A stretch of DNA of 64,000 nucleotides from [Lactobacillus] rogosae (GTDB lineage: Bacteria; Bacillota; Clostridia; Lachnospirales; Lachnospiraceae): the NCBI GenBank assembly GCA_900112995.1, contig FONU01000004.1:1-64000 (forward strand). Reading direction: 5' to 3'. Below, in pieces: positions 1-64,000 of the stretch (within the stretch, counting starts at the first letter, position 1; each line of letters opens with the position of its first letter). Both the position numbers and the translations under genes were made by a program. The notes beneath the pieces were generated by a model. That model saw nothing but the letters and a program-made list of their open reading frames with translations, made no database searches and was not told the DNA's origin.

Positions 1-380
1 AACATCTCTGATGTTGATGCCTGATAAAATCTGCACTCTGGCTTAACTATTCTGATAGCTTCAAGCATATTAGTTACACCGATAGCATCAATATCTGCTG
101 TTGTACAAGGTGTATCCCATGATGTAGCTACAAAAGACTGTGCAGCAAGATTATATACCTCATCTGCCTGTGATATTCTCATAGCTGATATTAATGATAC
201 GATATCCTGCATATCTGCATATATAAAATGTATCTTATCCTTAATGTGGTCTACATTACCATAATCAACGACACTCTTCCTTCTCATAAGACCATATACG
301 TTATAGCCTTTTTCAAGAAGAAGTTCTGCCAAATAAGAGCCGTCCTGTCCTGTAATACCTGTAATTAATGCATTTTTCAT
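1..380 (-). CDS. gmd: GDP-mannose 4,6-dehydratase, partial (N-terminal 126 residues)
   Basis: Translating the minus strand from an ATG at 380 gives an open frame that runs off the window edge. It begins MKNALITGITGQDGSYLAEL, the Rossmann NAD(P)-binding start of GDP-mannose 4,6-dehydratase, and continues with the family segments NLAAQSFV and YQASTSEMF (the Ser/Thr of the active site lies in STSE). The enzyme makes GDP-4-keto-6-deoxy-mannose, precursor of GDP-fucose, GDP-rhamnose or GDP-perosamine. It follows manC by 35 bases in the same direction, so the two likely form a GDP-sugar operon. The C-terminal two thirds are outside the window. Confidence 0.93.
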   Translation of the reverse strand, partial: MKNALITGITGQDGSYLAELLLEKGYNVYGLMRRKSVVDYGNVDHIKDKIHFIYADMQDIVSLISAMRISQADEVYNLAAQSFVATSWDTPCTTADIDAIGVTNMLEAIRIVKPECRFYQASTSEM

Positions 381-415
381 AATTCTACTCCATTCTTTAA
401 TTTAGTCTGCATATT

Positions 416-1486
416 TTATAAATATTCATTCTTTCCTGCTTCTCTTAAACTTGCAAGGACTTTCTTTATCTCTCCAGCATTCTCTTTAGTTGAAATAAGT
501 GTCGCATCTTTAGTATCAACAACAATCATATCTCTTAAGCCTACTGTTGCTATAAGCTTGTCTGCTCCTTCAATTACACAGTTCTTTGTATTAACAGTAA
601 CAACATTGCCGTTGACAACATTGCCATCTTCATTGTTCTCTTTAATTCTACCGACTGCAAGCCAAGAGCCAACATCATCCCAGCCAAAATTACCAGCTAA
701 TGTATATATATCATCAGCCTTTTCCATAATTCCATAATCTACTGACTGTGATTCAAGGTCAGGGAACTCTTTCTCAAGTGTAGCCTGATAATCAGCTGTT
801 CCAACAGAAGCCTTAATCTTCATAAGTCCATCATATGTTGATGGCATAAAGCTCTTAAAACAGTCAAGTATTGTTGAAACCTTCCATACGAACATACCTG
901 AATTCCAAAGATAAGAACCATCTTCAAGATATGACTTGGCTGTTTCAAGGTCTGGCTTTTCAACAAACTTTTCAACTGAATAGCTCACACCTTCCTTGTT
1001 ATCCTTATTATATTTGATATAACCATAGCCCGTCTCTGGATAATTAGGTGTAATACCTACTGTTACAAGATTAGCTCCGCTCTCAGCAACCTCACAGGCA
1101 TTAACAAATGTATCTTTAAATATATCATTATGCTTAATAAGATGATCTGATGGAAGAACTATCATAACTGCATCATCATATTTAGATGCAACGTGTACCG
1201 CTCCAAGACCTATACAAGGTGCTGTATTTCTTCCTATTGGTTCACAGAGAATATTCTCTTCTGGAATACCTGGAAGCTGTTCTTTAACAAGCTCTCTATA
1301 ATTAGCATTTGTTGCAATATATACATCTTTAATGTCAACTAATGGACTTATTCTTTCCACCGTAAGCTGAATCATCGTCTTACCGTCATCTGTTAATGAC
1401 AAGAACTGCTTTGGAAGGTTCACTCTACTCCTTGGCCAAAATCTCTCGCCTTTTCCACCTGCCATTATCAATGCTGTTTTTTTCAT
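416..1486 (-). CDS. manC: Mannose-1-phosphate guanylyltransferase
   Basis: A 356-residue nucleotidyltransferase that makes GDP-mannose from mannose-1-phosphate and GTP. The N-terminus carries the pyrophosphorylase signature (MAGGKGERFWPRSR, residues 8-21), and the conserved sugar-binding FVEKPD segment is near the middle. The length fits the single-domain form without a fused phosphomannose isomerase. The frame is open to an ATG at 1498, but that ATG overlaps a GAGGT ribosome site; the ATG at 1486, five bases after GAGGT, is the better start. It feeds gmd directly downstream and supplies the polysaccharide locus. Confidence 0.93.
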   Translation of the reverse strand: MKKTALIMAGGKGERFWPRSRVNLPKQFLSLTDDGKTMIQLTVERISPLVDIKDVYIATNANYRELVKEQLPGIPEENILCEPIGRNTAPCIGLGAVHVASKYDDAVMIVLPSDHLIKHNDIFKDTFVNACEVAESGANLVTVGITPNYPETGYGYIKYNKDNKEGVSYSVEKFVEKPDLETAKSYLEDGSYLWNSGMFVWKVSTILDCFKSFMPSTYDGLMKIKASVGTADYQATLEKEFPDLESQSVDYGIMEKADDIYTLAGNFGWDDVGSWLAVGRIKENNEDGNVVNGNVVTVNTKNCVIEGADKLIATVGLRDMIVVDTKDATLISTKENAGEIKKVLASLREAGKNEYL

Positions 1487-1637
1487 GATATACCTCATTT
1501 CTTAAATAACTGAATATTTAACGTTTCAATATAGGCACACTACGCCTTTCTATAAGCTTTAAAATTATATCCCAACAGACCCTATTTGTCAATTTTTCCT
1601 GGCTTTATATTCACTGAATTATGGTCTTTGCATAACA

Positions 1638-1823
1638 TTATCTTAACTTGTAGAAACTTAATGTGCCATCATTACTTACAATTGGTGAAATGCCAAGCTT
1701 TTCTGTAAGCTGGCTCTCTATCCTTCCAATAAACTCTTTATCATTCTCCCATTGGGCAGTTCTTTCTTGTGTCATAAGCCCCTTATCTGGATTTTGCTCT
1801 TTAACGCCTGCACACACTGCCAA
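1638..1823 (-). pseudogene. Remnant C-terminus of a GT-C-like membrane protein
   Basis: This 61-codon frame has only a TTG at its upstream end and an in-frame TGA four codons before it. Its last residues (IESQLTEKLGISPIVSNDGTLSFYKLR, written here in parts: IESQLTEKLGI, then SPIVSNDGTLSFYKLR) align with the end of the protein at 8415-10190 (LESDLTEATGT, then KPVISDNGCLSFYKF). It is therefore best read as the tail of a second copy whose body has been lost, not as a working gene. It sits between manC and the divergent membrane protein at 2023. Confidence 0.6.
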
Positions 1824-2022
1824 GTCTATCTTTAATCAGTTCACTATTTCCTTAATTAATTATATTTATAATAATTTTATCAAACTGGACTTTATTATTC
1901 AACAATATGTATCTGTTTTATTAGACATTTTCTATATGATATTATATAATAAATCATTAGCTTTCCAGCAACGCCAACTGGCATTAAAGCTTTTATATTC
2001 TATAAATAATAGGAGATAATGT

Positions 2023-4101
2023 ATGTCATATAACTTAATTAACCAGTTCAAAAAGGATAATAAAATAACACCTAAGGGTATCCTTTTTATTTTTATGCTG
2101 TTCGTTATTGTTGTACAGTCTGCAATAATTATTTACAGTAACTTATTTGAACTTGAACATCACCTTGGATTTGATGCTTCATCAGCTTATCTGCAGGCTG
2201 TTGAAATATGGAGATGTAAATCTTTAGTTCCATCAACCTTTGCACTGACAACTACTCTTGGTCTTGATTCACCGACTCCGCTTGCCGCACTTTTCTACGG
2301 CATTACAGGAAATATCTTTCTCGGATTTGGAATCGCCAATATTATACTTGATGTTGTAATAGCTGTTATATTCTATAACCTATTAAAGGAATTCAAATTA
2401 TCCGCTTTTGAGATTGCTCTTGGATTTATCTTCCTTTTATGTCCATTTATGACACCAGACCATTTCATAGATAACAACCTTTCTTATTTTGCAATGGTTC
2501 TTGGCGAGCAGGGCTCTTACAGCGTAAAGATAATAACTATGCTTCTTTTATTATGGGTTGTCGTACAGTTAGAACACCGTAATAATAAAGCTTTACAGGC
2601 TGGCTCAGAAAATGTATCGCACAACAATATCAAATTATATATATCAATTGTATTTGCAACACTTTTCTCTATGCTTACAGCAATTTCAAGTGGAATATAT
2701 GTTGCTATTACAATATTAGTTCCTTGTGTGTTCTACTATGTCTTTAAGATTATCTATAAGAATTCTTTAAAGGTGCTTAAAGACTATGGCTTTATATTTA
2801 CTATGGCACAGCTTGTATTAACATTTGCCTGCAAAGCCATATCAAGTCATATATTTGTTTTCCAGTCTAAAGAAAGCTCTATGGTATTAACAGGTATATA
2901 TGAATTCTGGCACAACATAGGAAGTCTTATAATGGGATATCTGCAATTACTGTGTGGAATTTCTATTGAAACAACAACAAGCCTTTTCTCATTCAGGGGA
3001 ATAATCCAGATATTATCCATAGGCTTTATATTATTCATATTAATTCTTATGGTAATATCTGTTAAACGCATTATTAAAGAAATAAAACAGAAGGATATCG
3101 ACTTTACAGAGATAATTCCATATACAATAATATTAGTTAATATCGCAATATTCATATTCTCTTATACTTTATATGATGGATATTTTTTTGAATACCGCTA
3201 CCTTATTATTGTATACCTTATGCAGATTGTAATATGCTTAAAGGCTATTAATAAGCTCAGTGATGAGCATATATTTAAAGCACTCATTACATTTGCAATA
3301 TCATTCGTGCTCTTATGTGAAAGCGTTGGATTATTCAGGCTCTATCACGAAAAGACTATAGACTCCGATACTCTTGTTCCTCTTCTTGAAGAAGTCGATA
3401 CTCTTGATGTTCCTATAGCATATGTATGGGGTACAACTTCTGCGCAAATGCAGATAGATGCAAGAAATTTCAGAATAATGGATCTTAATCTTGTATACAG
3501 AACACTTACTGATGATACTTATCAGAGAAGCAACCGCTGGGGCGATTATCTTTATTATGATGAAAACAGCCAGTGGACAGGAAGAACCGTGCTTATCACA
3601 ACACTTGATGATTTGACAACACTTCCTGAATTTATAGTTAACAAATATACTTTTGTTAATAATTACGGTGATTATCTTATATATGTATCAGAAATCAATC
3701 CTTTTGATTTAACTGCATTCGATAATAACTGTACCAAAAATATTAATTTTATGTATTCAGAAGGCGTTGATATTGGATGGGCTGAACTTGACAGTAATGG
3801 CTATCTTGTCGCTGATGATACTGTTTCTGGCAACATTATGAATATGACACTTCCTGGTGTTGAAAAAGGAACATATTCCGTTACAATAAACTACTCATCT
3901 GATGACAATAATTCAGATACTTATTTTGAAATATGTAACCTTGCTGATGACAGTGTTATTGCCAAGGCTTCTGCAACAGCATATAACGAAACTACAATTG
4001 ATAATATCGAAGTAAATGATACTTCTGATTTAATAATTAAATGCTTCAAAAAAGACGGCTACAGCCTGATATTAAAGAATGTGCATATTAACAGGAAATA
4101 G
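2023..4101 (+). CDS. Large polytopic membrane protein, GT-C-like, function unknown
   Basis: A 692-residue protein with about ten to twelve predicted membrane helices over residues 20-440, then a soluble, beta-rich tail of about 240 residues. The first extracellular loop holds FDASSAYLQAVEIW, an acidic loop position reminiscent of GT-C glycosyltransferases, but I see no diagnostic motif. Start is set by AGGAG seven bases before ATG. It is the only plus-strand gene in the left arm and converges on another membrane protein of similar size at 4279. Likely role: transfer or modification of lipid-linked glycan outside the membrane. That is inferred from context only. Confidence 0.7.
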   Translation: MSYNLINQFKKDNKITPKGILFIFMLFVIVVQSAIIIYSNLFELEHHLGFDASSAYLQAVEIWRCKSLVPSTFALTTTLGLDSPTPLAALFYGITGNIFLGFGIANIILDVVIAVIFYNLLKEFKLSAFEIALGFIFLLCPFMTPDHFIDNNLSYFAMVLGEQGSYSVKIITMLLLLWVVVQLEHRNNKALQAGSENVSHNNIKLYISIVFATLFSMLTAISSGIYVAITILVPCVFYYVFKIIYKNSLKVLKDYGFIFTMAQLVLTFACKAISSHIFVFQSKESSMVLTGIYEFWHNIGSLIMGYLQLLCGISIETTTSLFSFRGIIQILSIGFILFILILMVISVKRIIKEIKQKDIDFTEIIPYTIILVNIAIFIFSYTLYDGYFFEYRYLIIVYLMQIVICLKAINKLSDEHIFKALITFAISFVLLCESVGLFRLYHEKTIDSDTLVPLLEEVDTLDVPIAYVWGTTSAQMQIDARNFRIMDLNLVYRTLTDDTYQRSNRWGDYLYYDENSQWTGRTVLITTLDDLTTLPEFIVNKYTFVNNYGDYLIYVSEINPFDLTAFDNNCTKNINFMYSEGVDIGWAELDSNGYLVADDTVSGNIMNMTLPGVEKGTYSVTINYSSDDNNSDTYFEICNLADDSVIAKASATAYNETTIDNIEVNDTSDLIIKCFKKDGYSLILKNVHINRK

Positions 4102-4128
4102 CTGGAATAAATCTTATATCAATAAAAT

Positions 4129-4197
4129 CCCCTTATATATTGGAAATACAGCCAGTAAGATTTTTATCTTCTGGTCATACACCCAATATATAAGGGG
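4129..4197. terminator. Bidirectional terminator with nested hairpins
   Basis: Perfect 15-bp arms CCCCTTATATATTGG (4129-4143) and its complement (4183-4197) enclose a 39-base loop that itself holds a CCAGTAAGAT/ATCTTCTGG hairpin. The element lies between the converging genes ending at 4101 and 4279 and is T-rich on both sides. Confidence 0.75.
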
Positions 4198-4278
4198 TAT
4201 TTTATAATTATTATAATGTTATAAACACAACTAAATATTTTAACCGGACATAACCAATTAATAATTTAACCTCTATTA

Positions 4279-6264
4279 TTAATTAACTGGAACCCAGTAT
4301 TCAAGCACTGCTGAGCCTACTGTAAATTCATCTGATAATTCAAAGCGTTCATAGAATTTATCAAGATTAACACCTTTATCAGTTAAAGTATAATGTGCAT
4401 TATAATCCATAATTATCGGCTCATCAATGTTATCAAGTTCATTCTGTAAATATTCCAATGACTGAGGATATACATCTAAATCTGCAAAGTCTATAAAATA
4501 ATATCCACTATCCCAGCCAAGTTCGTAATATACCATAGGAATTGAAAATCCTATCGCCTTAGTGTCTTTAGCACATACATCCGCTATATGCTGTATCTCA
4601 CTGTTATATACTTCTGTATTTCTCATATCTGACAGTTCATTACCGCCCTCAACATATGAATAGTTGTATACTCCTGCCGCACACATAGCAAGAAGTATCC
4701 CTGCTGACAATGCCGCAAAGCCTTTTAAGAGTATCGAAAGATATCCTGCCTTGCTCTTCTGGTAATTCTTTATACAATAATCTGCAAATACAGCAATCAT
4801 AATCACTGTTGTAAAATGAACAATTGTAAGATTACCATACGCTGTACGGTTAATATAATATGTCATCTGCCCAAGTGCCATAACTGCAACAACTGCCATA
4901 AAGGCATCATATCTGCTGTCGTCAATATTCTTATCACCTGTATTAAGATTAGAATTAAAGAAGACATTCCCTATAAAAAACAATCCAAAAAATGCTGTTA
5001 TAAGCCATGCAACAATACCTTTCTGGTATTCATATCTAAGATAATCAAAATAGTCTGAATTCATAAGTGGGAATATGAACTGCTTAATGCTTATAAAGCT
5101 TCCACCCATAAGAACATTGATAATTCCTGTAATAACCCACGCTCCTGCTATTGTTCCTATAAGTGCCAATACAACAATCAATGTGTTTGTATACAGACCT
5201 GCCTGTTTGAAATTATATTTTTTGACATTATCAATAATATAGTATGCTGCTACTGCTATAGTGTATACAATGCCTGTTTCAAAGTTCCATATTACTGATA
5301 TCATAAGCAGACATACATTAATAATTATATATACAGGCTTATAACAGTATTTTCTCTTAACACCAAAGAATAAATAAGCGAGTATTATGCCTGCAAATAA
5401 TGTTCTATGTGGTACAAGCTGGAAGTAAACTCCTGTATGCAGTGAACAATTAACAACAATAAGTGCAGTAACCGCCATTATTCTGACTGCATTGTTACTT
5501 ACAAGTTCAATTATTACATAGGCAGCTGCCATATATGAAAATGCTGACAAGGCTGCCATAAGTATCATAAATGTATTAATACCACCACCAATAAGCTTTA
5601 ATATTGGGGCTAATATAAGTGCATAATATCCATACACACCTGAATTAAGACCGCTTCTTGCAACACCATTAACCGCTGAATACACTGTATTAAAATACGC
5701 ATCAAAATGATATACATTATAATCTGTTGAATACACATTAGGCAGATAAAATGAATAAGCATATATAAGCCCTGCTGCTACCGCAAATAAATACAGATAC
5801 ACCTTATTCTTAACCGGTTGTACCACTGCATTTTCTTTCTTAATAACAGCAAGCATTATTATAAATATAGCTGTCAATGCAATCACAGTAATCTTTTCAT
5901 TAGCGTGATACAGGTAATCATCTGCTGCCGGTCCGTCAAACAGATTAACCTCATTAAGATAACAGCCTATAAGTATGCCGAATACAACTAATATAATAAG
6001 AGCTGATATAACACTGTACACTTTATTATTACTGCCTGATAACTTTAATCTGTTCTTTACTGCCGGAATGTTCATAATAATACATACCAGCAGGCAGAAC
6101 ACAAGAAGAAATACAGCATATGGAATTATATTTGATGTAATCTTTCCACTGTATACAGGATTGCCCTCTATCTTATATACATACAGCTCAATGCCAGCTA
6201 ATGCAACAAGATATGCTATGCCTATGCTGAATATTTTTCTTATTAAATTATTCTCACTATTCAT
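4279..6264 (-). CDS. Polytopic membrane protein, GT-C-like, function unknown
   Basis: A 661-residue protein with roughly thirteen hydrophobic segments spread over residues 10-540, followed by a soluble tail of about 110 residues. The first large loop contains YNVYHFDAYFNTVYSAVNG, and the family type (many helices plus an external tail) resembles GT-C glycosyltransferases and other glycan-assembly membrane proteins. Start ATG is nine bases from GAGAG. It lies 84 bases downstream of the thiamine-diphosphate enzyme in the same direction. No catalytic motif could be assigned, so the role in surface glycan assembly is by association. Confidence 0.7.
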   Translation of the reverse strand: MNSENNLIRKIFSIGIAYLVALAGIELYVYKIEGNPVYSGKITSNIIPYAVFLLVFCLLVCIIMNIPAVKNRLKLSGSNNKVYSVISALIILVVFGILIGCYLNEVNLFDGPAADDYLYHANEKITVIALTAIFIIMLAVIKKENAVVQPVKNKVYLYLFAVAAGLIYAYSFYLPNVYSTDYNVYHFDAYFNTVYSAVNGVARSGLNSGVYGYYALILAPILKLIGGGINTFMILMAALSAFSYMAAAYVIIELVSNNAVRIMAVTALIVVNCSLHTGVYFQLVPHRTLFAGIILAYLFFGVKRKYCYKPVYIIINVCLLMISVIWNFETGIVYTIAVAAYYIIDNVKKYNFKQAGLYTNTLIVVLALIGTIAGAWVITGIINVLMGGSFISIKQFIFPLMNSDYFDYLRYEYQKGIVAWLITAFFGLFFIGNVFFNSNLNTGDKNIDDSRYDAFMAVVAVMALGQMTYYINRTAYGNLTIVHFTTVIMIAVFADYCIKNYQKSKAGYLSILLKGFAALSAGILLAMCAAGVYNYSYVEGGNELSDMRNTEVYNSEIQHIADVCAKDTKAIGFSIPMVYYELGWDSGYYFIDFADLDVYPQSLEYLQNELDNIDEPIIMDYNAHYTLTDKGVNLDKFYERFELSDEFTVGSAVLEYWVPVN

Positions 6265-6348
6265 TATTATTAACTCTCTATTATTAACTCTTTATTACTG
6301 ATTATTATTACAACCAGCTATTTTATATTCATAATTTCATTGTCTGAT

Positions 6349-8187
6349 TTATTCTTCATCCAATAATGGTATAAACATAATCTCTTTAAGTTCTTCTCTT
6401 GATAAAAATGGAGCTAAATCCTCAAGTGGAGGACTTACAAGTGTTCCGTCCTCTAATCTCTTAGTACTGCTCTTTGGCTCCCATACCTGCTTGGTATCTG
6501 TAAATATTTCACAGAATACAGGACCATCTGCCTCTAATACCTTATCAACTGTTTCCATCATCTCTTTGTTAGATGAAGCACTGTAATAATCATAACCAAA
6601 TGCTTCAGCAATCTTCTTGAATTCAGGGAAAGATAAATCTCCTGACTCTGGACCAATTCCTATTTTGCAATGCTCTTTAAACAGATTGTTCTGTGTAAGT
6701 CTTATTGAATGGTAACCGTTGTTATTAATGAGGAATACTTTAATCGGAAGCTTGTTAGTAATTATTGTCTGGAGTTCCTGCAGATTCATCATAATACTGC
6801 CGTCACCCTCAAGACATATAGTAGTTCTTCTGCCACCACCTATACAAGTACCGATAGCTGCCGGAAGTCCGTATCCCATACTGGCAACAGCACTGTTATT
6901 AGCCATTCGGCTGCCTTTTTTTATAACATAAGTCTGATTACCTACAACACAGCACGCCCCATTAGATACTGCTGTAAGGCTGTTCTCTGGAAGCTGGCTG
7001 CTTAAGTATTTGATAAATGCATATACATTAGCTGTGCTTCCATTTTCCTCCCACTGCTTTGGCTGTACGACAGGATATTCCTTTTTCCACTTCAATGTTG
7101 TACTGCACCACTCATCTCCTCTGAATACAGGTGCTATATCTGAAGCGTATTTATCAAGCTTTGTAAGGAAATCCTTTGCATCTGCCCATACTGGCATTTC
7201 AACGTGGATAGTTGGCTTCTTTAACTCAGCTTTATCTATGTCTACCATTATTACTTCTGCGGCTCTCGCCCAGGTCTTCCAGTTATATCCTGTCTGGCGG
7301 ATTGATATTCTTGTTCCTACTGCTAATATAAGGTCAGAATTCTGTATAGCCCAGTTACCTGGTCTGTCACCCATATTACCAGCTCTTCCACAATAAAGAG
7401 GATTATCATCTTCAATAAGGTCAACTGCATTCCAATATGTCACAATAGGAATATTAAGCTTCTTGGCAACTGAACGGAATACATCATATGCACCCGAAAG
7501 TCTTATTCCATAACCTGCGTGAAATACTGGTCTTTTCGCATTCTTAATCTTTTCAAGAACAGCCTTGACAACGCTATCCTCAACAGGCGGTGGAAGCAGC
7601 TTATCATCTTCCTCTGGATCATAACCCCTTAATTCATCTGTTTCAATATATCCACCCTGATAATTAACCGGAATATCTATCCATACAGGACCTGGTCTTC
7701 CTGTTGTAGCAAGGTGCCATGCCTTCTCAAGAGCATATCTTATATCCTTAGGGTCTTCAATCATAGTTGCATATTTAGTCATATTAGATACTGACTTTAC
7801 TATATCATATTCCTGATCACCCATAGCTCTTAACGGAGTTTCAGTATACGATAAGGCATACCTTGCTGTTGTATCATATCTTACCTGTCCGCTTATTATA
7901 AACATCGGTATTGAATCAAGCCAGCCGCCAACTACACCTGTAAGTGCATTAGTTCCACCCGGTCCAGTTGTAACACATACTGCTGCAATTCTGTTATCAA
8001 TTCTTGCATAGCTTTCAGCCGCCATAGCACAAGCCTGTTCGTGATGATTATAAGTTACCTTAAGCCCTTCATTGTGTCCAAGTGCATCATTAAGGTGCAT
8101 AGCTCCTCCACCTACTACAGAAAACACATCTGTAACACCGTGGCTTACAAGAAAATCTGCAACATAATCAGCTAAACGTATTCTCAT
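6349..8187 (-). CDS. Thiamine-diphosphate enzyme, acetolactate-synthase-like
   Basis: A 612-residue protein with the three-domain plan of the acetohydroxyacid synthase/pyruvate oxidase family. The N-terminal domain has the cofactor-activating Glu in NHHEQACAMAAE and the TGPGGTNALTG loop. The C-terminal domain has the thiamine-diphosphate signature GDGS...NN with 24 residues between GDG and NN. It starts at an ATG after GGAG. Related enzymes in glycan loci (for example YerE of CDP-yersiniose synthesis) add a two-carbon unit from pyruvate to a keto-sugar; a plain catabolic acetolactate synthase is the alternative. Its place inside the polysaccharide operon favours a sugar-related role, which is inference. 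Confidence 0.8.
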   Translation of the reverse strand: MRIRLADYVADFLVSHGVTDVFSVVGGGAMHLNDALGHNEGLKVTYNHHEQACAMAAESYARIDNRIAAVCVTTGPGGTNALTGVVGGWLDSIPMFIISGQVRYDTTARYALSYTETPLRAMGDQEYDIVKSVSNMTKYATMIEDPKDIRYALEKAWHLATTGRPGPVWIDIPVNYQGGYIETDELRGYDPEEDDKLLPPPVEDSVVKAVLEKIKNAKRPVFHAGYGIRLSGAYDVFRSVAKKLNIPIVTYWNAVDLIEDDNPLYCGRAGNMGDRPGNWAIQNSDLILAVGTRISIRQTGYNWKTWARAAEVIMVDIDKAELKKPTIHVEMPVWADAKDFLTKLDKYASDIAPVFRGDEWCSTTLKWKKEYPVVQPKQWEENGSTANVYAFIKYLSSQLPENSLTAVSNGACCVVGNQTYVIKKGSRMANNSAVASMGYGLPAAIGTCIGGGRRTTICLEGDGSIMMNLQELQTIITNKLPIKVFLINNNGYHSIRLTQNNLFKEHCKIGIGPESGDLSFPEFKKIAEAFGYDYYSASSNKEMMETVDKVLEADGPVFCEIFTDTKQVWEPKSSTKRLEDGTLVSPPLEDLAPFLSREELKEIMFIPLLDEE

Positions 8188-8363
8188 ACTCTAATCTCCA
8201 TTCTATTAATCATTTTATAATTATTCTTATACTTTACAAATATTCGTATATCGTCAATATATAATTCTACCGGATTCTCTGTGTCGCCCAAAATCGTATC
8301 GCTTATATCTTCTATTTCGCAGACGTGAACCACATACACATATGAGCAATATAAATCATAGCT
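8184..8363 (-). other. Possible coding remnant upstream of the TDP enzyme
   Basis: In the 227-base gap between two genes, one minus-strand frame stays open for 59 codons and its TGA overlaps the next ATG (ATGA). It reads like a beta-sandwich end (ILGDTENPVELYIDDIRIF). It has no good start codon, and a TGA lies just upstream. It may be the debris of a glycan-binding tail or simply a chance open frame. Confidence 0.25.
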
Positions 8364-8414
8364 TCATTATTATCATCACTAAACCATTTTTAATTCTATC
8401 CAGAGCTATGTCAT

Positions 8415-10190
8415 CTAAAACTTATAGAAGCTAAGACAGCCATTATCACTTATAACCGGCTTTGTTCCTGTTGCTTCTGTCAAATCACTTTCTAACTGTT
8501 CTATCTGTTCTGCAAGGTACGCTCTTCTGTCAATATATATTCCAGCAAAACCCGCTTCCTTTAAAGCCTTAACCATATCATCGGCTTTCAGGCTTCCGAT
8601 TTCTTCATTCCAGCTATCGCCTTCTCTTCCCTTAACAGAACCATAGCTCCATTTAAGTTTGTCTGAATGAAGATAACCAACGAAAAGATGATAATCCCAC
8701 ATATCATTCTGTGACTCACCCTCCGGATATTTATGATATGGAAGCTGATAAATCATAGAGCCCTCATCAACTGAACTTTCAATGTATGACACAAGCTTAT
8801 CATCACTTGCATATTCATCCTGTATTGCCTCATAGGTTTCTGTTGGTGTCTTGCCACCGCAGCCTTCCCATATACTAAACACACATACAAGTCCTGTCAC
8901 TGCTGTTACAATAATTGAAGCTGTGCGTTTATCAGCTTTAAGCTTATCAACAATAGCTCCCATAAGCATAGCCACCGCCAATATACATACATATTCAATA
9001 AATATCGAAATTCTGTTATAGCCTCTTATCTTATCTGTGATCAGAAATGCTATCATAGTTCCAAGTCCGCTTGTTGTACCAAGAAGCACAAGCATAATAT
9101 TAATCTCAGAAAGTGCTCCTAATCTCTTCTTTAATGCACTGTCCCTGTTCATAAACAAAGTGAACATAAGTATAAAGAAACCAATGATTGCAATAATTCC
9201 AAGGTACTCTGTAACATTTTCATTAAGATATGTAGTATTGCTGTCATACATATCAATAGCCTTCTGTATTATGCCTATGCCGTGTGCATTTCTAGGCATA
9301 AAAAGCATAATGAGCTTTAAGCCATACATCTCTGTCTCGATAAATCCAGCTCTTGATACAGCATCCTGATTATCACCATGCTGTAAATTATATATCTTGG
9401 CCGGCACCATACAAAGAATAAAGAATACTGCAATAACTACACATATTGAAAGTGCTCTGACAAACCCTTCCGGCTTCTTATTCTTTAACCACTTGCATAC
9501 ACCTGTTACAAGAAGTATAAAGCAGGTGAAATATGGATAATAACCTATTCCGTTATTAGCAATAAGCAGTGCAATTACAATTACAACATAATTGATTGGT
9601 CTTTTAAAGAACTGCTTATCAAACTTAAACACTTCTTCTCTTTCAAGAATATAAAAGCATAAAAGGAATGATAAAGGCACAAAATAAGCCTCTGCAAGCA
9701 CCATATGCCCCACACCTCTTGCAAGCATAAATGGTGACATTCCATATACTGCTGATGTCAATGCTGAAATCCAGCAGTTAATTCCAATCTGTCTCATTAC
9801 GATATATGACACAACTCCTGCAAATATAAATATGCTTAAATATGTAAGATTAAATCCTACAACAGCATTACCGCCAGCAAGGAATACAAATATTTTCATT
9901 ATAACCATTCCGGCATTATGCAGATAGTTAGCTGAGAAATCATACATCTGTGTTCCATTTGGTGCACCCAGCCTGTCCGTTGTCATAATCCAGCCCTGTT
10001 CTGAGAACATCTTGGCATCTACAAGCATACTAAGGTCATCTCCGCCTGAATATGCTATTGGATATGTTATATCAAAATTAAATAGATTAAACTTATAAAT
10101 CATTGCCACTGTTATAATAAACAGCATAAGTATAACACTTGCATATTCCTGCCAGTTATTCTTCACATGATTACTTATTTTCTGCTTCAT
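8415..10190 (-). CDS. Polytopic membrane protein of surface glycan locus (GT-C/YfhO-like)
   Basis: A 591-residue protein with one N-terminal helix (about residues 16-36), an external loop with YSGGDDLSMLVDAKMF and RLGAPNGTQMYDF, some ten further helices to about residue 440, and a soluble tail of about 150 residues. The SGGDD loop and GAP(N/F)G segment are typical of a family of large membrane proteins in Firmicutes glycan loci often grouped with GT-C enzymes. The frame extends to 10205, but GGGAG precedes the ATG at 10190, so that start is chosen; it overlaps the end of the upstream GT4 gene by 20 bases, implying translational coupling. The exact reaction is unknown. Confidence 0.75.
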   Translation of the reverse strand: MKQKISNHVKNNWQEYASVILMLFIITVAMIYKFNLFNFDITYPIAYSGGDDLSMLVDAKMFSEQGWIMTTDRLGAPNGTQMYDFSANYLHNAGMVIMKIFVFLAGGNAVVGFNLTYLSIFIFAGVVSYIVMRQIGINCWISALTSAVYGMSPFMLARGVGHMVLAEAYFVPLSFLLCFYILEREEVFKFDKQFFKRPINYVVIVIALLIANNGIGYYPYFTCFILLVTGVCKWLKNKKPEGFVRALSICVVIAVFFILCMVPAKIYNLQHGDNQDAVSRAGFIETEMYGLKLIMLFMPRNAHGIGIIQKAIDMYDSNTTYLNENVTEYLGIIAIIGFFILMFTLFMNRDSALKKRLGALSEINIMLVLLGTTSGLGTMIAFLITDKIRGYNRISIFIEYVCILAVAMLMGAIVDKLKADKRTASIIVTAVTGLVCVFSIWEGCGGKTPTETYEAIQDEYASDDKLVSYIESSVDEGSMIYQLPYHKYPEGESQNDMWDYHLFVGYLHSDKLKWSYGSVKGREGDSWNEEIGSLKADDMVKALKEAGFAGIYIDRRAYLAEQIEQLESDLTEATGTKPVISDNGCLSFYKF

Positions 10191-11364
10191 TCTTCTCTCC
10201 CACAAGCTTAATTATGTCATCAAACTTCTTCATAATATCTTCCCACTGGAAGTAATCTTCAACATACTTTCGTGCATTCTTACACATAATCTCATATACA
10301 TCTGTATGTTCAAGCAGATAATTAACACAGCCTTCGAATTCAAAGAAATTCTTGTAATAAAGACCACCATTACTCTTAACGCAGTGTCCCTTTAACACAT
10401 CACATATACCATTAACTATAACTGGCTTTGATAATGTCATAGCTTCTAATACTGAAATTGAAAGACTCTCGAACTTAGATGGAAGTATAAGTGCCTTAGC
10501 ACCACTTATTCCGTCAAATTTATCCTCATCAGTAACGAAACCAAGACTTATAATATCAGGGTGCTTAGGTATCTCACATACCGCCTTGCCCATAAGCACA
10601 AGCTTAAGATTATTCTTATTACGCTTCTTATATTCCATAAAATAATTAAAAAGTCTTGGACAATCTTTACCTTCATCAATACGTCCTACATATATAACAT
10701 AATTATCAAGGTTATATTTCTTCTTAAATCTATCAGCATCAACAGTTGTTGGAACATCTACACCAACACCGCATACTTCGTATGGAACATCTTCATTATG
10801 GAATATTGAGTGTACCAGATCCTTTTCCTCGTCTGTAAGGAATACAAACGCATCCGCAGCCCCGAACACCTTTTTATACATATCAAAATGTATAAATGGT
10901 TCCTGATGTGCTGTAGGAATAAATATTGCCTTATTCTTAATTCTTACAATACTCTTAACCGCTGTATAGTAAAGATAAGTTACAACAATAATTGCCTCAT
11001 ATTCGTCCTGATGTTCATCAACATATTCTACAAGCTCTGGACAATATGGTCCCATATGCTCTATCCATCTGTCCGATAATTCTTCGCCCGCATTGGGATT
11101 AGAAAGCATTTCAGAATCAAGTGCTGAGAATACCTTAGGAATTCTTTCGTGTACTGTCTTAAATCTTCTTACAGTTACACCATTAATATCCTCAACACCT
11201 TCCTTGTAATAATTCTGCCATTTAACATATTCAACAGCACAGGAAGTAAGAACTTCTACTTCATACTTAGCCTTAAGTCTTTCAGCAATCTGTCTTGAAT
11301 AAAGTTCAGAACCGCCATTAACCTCTAATCCGTATCTTTGATTTATAATAGCTATCTTTTTCAT
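10171..11364 (-). CDS. GT4-family glycosyltransferase
   Basis: A 397-residue GT-B fold retaining glycosyltransferase. The N-terminus has the glycine loop after NQRYGLEVNGGSELY, the C-terminal half begins with VIYVGRIDEGKD, and the E-x7-E nucleotide-sugar motif is ESLSISVLE near residue 300. The C-terminal stretch (GLYYKNFFEFEGCVNYL) is closely shared with the next enzyme at 11379, so the two are paralogues. It acts at the cytoplasmic face, adding a sugar to the growing repeat. Donor and linkage cannot be read from sequence. GGAG is six bases before the ATG. Confidence 0.9.
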   Translation of the reverse strand: MKKIAIINQRYGLEVNGGSELYSRQIAERLKAKYEVEVLTSCAVEYVKWQNYYKEGVEDINGVTVRRFKTVHERIPKVFSALDSEMLSNPNAGEELSDRWIEHMGPYCPELVEYVDEHQDEYEAIIVVTYLYYTAVKSIVRIKNKAIFIPTAHQEPFIHFDMYKKVFGAADAFVFLTDEEKDLVHSIFHNEDVPYEVCGVGVDVPTTVDADRFKKKYNLDNYVIYVGRIDEGKDCPRLFNYFMEYKKRNKNNLKLVLMGKAVCEIPKHPDIISLGFVTDEDKFDGISGAKALILPSKFESLSISVLEAMTLSKPVIVNGICDVLKGHCVKSNGGLYYKNFFEFEGCVNYLLEHTDVYEIMCKNARKYVEDYFQWEDIMKKFDDIIKLVGEKNEAENK

Positions 11365-11378
11365 ATTTATCTCCGTTT

Positions 11379-12557
11379 CTAACTTTCAAAAAAATCAAGA
11401 AATCTCTTAACAATTACATCCCATTTGAAATTATCTAATACAAACTGACGTCCTGTCTTACCCATAGTCTCAGCAATTACAGGATTGTCCATATAATAAT
11501 TAACACATCCTTCAAATTCAAAATAATCATTAAAATATAATCCTGAATTAGACTCTTTAGCGAAATTAGATGTTACATTGCAAGCCGCATTAACAAGAAC
11601 TGGTCTTTCACACAGCCAGCTTTCCATTATTACAATAGAGAAGCTTTCATTCTTTGACGGCTGGCACAGACATACCGAACCTGCACAGGCATCATATTTA
11701 TCCTGTATATCAAGAAATCCCAGATCAACTACCTTATCTTTAATATCCTCTGGAATATTAATATCTCCTCCGCCTATTAAGACAAGCTTTAAGTTCTTAT
11801 CAGGATTTCTTCTTGTAAATTCGCCAAAATATTTTATAAGTGTATATATATTCTTGGCTTCATCTTTACGTCCTGCATATATTATATATGGTTCATTAAT
11901 ATTGTATTTCTTTCTGAACCTGTCAGCATTATATTCAAAATCTGTTTCTACGCCTTCTCCTAAAAGCACCTGATTAACATTTCTTAAATCAAGCACTTTA
12001 TTGGCAAGTTCCATCTCCGGTCTTGCGTGGAATATAATTCCTCTTAAATCCCTGAATGTCTCTCTATAATGTCTGAAATAAGCGTATGCCTCATCGTGCA
12101 GGCACGGAATAAGAATTGACTTAAATGGACACGCCAGTATCCCATAATAAGTTGTACCAAACATATATGGAATAAACACATATCTATGATATTCCTCACT
12201 ATGCTCCCTGAGATAATCATACATATCAGGACTATTGACCATTTCCCTTATGAATATATCTTCTTCATCATAGGATATTGTCTTTCCCTGCATAACCTTG
12301 GCATTAATTCTATGAAATTCTTTCATATTGCCTTTTCTTACTTTGAATCTTCTTATTGGAATTCCATCAACTATCTCTACACCTTCCTTGAAATAATTCT
12401 CAGTCCAGTCAGCAGTAAACTCTTTTACACAGGTTGTTATTATTTCCAAATCAACATTATTGGCTTTCAAGTGGGTCACAATTCCTCTTAATTCCTGTTC
12501 TGCTCCCCCTCGTATATCCTTATGATACCATGGAACTACAAATCCAATTTTCTTCAT
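11379..12557 (-). CDS. GT4-family glycosyltransferase
   Basis: A 392-residue GT-B enzyme with VPWYHKDIRGGAEQELRG at the N-terminus, IIYAGRKDEAKN at the start of the donor domain and the E-x7-E motif ESFSIVIME. A TTG at 12566 would give three extra residues, but it touches the AAGGA site and overlaps the previous stop; the ATG at 12557 is preferred. It is paralogous to the protein at 10171 (shared FEFEGCVNY block near the C-terminus). It lies 14 bases upstream of that gene in the same operon. Confidence 0.9.
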   Translation of the reverse strand: MKKIGFVVPWYHKDIRGGAEQELRGIVTHLKANNVDLEIITTCVKEFTADWTENYFKEGVEIVDGIPIRRFKVRKGNMKEFHRINAKVMQGKTISYDEEDIFIREMVNSPDMYDYLREHSEEYHRYVFIPYMFGTTYYGILACPFKSILIPCLHDEAYAYFRHYRETFRDLRGIIFHARPEMELANKVLDLRNVNQVLLGEGVETDFEYNADRFRKKYNINEPYIIYAGRKDEAKNIYTLIKYFGEFTRRNPDKNLKLVLIGGGDINIPEDIKDKVVDLGFLDIQDKYDACAGSVCLCQPSKNESFSIVIMESWLCERPVLVNAACNVTSNFAKESNSGLYFNDYFEFEGCVNYYMDNPVIAETMGKTGRQFVLDNFKWDVIVKRFLDFFES

Positions 12558-12562
12558 AATGC

Positions 12563-13642
12563 TCAATCCTTCTTATCAATAAACTTTGACAAATACTCCT
12601 TGAACATTGCAGATATATTATCATAGCTATAATATTCAAGTCTTTCATTTTGTTCTTCTATAACATAATCCCTTAACTTCTTATCTTTAACCATCTTGTC
12701 AATGCAGGCAGCTACATACTGTGGATTATTATCATCTAATATCATACCCTTATGGTTCATAGTTTCAGGCACAGCAGCCCTGCCATAAGCAATTATTGGA
12801 ACTTTGAACTTCATTGCCTCAACAATCGGAACGCAGAAGCCTTCATGCTCACTCATACATAGAAATACATCTGCTGTCTTATAATAAGCAAGTATCTGGT
12901 CAAACTTTATATGTCCTGTAAATATAACTGTTCCACCCATACCAAGCTTCTTAGTATATTCTGTAAGCCTTATATAATATGGATCATCATATCTGAACGA
13001 ACCAGCCAGTATAAGACGTGACTTCTTATTATACAGCCTGTTGTAATAATAAAATGCTGATATAAGATTTTCCTGCTTCTTATTAGGTGCAATACGTCCT
13101 GTAAATAATATATTCACATAGTCATCAGAATATTTCTTTACAACTGATTTGTCTGGTGCTTTATCATAATCAGACATTGGTATAATAATTGGAAGTACAT
13201 CAATAGGGCATTTATAACCCATATTAAGCAGATCCTTTTTATTGAATTCTGAAACAGCAAGACAATAATCGACCTTATCAGCTAATGACTTAGCACCTTT
13301 AAGACCATACTCACATATATCACTGAATCTTTCATCATTATTCTTGAAGTATTCTGGTGGTGTTATGTTATGATACACTACAATTTTACGGCAAGGATAC
13401 TTAGCCACATCAAAATTCAGGCGGCTTCCTGTTGACATATGGAATATTATAATATCATCATTCGATACATCTTTTAATTCTGAAATTGCAAGTGCCGTCT
13501 TTTTATCAAGTGGTGGTACTATGCTTTCGGCATATATTCTTGTCTGATATCCCATCTGCTTGATTGCCTTTTCCATAGCTACTGTATCATTACTAACAGC
13601 ATCGCCATAAGCAATAGTAGATAATAACTGAAAAATACGCAT
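12563..13642 (-). CDS. GT4-family glycosyltransferase
   Basis: A 359-residue retaining glycosyltransferase. NILFTGRIAPNKKQENLISA opens the nucleotide-binding domain and EGFCVPIVE is the E-x7-E donor motif (about residue 270). The N-terminal half is more divergent than in its two neighbours and resembles mannosyl/rhamnosyl transferases of the GPI/PimA type. It starts one base after the stop of the coiled-coil gene at 13644, with the ribosome site inside that gene's end, so the genes are coupled. Confidence 0.9.
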   Translation of the reverse strand: MRIFQLLSTIAYGDAVSNDTVAMEKAIKQMGYQTRIYAESIVPPLDKKTALAISELKDVSNDDIIIFHMSTGSRLNFDVAKYPCRKIVVYHNITPPEYFKNNDERFSDICEYGLKGAKSLADKVDYCLAVSEFNKKDLLNMGYKCPIDVLPIIIPMSDYDKAPDKSVVKKYSDDYVNILFTGRIAPNKKQENLISAFYYYNRLYNKKSRLILAGSFRYDDPYYIRLTEYTKKLGMGGTVIFTGHIKFDQILAYYKTADVFLCMSEHEGFCVPIVEAMKFKVPIIAYGRAAVPETMNHKGMILDDNNPQYVAACIDKMVKDKKLRDYVIEEQNERLEYYSYDNISAMFKEYLSKFIDKKD

Positions 13643-13643
13643 A

Positions 13644-14054
13644 TTACTTTCCGCCCTTTAATTCTTCTATCTCTTTCTTAAGTTCAGCTATCTCTTTATC
13701 TTTTTCTTCTATATAACAGTTCATCTGGTTCATCAAACGGACAATTGAAGCATTAAATCCATCCTGAGCCATAACGATAGGTTCTACAAAGAAATATACA
13801 AGCTTTCTTATTGCCTTTTTAAAGAATACTGTTACTTTTCCACCCTGTAATGGTCTGTATGGATTAACTTCCCATTCGTGGTTGGCAACATATATATCCT
13901 CATTGAATTTTACTTTATCAAACTTATTAACATTCATTGAACCAACATCAACAATAACATCATCAAAGCTTAATAAGTCATTAGTATAACCTTTAACTTC
14001 AATCTCTTTCTTAATCTCTTTCATAATTGATTCTACATTAATCTGTTCTGACAT
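13644..14054 (-). CDS. Small coiled-coil protein of the glycan locus
   Basis: A 136-residue protein. The middle holds YRPLQGGKVTVFFKKAIRKL and a hydrophobic segment, and the C-terminus is a Lys/Glu-rich coiled coil (about residues 105-136). Similar segments are found at the N-terminus of glycosyl- and methyltransferases in other surface polysaccharide loci, so it may be a scaffold or membrane-associated partner of the neighbouring enzymes; that is inference. The frame is open to 14087, but GAGGAG stands three bases before the ATG at 14054, which fixes the start. Confidence 0.75.
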   Translation of the reverse strand: MSEQINVESIMKEIKKEIEVKGYTNDLLSFDDVIVDVGSMNVNKFDKVKFNEDIYVANHEWEVNPYRPLQGGKVTVFFKKAIRKLVYFFVEPIVMAQDGFNASIVRLMNQMNCYIEEKDKEIAELKKEIEELKGGK

Positions 14055-14100
14055 ATACTCCTCATTTCTGTGTATCTGATACACCACTTACATTTACAAG

Positions 14101-15684
14101 CTAGAAATTAGCATATATAAAGCCTTGTGTTGCTCCTATATATCCAAATATTAATATAACAGCTATCAACGCATAATAAGCAATCCATCTTACCGCTAAT
14201 GGCTTGGCCGCTATGCTCTCTCTTATAGCTATACCTTTTTCTTTAAGTACACTTATAATAAATACTATAATACATCCAGCGATTATAATTATATAATCTC
14301 TTGCTTCTATTCCAAGGTCTAATAATGAACTGTTAAGCTGTGAAAAGCTTAATCCCTGAATTGACCATCTTATCATACATAATGCCTGACTTACACTGTC
14401 AGCCATATCAAAGTACCAGCCTATATTAACAAGTATAAATGTTCTTATAATCTGCCATAAAGTCCAGCCCCTGCTTGTTGCATTAATATGAAACTTTGAA
14501 AGAAGCTTCTTGTATACAGGCTCTAAAAGATTGCTTATTGCAATAATAAAGCCATTGTAAAGTCCATATGCAATATATTTCCAGGCTGCTCCGTGCCATA
14601 TACCTACGATAAAGAATATTACTATATTAGCAAAGCATATAGGAAGTGTTCTTCCAAATGTATTGCCAAAGTGCTTCTTTCCCCACTTTCCGAACTTATT
14701 CATCTTCTTAGAAAGTGACATCGGATAGAATATGTAATCCTTCATCCATGTACCAAGTGTAATATGCCATCTTCTCCAGAATTCACCTATTGACTTAGAG
14801 AAATATGGCTGTCTGAAATTCTCATCCATTGTAATTCCAAACATCTGTGCAGCACCGATAACTATATCTATTCCACCAGAGAAATCCATATATAAATCTA
14901 CAGAGTACATAAGCACTGCCATAATATAATGAAATCCGCTGTATGCCTCATAATTATTAAATACATTAAGAACAAGCACTGCCGCCCTGTCTGCAATAAC
15001 AACCTTCTTAAAAAGTCCCCAGCCGATTCTTTGAAGTCCGTATTCTACATTCTTTAAATTGAAGCTGTGTCCACTGTAAAGCTGCTTTCCTAATCTGTCA
15101 TATCTTCCAATTGGACCCTGTAAAAGCTGTGGGAAGAATGATACGAATAATCCCATCTTAAATATGTTCTTCTCACACTCATACTTTCCCTGATATACAT
15201 CAATTGCATATGATACAGACTGGAATGTAAAGAACGATATTCCAAGTGGCAGTCCCATTCCAAGAAGACCTATTGGTTCTTTACCTATAAGTCCAAGTAC
15301 GGAATTAATATTCTCTATTGCAAAATTACTATATTTTACAACTGCTAACATTCCAAAATCCAAAAGAAGTATAAGGAACAACACCCATCTTTTCTTTCTT
15401 CTAAGGCTTTCTTTATAAGCCTTCTTATCTTCTCTTGAAAGTGTTTCTTTATTATCTTTTAAATATCTGTCACCTGTATTCTGTATATTTTGAAGCCAAA
15501 TGCCTCCGAAATATATAGTTACAGTTGCAAATACCATAAATAAAGAAGCTTTAATACTAAATGTAAAATAATATATATAACTTAATATAAGAAGCCATAT
15601 CCACTGTACATTCTTGGGAAGAACATAATAAACAACTATTCCAGCTAATAAAAATACAAAAAAGGCTACTGTTGTGAATGACAT
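14101..15684 (-). CDS. MBOAT-family O-acyltransferase
   Basis: A 527-residue multi-helix membrane protein of the AlgI/DltB/PatA type. Conserved blocks are SFFTFQSVSYAIDVY, FFPQLLQGPIGRY, MDFSGGIDI, FWRRWHITLGTWMKDYIF, and GIWHGAAWKY, which carries the catalytic His. Such proteins pass an acyl group, usually acetate, across the membrane to an extracellular acceptor. The ATG comes directly after the TAA of the SGNH-like gene, with GGAGGA inside that gene's last codons. The pair is the standard two-component polysaccharide O-acetylation unit. The acceptor is presumably the exported glycan. Confidence 0.9.
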   Translation of the reverse strand: MSFTTVAFFVFLLAGIVVYYVLPKNVQWIWLLILSYIYYFTFSIKASLFMVFATVTIYFGGIWLQNIQNTGDRYLKDNKETLSREDKKAYKESLRRKKRWVLFLILLLDFGMLAVVKYSNFAIENINSVLGLIGKEPIGLLGMGLPLGISFFTFQSVSYAIDVYQGKYECEKNIFKMGLFVSFFPQLLQGPIGRYDRLGKQLYSGHSFNLKNVEYGLQRIGWGLFKKVVIADRAAVLVLNVFNNYEAYSGFHYIMAVLMYSVDLYMDFSGGIDIVIGAAQMFGITMDENFRQPYFSKSIGEFWRRWHITLGTWMKDYIFYPMSLSKKMNKFGKWGKKHFGNTFGRTLPICFANIVIFFIVGIWHGAAWKYIAYGLYNGFIIAISNLLEPVYKKLLSKFHINATSRGWTLWQIIRTFILVNIGWYFDMADSVSQALCMIRWSIQGLSFSQLNSSLLDLGIEARDYIIIIAGCIIVFIISVLKEKGIAIRESIAAKPLAVRWIAYYALIAVILIFGYIGATQGFIYANF

Positions 15685-16752
15685 TTATTGTTCCTCCATC
15701 TCTTTATACATCTCATCAAAGGTATTATAAAAATACTTTGTTTCATCTAATGTTCCGTTAAAATGTCCTTTTAACACTTCTGCTAATACTTCTGAATATT
15801 CTTCTGCAAGTTCTCCACCCATATGACCTTCTTTATCTCCATAATCAAGATCACTTCTGTCAAGAACTGATAATCTGGCTTTGTTAAAATTATAATAAGG
15901 TACATTCTGTTCTTCAAAGAACTGTGAAAGTACATCATTAACAGTTCCCATTCCAAGCTTCTGCATAACGCTTGGTGTTATTGGTGATGTAACACATATA
16001 AGCTCAATACCATTATCATCACAGAACTTCTTTATCTGCTTGAACTTGGTTACAGCCACCTCTGAAAGACCATCATTCTCTCTGCCTACCCAGCCATCAA
16101 CATAAGCATCACCACCAGGCTTAAGTCCGCTTACCTCACGATAGAAAAATCCCTTTCCAATATATGGGCCATTGGCATCTGGTACCTCTATTGAGTAGAT
16201 ATCCGCATCCTTATATTCCTGCGAACGCTTCTGTGAAATATTAGTCTTTACTGATGATGGAGTACAAAGATATACATTTCTCTTCGTAAATGCATTCCTA
16301 ACATCAAGATTAAGCATATTCTCTGCCATATACTTCCACTTTACTGGTGATGACCAGCTAAGCTGGTTGTATATGAATGGTTCCTGAAAATATCCTTCTG
16401 CCTGAGGTTCCATCCAATACTGGTAATCCACATCAAATATAAGTGTCTTAATCTTCTTACTGCGGCACGCTTCCTGTAACACATAATAAGAATCCTTTAC
16501 CATCTCACCAGGTATTGCAAGACTGAATGAATTCGTGTCGTTAACATCATCTATCTTCTGCGGGTCAATTGCACTTCTTGCATGCGATGCACCTAATACA
16601 AGTGTATCTATATCCTCATCTGAATTCTGGAAATATGTAAGCACATATCTTACATATCCTGTCTGTGCAAACGCGTAATCAAATATTGCTACCAGTACAA
16701 CAAGCCCAACAATAAATCCAGCCACTCTTATCCATGGCACTGCCCTTTTCAT
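15685..16752 (-). CDS. Membrane-anchored SGNH/DltD-like protein, partner of MBOAT
   Basis: A 355-residue protein with one N-terminal membrane helix (about residues 9-29) and an extracellular domain. VLGASHARSAIDP has the nucleophile-Ser block of SGNH-type hydrolases and acyltransferases, and DKEGHMGGELAEEYS near the C-terminus supplies a candidate Asp/His pair. It is likely the extracellular partner that moves the acyl group from the downstream MBOAT protein to the glycan, as AlgJ/AlgX or PatB do. This rests on the motif and the direct gene contact. GAGGAG lies 12 bases before the ATG, a rather long spacing. Confidence 0.8.
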   Translation of the reverse strand: MKRAVPWIRVAGFIVGLVVLVAIFDYAFAQTGYVRYVLTYFQNSDEDIDTLVLGASHARSAIDPQKIDDVNDTNSFSLAIPGEMVKDSYYVLQEACRSKKIKTLIFDVDYQYWMEPQAEGYFQEPFIYNQLSWSSPVKWKYMAENMLNLDVRNAFTKRNVYLCTPSSVKTNISQKRSQEYKDADIYSIEVPDANGPYIGKGFFYREVSGLKPGGDAYVDGWVGRENDGLSEVAVTKFKQIKKFCDDNGIELICVTSPITPSVMQKLGMGTVNDVLSQFFEEQNVPYYNFNKARLSVLDRSDLDYGDKEGHMGGELAEEYSEVLAEVLKGHFNGTLDETKYFYNTFDEMYKEMEEQ

Positions 16753-16773
16753 AATTATTCTTATCTCCTCATC

Positions 16774-18048
16774 TTAAATGTGTAATTCCCACTTGTGTGG
16801 AATTCTTGTAACGCCAACATCTGTTATATTAGATACAACCTCAAACTTAAGAGCCTGCTTATAATAATCAACAGGTATACCCTCTCCATATTCAATAGTT
16901 ATATCTACCCAGTAATTACCAGGTATAAGATTAAGATCTTCAAGTTCTACCTTATATCTTCCGTCTTTATCAATGTCAAAATTCTCTATTCTGTCTATTC
17001 TTGTATTAGTACCATAGCACCAGAGAGCATCATTTCTGAATATACCAAATCCAAATACTGCATCAGTAACTTTATTATCAACGTGATAACCAAGGTCAAG
17101 TATAACTTTCTCTCCTGTCTTGAATATTCTGCTCTCCTCGCCAGCCTCATTATACATATGAATATCTGTAAATCTTGCGTCTTCACTTCCGTATCTTGAA
17201 TTAACCTTCGCACGCTCTTTCTTGATACGTTCTTCTTCTTTCTTCTTCTCCATCTGCTCACGTTCAAGCTTTGCCTGACGTAGCTGCTCTTTCTCAGCCT
17301 GTTCCATTCTCTCCTGATTCATATAGTCAAGATATTTAAGATGGACATCTTTTGGAGTTCCTTCCGCTTCTATAAGACCATTTTTTATCCATATAGAACG
17401 GTCACATATCTGCTCAATCTGACCTAATGAATGTGATACAATAACGATAGTTGTTCCCTCTGCCTTAATCTCTCTTAACTTATTGAAACACTTTGCCTGA
17501 TAGTTAGCATCACCAACGGCAAGGATTTCATCAATAAGAAGAATATCAGCATCTACATTGATAGCAACTGCAAAAGCAAGTCGCATATACATTCCTGAAG
17601 AATAAGTTCTTACTGGATTATCTATGAAATCTTCAAGTTCTGAAAATGCTATAATATCATCAAGTCTTGCATCTATCTCTTTCTTGGTAAGTCCGAATAT
17701 AGAAGCATTAGTATATATATTTTCTCTTCCGCTCATATCCGGGTGAAAACCTGCTCCAAGCTCTATAAGGCTTGATACTCTTCCACGCATCTCAATTGTT
17801 CCTGAGTCAGGGTATATAATCTTAGTAAGCATTTTAAGTGTTGTACTTTTACCACAGCCATTCTTACCTACTAAACCTATAGCCTCACCTCTCTTAACAT
17901 TAAAGCTTATACCATTAAGAACATGTCTTTTCTCATATCTGTTGCGCTTCCAGAAAAGCATTTTTTCCTTAAGTTCGCTTCCCTTATCATAATACACTTT
18001 AAAATCTTTAGTTATATTTTTTACTTCAATTGCATTATCTTTATCCAT
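16774..18048 (-). CDS. wzt: Polysaccharide ABC exporter, ATP-binding subunit with C-terminal domain
   Basis: A 424-residue protein. The ATPase part has Walker A GKNGCGKST (about residue 62), the signature YSSGMYMRLA, Walker B ILLIDEILAVGD and the switch His in SHSLGQI. A charged coiled linker (about residues 245-285, rich in E/K/R) leads to a beta-sandwich domain of about 135 residues like the glycan-binding tail of E. coli Wzt. It powers export of the finished polysaccharide through Wzm. Of three nearby ATGs, the one at 18048 has AGGA five bases upstream. Confidence 0.92.
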   Translation of the reverse strand: MDKDNAIEVKNITKDFKVYYDKGSELKEKMLFWKRNRYEKRHVLNGISFNVKRGEAIGLVGKNGCGKSTTLKMLTKIIYPDSGTIEMRGRVSSLIELGAGFHPDMSGRENIYTNASIFGLTKKEIDARLDDIIAFSELEDFIDNPVRTYSSGMYMRLAFAVAINVDADILLIDEILAVGDANYQAKCFNKLREIKAEGTTIVIVSHSLGQIEQICDRSIWIKNGLIEAEGTPKDVHLKYLDYMNQERMEQAEKEQLRQAKLEREQMEKKKEEERIKKERAKVNSRYGSEDARFTDIHMYNEAGEESRIFKTGEKVILDLGYHVDNKVTDAVFGFGIFRNDALWCYGTNTRIDRIENFDIDKDGRYKVELEDLNLIPGNYWVDITIEYGEGIPVDYYKQALKFEVVSNITDVGVTRIPHKWELHI

Positions 18049-18096
18049 CATAATCCTCATTTCTGCTTATATATCTAATTGTCTATACTATTCTAA

Positions 18097-18888
18097 TTAG
18101 AATTCTTCTGCAAAACCTCTCTGAAGCTTCTTAAACAGAACTTCTCCGACAACTATAAATACAATACCTATTATTAATGCAAGAGCCAGCGAACCAAGTT
18201 CTGGAACTTGTCCATAATAAATAATCTGTCTGTATATTTTAATAATAGGTGTCATAGGATTTAAGTTAAATATTAAAATAAGCCAGTCACCAGCACCAGA
18301 ATTCTCTACCATATCAACGCCATACATTACCGGTGTCATATACTGGAGTGCCATAACAAATATTCCAAGAATATACTGTAAATCCCTGAGATATACTGTA
18401 AGTGATGATACTATAAGTGCAATACCAAGACATAGTACATACTCTACAACCATAACAACAGGAAGACATAATAATGCAAGTGGATTAATACCTCTTCCTG
18501 ATACAATAACAACTATAAATACAACAACAAATGTAAGTATCATATTAACAAATGCACTTGTAACTGTTGATATTGGAAGAACCTCTCTTGGGAAGTATAT
18601 CTTTTTAACCATATCCTTCTCTTTTAATATACTTGCCGCACCGTCAGTTACACTTGATGAAAAGAACATCCAAGGCACAAGTGCCACGAAAAGGAACAAA
18701 TAATACTGTTCATAGCTTGCCCTCATAATTATTGAGAACACAATTGTATACACGATAAGCTGTAATAAAGGGTTGACGAATGTCCAAAGAAATCCAAGAA
18801 CAGAACCCTTATATCTTCCTCTTAAGTCTTTTCTTACAAGACTTATAATCATTTCCCTATATTCATATAATTCTTTAATATGTTGCAT
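18097..18888 (-). CDS. wzm: Polysaccharide ABC exporter, permease
   Basis: A 263-residue ABC-2 permease with six membrane helices and the family segment YRGSVLGFLWTFVNPLLQL just before the first helix, as in TagG/Wzm/RfbA exporters. It partners the ATPase 48 bases downstream. An upstream ATG at 18921 lacks a ribosome site; GAGGAG nine bases before the ATG at 18888 fixes the start. Presence of this pair means the glycan is finished in the cytoplasm and then exported, rather than by a Wzx/Wzy route. Confidence 0.92.
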   Translation of the reverse strand: MQHIKELYEYREMIISLVRKDLRGRYKGSVLGFLWTFVNPLLQLIVYTIVFSIIMRASYEQYYLFLFVALVPWMFFSSSVTDGAASILKEKDMVKKIYFPREVLPISTVTSAFVNMILTFVVVFIVVIVSGRGINPLALLCLPVVMVVEYVLCLGIALIVSSLTVYLRDLQYILGIFVMALQYMTPVMYGVDMVENSGAGDWLILIFNLNPMTPIIKIYRQIIYYGQVPELGSLALALIIGIVFIVVGEVLFKKLQRGFAEEF

Positions 18889-18968
18889 CAGAAATTTCTC
18901 CTCTATATCTAAATCCTGCATATTATAATAACAATCATTTTCTTTGTCAAACGAATAATTTAAAACCC

Positions 18969-20258
18969 TTAAGACTTTGAATGAATCTGTCTTAAACGCT
19001 CACTCACAATATCCGCTGAACGTTTGTATGCAAGATGTTCTCTGGCATATGCCTGTCCATTAACTACCTTGGTGTTGTAATACTCTTTGTCTTCATAGAG
19101 CCTTACCATATAATCAGCAGCTTCATCAATGTGTGCATCTGCCCACACATTGCCCTTCTTAAATACATCATAGTCCTTATCAAGTTCTATCATATCGTAT
19201 CCAACCATACACGCCGTATGATCATTCATAAACTCTGTATTACCCGACCACGCCGTTGCTATAACCGGTGTTCCAAGATACATAGCCTCCGCCATTACAA
19301 GCCCGAAGCCCTCTGAGCGGTGAAGTGATACATATACATCTACGTCTTTAAGAAGAGAATTAACTTCTGTCTTATTAATCTGTCCACACATAAAGTAAAT
19401 ATTATCTTCTTTATCTACAATAGAGCTTATAATCTTCTCATCGTCTGCTGAAAGCTCTGACTCACTTATCTTAATTACAAGACCTACATCCTTATACTTG
19501 TTCTTAGTTGCTTCATCTTTCAGGAATGCCTGCTTAAATGCTTTAATAGCTGCCAATGGATTCTTTCTTTCCATAACACTTCCACTATTAAACATTATTA
19601 AAAACAGGAACTTGTCTTCTGGAAGATTAAAATGCTTCCTGCCATACTGTGCACTTGCAACAGGTTCTATACAATGTGGAACCGTAACCACAGGCTTGTC
19701 AGTATATTTCTTAAGTGTATTAGTAACAAAATCCGATGGTGTCCACACTTCATCGACAAGCTTAAATGCCGGAAGCCATTCCTCTGGAAATGTCTCTAAT
19801 TCCCACGCCCAGTAACCTATATTATATCTGTAATCCCATACATCTTTGCCAAGGCTTAAATATGCTACCATAAACTCACTTGCATTAACATGTATTATGT
19901 TAACATCATATGGAAGCTGTGTTGTAAGCCTGCTGTCATACATATCATTGGTTCTTGAGCCTCCCGGTGGAACAAAGAAATCCCTTATAACGTGTGGCTC
20001 ATTATTCTCATCAAGCAGACTGCACATAATACGTGCACTCTGTCCTAATCCATTATCCCCCTTTATATTGCCTATTATATTAGCACCTTCCTTGTATCGT
20101 CCCGGTACATACTTTTCTATAGTATCTGCCGACAGCTTTTCTGTTGCATTATTAATAATTCCCGCCTTCAGCTTACTTAGCAGTTTCATCGGAAGCACTT
20201 TTACAAGAACTGGCCTTAACGCTTCACCTGCATTTAAAAATAATTTGGATAACGCCAT
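18969..20258 (-). CDS. GT4-family glycosyltransferase
   Basis: A 429-residue enzyme with an N-terminal extension of about 60 residues before the first strand (GANIIGNIKGDNGLGQSARI). The acceptor half contains YWAWELETFPEEW, a segment typical of the mannosyltransferase-like group seen next to Wzm/Wzt genes. The donor half has FMCGQINKTEVN and the E-x7-E motif EGFGLVMAE. It is the first gene of the minus-strand polysaccharide operon as far as the sequence shows. AGAGG precedes the ATG by six bases. Confidence 0.88.
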   Translation of the reverse strand: MALSKLFLNAGEALRPVLVKVLPMKLLSKLKAGIINNATEKLSADTIEKYVPGRYKEGANIIGNIKGDNGLGQSARIMCSLLDENNEPHVIRDFFVPPGGSRTNDMYDSRLTTQLPYDVNIIHVNASEFMVAYLSLGKDVWDYRYNIGYWAWELETFPEEWLPAFKLVDEVWTPSDFVTNTLKKYTDKPVVTVPHCIEPVASAQYGRKHFNLPEDKFLFLIMFNSGSVMERKNPLAAIKAFKQAFLKDEATKNKYKDVGLVIKISESELSADDEKIISSIVDKEDNIYFMCGQINKTEVNSLLKDVDVYVSLHRSEGFGLVMAEAMYLGTPVIATAWSGNTEFMNDHTACMVGYDMIELDKDYDVFKKGNVWADAHIDEAADYMVRLYEDKEYYNTKVVNGQAYAREHLAYKRSADIVSERLRQIHSKS

Positions 20259-20391
20259 TGTATACCTCTATTCTTCTATAATTTAATAATCTGCCTATCA
20301 TTATACTGTTATAAATAACATTCCCATTATAATAGATATTTAATCGCGTAAATTGCAATAGCTGTATAATTTTACCACATTATTAATATAA

Positions 20392-21636
20392 TTACCATAT
20401 ATCTTTACATATAAATAATCCTGCATCTTTAGTAATCTTAAAAGGCTTCCTTGCAAGCTTATTTCTTATAAATGCTTTAAAATCGGAATATCTGTCAAGA
20501 AGATACTGGTTCTGGTTGCCGTGGCAGGAAAGAATATATTCAATAAGCGGCTCTGCTTTATCAACTAACAGGTGATCATTATATTTTCTGACATCTACAT
20601 TATTAAAATGCTTAATCAATATATCCTCTCCATTATCCAGCCCGAATTTATCATACAGATTATCCGCAGCAAGAACAATTCTTTTATCAAACTCTGTTAC
20701 AAGATCACTAATCTCTTTCATGTGCGAAGCCCCATAAGTTGCACATATAAATACTCCACCCGGTTTTAACACTCTTTTGACTTCTTTTAGAACGCTTTCT
20801 ATATTATCACAGTAAAATAATACATGATTAGCAAGAACTATATCGAAATAATTATTCCTATAAGGAATATCCGCACAGTCAAATGTATTAAACTTAAATG
20901 ATACAGACTGTCCTGTCTTATGTGCAGTACTATCCGCCCCATTCTCGTTAGCATATTCCGCTTCTATATTTCTTCTTGCATCATTCACCATACCATCGGA
21001 TATATCGCTTAAGAACACCTGTAGCCCTGAAAGTTCTCTTACATTATTCTTATTATCAACCCACAGTCTTCCATCACCACAGCCTATCTCCAGAATACGC
21101 TGTCCGGTCTGTATATTGCTCTGTTCATATATCCAGTTAAACCAACCCTGCTTATTAACTGAATATTCTGCATGAAGATTAATTCTTGCGGTTATATTTC
21201 CAGCATTAAGATACTGTGTCTTTAAAGTGCTTTCCATATTAGTAAGGTGGATAAGCGAAAGCATATTGCTCCAATCTACTGATTTGTTATTTTTAAATGT
21301 ATCTATCGTGTCTTCAATCGCATTCTTTACAAGCTCCATCTGTGCTATTTTGTCCTGAATAAGCTTAAACTGCAAATTAAGCGAATTAAGAAGGATGTTA
21401 TAATCTGAATCACCGATAGTCATATTTCTTATATCCTCAAGCGAAAACCCAAGATACTTAAACAACAGTATCTGCTGCAGCCTCGTAAAATCTGAATCCG
21501 TATAAAACCTTACTCCGTCCTCTGTAAGAAGTGACGGCTTTAAAATATTCTGTTTATCATAATATCTTATAGTTCTTACTGTGACATTTGCTTTCTTGGC
21601 AAACTCACCAGAAGAATAATAACCTTCTTTATGCAT
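20392..21636 (-). CDS. MerR regulator fused to a SAM-dependent methyltransferase
   Basis: A 414-residue two-part protein. Residues 5-75 are a MerR winged helix (YYSSGEFAKKANVTVRTIRY, then YLGFSLEDIRNM), followed by the dimerisation coil to about residue 125. Residues 180-330 form a class I methyltransferase fold with the SAM loop ILEIGCGDGRLW, acidic strand-2 end in VFLSDIS, and NHVLFYC after strand 4. The fusion suggests that ligand sensing and methyl transfer are combined, for example a small molecule that is both inducer and substrate. Target and substrate are unknown. It is divergent from rfbA across a 354-base gap holding repeats. Confidence 0.85.
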   Translation of the reverse strand: MHKEGYYSSGEFAKKANVTVRTIRYYDKQNILKPSLLTEDGVRFYTDSDFTRLQQILLFKYLGFSLEDIRNMTIGDSDYNILLNSLNLQFKLIQDKIAQMELVKNAIEDTIDTFKNNKSVDWSNMLSLIHLTNMESTLKTQYLNAGNITARINLHAEYSVNKQGWFNWIYEQSNIQTGQRILEIGCGDGRLWVDNKNNVRELSGLQVFLSDISDGMVNDARRNIEAEYANENGADSTAHKTGQSVSFKFNTFDCADIPYRNNYFDIVLANHVLFYCDNIESVLKEVKRVLKPGGVFICATYGASHMKEISDLVTEFDKRIVLAADNLYDKFGLDNGEDILIKHFNNVDVRKYNDHLLVDKAEPLIEYILSCHGNQNQYLLDRYSDFKAFIRNKLARKPFKITKDAGLFICKDIW

Positions 21637-21990
21637 AACTTCCTCTTTTCTTTATGGTATATTTTACTGTAATCATACCTGAAATTCTGTTTAAAAACTT
21701 ATTGCAAATCCTATTTGAAAGCTTATTTGAAATTATATTTTAAGGACTATTAAAATCCTATTTGAAGATCTGTTTGAAACCATAAAAATCATAAATAATG
21801 ATAAAATTTCTTCTTGTATCGCAAAAAATACTTGAAGATAACGTTACGTCACCTTTTATTATATATATATCAAAACAAAAAGCAAATATCAATTTACTAA
21901 AAAACTATAATCTGCTTAGTAAGCACTAATCTGCTAAACAGGTATTAATTTATTTAAAACACACTATTTATTAAGAAAAGAGGAATGACT
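21637..21990. promoter_or_regulatory. Divergent intergenic region between MerR-methyltransferase and rfbA
   Basis: No gene is visible in these 354 bases. It is very AT-rich and must hold the start signals for both flanking genes. The most structured part is the pair of 23-base direct repeats listed separately. Nearer rfbA there is a second, weaker repetition of TAATCTGCT (two copies within 21930-21960). I could not assign a convincing -35/-10 pair for either gene. Confidence 0.5.
21710..21779. repeat. Paired 23-base direct repeats, candidate operator
   Basis: Repeat A (21710-21732) and repeat B (21757-21779) agree at 18 of 23 bases, starts 47 bases apart. Both read CCTATTTGAA, six variable bases, then TTTGAAA, so each has two TTTGAA units 13 bases apart. 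They lie 74-143 bases upstream of the MerR-methyltransferase start. Confidence 0.5.
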
Positions 21991-22890
21991 ATGAAAGGTA
22001 TTATTCTCGCTGGTGGTTCTGGCACACGCCTTTATCCACTCACAATGGTAACAAGTAAACAGCTTCTTCCTATATACGATAAGCCTATGATATATTATCC
22101 TATGTCAGTTCTTATGACTGCTGGAATTCGTGATATTCTTATAATATCTACTCGACAGGATACACCTAGATTCAAAGAGCTTCTCGGTGACGGAAGCCAG
22201 TTCGGTGTTAATCTTTCTTATGCTGTACAGCCATCACCTGACGGACTTGCACAGGCTTTCATTATCGGTGAGGAATTTATCGGCGATGACACTGTTGCTA
22301 TGGTTCTTGGCGATAACATATTCGCTGGCAACGGACTTAAGGAACGTCTTAAAAATGCTGTTAAAAACGCTGAAGAAGGCATAGGTGCTACAGTATTTGG
22401 TTACTACGTTGATGACCCTGAAAGATTTGGTATTGTAGAATTTAACGAAGCCGGCAAGGCTATATCTATAGAAGAAAAGCCAGCTAAGCCTAAGAGCAAT
22501 TACTGTGTAACAGGTCTTTACTTCTATGATAACAAGGTTGTAGAGTATGCGAAGAATTTAAAGCCATCTGCAAGAGGTGAGCTTGAAATAACAGACCTTA
22601 ACCGTATATATCTTGAGAACAACAACCTCAATGTAGAACTTTTAGGTCAGGGCTTTACCTGGCTTGACACTGGTACTCACGAAAGCCTTGTTGAAGCTAC
22701 TAACTTCGTTAAGACAATTGAAACACATCAGCACCGTAAAATAGCCTGCCTTGAAGAGATAGCTTATCTTAACGGCTGGATAACTAAAGAGGACGTACTT
22801 AAGACTTATGAAGTCTTAAAGAAAAACCAGTACGGACAGTATTTAAAAGATGTGCTTGACGGCAAATATATTGACGTACTTCATAGCTAG
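21991..22890 (+). CDS. rfbA: Glucose-1-phosphate thymidylyltransferase
   Basis: A 299-residue enzyme that joins dTTP and glucose-1-phosphate to dTDP-glucose, the first step of dTDP-L-rhamnose synthesis. It shows [13 protein letters not shown] at the N-terminus, SIEEKP in the middle, and [11 protein letters not shown] and [11 protein letters not shown] towards the end, all standard for RmlA. An ATG at 21985 is only two bases from AGAGG; the ATG at 21991 has seven-base spacing and is chosen. It is followed at 77 bases by rfbB. Confidence 0.96.
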
Positions 22891-22967
22891 AATATATTAT
22901 CATTTGGTGTGTAGCGCACACTGCACCATTTTAATTATTAATATGTGCACAGAAACGAGGATTATAT

Positions 22968-23987
22968 ATGAATATTATTGTTACCGGCGGTGCCGGATTT
23001 ATCGGAAGCAACTTCATTTTCCATATGTTAAGGAAATATCCAGATTACAGAATTATCTGTCTTGACTGCCTTACATATGCGGGCAATCTCTCAACACTTG
23101 CTCCTGTAATGGATAATCCTAACTTCAGATTTGTTAAGGAAAGTATCACTGACAGAGAAGCTGTATACAAGCTTTTTGAAGAAGAACACCCAGATATGGT
23201 TGTAAACTTTGCCGCCGAGTCACACGTTGACCGTTCTATCGAGAACCCGGAAGTATTCCTTGACACTAACATCAAAGGTACTGCTGTTCTTATGGATGCG
23301 TGCAGAAAGTACGGAATTAAGCGTTATCATCAGGTATCTACTGATGAAGTATACGGTGACCTTCCACTTGACAGACCTGACCTTTTCTTCACAGAGGAAA
23401 CACCTATACATACATCAAGTCCATACAGCTCATCAAAGGCTGGTGCTGACCTTTTAGTATTAGCTTACCACAGAACTTATGGACTTCCTGTAACTATAAG
23501 CAGATGTTCTAACAACTACGGACCATACCATTTCCCAGAAAAGCTTATTCCTCTTATGATTGCCAATGCTCTTAATGATAAACCACTTCCTGTATATGGT
23601 GAAGGTCTTAATGTCCGTGACTGGCTTTATGTTGAAGACCACTGCAAGGCTATTGACCTTATCATTCACAAAGGACGTGTCGGTGAAGTATACAATGTCG
23701 GTGGACATAATGAAAAGAGAAATATTGACATCGTTAAGCTTATCTGTAAAGAACTTGGCAAGCCTGAATCACTTATCGTTCACGTTGGCGACCGTAAGGG
23801 ACACGATATGCGTTATGCTATCGACCCTACTAAAATCCACAACGAACTTGGCTGGTTACCAGAAACTAAGTTTGAAGACGGCATAAAGAAGACAATCCAG
23901 TGGTATCTTGACAACAAGGAATGGTGGGAAACTATCATCTCAGGCGAATACCAGAACTACTATGAGAAAATGTATTCTAACCGATAA
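22968..23987 (+). CDS. rfbB: dTDP-glucose 4,6-dehydratase
   Basis: A 339-residue short-chain dehydrogenase fold enzyme that converts dTDP-glucose to dTDP-4-keto-6-deoxyglucose. The NAD loop GGAGFIGSNF is at residues 7-16, the active-site TDEVYGDL follows VST, and the Tyr/Lys pair is in YSSSKAGADLL. Length is normal for RmlB. GAGG lies seven bases before the ATG. A strong hairpin with a T run follows, so part of the transcripts may stop before rfbC. Confidence 0.96.
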   Translation: MNIIVTGGAGFIGSNFIFHMLRKYPDYRIICLDCLTYAGNLSTLAPVMDNPNFRFVKESITDREAVYKLFEEEHPDMVVNFAAESHVDRSIENPEVFLDTNIKGTAVLMDACRKYGIKRYHQVSTDEVYGDLPLDRPDLFFTEETPIHTSSPYSSSKAGADLLVLAYHRTYGLPVTISRCSNNYGPYHFPEKLIPLMIANALNDKPLPVYGEGLNVRDWLYVEDHCKAIDLIIHKGRVGEVYNVGGHNEKRNIDIVKLICKELGKPESLIVHVGDRKGHDMRYAIDPTKIHNELGWLPETKFEDGIKKTIQWYLDNKEWWETIISGEYQNYYEKMYSNR

Positions 23988-24005
23988 TTAATATATTTTT
24001 ATATA

Positions 24006-24048
24006 CCACCTGACAATTTATTTTTATCTGTCAGGTGGCAGTATTTTT
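24006..24048 (+). terminator. Hairpin with T-run between rfbB and rfbC
   Basis: Ten-base perfect arms CCACCTGACA (24006-24015) and TGTCAGGTGG (24029-24038) with a 13-base loop, followed by CAGTATTTTT. It is shaped like an intrinsic terminator and would lower rfbC expression relative to rfbB unless read through. Confidence 0.65.
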
Positions 24049-24074
24049 AGATTAATCAAAGAAAGGTAATAACT

Positions 24075-24680
24075 ATGGGACAGATTAAAGTAACTCCTTG
24101 CGATATTGAAGGACTTTATATAATAGAACCTACTGTTCACGGCGATAACCGCGGATATTTTATGGAAACTTACAATCAGAATGATATGCACGAAGCCGGT
24201 CTTGATATGGTATTTGTTCAGGATAACCAGTCACGCTCTGTTAAGGGTGTTCTTCGTGGCTTACACTTCCAGAAAGAATTTCCTCAGGGAAAGCTTGTAC
24301 GTGTAATCAAAGGAAGCGTATTTGATGTTGCTGTTGACCTTCGTGCAGGTTCTAAGACATACGGCAAATGGTTTGGCGTAGAACTTACAGAAGAGAACAA
24401 GAAGCAGTTCTATATAAGCGAAGGCTTTGCACACGGCTTCCTCGTATTAAGTGACGAAGCTGAGTTCTGCTACAAAGTAACTGACTTCTATCATCCTGGT
24501 GATGAGGGCGGTCTTGCGTGGAACGACCCAAGCATTGGCATTGAATGGCCACAGGTTACAGGCAAATATCCAGGCAGTGCTGACCCATCTGGATACAAGC
24601 TTGAAGACGGAACCCCACTTAATTTCAGCGAGAAAGATACCAAGTGGGAGACACTTGAGAATACATTCAAGTTCAAATAA
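24075..24680 (+). CDS. rfbC: dTDP-4-dehydrorhamnose 3,5-epimerase
   Basis: A 201-residue cupin-fold epimerase, third enzyme of dTDP-L-rhamnose synthesis. The catalytic His is in RGLHFQ (His64) and the expected catalytic Tyr in TDFYHPGDEGG (about residue 139), with KLVRVIKGSVFDVAVDLR between them. Length is slightly above the usual 180-190. The last enzyme, RfbD, is not encoded next to it or elsewhere in the window. The start is supported by AAAGG eight bases upstream. Confidence 0.95.
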   Translation: MGQIKVTPCDIEGLYIIEPTVHGDNRGYFMETYNQNDMHEAGLDMVFVQDNQSRSVKGVLRGLHFQKEFPQGKLVRVIKGSVFDVAVDLRAGSKTYGKWFGVELTEENKKQFYISEGFAHGFLVLSDEAEFCYKVTDFYHPGDEGGLAWNDPSIGIEWPQVTGKYPGSADPSGYKLEDGTPLNFSEKDTKWETLENTFKFK

Positions 24681-24685
24681 AATAA

Positions 24686-24727
24686 AAAATGCGGAAACAC
24701 TCTACTATATCGGTGTTTCCGCATTTT
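24686..24727. terminator. Bidirectional terminator after rfbC
   Basis: Fifteen-base perfect arms AAAATGCGGAAACAC (24686-24700) and the complement (24713-24727) around a 12-base loop. It separates rfbC from the converging glycosidase gene that ends at 24733. Confidence 0.85.
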
Positions 24728-24732
24728 CACTA

Positions 24733-27519
24733 TCAACCCATAAAGCAGTACATTTCACCCTTTTTTAACTGAACTGCAACGCATTTACTTTCATTTTCCT
24801 CACCAATATACGCTTTATTATTAAGCACAACATTAAAGCTTGTATCCCGTAATGCAGTTAAGTCTGCTTTTACATTTCTCTTATCAACATCCCAGCTTAA
24901 ATAATCAACTCTCACACCAGCACGTGTTAAAAGTCCGCTTATATTTCCTGCTGGTATATTACTGCTTAATGCAGGAAGCAGTTCTACCGTGTTCTTATCC
25001 GAATACACTAGCATTTCATTAATAATTCCAGTTATTCCATATAATGTATCTGTGCAGGCGACACCCTTAGCCCTGTTCGTATTATGATCGGTAAATAATG
25101 TTGAATAAAATATATCGCTATGCACAAGCATATTTAATATATTATACACTTCCTCTGAATTCTTAAGCCTTGCCTCAACAAGTGCCTTATGAATCCAGCC
25201 GTGTGATGCCGTGTCATCTTTTCCAGAATTCTCCTTATTACGGTTTAATATTGCCTGCCGGCAGGCATTGGCAAGTTTATTATTATGCTGTGTCTGATAT
25301 GCCGGCCACGCACAATAAAGATGGCTTATATGCCTGTGGGCATTATTTTCCTGATACTCTTTCATAGCCCACTCTCTTATTGCACCACTTTCATCATATT
25401 GATAATCCGGAAGCTCATTATTTAACTTTTCAGCCTTCTTAATTCTTTCCTTGTATCCTTCATTCTGAAGTTCATTTTCCATATCAATATACATAGCTAT
25501 AATATCTTTTGCCGCAGCTATATCCATTGAAGCATTGGCTGTTATTGCACTCTTATAGCCAAGCGGCTTGTTCTCTGGTGAAAATGACGGAATTATAAGA
25601 TACTTCTCACCAGTAAATAAATGTGTCTTACCCTTTTCATATCTTGCATTGCCCTCAATATCTGTGAAGTACTCAGGTGTGCAAAGCTGCTCCCAGAAAT
25701 TATAAGTTTTTTGAAGAAGCGGCATAAGAATATCCTTCTTTACATTAAAGACAGCCTGATTATACTGCTTTATTATCTTTTGATCAGTTGTTGTAATTGA
25801 CACATCACCATAGCAGTCAACCCATTCTGCTATAGGAAGTATCATCCAGCTTGCACCCGTATTCCAATACTGGAACGGATAGTTAATGTCATACTCAACC
25901 ATCATTGCCCTCTGTCCGTCAGTATTGATAGGTGCTAACAGGGCATTTTTCATTCCATATACCTTTTTAGCATTAATCTCCCAGTCTTTAAGCTGTCTTA
26001 ATACGAACCATATATACCCAACGCCAGCTTCATACATATTGCCACTGTTAATTCCCGATACCTGAATATTAACATTAGCATCCATGGTATACGCATTACG
26101 CCACATCAGATTCCACTCTCCAACACCTGGTCCATTAAGCCTTGGTGCTGTATAGCCAGCCCCTGACATAAGCCCATATCTTGCATTATTATATATTCTT
26201 TCAAGAAGCGGAATAAGAATATCTGGAACTTCTTTCTGCTTATCTAGAAGCTCCTCATTAGCTGCCATATTATATATATTGTACCTATCTTCATTATCAG
26301 CTATTGCGCATTTACTATTGTCATCAGCTTTAGAGACATTATCATAATATTTCTTTTCTTTATCATTTTTATTAGATATACAATCAGTATTATCGTATAA
26401 ATATAATGATACCCTGTTATATCTTTCAGCACTTTTAATACTATGTTCTTTGATTGCAGCATCATAGAAAATTTCTTTATTATTAAAAAACGCTTTATCA
26501 GCTGTGCCTAAACTATCATTTACCTTTGCAAAACATTTTCTAATAAGCTCTGTATCAAATATACTGCCACTCTCACATTCTGACTGGAAATCTTCAAGCC
26601 TGCCAAGCTTATCTGTCCAATCAAGATATGTTATAAGAATAATCTTGTCCGATTTATTCAATTGAATAATTGGTACTATATTATCTATACAGGTATATGC
26701 CTTGTCTGATTTATTCAATTCTATCATATTGACTATACCATCTGTAATAAATCTGGTTGCACCTGCAAACCCTCCATTTGCAAGCTCACTTCCCTCAAAT
26801 GAAGGATAATGTGCCACAACACCAACTATATCATCTTTAACAAAACGCGAATACTTCATTCCTCTCTCTGATGTTGCCTGTTTATTCTTATCCATACCAA
26901 ACTTATGCATTGCCTCAAAATCATCAACTGAAATATTAACGATAAAATCCTTCGCTCCTGTAATCTCTGTAATAACAACATCATCAGTCAAGGATGCAAA
27001 AGTTCTTTTAGTTATAGTTCTTCCATCTGCCTTATATTTAACAACAATCTCAGACCTGTTAAAATCTGTATATCGTTCATAATCCGTAATATTTATATCA
27101 TCATTTCGTGTCATATGAGGGTGTTTTGCAGCTTCTGATATTAATGCGTTAGTATCTGTTATATCAGCACTCCTGCATAATTTCACCCTGAGCTGGTGTC
27201 CTGGATGATGACAATACATATTGGTACGTTTTCTGTTGTGTATATCCCAGGTATCGTCCATATTAATAACTGACTGCCTTGCCTCATCCAGCTGTCCTTC
27301 AACCTCTAAAGGCACATATCTTGGCTCTTCTGACGGCATAATATACTCAACATTCTGGAATATAAAGCTGTCATTTAAAGGTGCACACGATGTAATTACA
27401 CCTATGTGGCCATCTGCCGCTGACATACCATCGTGCCACGCAACATCATACATACCATATTCCTCATAGGGTTTAATTTCTTTATATATTTTTGAATATG
27501 ACCAGTTATTATCTCCCAT
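24733..27519 (-). CDS. Glycoside hydrolase, GH95-like (alpha-L-fucosidase/galactosidase type)
   Basis: A 928-residue protein without signal peptide, so likely cytoplasmic. The layout fits GH95: an N-terminal beta-sandwich, a long linker, an (alpha/alpha)6 barrel and a C-terminal beta domain. Recognisable barrel segments are HRHISHLYCAWPAYQ, ASHGWIHKALVEARL, CTDTLYGITGIINEML and VELLPALSSNIPAGNISGLL, which match the GH95 series of conserved blocks. The usual family members release alpha-L-fucose or alpha-L-galactose. The middle section is divergent. The frame opens at 27543 but GAGG precedes the ATG at 27519. It follows the GH43 gene by 144 bases, suggesting joint use of a branched plant glycan. 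Confidence 0.7.
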   Translation of the reverse strand: MGDNNWSYSKIYKEIKPYEEYGMYDVAWHDGMSAADGHIGVITSCAPLNDSFIFQNVEYIMPSEEPRYVPLEVEGQLDEARQSVINMDDTWDIHNRKRTNMYCHHPGHQLRVKLCRSADITDTNALISEAAKHPHMTRNDDINITDYERYTDFNRSEIVVKYKADGRTITKRTFASLTDDVVITEITGAKDFIVNISVDDFEAMHKFGMDKNKQATSERGMKYSRFVKDDIVGVVAHYPSFEGSELANGGFAGATRFITDGIVNMIELNKSDKAYTCIDNIVPIIQLNKSDKIILITYLDWTDKLGRLEDFQSECESGSIFDTELIRKCFAKVNDSLGTADKAFFNNKEIFYDAAIKEHSIKSAERYNRVSLYLYDNTDCISNKNDKEKKYYDNVSKADDNSKCAIADNEDRYNIYNMAANEELLDKQKEVPDILIPLLERIYNNARYGLMSGAGYTAPRLNGPGVGEWNLMWRNAYTMDANVNIQVSGINSGNMYEAGVGYIWFVLRQLKDWEINAKKVYGMKNALLAPINTDGQRAMMVEYDINYPFQYWNTGASWMILPIAEWVDCYGDVSITTTDQKIIKQYNQAVFNVKKDILMPLLQKTYNFWEQLCTPEYFTDIEGNARYEKGKTHLFTGEKYLIIPSFSPENKPLGYKSAITANASMDIAAAKDIIAMYIDMENELQNEGYKERIKKAEKLNNELPDYQYDESGAIREWAMKEYQENNAHRHISHLYCAWPAYQTQHNNKLANACRQAILNRNKENSGKDDTASHGWIHKALVEARLKNSEEVYNILNMLVHSDIFYSTLFTDHNTNRAKGVACTDTLYGITGIINEMLVYSDKNTVELLPALSSNIPAGNISGLLTRAGVRVDYLSWDVDKRNVKADLTALRDTSFNVVLNNKAYIGEENESKCVAVQLKKGEMYCFMG

Positions 27520-27663
27520 AATTACCCTCATTTCTGTATACATTAATCTACAGACATAATTATCCCAGAAGCAAAAGATACTTTTATCACACCCTTATAT
27601 CTGGATTGATACATTGCTACACAATTCACTCAATCCTCCAAAACCTCAGCTCATATAATTATA

Positions 27664-29283
27664 TTATAATGTATAATTCTCATCTGGATTGATTAAAAGC
27701 TTTACCCCTATGTTAAATACACCATCTCCATTTTCCGCAAATAACGAGAACAATGTACCCGTAAATGTCATTGTCCGCGTACCCTCCGTGCTAAGTCCTG
27801 CATTAAGTCCTGAACCTATCTGCCTGTATGCCACCCTTGCACCAAGATTAGCAGTGTCAGCTATTGCATAAGAAAATGTATACTTTTCCCTGTCTGTATC
27901 TATTTTTATCAAAAGCTTTGAATTCATATCTTCATTATTAATGGGAATTCTTTCAAGCTCAACACCCATATCGTGTATATGTTTATAAAATCCTATATAC
28001 CTGCCATTATCATCATTGCCTATGTATATCTCATAATGATAATCGTTATTGTAATATGCCGCAACGCCACATCTTTTTGCATTACATCTTGCTATATCAA
28101 GACACGCATATAAAGTTGTCGTGAATTCCGGCTGTTTAAATGACACAATTGTTGGTGATTTGCCAGCCGTGTTAAGTGTTATATCTGTTCCCTTAAGTGT
28201 AAGCACAGCATTTTTATTATCATATATATACTTTGACATATCAGGATTTCTTGTATATTGAAGCCTTTTATCAAGCAGTTCATCTGTAAAATCTATATCC
28301 ACACTGTGGTCTTCGTACAGAATTGGCTGTCCGGACTGCTTATCAATACGGATATTGGCAGAACTCTCTTCACAATCAAGTCCAGGCAGTGGTGCATCCA
28401 TTACAAGCTCAATTGTTCCATTGCCATTATAACCAACAACCGGCCAGCCATTTTCCCACTTTACTGGTGCAAGAAATGTTTCTCTCCCAAGATTATGAAG
28501 CAAAGCATGGCTGAATCTTCTTATTCCAAGAAACACAAGCCACCAGTTACCATTCTCATCCTCTAATAAATCCGCATGTCCTGTCGCCTGAATCTCTGAT
28601 TTCTTATATTCCTTATGAGATATAACAGGATTATCCGGACAAGCCTCATATGGACCATATACATTATGCGAACGTTGGATTGTTTCACGGTGTGCATATT
28701 CCGTTCCACCTTCTGCTATCATAAGATAATACCAGCCATCCTTCTTATAAATATGTGGGCCTTCCGGACACTGTCCACCACAACCTTCACTTATAAGCTT
28801 CTTCTCAGATAATATCACACCTGTAAGCGGATTTATCTCAAATGCAACAATTCCACGTACACCGTCAATTATTCCCGTTGAACAATAATAACATTTGTCA
28901 TCATCATCAAAGAATAATGACGGGTCAATTCCCCCCTGGTCAATCCACGCTGGCTCAGACCATTCGCTGTTAATATCTTCTGTATGAACAACAAAATTAC
29001 CTTTATCAGTAACATTTGTTGTTATCATATAAAACATACCTTTATGATATCGTATCGTTGGTGCATATATTCCTCCCGAATTACGACAGTCCTCAAGTTC
29101 TAACTGTGAACGCCTGTCCAGACAATATCCTGTAAGCTCCCAGTTAACCAAATTCTTACTATGATATACAGGCACTCCTGGGAAGAATTCAAATGTGGAA
29201 TTCACAATATAATAATCACTTCCTACACGGCATATGCTTGGATCAGGATTATATCCCGGAATAATTGGATTTTTAAATAACAT
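27664..29283 (-). CDS. Glycoside hydrolase family 43 (beta-xylosidase/arabinofuranosidase)
   Basis: A 539-residue protein. The first 310 residues form the five-bladed propeller with the three expected acids: Asp14 in NPDPS, Asp120 in GGIDPSLFF, and Glu174 in CPEGPH. The remaining 200 residues look like the C-terminal concanavalin-type sandwich found in GH43 xylosidases and arabinofuranosidases. No signal peptide is seen, so it would act on imported xylo- or arabino-oligosaccharides. GGAGG sits six bases before the ATG. It is the leading gene of the pair with the GH95-like enzyme. Confidence 0.9.
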   Translation of the reverse strand: MLFKNPIIPGYNPDPSICRVGSDYYIVNSTFEFFPGVPVYHSKNLVNWELTGYCLDRRSQLELEDCRNSGGIYAPTIRYHKGMFYMITTNVTDKGNFVVHTEDINSEWSEPAWIDQGGIDPSLFFDDDDKCYYCSTGIIDGVRGIVAFEINPLTGVILSEKKLISEGCGGQCPEGPHIYKKDGWYYLMIAEGGTEYAHRETIQRSHNVYGPYEACPDNPVISHKEYKKSEIQATGHADLLEDENGNWWLVFLGIRRFSHALLHNLGRETFLAPVKWENGWPVVGYNGNGTIELVMDAPLPGLDCEESSANIRIDKQSGQPILYEDHSVDIDFTDELLDKRLQYTRNPDMSKYIYDNKNAVLTLKGTDITLNTAGKSPTIVSFKQPEFTTTLYACLDIARCNAKRCGVAAYYNNDYHYEIYIGNDDNGRYIGFYKHIHDMGVELERIPINNEDMNSKLLIKIDTDREKYTFSYAIADTANLGARVAYRQIGSGLNAGLSTEGTRTMTFTGTLFSLFAENGDGVFNIGVKLLINPDENYTL

Positions 29284-29589
29284 ATGGCACCTCCAACTTT
29301 TATAAACTTATTTTATAAATGTATATTATAATTATTATTGTATTATTTCAAGGTGAAATATCGCTGTTTCATATTATTTTACAGAAATAATGCCTATAAA
29401 TATTCAAAACGAAACAATCAATATAATATTATAAAGACAGCATTAATCTGACAAAAAATGTAATTATTATATAAAAGCTATCTGTGTCGGAAGAACCATA
29501 AATGTATCATTGAAATATCAAATTATATATATTATAATGGGGGTTAGTATTCTAGGCACTTAAATAACAATATACATCAGGAGGTACTT
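29284..29589. promoter_or_regulatory. Divergent intergenic region between GH43 and chemoreceptor genes
   Basis: No gene is seen. The region holds the promoter for the chemoreceptor (listed separately) and presumably one for the GH43 operon. At 29346-29371 three TTTCA/TGAAA half-sites stand in alternating orientation (TTTCA, three bases, TGAAA, eight bases, TTTCA); this could be an operator but is short and AT-rich. Confidence 0.4.
29510..29538 (+). promoter_or_regulatory. Sigma-A type promoter of chemoreceptor gene
   Basis: TTGAAA (29510-29515) and TATAAT (29533-29538) are separated by 17 bases, near consensus. It would give a leader of about 45 bases before the ATG at 29590. It is not a sigma-28 type sequence, although the gene is a chemoreceptor. 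Confidence 0.65.
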
Positions 29590-31071
29590 ATGCCTATCAA
29601 AATCAAAAGAGAAGTTCCCGAAATGGAACGAAACAATCGTGTAGCTATGCTAGCACACTTAATAGAAGTGCTTGTTATCAGCCTTCTTGTTTTTATGCAG
29701 ACAGCAGTTGGTATAACATCATTCGCCTACGCAATTATTATCTTTGCTATCGGAATGGCACCTGTGATTGCTGAATTTATTTTCTGGAACAAGAACCACG
29801 AAACTAATGCAATCAAGCACTTAGTAGCTATAGGATATGCTGTTTTCTATACCTGCAACATATTTACAACAACAAGTATTACTATGTATGCCTTTGCACT
29901 TCCTATGGTATTTATTGTTTCATTATATAACGAATTCCGTCTTATGTTTCTTGTCAATTTTGGCGTAGTTATTGAAAATATTATCACTATTATTATCGGT
30001 GCAAGAACTGGCAGAATGGGCTATCTTGGAACTGATGCCGCCGTTATACAGCTCATAATTGTATTAATAACTGGTATATATGCCTGTATGCTTGCTCTTG
30101 CAACTAAAGCTAATGCAGACCAGAAGATTAATAACATTTCTAAATCAAAAGAGCAGAGTGATGAGCTTCTTAGTCAGATATCAGAAATGTCTGCTACAAT
30201 GCAGAATGGTATTTCTGAAGTATATGCTGATTTAGAAAAGTTACAGGAATCTTCAAAGATCACACAGTCAACTATGTCTGACGTATCCAACGGTGCAACT
30301 GATACAGCCAATGCCGTACAGAACCAGCTTACACAGACAGATGCAATTCAGAAAAAAGTTGAACTTGTAGATATGTCCGCTAATGAAATCTCTGCAAGTA
30401 TGGCAGAAACCCTTGATATCCTTACACAGAGCAGTAAAGATATTGAGCATCTTGTTACTACAGTTGATATATCTGTTAAGAACGGAGAAATGGTTGCTGA
30501 TAAGCTTACTTACCTTAACAACCATATTTCACAGATGCATTCTATTATTGTTATGATTGAGGAGATTGCTTCCCAGACAGAACTCTTAGCATTAAATGCA
30601 AGTATTGAAGCCGCAAGAGCTGGTGAAGCTGGAAAAGGTTTCTCCGTTGTTGCTTCTGAGATTTCCAAAATGGCAACACAGACAGGTGATGCAACTGAGA
30701 ATATAACAAAGCTTATACATAATATGTCATCAGCTATTGAAGATGTTGTATCAGTTATCTACACTATGATAGACGGAATTAATACTGAAAAGTCTTCTAC
30801 TGAGAATACAGCCAAAAGCTTTGATAATATTCAGACTAATACATATACTGTCCGTGATAATGTTTCAAGACTTTCATCAAGTATTGATGAACTCAAACAG
30901 GCTAACAGCGTAATTGTTGACTCTATACAGACAATATCAGCTGTATCTGAACAGCTCTCTGCACACGCTGCTGAAACCACTAATACAGAAGATGCCAATA
31001 TGAAGATTCTTGAATCAATCAATACAAGAATGCATAGTCTTATAGACACTATTAAGCACAATAATCAATAA
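29590..31071 (+). CDS. Methyl-accepting chemotaxis protein with membrane-embedded N-terminus
   Basis: A 493-residue receptor. Residues 20-175 form about six membrane helices with short loops and no extracellular sensor domain, so the stimulus is probably sensed in or through the membrane. Residues 180-490 are the cytoplasmic coiled coil with the signalling hairpin [20 protein letters not shown] and the following GEAGKGFSVVASEI. The class lacks a HAMP domain that I can see. The perfect AGGAGG site lies five bases before the ATG. It is followed by a long hairpin terminator. Confidence 0.9.
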   Translation: MPIKIKREVPEMERNNRVAMLAHLIEVLVISLLVFMQTAVGITSFAYAIIIFAIGMAPVIAEFIFWNKNHETNAIKHLVAIGYAVFYTCNIFTTTSITMYAFALPMVFIVSLYNEFRLMFLVNFGVVIENIITIIIGARTGRMGYLGTDAAVIQLIIVLITGIYACMLALATKANADQKINNISKSKEQSDELLSQISEMSATMQNGISEVYADLEKLQESSKITQSTMSDVSNGATDTANAVQNQLTQTDAIQKKVELVDMSANEISASMAETLDILTQSSKDIEHLVTTVDISVKNGEMVADKLTYLNNHISQMHSIIVMIEEIASQTELLALNASIEAARAGEAGKGFSVVASEISKMATQTGDATENITKLIHNMSSAIEDVVSVIYTMIDGINTEKSSTENTAKSFDNIQTNTYTVRDNVSRLSSSIDELKQANSVIVDSIQTISAVSEQLSAHAAETTNTEDANMKILESINTRMHSLIDTIKHNNQ

Positions 31072-31083
31072 TCAACATATTAC

Positions 31084-31145
31084 AAAATACCCTGTTATGT
31101 AAGAATAAACTTGTTGGAGTTAATCCTTACATAACAGGGTATTTT
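31084..31145. terminator. Long perfect hairpin terminator
   Basis: Twenty-base perfect arms AAAATACCCTGTTATGTAAG (31084-31103) and complement (31126-31145) around a 22-base loop, flanked by A and T runs. It serves the chemoreceptor gene and the converging asparaginase gene. Confidence 0.85.
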
Positions 31146-31214
31146 ATATTATATAATATTCTTTAATTATTCCGTCTGCATTCATTGATTGAAGCTGTCA
31201 TAAGCTCCCTGCTG

Positions 31215-32216
31215 TTAATAACTTCTGTCACAGAATACCGGTGTTTCAATATATTTCTTAATATCTGTAACTGCATTTTTACCAAAATGTGCCAATGCCC
31301 ACATAAGCTTCATAACAACCGCTTCTGTCGTCATATCAGCGGCTATAATAACATTTTCTTTAGCCAGCTTCTTTCCCACCTCATATATATCAAGATCAAC
31401 ACCCTCATAATTGCACTGTGTTGTCACAACAACTGCAACACCAGCCTCTATAAGCTTGTGAATTTCCTCTACAATATTGTTATCTATATTCGGAATTCCA
31501 CCAATCCCAAAGCTTTCAATAACAACAGCTTTATAGTGTCCCTTAATAAATTCAAATATCTTATTATCTATTCCCGGAAACAGCTTAATAAGCATCACAT
31601 CTGAACATAACTCCGGCTCTATTCCGCTGTTATCAGACTTATTATAGTCACCCTGCACAGCCTCATTATGTGTTATCCTGCTATGCTTAATATGTGCAAC
31701 AACTGGATAATTAACACTCTCAAATGCATCATAACTGCGTGTCTTAACCTTTCTTGCATGTGCACCATTAATTATGCACCCATCAAATGCCACATATACA
31801 CCAGCCCTTCCCTCACACGCATATATTATCGCATCTGATAAATTCTTCTTCGCATCTGTATATTCTGCTTCCATTGGCAGTTGTGATCCAGTTATAACAA
31901 CAGGCTTATAAAAGTTATTCAGCATATATACAAGTGCAGCAGCGGTATAACTCATTGTATCCGTTCCGTGTGCCACGACAAATCCATCATAATCATCCTT
32001 GTATTCTTTTATCGTCTTTGCAATATTCATCATAAGTTCAGGATTCATATTGGTACTATCGATATTCATTATTGAAATTCCTGAAAGCTTACATTTTTCT
32101 TTAATATGCGGTATATATGAAAGCAGTTCGTTGACATTAGCTGATGGTGTAAGCCCTTCATCAGAGGACGAACAGGCTATTGTTCCACCAGTAGCTATTA
32201 ATAATATATTCTTCAC
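31215..32216 (-). CDS. ansA: L-asparaginase, type I-like
   Basis: A 333-residue enzyme that hydrolyses asparagine to aspartate and ammonia. The first catalytic Thr is in ATGGTIAC (about residue 11) and the second active-site block is VVAHGTDTMSYTA (about residue 83), followed by ITGSQLPM. No signal peptide is present, so it is cytoplasmic. The start codon is GTG with AAGGGG seven bases upstream; no in-frame ATG before the TGG motif exists. It stands 12 bases after a small protein gene in the same direction. Confidence 0.93.
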   Translation of the reverse strand: MKNILLIATGGTIACSSSDEGLTPSANVNELLSYIPHIKEKCKLSGISIMNIDSTNMNPELMMNIAKTIKEYKDDYDGFVVAHGTDTMSYTAAALVYMLNNFYKPVVITGSQLPMEAEYTDAKKNLSDAIIYACEGRAGVYVAFDGCIINGAHARKVKTRSYDAFESVNYPVVAHIKHSRITHNEAVQGDYNKSDNSGIEPELCSDVMLIKLFPGIDNKIFEFIKGHYKAVVIESFGIGGIPNIDNNIVEEIHKLIEAGVAVVVTTQCNYEGVDLDIYEVGKKLAKENVIIAADMTTEAVVMKLMWALAHFGKNAVTDIKKYIETPVFCDRSY

Positions 32217-32227
32217 GCCAGTTCCCC

Positions 32228-32464
32228 TTATCTCCTGCCGCCCATTCCGCAGCTTATGCCTGAATTATCATCAGGAATTTCAGAAATGTATCTTGCTGTA
32301 AATGCTGCATTGACCTCTGAAATCTCCTTAACTCCGTCAATATAATCACGGAAGAATTCCATAAGATCTATTCCACTGCTCTCACAGCCCTCACTTTCCT
32401 CCCACTGCTTAACAAGCTCTATTCTCTCTGATTTAGTTGTATCCTTAATTAATGTACTTTTCAT
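32228..32464 (-). CDS. Small conserved-type protein, unknown function
   Basis: A 78-residue acidic protein with no membrane helix or signal. A strong GAGGAG site four bases before the ATG and the tight spacing (11 bases to asparaginase, 27 bases after the GNAT gene) argue that it is a real gene. The C-terminus ends in a glycine-rich SGISCGMGGRR. I do not recognise the family. Confidence 0.65.
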   Translation of the reverse strand: MKSTLIKDTTKSERIELVKQWEESEGCESSGIDLMEFFRDYIDGVKEISEVNAAFTARYISEIPDDNSGISCGMGGRR

Positions 32465-32491
32465 ACTACTCCTCTTTCCTGCACATATATT

Positions 32492-33076
32492 TTATTTATC
32501 AGTATGTTCCCCGATGAGCTTTTCCATCCAGACCATATTGTACCATCTTTTAAATTTATATCCGCAGTCATAGAATTCTCCTACAAGCCTGTATCCTTGA
32601 TGACTATGGAACTCTATGCTGTTTCTGTTAAGGTATTCATCTTCTTTCTTAGGGCAGGCTATACAGGCGTACATATTAAGAAAGCCATCTTTCCTTAACT
32701 CATCTTCTAATGTCTTATGAAGTATTCCACCAATGCCCATATGCTTCATATTATTATCAACATATATAGATGTTTCTACACATCTGCTGTATGCTTCTCT
32801 TTCGTGGAACATTCCAGCATACGCATAACCAACGATTGTGCCATTATTCAACGCTACAATATATGGATACTTTTCAAGTGTATGTCTGATTCTTTCAATA
32901 AATTCTTCCAATGTTGGTACATCATATTCAAATGTTATTGCTGTATTCTCTACATATGGTGCATATATCTCAAGAAGTCTTTTTGCATCTTCAGGCACAG
33001 CATAGCGTGTTGTTATCCCATTTGACAATTCACCTTTTGACCGTATATCATCTATCGCTTTATTTAATTCCTGCAT
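32492..33076 (-). CDS. GNAT N-acetyltransferase, phosphinothricin-acetyltransferase-like
   Basis: A 194-residue protein of the Pat/YwnH type. Residues 20-190 contain the GNAT fold: ITTRYAVPEDAKRLLEIY at strand 1, TFEYDVPTLEEFIERI, VGYAYAG at strand 4, and SIYVDNNMKHMGIGGILHK with the acetyl-CoA loop. These enzymes acetylate amino groups of small compounds such as methionine sulfone or phosphinothricin; the natural substrate is not known. It heads a likely operon with the 78-residue protein and asparaginase. Confidence 0.88.
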   Translation of the reverse strand: MQELNKAIDDIRSKGELSNGITTRYAVPEDAKRLLEIYAPYVENTAITFEYDVPTLEEFIERIRHTLEKYPYIVALNNGTIVGYAYAGMFHEREAYSRCVETSIYVDNNMKHMGIGGILHKTLEDELRKDGFLNMYACIACPKKEDEYLNRNSIEFHSHQGYRLVGEFYDCGYKFKRWYNMVWMEKLIGEHTDK

Positions 33077-33121
33077 ATTATCTTACGCCTCTTTTTCATA
33101 CTTATAAACTTATATAACATT

Positions 33122-33550
33122 TTATTGTTCTTTTCCTATTATAATCTTTATAAGTTCTTTATCAATCATAAGCGTCTTATTCCAAGGGTTAATTATAATG
33201 CCGCTAATCTCATCAACCTGCAAAGCTGAATTCAACAGCTTATCTATATCTGTTAAAAACGTCGATTTAATGTTATCTGCACCTTTTAATTCTTCATCAA
33301 AGCTTGTGTAAGCTATCCACCACATCTGTCCGTCTTCTGTCTTTATAACCTTCAAATTAAGCTTACCATCTGGCAATGGCGGCTCTACTGCTATTATCAG
33401 CTGACCTTTATCATTCATTCTGTGCCTTACTATAGACAATGCTCTTACAAGATTTTCCTCTGTCGGTTCTTTCTGTATGTTAACAATTGCTTCTTCTATT
33501 TTGTCATTACCAATTAATGAAACATCTATCTGCTCTTTATTCCCTGACAT
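33122..33550 (-). CDS. SseB-like protein
   Basis: A 142-residue protein with the SseB N-terminal-like fold: alternating short helices and strands, and a final GIIINPWNKTLMIDKELI block that is typical of the family (GIVINPWG...). The role of SseB domains outside Enterobacteriaceae is not established. GGAG is six bases before the ATG. It stands alone between the GNAT gene and the sirtuin gene, all on the minus strand. Confidence 0.7.
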   Translation of the reverse strand: MSGNKEQIDVSLIGNDKIEEAIVNIQKEPTEENLVRALSIVRHRMNDKGQLIIAVEPPLPDGKLNLKVIKTEDGQMWWIAYTSFDEELKGADNIKSTFLTDIDKLLNSALQVDEISGIIINPWNKTLMIDKELIKIIIGKEQ

Positions 33551-33657
33551 GTGCTTTCTCCATTCTGTTTACATTCGTTATTAAAATGCTATATCAACAT
33601 AACATTTGATTGTGAGCAAGTCAACTTTAATTAAGCAGCCCCGTAAAGTGTGTTTAT

Positions 33658-34428
33658 TTATATATTCTTATCAAGTGCCCTGAACACATCACCCATCGCA
33701 CAATTAAACTCTATGTCTTTATTCATATCCAGCTTGAAATCCAACGGCTCTTTATTCATTACGACAAGATGCTTTCCAGCAAATTCCCATACAAGTCCTG
33801 CCGCTGGATATACCTTTAATGATGTTCCTGCCACTATTAACATATCAGCCTTTCTTATAGCCTCCACCGCACTCTCATATGCACCTGCTGGAAGCTGTTC
33901 ACCATACAAAGTCACATCTGGTCGTATCATATGGTTACACTCAACACATCTTGGAATTGCTTCCCTGCTCTCAAATATATAATCTGCCGGATACTTTTTA
34001 CCGCATTTTTCACAATAATTTCTTGTAGTTGCACCGTGAAGTTCAATCACATTAGTGCTTCCAGCCATCTGATGAAGTCCATCAATATTCTGTGTAATAA
34101 TCTTATCCAGCTTTCCAAGCTTCTCTAATCTGGCAAGCATATAATGCGTTATATTAGGCTTTACATTTCTTGCATCCATTTTCTGTCTGTAAAATTCAAA
34201 AAATACCTTAGGCTTATGATGAAGACACTCTTCACTGAGCAGATATTCTGGCTCATACATATCAAATTCAACATCGTGCTGGTTATATAAACCGTCCTTA
34301 CTACGAAAATCTGGTATTCCAGACTCTGTCGATACCCCAGCACCTCCAAAGAACACTATGCTATTACACTCATTAATAAAATCTGTAAGCTTGTTTATTT
34401 TATTATCAAATTCATTATCATAACCCAT
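33658..34428 (-). CDS. cobB: NAD-dependent protein deacylase, SIR2 family
   Basis: A 256-residue sirtuin. It has the NAD loop GGAGVSTESGIPDFRS (about residues 25-40), the catalytic block TQNIDGLHQ, ELHGAT, and a zinc site formed by CEKC and CVEC. Arg/Tyr positions of class III desuccinylases are not seen, so deacetylation is the likelier activity. A longer frame to 34497 exists, but GAGG six bases before the ATG at 34428 and the motif spacing favour the shorter protein. Confidence 0.93.
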   Translation of the reverse strand: MGYDNEFDNKINKLTDFINECNSIVFFGGAGVSTESGIPDFRSKDGLYNQHDVEFDMYEPEYLLSEECLHHKPKVFFEFYRQKMDARNVKPNITHYMLARLEKLGKLDKIITQNIDGLHQMAGSTNVIELHGATTRNYCEKCGKKYPADYIFESREAIPRCVECNHMIRPDVTLYGEQLPAGAYESAVEAIRKADMLIVAGTSLKVYPAAGLVWEFAGKHLVVMNKEPLDFKLDMNKDIEFNCAMGDVFRALDKNI

Positions 34429-34641
34429 AATAAACCTCTTTTCCAAACACCTTACTGTATCACAACTCTGTCCTGCACTAACGGATTTTGTCTGCACTTA
34501 TCTGTTATTATAATCATTCATTCCGCAGTGTACGTATAAGAACGCTTAGCTAATCTAGCTTATAGGACAGTCTTTTATATGACAGTATACCACATTTCCT
34601 GTGCTTATCCACTTGATTTTTTTAATTCATTCACAATACAC

Positions 34642-34672
34642 TTGACTTTAAGCTGACTCTAAGTGTTAATAT
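34642..34672 (+). promoter_or_regulatory. MerR-type promoter with 19-bp spacer
   Basis: TTGACT (34642-34647) and TAATAT (34667-34672) are separated by 19 bases, the long spacer that MerR activators untwist. Inside it is a partial dyad ACTTTAAG...CTCTAAGT like AdhR-family operators. It drives the MerR gene at 34720, so autoregulation is likely. Confidence 0.7.
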
Positions 34673-34719
34673 AACAATATAATAATCAGCTCAATAACCG
34701 GACAGGAATGGAGGATATT

Positions 34720-35127
34720 ATGACAATCAAAGAAGTAAGCCAGAAATATAATATTTCACAAGATACACTACGATACTACGAACGTGTTGGTCTTATACCA
34801 ACTGTTGCCCGCACTTCCGGCGGCATAAGAAATTACACAGAAAATGACCTTGGCTGGGTTGAAAATGCCATCTGTATGCGTAATGCTGGAGTTCCTATTG
34901 AAGCACTTATTGAATATGTGAAACTCTATCAGGAAGGCGATGAAACATTTGAAGCAAGAAGACAGCTTTTACAGGAACAGCTTGATGCCCTTAAAGAACA
35001 GCATGCACAGATTGAAGCAACTATGAAACGTCTGAAATATAAAATTTCAAGATATGAAAATGCCGTAAAAACTGGTGTATTAAGCTGGGATGACTGTCCT
35101 GAAGATATAAATATCAAACATAGCTGA
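34720..35127 (+). CDS. MerR-family regulator, AdhR/NmlR-like
   Basis: A 135-residue regulator. Residues 1-70 are the winged helix (MTIKEVSQKYNISQDTLRYY, GLIPTVARTSGGIRNYTEND), and residues 75-120 form the dimerisation coil. No metal-binding cysteine loop is present, which puts it with the AdhR/NmlR group that respond to aldehydes or related stress. The frame opens at 34708, but GGAGG five bases before the ATG at 34720 fixes the start. Both neighbours are separate units, so its targets lie elsewhere or it controls only itself here. Confidence 0.88.
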   Translation: MTIKEVSQKYNISQDTLRYYERVGLIPTVARTSGGIRNYTENDLGWVENAICMRNAGVPIEALIEYVKLYQEGDETFEARRQLLQEQLDALKEQHAQIEATMKRLKYKISRYENAVKTGVLSWDDCPEDINIKHS

Positions 35128-35178
35128 TATAAGCTTATACAGCATATAATTTAATCAATATTCGGCATATTACACGAC

Positions 35179-35212
35179 AAAAGAGGGTTTCTGACTACAG
35201 AACCCTCTTTTT
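35179..35212 (+). terminator. Terminator after MerR gene
   Basis: AAAAGAGGGTTTCTG pairs with CAGAACCCTCTTTT around ACTA with one bulged T, followed by more T residues. Confidence 0.85.
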
Positions 35213-35269
35213 ATTTACGGCAGCTAAAGCATTATATTCCAACCAATATAACATTTCATACCAAATGTA

Positions 35270-35301
35270 TTGACAGTATATAATATATTATGATATATAA
35301 T
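35270..35301 (+). promoter_or_regulatory. Promoter of the PadR operon
   Basis: TTGACA at 35270-35275 matches the -35 consensus exactly. TATATA (35294-35299, 18-base spacing) or the overlapping TATAAT (35296-35301, 20-base spacing) is the -10. The operator dyad begins at once, at 35300, so a bound repressor would cover the start site. Confidence 0.6.
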
Positions 35302-35348
35302 ACTACGACAGACATACTACGACTAACGTAGTATGCCAGTCGTAGTAT
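35300..35348. promoter_or_regulatory. Large dyad, probable PadR operator
   Basis: Two 22-base arms (35300-35321 and 35327-35348) match at 20 of 22 positions around a five-base centre. Each arm itself contains two copies of TACTACG, so TACTACG occurs four times, twice on each strand. It lies between the -10 element and the ribosome site of the PadR gene, and is followed by eight T residues. Confidence 0.7.
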
Positions 35349-35364
35349 TTTTTTTGGAGGTTTT

Positions 35365-35703
35365 ATGGCTGGTATAAGTAGTGACATTATCAGAGGTTAC
35401 AACGACACTATGATACTCTATCTTCTATTAGACAAACCATCATATGGATATGAAATATCTAAGCAGATTAAAGCTCTATCCAATGAAAAGTATATTATGA
35501 AAGAAACAACTCTCTACTCTGCATTTACACGAATGGAAAAGAATGGATATATAACTTCATTCCCTGGTGTAGGTGACAATGGTGGAAAGAAAAGAACTTA
35601 CTACAGCATAACTGATGCCGGAAGAGAGTATTACAAAGCCCGCTGTGAAGAATGGGCACTTACCAAAGAAGTCGTTGAACAATTTATTAAGAAGGAGAAT
35701 TAA
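35365..35703 (+). CDS. PadR-family transcriptional regulator
   Basis: A 112-residue winged-helix repressor: MILYLLLDKPSYGYEISKQI and TLYSAFTRMEKNGYITSF form the DNA-binding core, and GGKKRTYYSITDAGREYY is the wing. The C-terminal helix pair is short (PadR-s2 type). The GGAGG site is six bases from the ATG. It probably represses its own operon through the dyad immediately upstream. Its stop is three bases before the next ATG, whose ribosome site lies inside its last codons. Confidence 0.92.
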   Translation: MAGISSDIIRGYNDTMILYLLLDKPSYGYEISKQIKALSNEKYIMKETTLYSAFTRMEKNGYITSFPGVGDNGGKKRTYYSITDAGREYYKARCEEWALTKEVVEQFIKKEN

Positions 35704-35706
35704 CTT

Positions 35707-36678
35707 ATGGAAACAATCAAAAGTTATCTTGAAACTATGTTCGCCAATATGCCGAACACTCCTGAAGTTCTTCGTGCCAAGCAGGAACTATGGGGAATGA
35801 TGGAAGACAAATACAATGAGCTGATATCAGAAGGTTTAAGTGAGAATGAAGCTGTTGGAACTGTTATATCTGAATTCGGCAATCTTGATGAACTTTCCGA
35901 AACACTCGGACTTAACAGACAACAGTACAATACACCTTCTGATAACAGAAGATGTCTTTCGATAGAAGAAATCAAGAAATACATAAGAGCTTACAATGTG
36001 AAAAGTATTCTCATTGCAATCGGCGTATTTTTATGTATTATAAGCCCTATATTTCCTATTATTGGGGATATGATTGGATTTACCTTTATTGAAAACATTA
36101 TGGTCGCTGTTATGTTGGCAGTAATTGCAATTGCAGTCGGATTTTTCGTATTATCAGGTATTATGCTTAAGCAGTTTGATGATATCAAATACAAACAATG
36201 CCGCGTTGACTACCAGTCTGCCTCATATATTCAGAATGAATGTGACCATATGCGTACAATTCATTCGCTGTGTCTAAGCATTGGTGTTGCATTATGTGTC
36301 ATGAGCGTTATACCTCCAATAATAATTGATGCACTTAACTTTGAAATTCTTGACGACCTTGGTGGTGCCGGAGTATTATGTTTTGTCGGCATTGGTGTGT
36401 TCTTAATTGTATATCAAGCAAATGCTTCAAAAGCCTATAAAGTGCTTCTATCACTTAACAACCCTGACACAATAGCTGGCAATTATGCCAAACCAGCTAA
36501 TAAGTCTGTTGAATATATTAATCCTACAGCCACCGCTATTATGTCCGTATACTGGTCAACAGTAAGCTGTATTTACCTTTCTATCAGCTTTTTAACATTC
36601 TACTGGCACATAACCTGGGTTATATGGCCTATTGCCGGGGTAATCTATGCTTTATTAAAAAATGTTTTAAGAAAATAA
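35707..36678 (+). CDS. HAAS-domain membrane protein
   Basis: A 323-residue protein. Residues 1-70 are the helical HAAS/DUF1700-type domain (KSYLETMFANMPNTPEVLRA, then SENEAVGTVISEFGNLDEL). The rest has about five to six membrane helices. Proteins of this kind nearly always follow a PadR gene and are thought to pass envelope signals. It is translationally coupled to padR and is followed by the DUF4097 protein. Confidence 0.85.
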   Translation: METIKSYLETMFANMPNTPEVLRAKQELWGMMEDKYNELISEGLSENEAVGTVISEFGNLDELSETLGLNRQQYNTPSDNRRCLSIEEIKKYIRAYNVKSILIAIGVFLCIISPIFPIIGDMIGFTFIENIMVAVMLAVIAIAVGFFVLSGIMLKQFDDIKYKQCRVDYQSASYIQNECDHMRTIHSLCLSIGVALCVMSVIPPIIIDALNFEILDDLGGAGVLCFVGIGVFLIVYQANASKAYKVLLSLNNPDTIAGNYAKPANKSVEYINPTATAIMSVYWSTVSCIYLSISFLTFYWHITWVIWPIAGVIYALLKNVLRK

Positions 36679-36705
36679 TATGAGGGTCTAAGATAGGAGA
36701 ACACT

Positions 36706-37452
36706 ATGAATAAAAGAATTTATCTTATTATCATATATATAATAACCGCTTTATGTATAATAGCTGGTATATTAGGAAATATATTTAATGCCGCACCATT
36801 CAACCGATTAACCGCTTCCTCTTCTGGAAACAATTGCGATTTCTACGAAGAATTAAAAGCATTTTCTAATATTACAATCGATGGCACTGTAGCTCATATC
36901 AATATTGTAAAAGACGATACTTACAGCTTCAAATATGAGGGCGGAGAGCGTTTTAAAGCTACTGCTGTTGTTAACGGCAGTACTCTTAATGTGACACAAT
37001 CTACAGAACATTTCCTTGGTAATATTAAAAATGCAGATTGTACAATAACAATAGGAATACCCGAAAATGCGTCTATAAGCGACCTGCATTTATCTTCTAA
37101 TGTAGGAAATGTTAAAATCGACTCTATAGATATTGGTTATTTAACAGCTTCATTAAATATGGGTAACTTTAAAGCTTCTAACAGCAATATTGAAAAGATT
37201 AACGCAGAGATTAATATGGGTAACTGCAAATTTGATAACTGCACATATAAGTCAGCAATTATTAATGTAGATATGGGTAATTTAACCATCCGTATGCCTG
37301 AGAATAAAGATTGTGGTTACGACCTTAGTGTAGATATGGGTAACATCACATTATATAATAATAAATGCTCCAACACATACACTAATAATCTTAGTTCCTC
37401 TACTCTGCTAAAAGCCACTGTAAATATGGGAAATATATCAATTAATAATTAG
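36706..37452 (+). CDS. DUF4097-type membrane-anchored beta-repeat protein
   Basis: A 248-residue protein with one N-terminal membrane helix (residues 5-28) and an external right-handed beta structure. A repeated NMGN/DMGN motif (residues about 155-246: NMGNFK, NMGNCKF, DMGNLTI, DMGNITLY, NMGNISI) marks successive turns, as in the DUF4097/LiaG-like adhesin family. It completes the PadR-HAAS-DUF4097 operon, a common envelope-stress-linked trio. AGGAG is six bases before the ATG. Confidence 0.85.
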   Translation: MNKRIYLIIIYIITALCIIAGILGNIFNAAPFNRLTASSSGNNCDFYEELKAFSNITIDGTVAHINIVKDDTYSFKYEGGERFKATAVVNGSTLNVTQSTEHFLGNIKNADCTITIGIPENASISDLHLSSNVGNVKIDSIDIGYLTASLNMGNFKASNSNIEKINAEINMGNCKFDNCTYKSAIINVDMGNLTIRMPENKDCGYDLSVDMGNITLYNNKCSNTYTNNLSSSTLLKATVNMGNISINN

Positions 37453-37456
37453 TAAT

Positions 37457-37545
37457 AAAAGCTGCCGTATGAAACATTTTATACAATATATAGAAGCTAT
37501 TGAACTCTATATACTGTAAAAATATGTCTTCTACGACAGCTTTTT
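37457..37545. terminator. Long nested terminator
   Basis: Outer arms AAAAGCTGCCGTA (37457-37469) and TACGACAGCTTTT (37532-37544) match at 12 of 13 positions. The 62-base interior holds a second hairpin (TATATAG...CTATATA). It separates the DUF4097 gene from the converging gene ending at 37605. Confidence 0.7.
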
Positions 37546-37604
37546 ATTAACTTCAATAATTATTGCCTAACAAATTGCCAGACGAATTTACTACAAAATG
37601 TCAA

Positions 37605-38582
37605 TTAGAAATTAAGGTCAATCTCAATTCCTTTAATATCTTCATTAACCATATTATTATTCTTCATAAGCTGCTCAACCTGCTGCTGTGCTTCTGATAA
37701 ATGGTCTACAGCCTGACTATTAATTGAATTATCAAGCTCAAGCTTGTCTGCCTGTTGTTCATTTTCAAGAAGCTCTTTCTCTTCCTGACGTTTCTTCTTG
37801 GCTTCATCAATCTGCTCTTGCTTCTTTTCCTTCTCTTCTTCTGCTTTCTTAGCTTCTTCCTGCTGTTCCTTCATATTATCATCTATATTCTGCTTACCTT
37901 CATTAACAAGCATACCAAATATATCTTTATCAGCAGCTTCAATAATACTGTCTGCCGCATCTCCTGCTTTTAACATATCCTGAGATTTAAGCTGCTCTAA
38001 CTTGGCATTATTGATAGACATAGTCTTATTCATTGCTTTAAGATCATTCTGGTCTATCTGAGACCTTATGGCATCTTTAGAACTGTTAATCATAAGGGCT
38101 TTCTTCTGATATTCTGTTAATGGCTCATTCTGCAATTCTTTTAATCTGTCAATTTCTTCTTTGCTAAACTTGTCATTAGATACACCATTTCTGTTATCCT
38201 GATATTTCTTTAATAATTCAAGATCCTTCTGCTCCTGTGACTCTGAATGTACGCCATATAATTCCTGCAAATCCTTCTGACTTTTATCTATATCTTTCAG
38301 CTTTGACTTTAAATCAGCATTAATATTAGCAATATCTGCTTTCTCTGACTCCATATCCTTAATACCCTGTGCTGCTTTATTATCCTTATCCCATGCATCT
38401 GAAATAAGCTTCATGGCCTGCTTTCTGGCAACCTTTCTTTTCTGGCTGATATTAAATTCCCTATCCGTCATATCGTTAAGATTACCTGCTGATATAGACT
38501 TAATATTCTTCTTAGCACCAGTCTTACTGTTCTTAATGCTAATATCTGAATTATTGACATTAATATTAATACTCAAAGCCAT
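37605..38582 (-). CDS. Coiled-coil protein, unknown function
   Basis: A 325-residue highly charged protein. An N-terminal segment (SININVNNSDISIKNSKTG) looks beta-rich; the rest is predicted helical, with a strong E/K/Q coiled coil at residues 230-285. There is no signal peptide or membrane helix. It follows the DUF6033 gene by 65 bases on the same strand, and both have the same E/K-rich composition, so they may work together. I cannot name the family. AAAGGGG precedes the ATG. Confidence 0.65.
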   Translation of the reverse strand: MALSININVNNSDISIKNSKTGAKKNIKSISAGNLNDMTDREFNISQKRKVARKQAMKLISDAWDKDNKAAQGIKDMESEKADIANINADLKSKLKDIDKSQKDLQELYGVHSESQEQKDLELLKKYQDNRNGVSNDKFSKEEIDRLKELQNEPLTEYQKKALMINSSKDAIRSQIDQNDLKAMNKTMSINNAKLEQLKSQDMLKAGDAADSIIEAADKDIFGMLVNEGKQNIDDNMKEQQEEAKKAEEEKEKKQEQIDEAKKKRQEEKELLENEQQADKLELDNSINSQAVDHLSEAQQQVEQLMKNNNMVNEDIKGIEIDLNF

Positions 38583-38647
38583 ACATAACCCCTTTCTCTA
38601 ATGAAAGAAATATATTTATCTTTCCATTGTACTTTTGCAATAATATT

Positions 38648-39502
38648 TTACACAGAATAATCGAACTGCTGACCTACCTTCTTTTCATCATCAGTCTTTA
38701 CATCATCGTTCATATACTTCTGTGTATATTCCTGTATCTTCTGTAACAATTCTTCCATAGAAGAAGCTGTTATAGTTACTGTATCCTCATCTTCCTCTAT
38801 TCCACTGTTATCATCTATCCTGCTGTCTTTCTTGTTCTCAAGACGTTCCTGTTCTTCCTTCTTCTTAGCTTTCTTTGCTTCTGCCTTTTTAGCTTCTTTT
38901 TTCTGTTCAGCTTTCTTGGCTATCCTTTCTTTCTGTGCTGCCCCTGACTTCTTAAGTACAGCAAAAAATGAAGCTGTTCCACCATCATTTACCTGCATAC
39001 CGTAACCCTTAACATTAGCTCCAGTTGCGGCAATGCTCTGTCCTAGCTGTGAAAGACCACTTGCGGCATTGGCAATTATTCCTTCATACTGCTTGCGGTA
39101 ATTCTCATCTTCAGCCATTCGCTCAATTTTATCCTCATCAATAAGAACAACCATATTATTAGCATTGGCATAGTTTGAAGCCTGTGCCTTTGCATATTCT
39201 TTCTGGTCCTCACTTACCAGAATAAAATTCATATTAGAATATTTCTTCTTGAGCTGGTCATAATACTTAGATGCCTTCTCACTTAATCTTGGATTGCCAA
39301 TTGTCTGTCCATTTACAGCAACTTTTCCGTCTGCCTTTGTGTTATTAACTGTCGAAGTATCCTTAATAGATGCTGTGTCGCTTGTCTTCGCAGTATTGCT
39401 ACCTGCATCACTCTTAGTTTTTACCTTTGAAGTGCCTGTACTGCTGTAAACATAATTCTCTGCTATTGAAGGATAACTTCCATTGTAAATTGTATTACTC
39501 AT
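38648..39502 (-). CDS. DUF6033-like protein
   Basis: A 284-residue protein with a Ser/Thr-rich N-terminus (residues 15-70), a folded centre (LSEKASKYYDQLKKKYSNMN, FILVSEDQKEYAKAQA, NNMVVLIDEDKIERMAEDE), and a Lys/Glu-rich helix at about 195-225. The central block is what I recognise as DUF6033, a family of Lachnospiraceae proteins of unknown function. AAGGAGGA lies six bases before the ATG at 39502; the GTG two codons earlier overlaps it. It is likely cotranscribed with the coiled-coil gene downstream. Confidence 0.65.
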   Translation of the reverse strand: MSNTIYNGSYPSIAENYVYSSTGTSKVKTKSDAGSNTAKTSDTASIKDTSTVNNTKADGKVAVNGQTIGNPRLSEKASKYYDQLKKKYSNMNFILVSEDQKEYAKAQASNYANANNMVVLIDEDKIERMAEDENYRKQYEGIIANAASGLSQLGQSIAATGANVKGYGMQVNDGGTASFFAVLKKSGAAQKERIAKKAEQKKEAKKAEAKKAKKKEEQERLENKKDSRIDDNSGIEEDEDTVTITASSMEELLQKIQEYTQKYMNDDVKTDDEKKVGQQFDYSV

Positions 39503-39666
39503 ATCCACTCCTCCTTGAATGAAAAATCAATCTGTCAAAATCCGTTCTGACATTATTTACATACAATATATCGGCAAAATACTACAAAGTATAACAGTAC
39601 TTATAAATATTTATATTATAAAATATTCCATCTTAATTTAAGCTTAATATAATCGCAATTCCTTAT

Positions 39667-39712
39667 AAAAAACGCACCTATCCAGACATTACTGTCTGAA
39701 TAAATGCGGATT
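39667..39712 (-). terminator. Terminator after flavin reductase gene
   Basis: On the minus strand, CGCAT...GTGCG arms enclose an inner ATTCAGACA/TGTCTGGAT hairpin and are followed by TTTTTT. It lies about 50 bases past the stop at 39760. Confidence 0.7.
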
Positions 39713-39759
39713 TCACATACTAATATTCTGTTAATTGATTACTTAACACTTATTTTGAA

Positions 39760-40320
39760 TTATTTGATAGCTTTTCCATCAGAAAATGCGTTACCAACCT
39801 TTTCACCAAGTACATAATATTCATTATTAAATGGGTCAAATGTAATTGGTGCAACCTTAGCAACATCTACTTTACCATCTGTAAGTGTAGCTTCATCAAC
39901 GCTTACATTAACTATCTGTCCTACAAGTCTGCATATATTCTCATCATAGCTTTTGACCTTACATTCAACACATACTGCAAGTTCATTGATAACTGGTGCA
40001 TTGACATTCTCACTCTTAGTTGTTGTAAAACCGGCCTTTGAAAGCTTGTCAGGAACTGTATTAGCTGACACAATACCTACATAATCGCACTCTGCGACAT
40101 GCTTGGCATCTGCCATACTTACTGTAAAAGCACCTGTCTTTAATAAATTCTTAACTGTCTTATGTCCTGCACTAAGGCAAAGAGATAACTCATCACCTTC
40201 GCTTATTCCACCCCATGCTGCGTTCATAGCATCTGCATTACCATTCTCATCATATGTTGCAATAATAAATACAGGCTGTGGATAAGTTAATGGCTTTGCT
40301 CCAAAATTCTTTCTTGACAT
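39760..40320 (-). CDS. Flavin reductase-like protein (flavoredoxin type)
   Basis: A 186-residue FMN-binding split-barrel protein. It begins KNFGAKPLTYPQPVFIIATY and continues with NADAMNAAWGGI and LCLSAGHKTVKNL, the usual signature of the flavoredoxin/FlaRed group that binds FMN and moves electrons. It is complete and of normal length. AAAGGAG precedes the ATG by about ten bases. It stands as a single gene with its own terminator. Confidence 0.9.
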   Translation of the reverse strand: MSRKNFGAKPLTYPQPVFIIATYDENGNADAMNAAWGGISEGDELSLCLSAGHKTVKNLLKTGAFTVSMADAKHVAECDYVGIVSANTVPDKLSKAGFTTTKSENVNAPVINELAVCVECKVKSYDENICRLVGQIVNVSVDEATLTDGKVDVAKVAPITFDPFNNEYYVLGEKVGNAFSDGKAIK

Positions 40321-40393
40321 AATATATATTCTCCTTTCGGTTCAATAAATTTATAATATATCTGATAACTGCAAAATAATATTTTACAGATAA

Positions 40394-41254
40394 TCATCTT
40401 TGTGTTCTTTTTGAAATAACCGGGCATTCAATATCTGTATCCTCAGGATGAATCTTATCTTTTTCCATAATAAGTTCGCCAATTTCATCTGCCCTTATAA
40501 TTCCTCTTGATGGGTTCATAACACTATCAATTTTTCCATTAACCTGCACATCTACATTAGAATATTCAAACGCAAGTGTAGTATTAATCAATGTACAATT
40601 CTTCATAACAAGATTATCTATATAACACATACCTTGAAGGCTTTCTATTGTACAGTTAATAAGTGTAAGATTTTTAGAATTCCAGCCAAGGTACTCTCCT
40701 GATATAAATGAGTCATATACTGTGACATTATTCGTGTTCCAGAACGCATCTTTTGACAGAAGCTTGGCATTATGGATTTCTACATTTTCAGCACCATCAA
40801 ATGGATAATTACCAGCAAGCTGGAAATCCAATATCTTCATATTATGGCTGTTCATTGCAAAATAATCACCTTTGGCACTGACCTTCTGCATTGTAACATC
40901 ATCGCAGTTCCACAGTGTCTCAGCCGCATTAGGCATAACCACATTCGACAATGTAATATTCTTACATCTTCTAAAATTCTTAGGAGCTTCAATTAAGGTA
41001 TCTTTAATCAGCAGATTATCTGTATACCATACTCCAGCCCTTGCCATCTCTGCCCACGAACAGTTATTAGCAACTACATCTTTGCAGTACCATAATGGGT
41101 ATTTCCATTGGAAGCTGCTGTTATTAAGTTCAATATTGTCCGATTCTTTCAATGGTGATTCGCCCTCGCCAAATATTGTATTATTAATTTTAATATCTTC
41201 ACTATTAAACAATGAGCGTTCCCCAGTGAAATAACCATTATTTATCTCTTTCAT
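40394..41254 (-). CDS. DUF3737 family protein (beta-helix)
   Basis: A 286-residue cytoplasmic protein built from short repeating beta segments (NLLIKDTLIEAP, NITLSNVVMPNA, NMKILDFQLAGN, NVEIHNAKLLSK, NLTLINCTIESL), which predicts a right-handed parallel beta-helix. The opening NGYFTGERSLFNSEDIKI is characteristic of DUF3737, a widespread Firmicutes and Bacteroides family of unknown function. GGAG lies six bases before the ATG. Confidence 0.85.
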   Translation of the reverse strand: MKEINNGYFTGERSLFNSEDIKINNTIFGEGESPLKESDNIELNNSSFQWKYPLWYCKDVVANNCSWAEMARAGVWYTDNLLIKDTLIEAPKNFRRCKNITLSNVVMPNAAETLWNCDDVTMQKVSAKGDYFAMNSHNMKILDFQLAGNYPFDGAENVEIHNAKLLSKDAFWNTNNVTVYDSFISGEYLGWNSKNLTLINCTIESLQGMCYIDNLVMKNCTLINTTLAFEYSNVDVQVNGKIDSVMNPSRGIIRADEIGELIMEKDKIHPEDTDIECPVISKRTQR

Positions 41255-41415
41255 AATTTACTCCAATTCCTATCTTTTTAACTTAAGTTGAATATATATT
41301 ATATTTTAACACATATATTTACCAACCAGTCTGATATGTTTATTAAATTATAATAAAATTATAAGAATATACCTGTGTAAATCCATTGAACAACTTGGAA
41401 TCCCATCCTGACTTA

Positions 41416-42051
41416 CTATTCCTCATCATCAGCTATCAGCTCCATTCCAAGCCCATTAACCCAGTTCTTAATTTCTTCATCACCAGCATTATCAGAAAGC
41501 TTACCACCAGTAAGCCATACCGTATTATCCATAAGCTCGTCCGCACTTGATACACCATTAATAATATCCTGTGCCACATCATATATTACAACGATTGTCT
41601 TACCATCAAGATTAGCTTTGCCGGCAAATTCCTTTATATCATCCGATACTCTGTAATCATCAGATGTCGGATTAACAAATAAAGTATTGTACTGGCTGAT
41701 ATTAATATTGCTAACATCATCTGGCATATCAATAAGGTCAGCATCAACAATTTCAGCAAGCTCGCTCATAACTGTACTTTCCTTGTCCATATTAATCACA
41801 GCAATCTTTTTATCTGAACCTTCACCTGCATACTGAAATGTACAATTACTATCTGTGCAATAAGTCTTATATGCCACCTGACTTCCGCCAGCTTTCTGAC
41901 TGTCATACACAACATTCTGTCCATTATATAATGCTGTCTTTGTACCAGCCAGCAAATGCTGTGGTCCATTATTAAAAAGACTGAATGCCGCAATTACACT
42001 CATACAGGTTGTTATAATAAGTAACATTTTTCCACCCGGTTTATTTGCCAT
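41416..42051 (-). CDS. Secreted or membrane-anchored flavodoxin-like protein
   Basis: A 211-residue protein with an N-terminal membrane helix (about residues 8-27). The remainder follows the order of flavodoxin-like lipoproteins: ELAEIVDADLIDMPD, YNTLFVNPTSDDY, LDGKTIVVIYD and a C-terminal WLTGGKLSDNAGDEEIKNWV. However, the FMN phosphate-binding T/S-x-T-GNT loop and the usual aromatic GYPIWW segment are missing, so flavin binding is doubtful. Its ATG overlaps the short MerR-like frame upstream. Function unknown. Confidence 0.6.
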   Translation of the reverse strand: MANKPGGKMLLIITTCMSVIAAFSLFNNGPQHLLAGTKTALYNGQNVVYDSQKAGGSQVAYKTYCTDSNCTFQYAGEGSDKKIAVINMDKESTVMSELAEIVDADLIDMPDDVSNINISQYNTLFVNPTSDDYRVSDDIKEFAGKANLDGKTIVVIYDVAQDIINGVSSADELMDNTVWLTGGKLSDNAGDEEIKNWVNGLGMELIADDEE

Positions 42052-42190
42052 TTCTTACTCTCCTTTTAACCCCAATAAATATTAATAACAATTCTGCTTT
42101 AACAGAACCTCTGCACCACTCCCAGCTTTCATACAGCTTAAGAATATGTATAGTAATATTATAGCGTTCTCCTGCCTCATTAATTGTCAT
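42041..42190 (-). pseudogene. Short MerR-type helix-turn-helix fragment
   Basis: A 49-codon frame starting MTINEAGERYNITIHILKLY, the first half of a MerR winged helix of the type common in Lachnospiraceae. After WCRG the sequence no longer fits: the wing and the dimerisation coil are missing and the frame ends in KRRVRNGK. The best ribosome site (GAGG) is 13 bases away from the ATG, too far for strong use. It overlaps the next gene by 11 bases. Most likely a decayed regulator; a functional micro-protein cannot be excluded. Confidence 0.45.
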
Positions 42191-42422
42191 ATTCTTGCCA
42201 TAACCTCTTAATTTAATTGTAATTATTACTATATCTGCTGCATTACATTTTGTATCCAATTGAATATTAATCCTTGAAGCTCACTCCAAGTCAATACAAC
42301 ATCTGTTACAATTCCATAATTTATTGTTCCTAATTATTTAAAATGTGTTATTATAAAACATATGTGACTATCAATTATAACTGTCCATATTATAAATATA
42401 TAATTACACAGGAGATTACAAT

Positions 42423-43913
42423 ATGCCAGTATTTGATTTTAAGAATGCTTCAAAAGAATCATCTTTTGAATGTACCTATACAACATTTTCATCTGACAAT
42501 AAGACAGCTTCACCAGAACACCCTATATTCGTTCTTGATAACAGTGAACATAACTGGGCTGCAGAAACTATCGGAATGTTTGCCAATCCATACAAAAAGA
42601 CTGCATTTGAATTCCAGACAGATGACGGCAATATCTTAAGCAATATTATTAAGGTAGATGCAAGATTTACAAGCCTTATCAAATGGCTTGGTGAGAACCG
42701 CATTAAGGTTAAGCTTTCAGGTAAGAATGTAGAAGATGGTTATGCTGTATACAGAATAAGAGAGATTGCTTTTAACAACAGCCAGAAATTATCATCTGAA
42801 GACGGATTTTTACAGTATATGATAGAACGTCTTTTAGACAGTAGTATCGTGGCTCAGGATATTCCTGATGACGAATTAGACGAGTCAGGCGACAGTATGA
42901 AGCTTACAAGTATTACAAGCATTTCTGATTTCCTTAACTGTGCCGGAATAACTCTTCCTGATAACATAAGATTATGGGCTAGAAGAAATCTTGCAGTTGC
43001 TCGTTCAAGCGAGGTAACTCCTGAGGAGAAACGTCACGCACAGAGAGCTCTTTCAATAATGCTTAACATACAGTGGAAAAGCAACTATTTTGAATCAATC
43101 GATCCTGTTGAGGCAAGACGTATTCTTGATGAAGAACTCTTTGGTATGGAATCTGTTAAGCAGAGAATTATTGAAACTGTAATTCAGATTAACCGTACAC
43201 ATACACTTCCTTCATATGGAATTCTTCTTGTAGGTCCTGCTGGTACTGGTAAATCGCAGATTGCTTACCTTGTTGCAAAAATCCTTAAAATGCCTTGGAC
43301 AACTCTTGATATGAGTTCTATCAATGATGCCGAACAGCTTACAGGAAGTTCAAGAATATACTCTAATGCCAAGCCTGGTATTATTATGGAAGCATTTAAC
43401 AACGCTGGTGAATCTAATCTTGTATTCATAATCAACGAGCTTGATAAGGCAACTTCAAGCAACGGCAATGCGAACCCTGCCGATGTATTACTTACACTGC
43501 TTGATAACCTTGGATTTACAGATAATTATATGGAATGTCTTATTCCTACATCTGGTGTATATCCAATTGCAACTGCTAACTACAAGGAACAGATTAGTGC
43601 TCCATTGCTTTCAAGATTTGCAGTTATTGATATTCCAGATTACTCCAGAGAAGAAAAGAAGACTATATTTAAGCAGTTCTCTCTTCCTAAGGTATTAAAG
43701 AAGATTGGTCTTCACGAGAATGAATGTACTATACTTGATGAAGGACTTGATGTTGTACTTGATATATTCAAAGACACAACAGGTATCCGTGACCTTGAAC
43801 AGGCTGCTGAACACCTTGCCGCACACGCACTCTATTTAATAGAAGTTGACCACGTTAAAGAGGTTGTATACAACGCAGATATGGTTAAGGAATTATTCTC
43901 TACACACCACTAA
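42423..43913 (+). CDS. AAA+ ATPase, Lon-like core without protease domain
   Basis: A 496-residue protein. Residues 1-225 are an unrecognised N-terminal region. Residues 230-490 form an AAA+ module close to Lon: FGMESVKQRIIE before Walker A GPAGTGKS (271-278), LVFIINELDK at Walker B (333-342), the sensor-1 block IATANY and the Arg finger in APLLSRF. The Walker B Asp is replaced by Asn338, while the catalytic Glu339 is kept. Neither the Lon substrate-binding N-domain nor the Ser-Lys protease domain is present. It may be a remodelling chaperone. AGGAG is eight bases before the ATG, and a terminator follows. Confidence 0.8.
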   Translation: MPVFDFKNASKESSFECTYTTFSSDNKTASPEHPIFVLDNSEHNWAAETIGMFANPYKKTAFEFQTDDGNILSNIIKVDARFTSLIKWLGENRIKVKLSGKNVEDGYAVYRIREIAFNNSQKLSSEDGFLQYMIERLLDSSIVAQDIPDDELDESGDSMKLTSITSISDFLNCAGITLPDNIRLWARRNLAVARSSEVTPEEKRHAQRALSIMLNIQWKSNYFESIDPVEARRILDEELFGMESVKQRIIETVIQINRTHTLPSYGILLVGPAGTGKSQIAYLVAKILKMPWTTLDMSSINDAEQLTGSSRIYSNAKPGIIMEAFNNAGESNLVFIINELDKATSSNGNANPADVLLTLLDNLGFTDNYMECLIPTSGVYPIATANYKEQISAPLLSRFAVIDIPDYSREEKKTIFKQFSLPKVLKKIGLHENECTILDEGLDVVLDIFKDTTGIRDLEQAAEHLAAHALYLIEVDHVKEVVYNADMVKELFSTHH

Positions 43914-43928
43914 TAAACTGCTGTTATG

Positions 43929-43966
43929 AAATGCGTGACATAGATATTAACTATGCCACGCATTTT
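43929..43966 (+). terminator. Terminator after AAA+ gene
   Basis: AAATGCGTG and CACGCATTT arms with an inner CATAG/CTATG pair and a seven-base loop, then TATTATAT. Confidence 0.75.
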
Positions 43967-44071
43967 ATTATATCAACTATAAATTATAACCAGTAAATCC
44001 ACTAGTTTATCACTTGTATTTTTTTACTTTTATTTTTTATCACTTATAACTTTTATTATTTTTATTTTTTA

Positions 44072-45049
44072 TCATTTATACTTTGATACATTAGTTGAAT
44101 CTACCTTTTCAAATGGTACCCATACATATAATCCGTCATCTGATATTCCTTCAATGCCACTCGTACTGCTTCCTGTTCCGAGTGCTATAGCTGCTTCTAT
44201 AAGCCTCTTTCCCTGTCCGTCAGCAGACTGGTATACTGTAAATGACATTGTTCCTGCTTCTATTGCCTTACAGCCATCGCTTGTCGCATCAATACCAAGA
44301 ATTAATATATTACTCTTTCCTGCTTTACGACACGCATCTACTATACCAAGTGCCATAGTATCATTGTTACATATAACAACATCACATTTCTGGTTAGTCT
44401 TTAAGAATATATTAAACATTTCCTCTGCTTTTGACTGCTCCCAGTCAGCGTGGTCTTCAAATACATAATTAATCTTCTTTCCAGAAGCGTTAAGTATCTC
44501 TTTAACAGCTTTAGTTCTTCCCTTAGTTGCTGAATGGCTTGATGGTCCTTTAATTATAGCAACATTAATCTCTGATGATGATTTTAACTTATCAAGCACA
44601 TATTCTGCCTGAAACTGTCCTGCTGTGTACTCATCTGAGCCAACATACATATACTTGCCAGCTTTAAGTCTTGATTCATCTGGTGATACATTAAAGAATA
44701 CAATAGGAATATCTCCTGCGAGAGCTTCAAGCTCTAATGAAGTATCCTTATCTACCATATTACAAAGAATTACATCATAATTCTCTGAAACGGCTTTCTT
44801 AATATGCTCAACCTGCTTTTCAATTGAATTATTGGCATCTAATATATCAAGCTGTGCATTATTCTCCTGTGCTGTTTCCTTTGCTTTATTAACTAACTGT
44901 GTTCTAAATGTATCAGCCTGTGCCAGTGTCATTAACATTTTTACACTGCTCTTACTGCCTGTTGAAGATGTATTAGTACCAGTGCCACAGCCGGCAACAC
45001 CTAATACAAGCATTACCAGACATATTAATAAACATAACCTTTTCTTCAT
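44072..45049 (-). CDS. Sugar-binding lipoprotein (periplasmic-binding-protein type I)
   Basis: A 325-residue lipoprotein: signal [21 protein letters not shown] with the lipobox Cys at residue 21 and a Ser/Thr-rich linker. The body is an RbsB/MglB-like fold: [60 protein letters not shown]. No permease or ATPase gene is nearby. Instead the chemoreceptor at 45083 ends 33 bases upstream of its ATG, in the same direction. A role as a sensor subunit for taxis, as for ribose- or galactose-binding protein, is the simplest reading, but import with a distant transporter is also possible. Confidence 0.88.
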
Positions 45050-45082
45050 TCTATAACCTCTTTTCCAGATATTTTATCTTCT

Positions 45083-47065
45083 CTATATATGAAACTGCTG
45101 TACCTGATTAGAAAGTTGTTCTGCCGAAGCTGCTAATTCTTCTGCTGAGGTTTCCACCTGTCCACTATTTTTAGAAATATTATTAGCCTGTCCTAACATT
45201 GACTCAGATGTTGCCATAATCTCATCTGAGCTTGCAGCCTGTTCCTCACATATAGCAGCAACATTAGTAGCAACCTCATCAACACGTCCAATCTTCTCAA
45301 CAACATTTGCCATAAGTTCATTGGTTGCCTTAATATTATTGAATATTGTATTAAATGTATCTACTGCTGTATGAATTAATACTGCACTGTCACCAATCTC
45401 TCCAACACTGTCCCCCGCCTGACTTACAGCATCTTCAACAAGCTTGTTAATCTCTGTGATAAGCTGTGTAATGTGTCCTACAGACTCTGTACTGTTCTTT
45501 GCAAGTGAACCTATCTCAGAAGCAACAACTGCAAAGCCTCTTCCTGCTTCTCCTGCTCTTGCTGCTTCAATAGATGCATTAAGTGATAAGAGGTTAGTTT
45601 CATCAGCTATATCACCTATAAGCTTAATAATATCGACTATTTCCTTAGAAGCCGAGCCAACTTTATTAACAGCTTCCTCAAGACTTCTTATTGATAACTC
45701 AATATTGTTAAGTGCTTCGCTGACGTGTTCCATATCCATTCGTCCTTTTTCGGACACTTCAACTGTCTCACGCATTTTAATATCAACTGAGTCGCCATCG
45801 TTCTTAGTTTCTGCGGCAACACCTGCAAGCTGTGTAACATTTTCTGCTATCTCATTAACTGACACTGATAACTGGTCAACTGTGTCGTTAAGTTCACGCA
45901 TCGACTTAGACTGTATATCTGCCGCAGTATTCATCTCGCCTGATACATTCTTGCTTGAGACTGCCTGCTCCTTTAATCGTACTGATACATCTCCAATCTG
46001 GGCTATCATCTGGCGCATAGCCTGAATAAACTTCTGTATGCTCTGTCCCATAACCGCAATCTCATCATTGCCCTTAACATTAACTGATACAGTAAAATCA
46101 CCAGAAGCCATCTGTGTGATAGCTTTAGTCATATTCTTTACTGGCTTAACTACCACATTAGTCATTCTTTCAACAAGAACACAAAGAACCATTATACATA
46201 TAATTCCTACAATTATCATAATAGTTCTTAAACGTATAAGCTCTGCAAGTACAATATTCTTAGGAATATATGATACTAATACCCAGTCAGTGCCATCGAC
46301 CTCTTTAAATACCGTCATGTTACCGTCAATAGTTGTAAAATCATAATCATTAGAATTAAATTGGGCTGCTACCTTCTGATAATATTCACTCTGTCCGGAA
46401 GCACCAAGCTTCTGTGATATTAATGAAGATTCTCTGTCAGCAAGTATAACTCCTGTATTCTTATCAACAAGAAATGCCTCTGCATTATCCATATCAATGA
46501 AAGAATTGACAATTATAGTAATTCGGTCAAGTGTCATATCTGCTGATATTACCCTTATATTATCAGTTCCGTCATTAAGAATACCTGAAGCACTAATTAC
46601 ATTAACCCCCTCAGCGTTCTTATATGCCGAACCAACAGCCATATTAACCCTTGTAAGGCCTTCCTTATACCATATGCTCTGTACAGGATTGCTCTCCTTC
46701 TTAGTTGACTTATCCGCCTTTATAAGATTACCATTAGAGTCAGATACATATAAACCATCTGGATAATTATCATTATAGTTATAATATCCATCAAGAATAG
46801 CCTTTAGCTGTGTATCATCTGGGTGAAGATTTTCTATTGTGGTCTTTGCCATCTGGAAAGAAGCAAGGTTCTCACTTAACCAGGCTTCTATCTTAGATGA
46901 CTGGTTACTTACCGATGACTCCAGCAAATTCTGTGAATAATCTTCAATTATGCCCGCTGATGCCTGATAAGCAATAAGCACAAGTACTGCTACGATAGCA
47001 ATAACGACTGGCATTATGCTTCCCAAAAGCCTGGCTTTGATTGATATTTTCCTTTGTTTCTTCAT
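45083..47065 (-). CDS. Methyl-accepting chemotaxis protein with dCache-type sensor
   Basis: A 660-residue receptor: membrane helix at about 15-35, extracellular double-Cache domain at about 40-280 ([57 protein letters not shown]), second helix at about 285-305, a HAMP domain ([20 protein letters not shown]), and the signalling coiled coil with [20 protein letters not shown]. It would detect small ligands, often amino or organic acids, directly; the sugar-binding lipoprotein gene right after it suggests an additional indirect signal. Confidence 0.93.
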
Positions 47066-47145
47066 AGTTGAAAACCCCTTTCTTATGTATTCAATTGTAT
47101 ATAATTTTCACGCAAATACACTATATTTATTATATCACTTTACAA

Positions 47146-48714
47146 TTATTTAACAATCTTTTTATTACAATTCACTATTGCCATTGCACATATAAACATT
47201 GGAAATGTTATCACTTCCAAAATGTTACCTGCACCCTGCACAGCATACACTAAAGCCGCCATTCCAAAGCCTGCAATTATATCTGACACACCATGCTTTG
47301 CTGAATTGACCAATGTATGAATGAAAATAACTAATAAAATAATTACGCCGACACAACCCATCGTAACAAGCATTTGCAGCCATATGCTGTGTGCGTTATC
47401 AACTACATTTCCATATAAAATATCCCAGTGGCTGTCTGAATAATAGCTCAGATTCTTTCTAACCGTTCCCTCACCCAACCCGAATATTTTATATATAAAT
47501 GGATAATTCTTATAGCCATTGATAAGATTACTCCATATGTAACCTCGTCCTGAACCCCAGTTATCTGTTATATAAAATGCTCCAATTTTATTAATATTAT
47601 CACTAATCACACGGACTATGGCATATATTCCAAATCCACCTGCCATTACACAATATATTATCTGGACTATGCGGATTTTAATATTGTCAAGCAGCTTCTG
47701 CATTCTGTTATCACTAAGTACTATCAATACATATAGAAGCAATAACACTATAATTATGATATTAAATATATTATTAGTTGATATAAGCCCTGACATTATA
47801 TTGCTGAGCTTCCTTACTCTATCCGGAATAATAAGCTTAATACACCCTGCAACACGTCCTGCAAGCAGAACTGCCGTAAGCGTCACTATGTATTTTTTTA
47901 TTAAAGCCACCGATTTAATTGAATATGGAAACAGAATAACCAGCGGAATTACAACAGCCACAAGTGCCATATCACTGTCGCATATTATAATTCCAATTAT
48001 TCCAGATATTACTGCAATATAATAGAATATTTCTTTAGCTGCTGTTTCTGCCTTGTAATATGCAGCAATTGCAATAGACAATGTAAGTCCTGTATACATT
48101 CCATATACATTAATATTTCCAAGCGTTGACATATACACTGTCTGCTCTTTTATAGTAAGATTACTGAACAAATGCAATATATCAATATTCATATAATTAA
48201 ACACAGCAACAATATGTACCATAATCGAAGCCGCCAGAATTAATATTACATCTATCTCTTTAAACTCATAACACTCCGAAACTGTCCAATAAAGCAATGC
48301 CACTGCAATAAAAAATATCATACCTATATATCTTGAACCTGCACCATATAAGGCTATATTCTTATACGGAGATACAAGATAAGATATTATTGAACTGGCT
48401 ATCAATAATACCGAATATATAATATGCTTCCTATTCTTTATATTGTAAATTATCTTTATATTGAAGTTTTTCTTTATATCTAAAGACTTCTTTGCCCCCG
48501 GATAATCACCAGATATAATTATTCTGAATACAACCTCATTAATAAGCATTGCAATCCAGCCCACAAGTGCAATAATAACAAAGAATACATATCTTGTCTT
48601 CGTAACATTATTAAGCTTATCTGTCATAACAAATGGGAATAACACCATCATAAGTATCACGGTAATCTTTCCTATATAATAACGCACATTTTCATATATA
48701 TTCTGCTTATTCAT
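47146..48714 (-). CDS. O-antigen ligase/polymerase-like membrane protein
   Basis: A 522-residue protein with about twelve membrane helices. The long external loop near the C-terminal third contains GLGEGTVRKNLSYYSDSHWD and NAHSIWLQMLVTMGCVGVII, the pattern of the Wzy_C/WaaL family, in which the His is needed for glycan transfer. It may ligate or polymerise a lipid-linked glycan on the outside of the membrane. It is 25 kb from the main glycan locus and stands alone between a chemoreceptor and the uracil permease. AAGGA precedes the ATG. Confidence 0.8.
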   Translation of the reverse strand: MNKQNIYENVRYYIGKITVILMMVLFPFVMTDKLNNVTKTRYVFFVIIALVGWIAMLINEVVFRIIISGDYPGAKKSLDIKKNFNIKIIYNIKNRKHIIYSVLLIASSIISYLVSPYKNIALYGAGSRYIGMIFFIAVALLYWTVSECYEFKEIDVILILAASIMVHIVAVFNYMNIDILHLFSNLTIKEQTVYMSTLGNINVYGMYTGLTLSIAIAAYYKAETAAKEIFYYIAVISGIIGIIICDSDMALVAVVIPLVILFPYSIKSVALIKKYIVTLTAVLLAGRVAGCIKLIIPDRVRKLSNIMSGLISTNNIFNIIIIVLLLLYVLIVLSDNRMQKLLDNIKIRIVQIIYCVMAGGFGIYAIVRVISDNINKIGAFYITDNWGSGRGYIWSNLINGYKNYPFIYKIFGLGEGTVRKNLSYYSDSHWDILYGNVVDNAHSIWLQMLVTMGCVGVIILLVIFIHTLVNSAKHGVSDIIAGFGMAALVYAVQGAGNILEVITFPMFICAMAIVNCNKKIVK

Positions 48715-48913
48715 CTTACTTCTTCCTTTATCCTGTCATCTTATTATATTTGATTATATTATTCATATCTTAATTATTTTATTTATATCTCGCACCACTA
48801 TATTAAAAACATATTAACATTATATTAAAATACTAAAAAATAAATATACTTAATATTAACATACATTCAGATATTAGTCATAAATATTATCCATAATTAT
48901 TTTTAATATTTTC

Positions 48914-48942
48914 TTTTCAAGGATAAATTGTTATGGTATCAT
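48914..48942 (+). promoter_or_regulatory. Candidate promoter of uracil permease gene
   Basis: TTTTCA and TATCAT are 17 bases apart, with TG one base before the -10 hexamer (extended -10). It would start transcription about 25 bases before the ATG, so no room is left for a riboswitch or attenuator. Confidence 0.4.
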
Positions 48943-48971
48943 AGAAAAAATTTAATAAAAAGGAGACTCAA

Positions 48972-50381
48972 ATGAACGAAAAGACTCAAAATCAGGAAGC
49001 TGTTCGTGATGCCCGCCAGCTCGGTATTCCTAAAATGCTTATACTTGGTATACAGCATATGTTCGCAATGTTTGGGGCAACTATACTTGTTCCAATACTT
49101 GTAGCAGGATACTTCCAGAGTGCGTGCAATGAACCTTTAACAAGAGGTCTTACAGTTTCTGTAACTTTATTCTGTGCTGGTATTGGTACACTTATATTCC
49201 ATGTATGTTCCAAATTTAAAGTACCTGCATTTTTAGGCTCATCATTTGCATTCTTAGGAGGTTTCTACACAGTTGCCAACTTAAATACAGGAATATATAC
49301 AGATATGAGCGCCAACGATAAAGCCGCTTATGCATGCGGTGGAATAGTTATCGCCGGTTTATTCTATCTTATTGTTGCCCTCATCTTTAAGATTGTTGGT
49401 GTCAACAGAGTTATGAGATTTCTTCCACCTGTTGTTACAGGTCCTATCATTATATGTATAGGTTTATCACTTGCTTCATCAGCTATTAACAATGCTTCTA
49501 CTAACTGGCTTTTAGCCTTTGTTGCATTAGCTGTAATCGTTATATTTAATATATGGGGCAAAGGAATGTTTAAGATTATACCTATCCTTATGGGTGTAGT
49601 TATTTCCTATGTATTCGCATTAATACTTAATGCCTTTGGTGTTACTAACCCTGATGGTTCTGCAATACTTAATTTCGCTTCAGTATCATCTGCAAGCTGG
49701 GTTGGAATACCTAAGTTCCAGATATGTAAATTCGATATAACTGCTATACTTGTTATGGCTCCTATCGCAATTGCTACTATGATGGAACACGTTGGTGATA
49801 TGTCAGCTATATCTGCAACTGTTGATGAGAACTTCATCGCAGAGCCAGGTCTTCACCGCACACTTATGGGTGATGGTCTTGCCACAGCATTTGCAGGTTT
49901 TCTTGGCGGTCCTGCTAACACAACTTATGGAGAAAATACTGGTGTACTTGAACTTTCAAAGGTTTATGACCCAGCAGTTATAAGAATTGCTGCTGTATTA
50001 GCTGTTATACTTTCATTCATCCCTAAGTTCTCAGCTATTATATCAACAATGCCAACTGCTATCATCGGCGGTGTATCATTTATGCTATATGGTATGATAT
50101 CTGCTATCGGTGTAAGAAATGTTGTTGAAAACAGAGTTGACCTTACTAAGTCACGTAATCTTATAATCGCAGGTGTTATATTCGTATGTGGACTTGGATT
50201 TTCTGATGGTCTTACATTCACTATCGGAGAAACACATATCACACTTACAGCACTCGCTATCGCCGCTATTGCTGGTATTATCCTTAATGCAATTCTTCCT
50301 GGCAATGACTACAACTTTGGTGTTAATCCAGAAGGTGACCAGAGCCGTGGAGTATATGTAAGCAATACAGACAATAAATAA
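48972..50381 (+). CDS. uraA: Uracil permease, NCS2 family
   Basis: A 469-residue transporter with about fourteen membrane segments. GIQHMFAMFGATILVPIL at the N-terminus, SSFAFLGGFYTV and the signature GGPANTTYGENTGVLELS (substrate-binding helices 8-10) mark it as UraA/PyrP rather than a xanthine permease. It imports uracil with protons. The upp gene for uracil salvage converges on it 160 bases downstream. AGGAG is six bases before the ATG. Confidence 0.95.
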   Translation: MNEKTQNQEAVRDARQLGIPKMLILGIQHMFAMFGATILVPILVAGYFQSACNEPLTRGLTVSVTLFCAGIGTLIFHVCSKFKVPAFLGSSFAFLGGFYTVANLNTGIYTDMSANDKAAYACGGIVIAGLFYLIVALIFKIVGVNRVMRFLPPVVTGPIIICIGLSLASSAINNASTNWLLAFVALAVIVIFNIWGKGMFKIIPILMGVVISYVFALILNAFGVTNPDGSAILNFASVSSASWVGIPKFQICKFDITAILVMAPIAIATMMEHVGDMSAISATVDENFIAEPGLHRTLMGDGLATAFAGFLGGPANTTYGENTGVLELSKVYDPAVIRIAAVLAVILSFIPKFSAIISTMPTAIIGGVSFMLYGMISAIGVRNVVENRVDLTKSRNLIIAGVIFVCGLGFSDGLTFTIGETHITLTALAIAAIAGIILNAILPGNDYNFGVNPEGDQSRGVYVSNTDNK

Positions 50382-50398
50382 ATATCTATATAATAATT

Positions 50399-50447
50399 GG
50401 CACAGGAAAGCAATGAACCATAAATATACATTTGCTTTTTCTGTGCC
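50399..50447 (+). terminator. Terminator 1 after uraA
   Basis: GGCACAGGAAAGCAA (50399-50413) pairs with TTGCTTTTTCTGTGCC (50432-50447), one extra base on the right arm. First of two hairpins in tandem between uraA and upp. Confidence 0.65.
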
Positions 50448-50466
50448 ATTAATACTACAAGAATTA

Positions 50467-50525
50467 AAAACAGCCCGCCATAATGTATCTTAATCAGGTT
50501 AAGATACATTATGGCAAGCTGTTTT
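50467..50525. terminator. Bidirectional terminator between uraA and upp
   Basis: A 17-base perfect stem GCCATAATGTATCTTAA (50477-50493) with its complement (50499-50515) around TCAGG, extended by AAAACAGC/GCTGTTTT on the outside. It ends both converging transcripts. Confidence 0.85.
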
Positions 50526-50538
50526 ATATTGAATATTA

Positions 50539-51183
50539 TTATTTAGTACCAAATATTCTATCGCCAGCATCTCCAAGACCTGGGCAGATATAAGCCTGCT
50601 CATTAAGCTGTCTGTCCAGATGTCCTACATATATCTGTACATCCGGATGTGCCTTGTGAAGCTTCTCTAAACCTTCTGGAGCAGCTATGATACACATAAA
50701 TTTAATCTTCTTACCACCATGCTTTTTAATCTGGTCGATTGCATCAACAGCAGAACCACCTGTTGCAAGCATTGGATCTGTAACTACAATAAGCCTTTCC
50801 TCAATTGGATCTGGAAGCTTGCAGTAATATTCGTGTGGCTCGTGTGTTTCCTCATCTCTGTACATACCAATATGACCAACCTTAGCTGTTGGAACAAGTG
50901 CAAGTATACCAGATACCATACCAAGACCAGCTCTTAATATTGGTACAATAGCAAGCTTTCTTCCTGCTATCATTGGTGTCATACAAGTTTCAATTGGTGT
51001 CTCAACTTCAATATCTTCAAGTTCAAGGTCACCCATAGCCTCAAACCCTTCAAGCATTGCTATCTCTTCTACAAGCTTTCTGAATTCATTAGTTCCTGTC
51101 TTCTTATCGCGAAGTAATGAAATCTTGTGCTGAATAAGAGGGTGTTCAAACACTGTAATATTCTCTTCGTTTCTTAAATCCAT
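50539..51183 (-). CDS. upp: Uracil phosphoribosyltransferase
   Basis: A 214-residue enzyme converting uracil and PRPP to UMP. The family blocks are complete: [22 protein letters not shown], the PRPP site [13 protein letters not shown], and the uracil site [16 protein letters not shown] at the end. It pairs functionally with UraA next door for uracil salvage. AAGGAG lies six bases before the ATG. Confidence 0.97.
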
Positions 51184-51369
51184 ATCATTCTCCTTGCCTG
51201 TGCGCCGTACGCATTTTGTTTCATTATTTTATATAATACCATATATGCAGTATCAGGGTCAAAAGGTATTTTCCACCTGCCATATTTTTCTTTATTTTTA
51301 CAGCATATTGTGCTAAACTGTCTTATGTTTGTATTTAAACTATATTATAAATCTATGAGGAAAAAAGTT

Positions 51370-52950
51370 ATGGCTAAAAATACATTTTCTGTAAAGAATG
51401 ATATGCAGTACCTTTTCAAACCTAAGGTATCACTCTCAAAAATCGAACGTAAAAAGAAACGCCGTGCATGGGCTTTCGCTATTGGCTCTGTGCTGGTTCT
51501 TATACAGCTTGTCCTGACAGTGTTATTTTTACTAAAAATGTTTAAACTTGATATTCTTCCGTTTAAATATTTATTTATGATTAATATCATACTTATATTA
51601 TTAGTACTGTATGATTTTACATCACAATTCACGAAATCACACATACTAGGAAAGCTTATATCGGTTATGCTGTCCTGCCTTATATTATTCACATATCTGT
51701 TTGCCGCCAAATTTGACTCCGTACTGGACAAACTTGGTGCTGCCAATGTTGAGATAGACATTGTTGATGTGTGCGTGCTTTCAAATGACAAGGCACAGAA
51801 CTTAAATGATGCAGCTAATTACAAATTTGCCATTAATTCAACTGCAAGCAATGCCAATATCAATACCTCCATTGAAAGCATTAGTTCAGAAACCGGCAAG
51901 ACAATCAAGCCAACTGAATATACTAACTGGTCTAATCTTGTTAATGCACTTTATGATAATAAAAATGTTCAGGCTATCGTTATCAATCACTCTATGATGA
52001 GTATTATATCTCAGGAATTTCCTGATTTTGAGGATAGCATAAAGATAATTAAGACTTATGAATACAAAGAAAAGGTTGAACTTGATGCCTCTAATGTAAA
52101 TGTAAAACGTGATCCTTTCATTATATATGTTTCAGGTATATCAAGTGATGACGGCGAAGATACCAAGCTTGCAAGCAAGGCATTAAGTGATGTTAATATT
52201 CTTGCAGTTATCAATCCAGAAACCAAGCAGGTATTACTTGTTACTACACCTCGTGATTCCTATATTAAAATCAGTAATTCATCAGGTGTAACCGGTTATG
52301 ACAAGCTTGCACACGCAGGTTCTTATGGTGTCGATAAATCTATCGAAGCCCTTGAAAATCTGTACGGAATTAATATTGACTATTATGTAAAGATTAATTT
52401 TGCTGGTTCACAGGCAGTTATTGATGCCCTCGGTGGTATTACAATTGAATCAGAGATAGAATTTACCAATGGATGGGAAGCTGCTCCTGTTTCTTACCAT
52501 TTTGTTCAGGGTGCTAATGAATGTGATGGAGAAAAGGCTATTGCTTTCGCAAGAGAACGTAAAGCCTTTGCAGCTGGTGATTTCCAGCGTGGACGTAATC
52601 AGACAGCCGTTATTAAAGGTATTATTCAAAAGGCCACATCACCTGCAATACTTACACGCTACTCAGCAGTTATGGATACAGTTAGTGATATGTTCTTAAC
52701 AAATATACCTTCAAGTGCAATATCTGACCTTGTAAAGTTACAGTTAAGCAACAGCACACCTTGGAATATACAGACATACAGTATATCTGGTAAGACTGAT
52801 GAATATCGTCATCTTGAGGTATCTAATGTATATGGTGCTTCTATCGTACTTCCATACGAAGAAGATATAAGCACAGCAACCAAGCTTATGAATAAGGTTA
52901 TCGCTGGTGAAACCTTCGATGTTGACACATACCTTAATTCAGATAACTAA
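51370..52950 (+). CDS. LytR-CpsA-Psr family glycopolymer transferase
   Basis: A 526-residue protein. Residues 35-110 contain three membrane helices after a basic cytoplasmic start; residues 155-245 are an accessory domain; residues 260-460 are the LCP domain with TTPRDSYIKI, KLAHAGSYG, INFAGSQAVIDALGGI and FARERKAFAAGDFQRGRNQ (catalytic Asp and Arg residues in these blocks). Such enzymes attach undecaprenyl-linked glycopolymers to peptidoglycan, so it may anchor the polysaccharide made by the left-hand locus. The frame opens at 51310; GAGG nine bases before the ATG at 51370 favours this start. Confidence 0.92.
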   Translation: MAKNTFSVKNDMQYLFKPKVSLSKIERKKKRRAWAFAIGSVLVLIQLVLTVLFLLKMFKLDILPFKYLFMINIILILLVLYDFTSQFTKSHILGKLISVMLSCLILFTYLFAAKFDSVLDKLGAANVEIDIVDVCVLSNDKAQNLNDAANYKFAINSTASNANINTSIESISSETGKTIKPTEYTNWSNLVNALYDNKNVQAIVINHSMMSIISQEFPDFEDSIKIIKTYEYKEKVELDASNVNVKRDPFIIYVSGISSDDGEDTKLASKALSDVNILAVINPETKQVLLVTTPRDSYIKISNSSGVTGYDKLAHAGSYGVDKSIEALENLYGINIDYYVKINFAGSQAVIDALGGITIESEIEFTNGWEAAPVSYHFVQGANECDGEKAIAFARERKAFAAGDFQRGRNQTAVIKGIIQKATSPAILTRYSAVMDTVSDMFLTNIPSSAISDLVKLQLSNSTPWNIQTYSISGKTDEYRHLEVSNVYGASIVLPYEEDISTATKLMNKVIAGETFDVDTYLNSDN

Positions 52951-52981
52951 TAAGCTTTATTAAATAATATTTAAAATAAAC

Positions 52982-53030
52982 ACATATAAATCCCCATTGA
53001 AAGCAAACATTTCAATGGGGATTTATATGT
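52982..53030 (+). terminator. Long perfect hairpin terminator
   Basis: Twenty-one-base perfect arms (52982-53002 and 53010-53030) with centre ATCCCCATTGAAA and a seven-base loop, after the LCP gene. Confidence 0.85.
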
Positions 53031-53115
53031 TAAATATTAATTTGTCATAGATAATTATATGTCACTACTATAAATATAAAATTATGTCCAGTTATATGTA
53101 GTTACATAATAATAT

Positions 53116-53472
53116 CTATATCGCACTACCTGTATCTACTATCTGGTAGGCTTCAATCTTGAACTGGTCTTCTGCACCTATTCCAACAAATCTACAGCCA
53201 TACATATACTCGTCATTCTCACAAGAATCTCTGTGTAGAATTTCAACTACAACGTAAAGCTTTTCGCCATTAGCAAGAGTTATAACCGTGTCATAAAAAG
53301 AATTAACTTTAAAATCATAGCCAGACTTAAATGCTATCCCACCTTTAGATATGTCTACAACGTGAACATCAGCTTTATTTTGAATACGATCTGCGGCATT
53401 TACCCCTAGCTGATTAAGTGATACCGTTACATCTATATCTGTTCTCCTTGCTTTTCTCATCTCAGCACCCAT
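53116..53472 (-). CDS. PilZ-domain protein (c-di-GMP receptor)
   Basis: A 118-residue single PilZ domain. The two ligand motifs are present: an Arg-rich start (EMRKARRTD) and VVDISKGGIAF, the D-x-S-x-x-G loop. It should bind c-di-GMP and act by protein contact. The frame opens at an ATG at 53490 with no ribosome site; the ATG at 53472 after GGATG is a little better supported, but the exact start is uncertain. It follows the GGDEF gene by 113 bases on the same strand. Confidence 0.88.
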   Translation of the reverse strand: MGAEMRKARRTDIDVTVSLNQLGVNAADRIQNKADVHVVDISKGGIAFKSGYDFKVNSFYDTVITLANGEKLYVVVEILHRDSCENDEYMYGCRFVGIGAEDQFKIEAYQIVDTGSAI

Positions 53473-53603
53473 ATTACATCCATCTCCCATTCAATATAAT
53501 ATAAAATTGTATAATACTTGTATATATTATCACATTATTCGACATATTTCTATTATTTATAATATTTTATTACATTTTTATTAATTTTGTATAAATTAAT
53601 ATT

Positions 53604-54671
53604 TTATTGTTGTGCTAATTTTACAAGGCGTTTATTCTCGTACATATGCTTATCCGCCCTGTCAAACAATGTTCTAAGCGTACATTCTGTATAATCATCA
53701 GAAAATGCCCAGCCATACGCATAACTTATCTTAATATTCTTTCCGTGGTCGTTAAAATCGTCAACCTCTTCCTTTAACTTTTCAAGCAAGCCAATAACAT
53801 CTTCCTTAGGCATATCCCTGATAACTGCAACAAACTCATCTCCGCCATATCTTCCAACAAATTCCTTTGACGGTATGACATTTCTTAATATATTGGCAAA
53901 ATTAACAATCAACTGGTCACCAACAGAATGTCCTAATGTGTCATTTGCAATCTTCAGATTATTAAGGTCAAACATTATACAAGCAACATTCCTGTCAAGA
54001 AATCTTAAATCGTGGAATACCTCTTCACATCTGCTCTTATTAGGAAGTCCTGTATGAGCATCCAGATATGCTTTCTGTTCAAGCACTTTATTCTTTCTTA
54101 CAATTATAATTGCCTGTATCATCTGAATAATTATAAGTAAAAGCAGCCCTGCCATATCAATAACTGTAATTGTCTCTATAAAATGGATATTGTCGGCTAT
54201 ATCCTCTGAATATCTTTCTGCCGCAGATACTGTCTGGTCTGCAAGCGAAAAATACATCTCACTCATATCAACAATATCTGAATTATCAACTCCGTTTTCC
54301 CTTACATTATTAATCTCATTCTTAAGCTTACCCCAGTAATCAATCTGTATATCAAGCTTCTTCTGGTAGTCTGTATCGCGTAAGCTTACAAGATTATACT
54401 CACCATCTTCATACTTCAAATCTGCAAGGACATCATCAAGATATTCTATTAGCTCATCATCGGAATTACCGATAACCTCAAGCTTAACTGCCCTCTGTGT
54501 TGCACCTCTCACAAGTCCTGCATAATTAATTACTCTTGCAGTTCCCTGAAGATTTTTAATCTCTACCATCATATTAGCAACCAATACAATAAGTATAATA
54601 ATCAATGCACTCTGTATCATCATATTTACTGTTCTTATCTTACTGTTTTTCTTAAGATCTTTATTAACCAT
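53604..54671 (-). CDS. Diguanylate cyclase with PilJ-type sensor
   Basis: A 355-residue protein with membrane helices at about residues 15-35 and 165-190 and an external helical domain between them that starts INYAGLVRGATQRAVKLEV, like the type IV pili methyl-accepting (PilJ-N) sensor. Residues 200-350 form the GGDEF domain with intact RYGGDEF (about 275) and substrate loop FDLNNLKIANDTLGH. No RxxD inhibitory site is visible at the usual place. It makes c-di-GMP and probably feeds the PilZ protein just downstream. Confidence 0.92.
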   Translation of the reverse strand: MVNKDLKKNSKIRTVNMMIQSALIIILIVLVANMMVEIKNLQGTARVINYAGLVRGATQRAVKLEVIGNSDDELIEYLDDVLADLKYEDGEYNLVSLRDTDYQKKLDIQIDYWGKLKNEINNVRENGVDNSDIVDMSEMYFSLADQTVSAAERYSEDIADNIHFIETITVIDMAGLLLLIIIQMIQAIIIVRKNKVLEQKAYLDAHTGLPNKSRCEEVFHDLRFLDRNVACIMFDLNNLKIANDTLGHSVGDQLIVNFANILRNVIPSKEFVGRYGGDEFVAVIRDMPKEDVIGLLEKLKEEVDDFNDHGKNIKISYAYGWAFSDDYTECTLRTLFDRADKHMYENKRLVKLAQQ

Positions 54672-54794
54672 TATACTACCTTCTTAATCTTTATTAGCTC
54701 TCAATTAAATATTATAAGTTCCAAACATAAACTGCATTATACAATATACCTTTATACAAGGCAATAGAAGTTTAAGAAAAAAGTATGAATAATT

Positions 54795-54829
54795 AGGGAC
54801 TAAAGTACTATATCTGTACCTTAGTCCCT
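54795..54829. terminator. Terminator of the SipW/camelysin gene set
   Basis: AGGGACTAAAGTAC (54795-54808) pairs with GTACCTTAGTCCCT (54816-54829) with one mismatch pair position shifted, loop seven bases. It lies 90 bases past the last gene of the cluster on the minus strand. Confidence 0.7.
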
Positions 54830-54918
54830 GTAGTATTTACTATATATTTATATTTCAAATATAGAATAATATTACATTGCTATAATATAATCAATAATAT
54901 CAGCATTAAACTGCATAA

Positions 54919-55632
54919 CTATAAGCCCCAGTCTGCCCTGCTGTCTTCCTGCTTAGAAGACACCCCCTCTGCAAGTACCTTTAATTCAAAATGTGCATTT
55001 TCTGGAATATCACCTGTATATGTTACCTTATTAATCAAACGTGAGGTCATATCCCCCGGTGCAACCGGCACACTATAATAATAATATCTCTCATTATCGT
55101 CAGATGAAGAATTATCCATATAGAACCAGCTTCCGGTTAAATCTTCATTATCCTTCATAGCTTTATCAACATCAGCTTTACTCTTTAACTCATTGGCATA
55201 CGAATAACTGACCTTGCCCCTCATATCAACAGCGGCTATATTTCCTGCAATTCCTGCCTTAATATTTTCCTTACTGTCATCATATACAATCATAGGTACT
55301 AACCTTACTCTCACATAAGTATCAGTTGTTGGATACTCATCCGAATCAATATTCTTTACAGCTATTTCCTTGGTTCTCGTAGTATTGTCGTCTCTAATTC
55401 TATCATAAACATCATTAATATTATCCGTAAGCTGTTCACCCATATCTTCATATATTATTATATTATCATCATTGAAGTGCTCAACTACACCTATATTAAC
55501 CGCCGCACCTGCGAACTGGTTAGCCACTGTCACTGTCCTTGTATTAAGCAGGGCATAAGTAGTCCCGGCAGCAGCACCCATAAGTAATACAGTTATCCCA
55601 GCCGCCAGTGCAGTCTTTTTTAACTTTCCCAT
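54919..55632 (-). CDS. TasA/camelysin-like secreted protein (copy 5)
   Basis: A 237-residue protein with a signal peptide ending GTTYALLNTRTVTVANQF, the SipW-type cleavage region (AYALL/AYFT followed by an N-x-F motif). The mature part is acidic and beta-rich with YVRVRLVPMIVYDD, TGSWFYM and YYYSVPVAPGDMTSRL, then ELKVLAEGV and a terminal DWGL. This order (VRV strand, W-Y, Y-Y-x-x-PG, then KV-x-AEAV, then WG) recurs in the other four proteins. It likely forms surface fibres. It is the last gene of the cluster, 131 bases after sipW. Confidence 0.8.
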   Translation of the reverse strand: MGKLKKTALAAGITVLLMGAAAGTTYALLNTRTVTVANQFAGAAVNIGVVEHFNDDNIIIYEDMGEQLTDNINDVYDRIRDDNTTRTKEIAVKNIDSDEYPTTDTYVRVRLVPMIVYDDSKENIKAGIAGNIAAVDMRGKVSYSYANELKSKADVDKAMKDNEDLTGSWFYMDNSSSDDNERYYYYSVPVAPGDMTSRLINKVTYTGDIPENAHFELKVLAEGVSSKQEDSRADWGL

Positions 55633-55763
55633 ATACTTCTGACTTCCTTCCAGTTATTTTTTTTAATTATTACCTCATATGGACTTTATAAATTTTTAAC
55701 CTGTAAACCATTCATAATATTACTGTATAACTATCAAGAAGCTTAATAGCTATAAGGCTCTCT

Positions 55764-56147
55764 CTATCTTAAAATGTATCCAAGATACGGCACATTTAAT
55801 ACCACTTTCCCCACAACCTTATCATAAGCTACACTTCCGCCATCTTCAGTCTCATTCGCATCACCTTTGGTGTGAAAGCTCTCTGTGTCATTATCTTTAT
55901 CAATAACCCTGTGGGTGACGACTGTATTATCATTAATATAAAATGTAATAACATCACCCACCTCAATATCATCAATTGATGATTTCTCCACATATACAAC
56001 ACTTCCAACGTGATATTCAGGCTCCATACTTCCCGACAGCACCTTATAAGTCTTAAGTCCCATAAGCCTTGGAATATATAGAACTGCCGCTATAACCAAC
56101 ACAATCACCAACAAAATATCAGTGACAATTTTAATAAACCTTTTCAT
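55764..56147 (-). CDS. sipW: Signal peptidase I, SipW (ER) type
   Basis: A 127-residue membrane peptidase with one N-terminal helix (residues 5-27). The catalytic Ser40 is in LSGSMEPEY and the general base is His79 in VTHRV, not Lys, which marks the SipW/ER class; TKGDANE carries the conserved Asp. There is no second membrane helix of note beyond a hydrophobic end (NVPYLGYIL). In Bacillus SipW cleaves TasA and TapA; here five TasA-like proteins in the same cluster are the evident substrates. AGAGGGG precedes the ATG. Gap of 16 bases to the large surface protein gene upstream. Confidence 0.92.
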   Translation of the reverse strand: MKRFIKIVTDILLVIVLVIAAVLYIPRLMGLKTYKVLSGSMEPEYHVGSVVYVEKSSIDDIEVGDVITFYINDNTVVTHRVIDKDNDTESFHTKGDANETEDGGSVAYDKVVGKVVLNVPYLGYILR

Positions 56148-56163
56148 ATTCCCCTCTCGTGCA

Positions 56164-59139
56164 TTATCTTATAAACTTATTAACTGCTGATGCTGCATCT
56201 CTTAACCAGTTATAATTCTTCTTAATAACATTGCTAAAATCTGCCTGTGCCTTATCTCCATCAGCAGTATTTCCATAATGCAGTTTATCAAGCCCGAAGA
56301 ATTCCGGTTTTGTGCCATCTATTCTCTTTCCTATAAATATATCCTCACATTCCTTATAGGAGTCATTGCCAGAATAGTTATCACTCTTTTTAATTAAGGT
56401 ATATTCCGGTGTCCAGCTTTCTTCCTCTATAACACTATAAAAGCCTTTCTTTAAACCAGTCACTGTACTTGTCGCTGACAATACATCACCATTGGCATCA
56501 AATGAAGCTGTGGCATAGAATACCGCCTCTAATGCACCCTTGTTCTCTGTATTATCTTCATTCACAACACCATACTGCTCTATTCTGAATATAAATGTCT
56601 GGTTAGCTCTTATAACTTTGTTATCAATATACTGCTCATCAATATATTTAGTTATATCAAGCTGCCCCTTAACAACCTTTATTCTATAGCACGCACAATC
56701 ACTGCCATAATGATCACCTGGCTCGTCATTGTTGTATATTATGCTGCTTGCTATATGTCCATCTGTATTAATAGTACACTCATCGCTATTACTTACAGGT
56801 GTTACATTATAAAATCCTTTCACATAATATACGCTGTCACTTCCTGTGCTGGCATTACTATTAATTCTGTTAATAACATCTGCCTTAGTTATAACACTTC
56901 CTAATGTTCCATTATTATCCTCATACCACTCCGTATAATAATCCTGCTCTGTTAATGCATTTCCGTCTTCACGGATATTGCCGTTAAGTTTGAACATTTC
57001 GGACATTTCATAATCTGCTGAGGTAATATTTTCTCCGTAAAATATTACATTTTCCCTGCACTTAAGAGTTCCGTTGACTTTTACATTAACCGTCGGTGTA
57101 TCGAATTCCTTAATACCTCCATTGATAATTACACCAGAAGCCGAAGCATTAGTCGTGACATTATTACCACCTATATAATTGTCCTTTGCCTTTACGAATA
57201 TGCTTTTCTCCCAGGTATACAGCTTACTATCAGAATACTGTACTGACTGGTTATCCCATTCTACATACAGAAGATTTCTTTCCTTATCATACTTTATATT
57301 ACCGCCATTCACACTGTATGGCTGGTCAGCCGCTTTATCAGCCGTAACTATCTCGTTATTATCAGCTATAATGTCAAATCTCGAATCAATGTAATCTCTT
57401 ATTATTACATTATTAATCACATCACCTTCTGCATAGCTTCCATTATTATTGCTGATACCTGTCATAAGATTAATCTTATATGTGCGGTTATCCCAATCCT
57501 CTACCCTTACCTGCTTATCAACGATAAAATCCTCTATGCTTACATTTCTTGTATTGACAATACTGCTGTTAAATACATTTTCAACCGCATAACTCTTCTT
57601 GCCGTCTATATACTGTACTTTAGTTCTTGTAACAGCAATTACATTTCCACTGTTGTCAGTGAGTGTGGCTATAGCTGTTGAACTGTCATTCTCATCAAGT
57701 ACAACCTCGACATTGTATTCCTCACCTGAACCTGTGTAGCCGTCTGGTGCTGTTATTTCTTTTAAAATGTATTTTCCAACTGGAAGATTATCAAAGCTTA
57801 CTATACCATTCTTATCAGATACACTTGTTTTAGTTAAAGCATTTTCCTTATTATCTTTACTTGTAATTCCAAACACTGCATTAGCAAGCCCATTACCCCT
57901 ATCATCAATCTTTTTAAAATTAAGATTGCCACTATCCGCAATATCAATTCTTGCTGAATTAGGAACAATAAACTTCATATTACAGTTAGAGGCATTACCA
58001 CCTCTCTCCATATAAAGAACTGTTATTGTGTGGTTAGTTGACATATTTACTTTATCCCTGCTTGCAACAGTCTGTAATTCCCTCGCTATAGGCCCTGTCT
58101 GCCAGAGGTCTACATCACCGCCACATTCAGGATGTATTCCACCAAGATCAAGAACAAGCTCACCATCGACAAATACCCACAAATCATCATCACCTGTGAA
58201 CTTATATAAAAGGTCGCCTGTATAACCATTAAGCGAGAATGAAATATCATATCTCATTCCAAAATAATAGTTAGTACCCTTCTGTCCATCAGCCGCATTA
58301 TAACCGCAGTCTAACACATTGGAGTCCGCATTATTTAATGGGAAGAAATTATCTCCCGCCAATGTCACATCGCCTGATGGCGAAGTTACGCTTTTTAATG
58401 TGTAAGTGCTGCTGTCATTACCATTATCCTGTTTATCAAATGTCAATTTATAATTGTTATATATTGTCTTTCCTGTCTTCTTAGCATCAGAAAATAATCC
58501 CGGCTCATCAACATTGAACAATACATTTTTATAATTTTCCTTATCAAGCCCATAAATAATTCCCTGCGAAGCATTCATATAATCTTTTTTTACTCCGCTG
58601 AATGAGCCTGTTGTCTTAATTCCACCATTGTAATATATACAGGTGTTGACATTAAGTCCATTAACGTAACAATTGTGCTGGTTAGCCCTGAAGTTCTGGT
58701 CTATGGTTCCAACAGTAAGCTTTGGCTTTCCATTGTCAGCGTAATTAGATGAAGTATTAATACTTCTCTTTGGATATTCCTTATAACCCCAGCCATACAC
58801 ATTTCCTTTATATGGTGCAACTACATAATCATAAAATGTGCAATATCCCTCAAGCACGTTATCTGATGCCGCCAATTTACTAACACCTGGTGTATCCGCA
58901 TTTCCCGTAGTATCTGTACTACCTGCCTTATCCATATTTCCTGTAGTGTCTGTACCTTCTGATGTATCTGCACTTCCTGCCTTATCATTAGAATACACCT
59001 GTATTGCATTAACATTTTTTATATTACTGCTGCCTGCTCCAAATGCTGTATACATCATTGCTGTTATAGCTGTCACACACAATAACACACACATCACAAT
59101 AGAAACAATAACCTTCCTGTGCTTCCAGTTAATTCCCAT
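56164..59139 (-). CDS. Large fibro-slime/Cna-B surface protein
   Basis: A 991-residue protein. After an N-terminal hydrophobic helix (about residues 12-35) comes a region rich in TDT/GNMDKAG repeats (about 50-85), then a fibro-slime domain (about 150-400) with FTGDDDLWVFVDGELVLDLG, and a Cna-B/SpaA-type domain (about 405-490: FKKIDDRGNGLANAVFGI, GKYILKEITAPDGYTG) that can form an isopeptide bond. Later beta domains follow to about 970. The C-terminus (NWLRDAASAVNKFIR) has no LPxTG-like signal or membrane helix. A GTG at 59154 is in frame, but AAAGGAG before the ATG at 59139 is better. It is probably the scaffold or cap of the fibre. Confidence 0.85.
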   Translation of the reverse strand: MGINWKHRKVIVSIVMCVLLCVTAITAMMYTAFGAGSSNIKNVNAIQVYSNDKAGSADTSEGTDTTGNMDKAGSTDTTGNADTPGVSKLAASDNVLEGYCTFYDYVVAPYKGNVYGWGYKEYPKRSINTSSNYADNGKPKLTVGTIDQNFRANQHNCYVNGLNVNTCIYYNGGIKTTGSFSGVKKDYMNASQGIIYGLDKENYKNVLFNVDEPGLFSDAKKTGKTIYNNYKLTFDKQDNGNDSSTYTLKSVTSPSGDVTLAGDNFFPLNNADSNVLDCGYNAADGQKGTNYYFGMRYDISFSLNGYTGDLLYKFTGDDDLWVFVDGELVLDLGGIHPECGGDVDLWQTGPIARELQTVASRDKVNMSTNHTITVLYMERGGNASNCNMKFIVPNSARIDIADSGNLNFKKIDDRGNGLANAVFGITSKDNKENALTKTSVSDKNGIVSFDNLPVGKYILKEITAPDGYTGSGEEYNVEVVLDENDSSTAIATLTDNSGNVIAVTRTKVQYIDGKKSYAVENVFNSSIVNTRNVSIEDFIVDKQVRVEDWDNRTYKINLMTGISNNNGSYAEGDVINNVIIRDYIDSRFDIIADNNEIVTADKAADQPYSVNGGNIKYDKERNLLYVEWDNQSVQYSDSKLYTWEKSIFVKAKDNYIGGNNVTTNASASGVIINGGIKEFDTPTVNVKVNGTLKCRENVIFYGENITSADYEMSEMFKLNGNIREDGNALTEQDYYTEWYEDNNGTLGSVITKADVINRINSNASTGSDSVYYVKGFYNVTPVSNSDECTINTDGHIASSIIYNNDEPGDHYGSDCACYRIKVVKGQLDITKYIDEQYIDNKVIRANQTFIFRIEQYGVVNEDNTENKGALEAVFYATASFDANGDVLSATSTVTGLKKGFYSVIEEESWTPEYTLIKKSDNYSGNDSYKECEDIFIGKRIDGTKPEFFGLDKLHYGNTADGDKAQADFSNVIKKNYNWLRDAASAVNKFIR

Positions 59140-59164
59140 GTCAGCTCCTTTCACCTTTCCATTA

Positions 59165-60319
59165 CTACTGTATTCTTTCTATTGCGTACTCTATACTCTC
59201 ATCAAGCTTTTTTACTCTAAGATTTCCTTTAATCCTTCTGACAACAACTAACGCATTGTTATAATCACACTGCGTAAGCATAATCACATACTGCCATTTA
59301 TTGTACTGTGAAATCAGATCTCCTTCCCTTAATGAAGCCAGCAATGTATTCTTTATATGTGCGCTGTTCCTGCCATTTACAGTGACAAGCACAATTGTAA
59401 AAAAACAATTACTTCTCTGTCTTCTTCTAAGTTCCAATTCAAAGCTTTTCTTAAAACTATTATAATCGCAGAATAAAGCCCCCTTTAAAGCTGTCCTGCC
59501 TGCATAAAGCTCTCTTCTTACAGTCCTTATATCCGATCTGGCTGAATGTGTCATTATAAGAAGCTGGTTATATAGTTCCATTAACTTTCTTCCAGGGCTT
59601 ACATTAAGCTGTTCTTTTAACAAATCCTTCACCTTCTCATAATGCCCTGCCGCTTCTGCTATTTTATTCTTAGCAATCAGTGACTTAATATAATAGAATT
59701 GTATATCTTCATCTAATCCATCTATCATTATGGCTCTATGTCCGATTTGTTCAATCCTGTCATAATCACCCTCACCATATAAATCCTGCAATACATTTTT
59801 AACAACCTCTAGATACCTTGAATGATAATACACGCTGAATGTGACAACCCAGTATTCATATGAATATTTATTAAAGAATTTCTTTTTATAAATGTCTATT
59901 GCATAAGCACTGTATGATATACGCTCTTTAATATCCGGCTCACATTCTGCCCTGTTGCACAGCTTCTCGAACTGCTCAGTATCTATAACTGTATTAACAT
60001 TATCATTCCAGCAGTAGCTTCCCATTAATGTCTTTATAGGGTTGATTCCAAGCTGGCTTTTTAATACGCTTCTTGCCCTGTATACAAGATTTTTAAGTGC
60101 ATTGGCAGGGTCGTCACATTCACCCTCTGTCCAAAGGACATCAGATAACTCCCCGACACTCACAACATTTTCCTTATGACATATAAGATATGCCAGAAGT
60201 CTTGTCACCTTATCAGAATTGATACTCTTTTGTGAAAACTCTTTATCTTTATAAGTGATTTTAAAATCATCTAAAAACGTAACTTTCAACTCCTGCGTAT
60301 CAGTTTCTGATTTATACAT
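59165..60319 (-). CDS. SARP/BTAD-type transcriptional regulator
   Basis: A 384-residue regulator. Residues 10-100 form an OmpR-like winged helix (LKVTFLDDFKITYKDKEF, RLLAYLICHKENVVSVGELSDVLW, ALKNLVYRARSVL), and residues 100-255 a helical BTAD domain (ISYSAYAIDIYKKKF, ILMTH end). The last 100 residues (FFTIVLVTVNGRNSAHIKNT, LLASLREGDLISQYNKWQYV) look like a GGDEF fold that has lost the GGDEF loop. SARP regulators bind direct heptamer repeats spaced 11 bp apart; such a pair exists upstream of the first cluster gene. It starts two bases after the KTGD-protein stop. Confidence 0.85.
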   Translation of the reverse strand: MYKSETDTQELKVTFLDDFKITYKDKEFSQKSINSDKVTRLLAYLICHKENVVSVGELSDVLWTEGECDDPANALKNLVYRARSVLKSQLGINPIKTLMGSYCWNDNVNTVIDTEQFEKLCNRAECEPDIKERISYSAYAIDIYKKKFFNKYSYEYWVVTFSVYYHSRYLEVVKNVLQDLYGEGDYDRIEQIGHRAIMIDGLDEDIQFYYIKSLIAKNKIAEAAGHYEKVKDLLKEQLNVSPGRKLMELYNQLLIMTHSARSDIRTVRRELYAGRTALKGALFCDYNSFKKSFELELRRRQRSNCFFTIVLVTVNGRNSAHIKNTLLASLREGDLISQYNKWQYVIMLTQCDYNNALVVVRRIKGNLRVKKLDESIEYAIERIQ

Positions 60320-60321
60320 TA

Positions 60322-60990
60322 TTACTGCCTGTTCCTCTGCCTCATTACAACAACACCAGCTATTCCTGCTATGCCTGCAAGTGCCACAATTATATATAAT
60401 AATATATTATTACTATCACCTGTCTTTACCGCTGTAATCACATTATTGCTTACTGTATCCTGCAAATCTGGCTGTTCTGCATTAACCGTAATCTCCAACT
60501 GTCCCTGCTTATTCATATAAGAATTGTCCATAGAACGACCATCTATATACAATACAAGCTTTATATCACAGCTCTCACCCTTACTTAATTGTGCAATCCT
60601 GACATCTTCATCAAAAAACGACTTGTCAGACTGTGTCTTACTGCTGTTACCTATAAGTTCATTATAAAAAGGCTCTGTATCTGCATTTTTATAAAGCTTA
60701 ATTCCATATACTGCCGTCTGATCTCCAGTTCCTTTATCTGCAAGGTTATCAAGAACTTTTCCATTAATATAGAATTCCATATTCTCTGCTGAACTGTTGG
60801 ATATCTTAATAACTGAACTTCTCTCCTCTCCTGGAAGCATATCCCTGTACTCAAGATTTTTATCAATCACTACGAATTTCTTAGCTGTTTCATCAAGTGT
60901 TATAACCGTATCATCTGCCAAGACTTTAACATATGGCACTGCAATAACAACTACGGCAGATACTACCGCCACTAATTTCTTTAAAAGCAT
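60322..60990 (-). CDS. Secreted protein with KTGD-type cell-wall sorting signal
   Basis: A 222-residue protein with a signal peptide (residues 1-25), an Ig-like or beta-sandwich body with KISNSSAENMEFYINGKVL and CDIKLVLYIDGRSM, and a C-terminus made of AVKTGDSNN, a 20-residue hydrophobic helix and the basic tail RQRNRQ. That arrangement is a sortase sorting signal, with VKTGD in place of LPxTG. No sortase gene is in the window. It may anchor the fibre to the wall. GGAGGAG sits three bases before the ATG, the best ribosome site in the cluster. Confidence 0.8.
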   Translation of the reverse strand: MLLKKLVAVVSAVVVIAVPYVKVLADDTVITLDETAKKFVVIDKNLEYRDMLPGEERSSVIKISNSSAENMEFYINGKVLDNLADKGTGDQTAVYGIKLYKNADTEPFYNELIGNSSKTQSDKSFFDEDVRIAQLSKGESCDIKLVLYIDGRSMDNSYMNKQGQLEITVNAEQPDLQDTVSNNVITAVKTGDSNNILLYIIVALAGIAGIAGVVVMRQRNRQ

Positions 60991-60998
60991 ATCTCCTC

Positions 60999-61592
60999 CT
61001 ACCTGTCAGATACAGCTTTAAGGCTGCCATCATCACCTAATTCAGCTTCAACTCCCCATTCTGTCAGCATAGCATCACCGGCCGCAACTGTCTGGACTGC
61101 TTCTGCATCCCAATTAATATTAATAGTCTTTCCGCTGTATTTATTAGTGTTCTCAGATTTCGAATCAAAGAGTATTATTGAATCCATAAGCTCTGGTGTT
61201 CTCTCACCTGGATTTAATACCTTATTATAATATACATATACATTTTCACTATCTGTATGATTATCGGGTACTATCCAATCATCTTTATTAATCATATTGA
61301 TATTAACCCAGTTATCCTTGCTAATCTTTACACGGACATATTGTGCCTTCTCTCCACTATTAAGCACAGATACTCTCTGTTCAATAGTGTCATCTATTGT
61401 GTTAATTCCGTTAGTCTGCATATTGCCCTTATCATCAATTCCCGCACCACTTACACACAAGCTTAAGTCTAACGAAGATGTCGTAACTGTCTTATCAACG
61501 TATGCTGACACACGATTTTTTGCCATTGTCTTTCCCGTGTATAAACCAGCAATAACAAGTATTGCCGTACCAACTAATATGAATCTTTTCAT
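60999..61592 (-). CDS. TasA/camelysin-like secreted protein (copy 4, divergent)
   Basis: A 197-residue protein with a short signal (MKRFILVGTAILVIAGLYTG) and a beta-rich mature part. AQYVRVKISKDNW, VYVYYNKVLNPGERTPEL, ININWDAEAVQTV and TEWGVEAEL are the same four blocks as in the other copies, in the same order. The cleavage region is less typical (SAYVDKTVTTS). It stands 8 bases before the KTGD-protein gene and 129 bases after the previous camelysin gene, across a hairpin. Confidence 0.75.
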   Translation of the reverse strand: MKRFILVGTAILVIAGLYTGKTMAKNRVSAYVDKTVTTSSLDLSLCVSGAGIDDKGNMQTNGINTIDDTIEQRVSVLNSGEKAQYVRVKISKDNWVNINMINKDDWIVPDNHTDSENVYVYYNKVLNPGERTPELMDSIILFDSKSENTNKYSGKTININWDAEAVQTVAAGDAMLTEWGVEAELGDDGSLKAVSDR

Positions 61593-61618
61593 ATACTTCC
61601 TCTCATTTCATTTAATTA

Positions 61619-61643
61619 AGGGGCAAATTATTAATCTGCCCCT
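61619..61643 (-). terminator. Hairpin inside the camelysin gene set
   Basis: Eleven-base arms AGGGGCAAATT (61619-61629) and AATCTGCCCCT (61633-61643) match at ten positions around a three-base loop. On the minus strand the bases after it are TAATTAAA, a poor T run, so it may be a leaky terminator or mRNA processing site. Confidence 0.55.
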
Positions 61644-61721
61644 GACATCATTACATTTATTATTATATTGGGCTAGTGTAATATATATGACAACTTTTGC
61701 TGCATATTAATAACGCTTGAA

Positions 61722-62324
61722 TTACTTTAAGCTTTTTTCAATAGCCACATTGCCCCATCCTGTAATATTACCAGCTTCATCAGTTACAGGTGTAAAATTA
61801 TCAGACTGGATAAATTCTGCCTTAACGTTAATATTAAATGTTATTCCTGCAATCTCATTGCCCCATTCTGTTGGAATAGTAACTTTAGAGAATACTTTTG
61901 ATGAATTGATTGCTCCTGTTTTATTAGAAAGTATCTCATTATAGTAATAATAACCATCCTCTGACTTAGTCCAGCCAGCACTAATATCAAGATTATTCTC
62001 AATAGCTAATGCCTGCTCCTTAGTAAGTCCCTCATAATTAATGCTCACTCTTACATAAGCATCTTCTGACTCTTTATCAAGTGTCACTGTCGGATCTTTA
62101 TCAAGCACATCACCCGGCTTTACATTCGTATAATCTTTACCTGTCGTATTATCATCTCGCATATGCTCATCTGTTTCTGTCAAAGTTCCTGTAACGTGTC
62201 CTATAGTTATTACATTTGCTCTTGTATCCTTATCTGTAAAATATGCAAGTGTTCCGTAAGTCACCCCTGTAATGCAAAGTATCAAAGCTGCTACACCGGC
62301 AGTTAATTTCTTCTTATTAACCAT
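61722..62324 (-). CDS. TasA/camelysin-like secreted protein (copy 3)
   Basis: A 200-residue protein that most resembles classical TasA/CotN: signal peptide ending GTLAYFTDKDTRANVITIGHV, matching the SipW-type AYFTD...N-x-(F/I)-x-x-G pattern. The mature part has VKPGDVLDKDPTVTLDKES, AYVRVSINYEG, GYYYYNEIL, FNINVKAEFIQS and GWGNVAIE. It should be exported by Sec, cut by SipW and assembled outside. AGGAAAGAG lies upstream of the ATG. Confidence 0.85.
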   Translation of the reverse strand: MVNKKKLTAGVAALILCITGVTYGTLAYFTDKDTRANVITIGHVTGTLTETDEHMRDDNTTGKDYTNVKPGDVLDKDPTVTLDKESEDAYVRVSINYEGLTKEQALAIENNLDISAGWTKSEDGYYYYNEILSNKTGAINSSKVFSKVTIPTEWGNEIAGITFNINVKAEFIQSDNFTPVTDEAGNITGWGNVAIEKSLK

Positions 62325-62350
62325 ATAATCTCTTTCCTGAATAAATAAAT

Positions 62351-62396
62351 ATTATACTGTTATTGTTCAATTCCAATGATATAATACAATTTCAAT
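62351..62396 (-). promoter_or_regulatory. Possible internal promoter before camelysin copy 3
   Basis: On the minus strand two copies of ATTGRAATTG (62387-62396 and 62368-62377, 19 bases apart) precede a perfect TATAAT (62351-62356) by 11 bases. No good -35 hexamer is at the normal distance, which would fit an activator-dependent promoter. Confidence 0.35.
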
Positions 62397-62445
62397 AATA
62401 TAACGCAAAAAGCACTGTCCGATTTATTCAATATAATACATTTTA

Positions 62446-63195
62446 TTAGAACTGTGCATCAGCAGATGTCTTGCTGTTTACAAGCTTGATAAGTTCTGGC
62501 TGTGCCTCGTTGTAATCAGCAAATGTTGATGCCTGAACTGCAAAACCTGTAACCTTGATATTGAATGTAGGAAGTGTACCTGCACTTACAATGTTACCAT
62601 CTGCATCCTTGTATATAACAGTTGGGTCGTACTGTTCCTTAGTTGTATCAATTATTGATAACTTATTGCCGTCTGCATCACACTTATAGATAGTTGTTGT
62701 CTTAGCTGCACTTGACCATTCTTCTGTTATTCCAGCATTAACTGTAACATTGTTAAATAATGCTTCTGTTGACTCTCCTGCTTCAACGGCTGTCATATAT
62801 ATCCACACTTCACTTCCGTCTGAATTGACTGTCGCCATTTTCCAGTTATCATTGTCGTAATCTGTAATTGAGGCATATTTTTTAAATTCTTCTGCACTCA
62901 TAAGATTGCCCTTATCATCTAAATAATCAACCTTAACTGCCATATAGACAGGCTGATCTGATTCGTTATTCATAACAGGATTTTTCTTTATTACATCTCC
63001 TGGAAGATAATTCTTTCCTGAATCACTGGTCCATTCTGTTTCTGTAAGTGTTGTTGTAATATTACGGCTTGAAGTAAATGTATTGGTCTTAGTTTCTGTT
63101 ACTGCATTAAGATATGCTAATGTACCTCCTACTGCAAGACCTGCTGAAAGTACCATAGCTGCTGCTGTTAATGTAATCTTCTTACAAGTTGTCAT
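62446..63195 (-). CDS. TasA/camelysin-like secreted protein (copy 2)
   Basis: A 249-residue protein with signal peptide ending GGTLAYLNAVTETKTNTF. The mature part shares with copy 1 the segments NITTTLTE-W, NYLPGDVIKKNPV, YMAVKVDYLDDKGNLMSAEEF, and the end TLPTFNIKVTGFAVQASTF, so the two are tandem duplicates. It has an insertion of about 40 residues before the last block (YKCDADGNKLSIIDTTKE). The ribosome site GGGAGGA lies within the last codons of copy 1, so the genes are translationally coupled. Confidence 0.85.
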   Translation of the reverse strand: MTTCKKITLTAAAMVLSAGLAVGGTLAYLNAVTETKTNTFTSSRNITTTLTETEWTSDSGKNYLPGDVIKKNPVMNNESDQPVYMAVKVDYLDDKGNLMSAEEFKKYASITDYDNDNWKMATVNSDGSEVWIYMTAVEAGESTEALFNNVTVNAGITEEWSSAAKTTTIYKCDADGNKLSIIDTTKEQYDPTVIYKDADGNIVSAGTLPTFNIKVTGFAVQASTFADYNEAQPELIKLVNSKTSADAQF

Positions 63196-63200
63196 AATAA

Positions 63201-63887
63201 TTAATCCTCCCTAACAATACTCATTTCCAATAACGAATTCTTCGCTTCCTCTACTGATACGCCCTCTGCCTGAACTGCATATGCCGTAACCTTGATATTG
63301 AACTCAGGTAATCTCTTAGTTGTGTTATCTGCAGTAATTTCATTGCTTAAATGCACTTTAGTAAATAAAGGCTTTGAAATATTTTCTTTAATATCTGTGT
63401 TGGCATTATCTTTATCAAGCGGCTTATTATACATATACATAAGCCGGCTTGCATATTCATCATTTTCTAAATCTGAATTGGCATTTCCAATAAATGTCCA
63501 ATCTTTAGACCAGTCAATTCCTGCATTAGCAAGCTCTGAACCTCCATAAAGATATCTGTCAGCAAATTCCCTGAATGTGAGTTCGTTATTCTTCTCATCA
63601 AAGAACTGAACCTTTAATGCCACATATGCACTGATACTTTCATCATTAAGGCTTACGGTTGGGTCTTTATCAATTGTCTGCCCCGGCACATATACCTTAG
63701 CTGCTTCTTTTCCATATCTCTCCCATTGCGGTTCTGTCAGGTCAATACTTATGGATTTATCCGACGCAAATACATTGGTCTTAGTTTCTGTTACCGTCTT
63801 TAACAAAGCGTATGCAGCCATACAACTGACTGACACAACTGCAATAACAGAACACACTAACAACAGTATCTTTTGCTTACCTTTCAT
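63201..63887 (-). CDS. TasA/camelysin-like secreted protein (copy 1, first gene of the set)
   Basis: A 228-residue protein with signal peptide ending MAAYALLKTVTETKTNVF, nearly the same cleavage region as copy 2. Other blocks are SIDLTEPQWERYG, VYVPGQTIDKDPTV, AYVALKVQFFDEKNNELTF and LPEFNIKVTAYAVQAEGV. As the leading gene it follows the putative SARP operator and promoter directly. AAAGGA is eight bases from the ATG. Confidence 0.85.
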   Translation of the reverse strand: MKGKQKILLLVCSVIAVVSVSCMAAYALLKTVTETKTNVFASDKSISIDLTEPQWERYGKEAAKVYVPGQTIDKDPTVSLNDESISAYVALKVQFFDEKNNELTFREFADRYLYGGSELANAGIDWSKDWTFIGNANSDLENDEYASRLMYMYNKPLDKDNANTDIKENISKPLFTKVHLSNEITADNTTKRLPEFNIKVTAYAVQAEGVSVEEAKNSLLEMSIVRED

Positions 63888-63922
63888 ACAGTGCTTCCTT
63901 TCTTTATTTACTTTACTGCGGT

Positions 63923-63956
63923 ATTATTACCCATTCTGGTCACACGAAAGTCACAC
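63923..63956 (-). promoter_or_regulatory. Putative SARP operator and promoter of the camelysin gene set
   Basis: On the minus strand GTGTGAC (63956-63950), four bases, GTGTGAC (63945-63939): two identical heptamers at 11-base period. Ten bases further is AATAAT (63928-63923), a five-of-six match to the -10 consensus, with no recognisable -35 hexamer. This is the layout of promoters activated by SARP regulators, one of which is encoded in the same gene set at 59165. Confidence 0.6.
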
Positions 63957-64000
63957 AGGAAAATATTTACAAAAAAATCAGTGATAAGATTTCTCTTACC

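Follow-up and report, generated by a model that had tools for sequence, protein, structure and literature searches.

The DNA analysed here, called the window, comprises the first 64,000 nucleotides of contig FONU01000004.1 of [Lactobacillus] rogosae. Near its end, nine genes encode five small secreted proteins, a signal peptidase, a large surface protein, a wall-anchored protein and a regulator. The locus raises the question of whether these genes together specify a surface fibre, and how the formation of such a fibre would be switched on. Judging from sequence comparison, we put at roughly 60% the probability that the genes form a dedicated operon for a wall-anchored, SipW-processed, heteropolymeric surface fibre of the TasA/BsaA type and are under the control of their own SARP-type activator.

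Organisation and conservation of the operon

As shown in Table 1, all nine open reading frames that the earlier note had placed on one strand were recovered there. In the direction of transcription, they encode subunits of 228, 249, 200 and 197 aa, the KTGD anchor, the BTAD regulator, the fibro-slime/SpaA protein of 991–996 aa, SipW and the subunit of 237 aa. The hairpin and T-run upstream of the first gene are likely the terminator of the preceding gene and would isolate the operon. Hairpins flanking both ends are consistent with a single transcription unit for the nine genes. An Rfam search of the region found no family. A recent foreign origin of the operon was rejected, its composition not being different (GC 36.3% vs. 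35.2%). The neighbouring diguanylate cyclase and PilZ genes were also considered as operon members. Their membership was not supported because the cyclase gene is not adjacent to the operon in genome G018 and lies elsewhere in G002, a hairpin stands between, and the PilZ gene occurs in congeners that have no operon; neither gene was reliably linked to the operon across relatives.

Table 1. Features of the fibre locus in the window, with the evidence for each.
Feature	Position	Strand	Evidence
Whole gene set, nine genes	54919-63887	minus	All ORFs confirmed
Hairpin and T-run upstream of the operon	63969-~64007, past window end	minus	-23.3 kcal/mol for the 55-nt stretch around it
Candidate operator, direct repeat TGTGAC-N5-TGTGAC, 11-bp period	63939-63955	minus	Sole strict match in 1.238 Mb
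-10 box AATAAT, 10 bp past the second repeat	63923-63928	minus	Same spacing elsewhere
Secreted TasA/BsaA-like subunit, 228 aa	63201-63887	minus	Family membership with the other four
Secreted TasA/BsaA-like subunit, 249 aa, SipW-type signal peptide	62446-63195	minus	TIGR04088 27.6 bits (cut-off 19); TIGR04090 E 2.3e-8
Secreted TasA/camelysin-like subunit, 200 aa, SipW-type signal peptide	61722-62324	minus	Peptidase_M73 29.7 bits (cut-off 22.5); TIGR04088 22.8 bits (cut-off 19)
Secreted TasA/BsaA-like subunit adjoining the anchor, 197 aa	60999-61592	minus	Match to the other four groups (hhalign 99.6%); anchor fusion in L030; predicted beta-sandwich, pLDDT 71.7
KTGD sortase-type wall anchor with beta-sandwich ectodomain, 222 aa	60322-60990	minus	LPXTG_anchor (TIGR01167) 17.1 bits (cut-off 15.9)
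Transcription regulator, 384 aa: winged helix, BTAD, degenerate GGDEF	59165-60319	minus	BTAD 52.1 bits (cut-off 22.1); Trans_reg_C 27.7 bits (cut-off 26.2)
Degenerate GGDEF domain of the regulator	59165-59512	minus	I-site Arg331, Asp334, Arg362; GGDEF replaced by YNKWQY
Fibro-slime/PA14-like/Cna-B (SpaA) surface protein	56164-59154	minus	Fibro_Slime 55 bits (cut-off 45); SpaA/prealbumin domain E 2.7e-19
SipW-type (ER-type) signal peptidase, Ser40/His79	55764-56147	minus	TIGR02228 101 bits (cut-off 52); Peptidase_S26
Secreted TasA/BsaA-like subunit, 237 aa	54919-55632	minus	TIGR04090 E 2e-4; family membership
14-bp hairpin after the last gene, terminator-like, tail weakly T-rich	54795-54829	minus	z -3.5 for a 139-nt stretch

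The host genome groups with Lachnospira. The regulator was found in 3 of the 22 Lachnospira members, and all three carry the whole operon. The operon of G018 lies at the same chromosomal place as in the window genome, and in G021 the 228-249-200 subunit block is at the opposite end of the operon. The gene order is also shared by Lactonifactor, Eubacterium callanderi, Agathobacter and Roseburia: a subunit, then the KTGD anchor (with a second membrane protein), the regulator, the large protein, SipW and further subunits. It recurs in part in E. barkeri and E. aggregans, where no SipW was seen within the stretch examined. Because the same set recurs in relatives, it is not a chance cluster. The earlier note had proposed an expanded fibre apparatus that has a wall anchor and a regulator of its own besides its many SipW substrates, and whose genes should stay together in relatives; they do so in congeners and in other genera, which supports the proposal.

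The regulator and the anchor also occur apart. Among 246 genomes of the order, the regulator was present in 39 and the anchor in 12, and the two adjoined in 3; in this unbiased sample most regulators do not lie beside a fibre locus. Conversely, TasA/KTGD loci without the regulator exist, and in one genus several clusters of anchor and subunit genes lie without a neighbouring regulator. Members of the regulator family were found beside type IV pilus genes (15/49 and 7/20 loci) and beside sortase genes (15/49 loci), the neighbourhoods being labelled with profiles built within this analysis. The loci of the contig survey were found with an alignment of members chosen for their SipW neighbourhood, and 4/5 of those genomes recur among the loci; counts from them are biased by this selection, and the sample of 246 genomes gives the fairer rate. 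Because its relatives adjoin type IV pilus and sortase genes, the regulator family looks like a general class of surface-appendage regulators.

The regulator carries a degenerate GGDEF domain

The regulator matched Trans_reg_C and BTAD above the cut-offs, which is the SARP-type architecture. The earlier designation as a BTAD regulator was correct but incomplete, as the protein also has a degenerate GGDEF domain whose I-site is intact, and belongs to a family found at type IV pilus and sortase-pilus loci as well. By sequence homology, this domain covers residues ~270-384. A profile of the C-terminal part matched diguanylate cyclase structures (best E 3.3e-9), and the Pfam GGDEF model was matched by 23 of 27 members. 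The GGDEF motif was found in none of the 73 regulator homologues examined, and the active site is gone. RxxD, on the other hand, was present in all 73 (72 by script, L093 by eye), and 71 had the Arg at +31 (L093 and 70 found by script). As a control, RxxD was found in 0 of 9 true GGDEF domains of the same genome, and in 6 of 10 in the surveyed loci. The alignment of the C-terminal domain to PleD was ungapped, and Arg331, Asp334 and Arg362 fall on Arg359, Asp362 and Arg390 of PleD, which we take to be its I-site, the allosteric site for c-di-GMP.

The genome contains 16 GGDEF, 7 EAL and 6 PilZ matches, so the messenger c-di-GMP is very likely present in the host. Control of the operon by c-di-GMP may be read from the GGDEF-derived domain only, because the cyclase and PilZ genes nearby are not dependably tied to the operon in relatives. 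The retention of RxxD could also be structural. On this possible but tentative alternative, the operon and the regulator-operator pair would be the same, and the degenerate GGDEF domain would be a structural or dimerisation module that does not sense c-di-GMP, with activation through the level of the regulator or another ligand. The Asp and Arg of RxxD may help the domain to fold, other invariant residues (C39, F44, R53 and R57, fragment numbering) could serve a different ligand, and no cyclase is conserved in linkage with the operon. A purely structural module, however, does not readily fit the retention of all three I-site residues in nearly every homologue when the active site is lost in all, nor the real GGDEF domains of the same genome, which do not retain RxxD. 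No relatives of the regulator were found in viral contigs, and the open-access literature yielded no description of BTAD with GGDEF or SipW, or of a SARP with c-di-GMP.

A direct repeat is the candidate operator

SARP regulators of actinomycetes combine an OmpR-type winged helix with BTAD and have antibiotic clusters as targets. Their promoters carry direct heptamer repeats with an 11-bp period, in the place of the -35 box and just upstream of the -10 box. The same layout, direct repeats with an 11-bp period just 5' of a -10 box, was found here. The window contains one strict copy of TGTGAC-N5-TGTGAC, 68 bp 5' of the first ATG of the operon, and this copy was unique within the 44% of the genome that was scanned. 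The direct repeat is common to the DNA upstream of the window operon and of locus L030. In total, 31 sites were found, in 15 of the 17 loci that have both the BTAD regulator and the KTGD anchor; the six KTGD anchor loci without the regulator had none. In the same 17 loci, the TGTGAC repeat did not occur at periods of 7-10 or 12-23, and five Markov simulations gave no TGTGAC-N5-TGTGAC. The -10 box lay exactly 10 bp beyond the repeat in 35 of 39 sites. Genes preceded by a site encode the first and other subunits and the large protein, and in L040, L054 and L057 also pilus adhesins.

In a quick tree of the 73 regulators, the fibre-linked members cluster (9 changes vs. 16.9 in shuffles). The operator was present in 17 of 22 loci inside the clade of this regulator and in 3 of 48 outside it (Fisher 2.9e-9, an optimistic value given the non-independence of related loci). 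This operator is mainly a feature of the fibre-linked regulator clade, and its assignment to the BTAD regulator is well supported by these comparisons. Because the repeat takes the place of the -35 box, as in SARP promoters, it suggests that the regulator activates rather than represses. The regulator resembles the actinomycete SARPs in its winged helix, its BTAD and an operator of 11-bp-period direct repeats just upstream of -10; it differs from them in its degenerate GGDEF domain and in having surface appendages instead of antibiotic clusters as targets.

The five small secreted proteins form one family

Profile iteration from each of the five small proteins gathered the same ~56 proteins, and the family of the 197-aa protein matched the other four with an hhalign E of 1e-23; for these reasons they are assigned by sequence to one family, nearest to the BsaA/camelysin models. 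The camelysin model was matched by 12 of 28 members of this family and was passed by one of the five proteins in the window (61722-62324). TIGR04088, the curated model of the SipW-type signal peptide, was passed by two (62446-63195 and 61722-62324). Five TasA-like proteins, as had been claimed, are thus present; five SipW-type signal peptides had been claimed as well, and these were found directly for two and by family only for three.

As to a TasA/camelysin fold, for which the earlier note had suggested structure prediction, sequence profiles link the small proteins to camelysin, BsaA and TasA models, and the predicted models gave only generic beta-sandwich matches. Their confidence was middling (pLDDT 70-72), and many beta-sandwiches matched without TasA being singled out. 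For the model of the 197-aa subunit, the TasA fibre 8aur had Foldseek rank 30 (E 0.013). TasA was absent from the 50 matches shown by VIA-align for the subunit structure comparison, and no TasA was found in the PDB by sequence with a profile from four of the subunit groups.

Best-match grouping puts the five subunits in five groups. Locus L031, of a congener, has separate members for all five. In L030, the 197-aa subunit and the KTGD anchor make up a single fusion protein of 494 aa that has no second signal peptide, and the other four subunits have genes of their own. Locus L041 of E. callanderi has four recognisable groups and one subunit outside them. That these groups are kept in relatives argues for distinct jobs of the subunits, not gene dosage. 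Judging from the fusion, the 197-aa subunit has its place at the anchor.

That no fibre is formed, and that the five are separate secreted or wall-associated camelysin-like proteins co-expressed with an adhesin, appears unlikely. Camelysin was reportedly first described as a protease, and the failure of the structure models to single out TasA would agree with such a role. Against it stand the dedicated SipW, the sortase-type anchor-subunit fusion in L030 and the homology of the subunits to BsaA, TasA and camelysin, of which BsaA and TasA have been shown to form polymers (PMC7395162, PMC9674648).

Anchor, signal peptidase and large surface protein

The C-terminus of the KTGD protein has a sorting signal with the TG motif, a TM helix and a basic tail, and the LPXTG_anchor score exceeded the cut-off, which bears out its description as a wall anchor. 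The ectodomain was modelled as an Ig/pilin-like beta-sandwich (pLDDT 69.5). Comparison with the small subunits (hhalign 83.6%, E 8e-6) makes a distant homology of the anchor to the TasA-like subunits probable. The whole genome has one sortase, on contig 39, and none is encoded inside the operon. Both catalytic residues of the ER-type signal peptidase, Ser40 and His79, are in place, in agreement with the earlier assignment and the TIGR02228 score; the protein is without the C-terminal TM helix found in its orthologues.

The large protein comprises 991 aa from an internal ATG or 996 aa from a GTG. Its fibro-slime and Cna-B assignment was confirmed by the Fibro_Slime and SpaA/prealbumin matches, and neither a sorting signal nor LPXTG was found in it. 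It had been proposed as a scaffold; its adhesin-type domains, without a sorting signal, fit an adhesin at the fibre tip at least as well, and we infer that it may have this function. An ordinary sortase-assembled pilus with the Cna-B protein as its backbone is very improbable: Cna-B/SpaA domains are typical of such pili and relatives of the regulator adjoin them, but the operon is without a sortase, the genome has a single one, the large protein lacks LPXTG, and SipW with five TasA-like proteins is present instead.

Comparison with known systems

The earlier note knew of no described system with such a gene content. This has to be corrected, as the sipW-bsaABCRSD operon of Clostridium perfringens has SipW, several secreted substrates of the BsaA type and a regulator within the operon, and BsaA forms filamentous polymers (PMC7395162). 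SipW operons that hold more than one substrate and encode a regulator are therefore already known. In contrast to the operon described here, the regulator of C. perfringens is the BsaRS two-component system, and in the text consulted neither a fibro-slime/Cna-B protein nor a wall-anchored TasA-like base is named (PMC7395162).

The tapA-sipW-tasA operon of Bacillus subtilis likewise has SipW-processed TasA-like subunits with an N-terminal strand region; TasA polymerises into a donor-strand fibre, which serves as the model mechanism here (PMC9674648). It differs in having two substrates and control by SinR from elsewhere, without a sortase anchor or a BTAD regulator (PMC9674648). The TasA-CalY-CapP heteropolymer of Bacillus cereus, like the fibre proposed here, has more than one TasA/camelysin-type subunit and a wall-associated helper (PMC13082335). 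In that system, described as independent of sortase, CapP is not an anchor of the LPXTG type, and the regulation is different (PMC13082335).

PelD of B. cereus has a degenerate GGDEF domain that binds c-di-GMP via RxxD and a downstream Arg (PMC7112168). The regulator likewise pairs a dead GGDEF domain with an RxxD motif that is intact and a further Arg. PelD acts post-translationally on polysaccharide synthesis (PMC7112168), whereas the domain of the present protein is linked to a DNA-binding regulator and its c-di-GMP binding is putative. As far as the open-access literature was searched, the anchor-subunit design, the degenerate-GGDEF regulator and the operator have not been described.

Proposed model of fibre formation and control

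We infer the following sequence of events, in which activation, c-di-GMP binding, polymerisation, subunit order and the role of the large protein are read from the comparisons above. The BTAD regulator would bind TGTGAC-N5-TGTGAC, which stands 10 bp before the -10 box where a -35 box would otherwise lie, and the bound regulator would turn on the entire operon, its own gene included. Its activity may be set by c-di-GMP at the RxxD I-site of the dead GGDEF domain. SipW would then cut the five TasA-like subunits and release their N-terminal strands, and donor-strand exchange would join the subunits into a polymer of defined order, in which the 197-aa subunit adjoins the KTGD protein. The sortase would attach the KTGD protein to the wall as the base of the fibre, and the fibro-slime/Cna-B protein would be its adhesive end.

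A wider proposal, to which we give about even odds, is that a class of c-di-GMP-responsive SARP-like activators, with a winged helix, BTAD and a dead GGDEF domain with an I-site, governs surface appendages of Eubacteriales. These would include SipW/TasA-like fibres, sortase pili and, by neighbourhood only, type IV pili, with a shared direct-repeat operator in the fibre-linked clade.

Little work has been done on the matrix fibres of gut anaerobes. If the model is true, a complete and compact fibre machine of subunits, peptidase, base, adhesin, switch and operator would be present in common gut Firmicutes, and c-di-GMP would be tied to surface protein fibres through a regulator design that we have not found described. 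The operator would be searchable and would predict which genes belong to the fibre system. Through the regulator's own DNA target and the residues of its dead enzyme domain that in other proteins sense the second messenger c-di-GMP, the switching of the fibre is now open to testing.

SipW and the genes downstream of the proposed fibre operon

The SipW peptidase is 127 aa long in the window, compared with 173-175 aa for its congener orthologues. Comparison with these orthologues showed that the protein stops immediately ahead of their C-terminal membrane helix, and no coding sequence for the missing helix was found in any frame downstream of the gene. The PilZ gene downstream of the operon has the same position in G018, a Lachnospira congener carrying the operon; the diguanylate cyclase gene was absent from the corresponding place in G018, and in G002, another genome compared, it adjoins an endonuclease IV gene.

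Features of the window and of surveyed loci in other genomes
Feature	Location	Strand	Remark
SipW	55764-56147	minus	
Membrane diguanylate cyclase and PilZ genes	53116-54671	operon's strand	immediately downstream of operon
Subunit-anchor fusion	L030 8481-9965		494 aa
Mixed appendage locus (Blautia)	L040 2399-21110		
Small conserved protein, examples	L041 11216-11638; L062 6849-7223		many further loci

Related loci in other genomes

At L030, a single protein corresponds to the 197-aa subunit fused to the KTGD anchor. TasA-TasA-KTGD clusters at L105, L109 and L110, all from one genus with at most four KTGD anchor matches per genome, had neither an adjoining BTAD regulator nor the putative operator. 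The Blautia locus combines, in one contiguous stretch, type IV pilus genes and a sortase pilus with genes for a diguanylate cyclase, the BTAD regulator and TasA-like proteins.

Two BTAD regulators were adjacent as a pair at L029, L035, L039 and L025, with a SipW-type peptidase placed between them at L025. Next to many of the BTAD regulators is a conserved small protein with the motif WQG...F.S..EL..L and a length of about 70-220 aa; the window has none.

At three loci of BTAD regulators outside the fibre-linked clade, a TGTAAC repeat with an 11-bp period, akin to the putative fibre-clade operator, lies at the same distance from the -10 box as that operator. This repeat may be the operator of another BTAD regulator clade.
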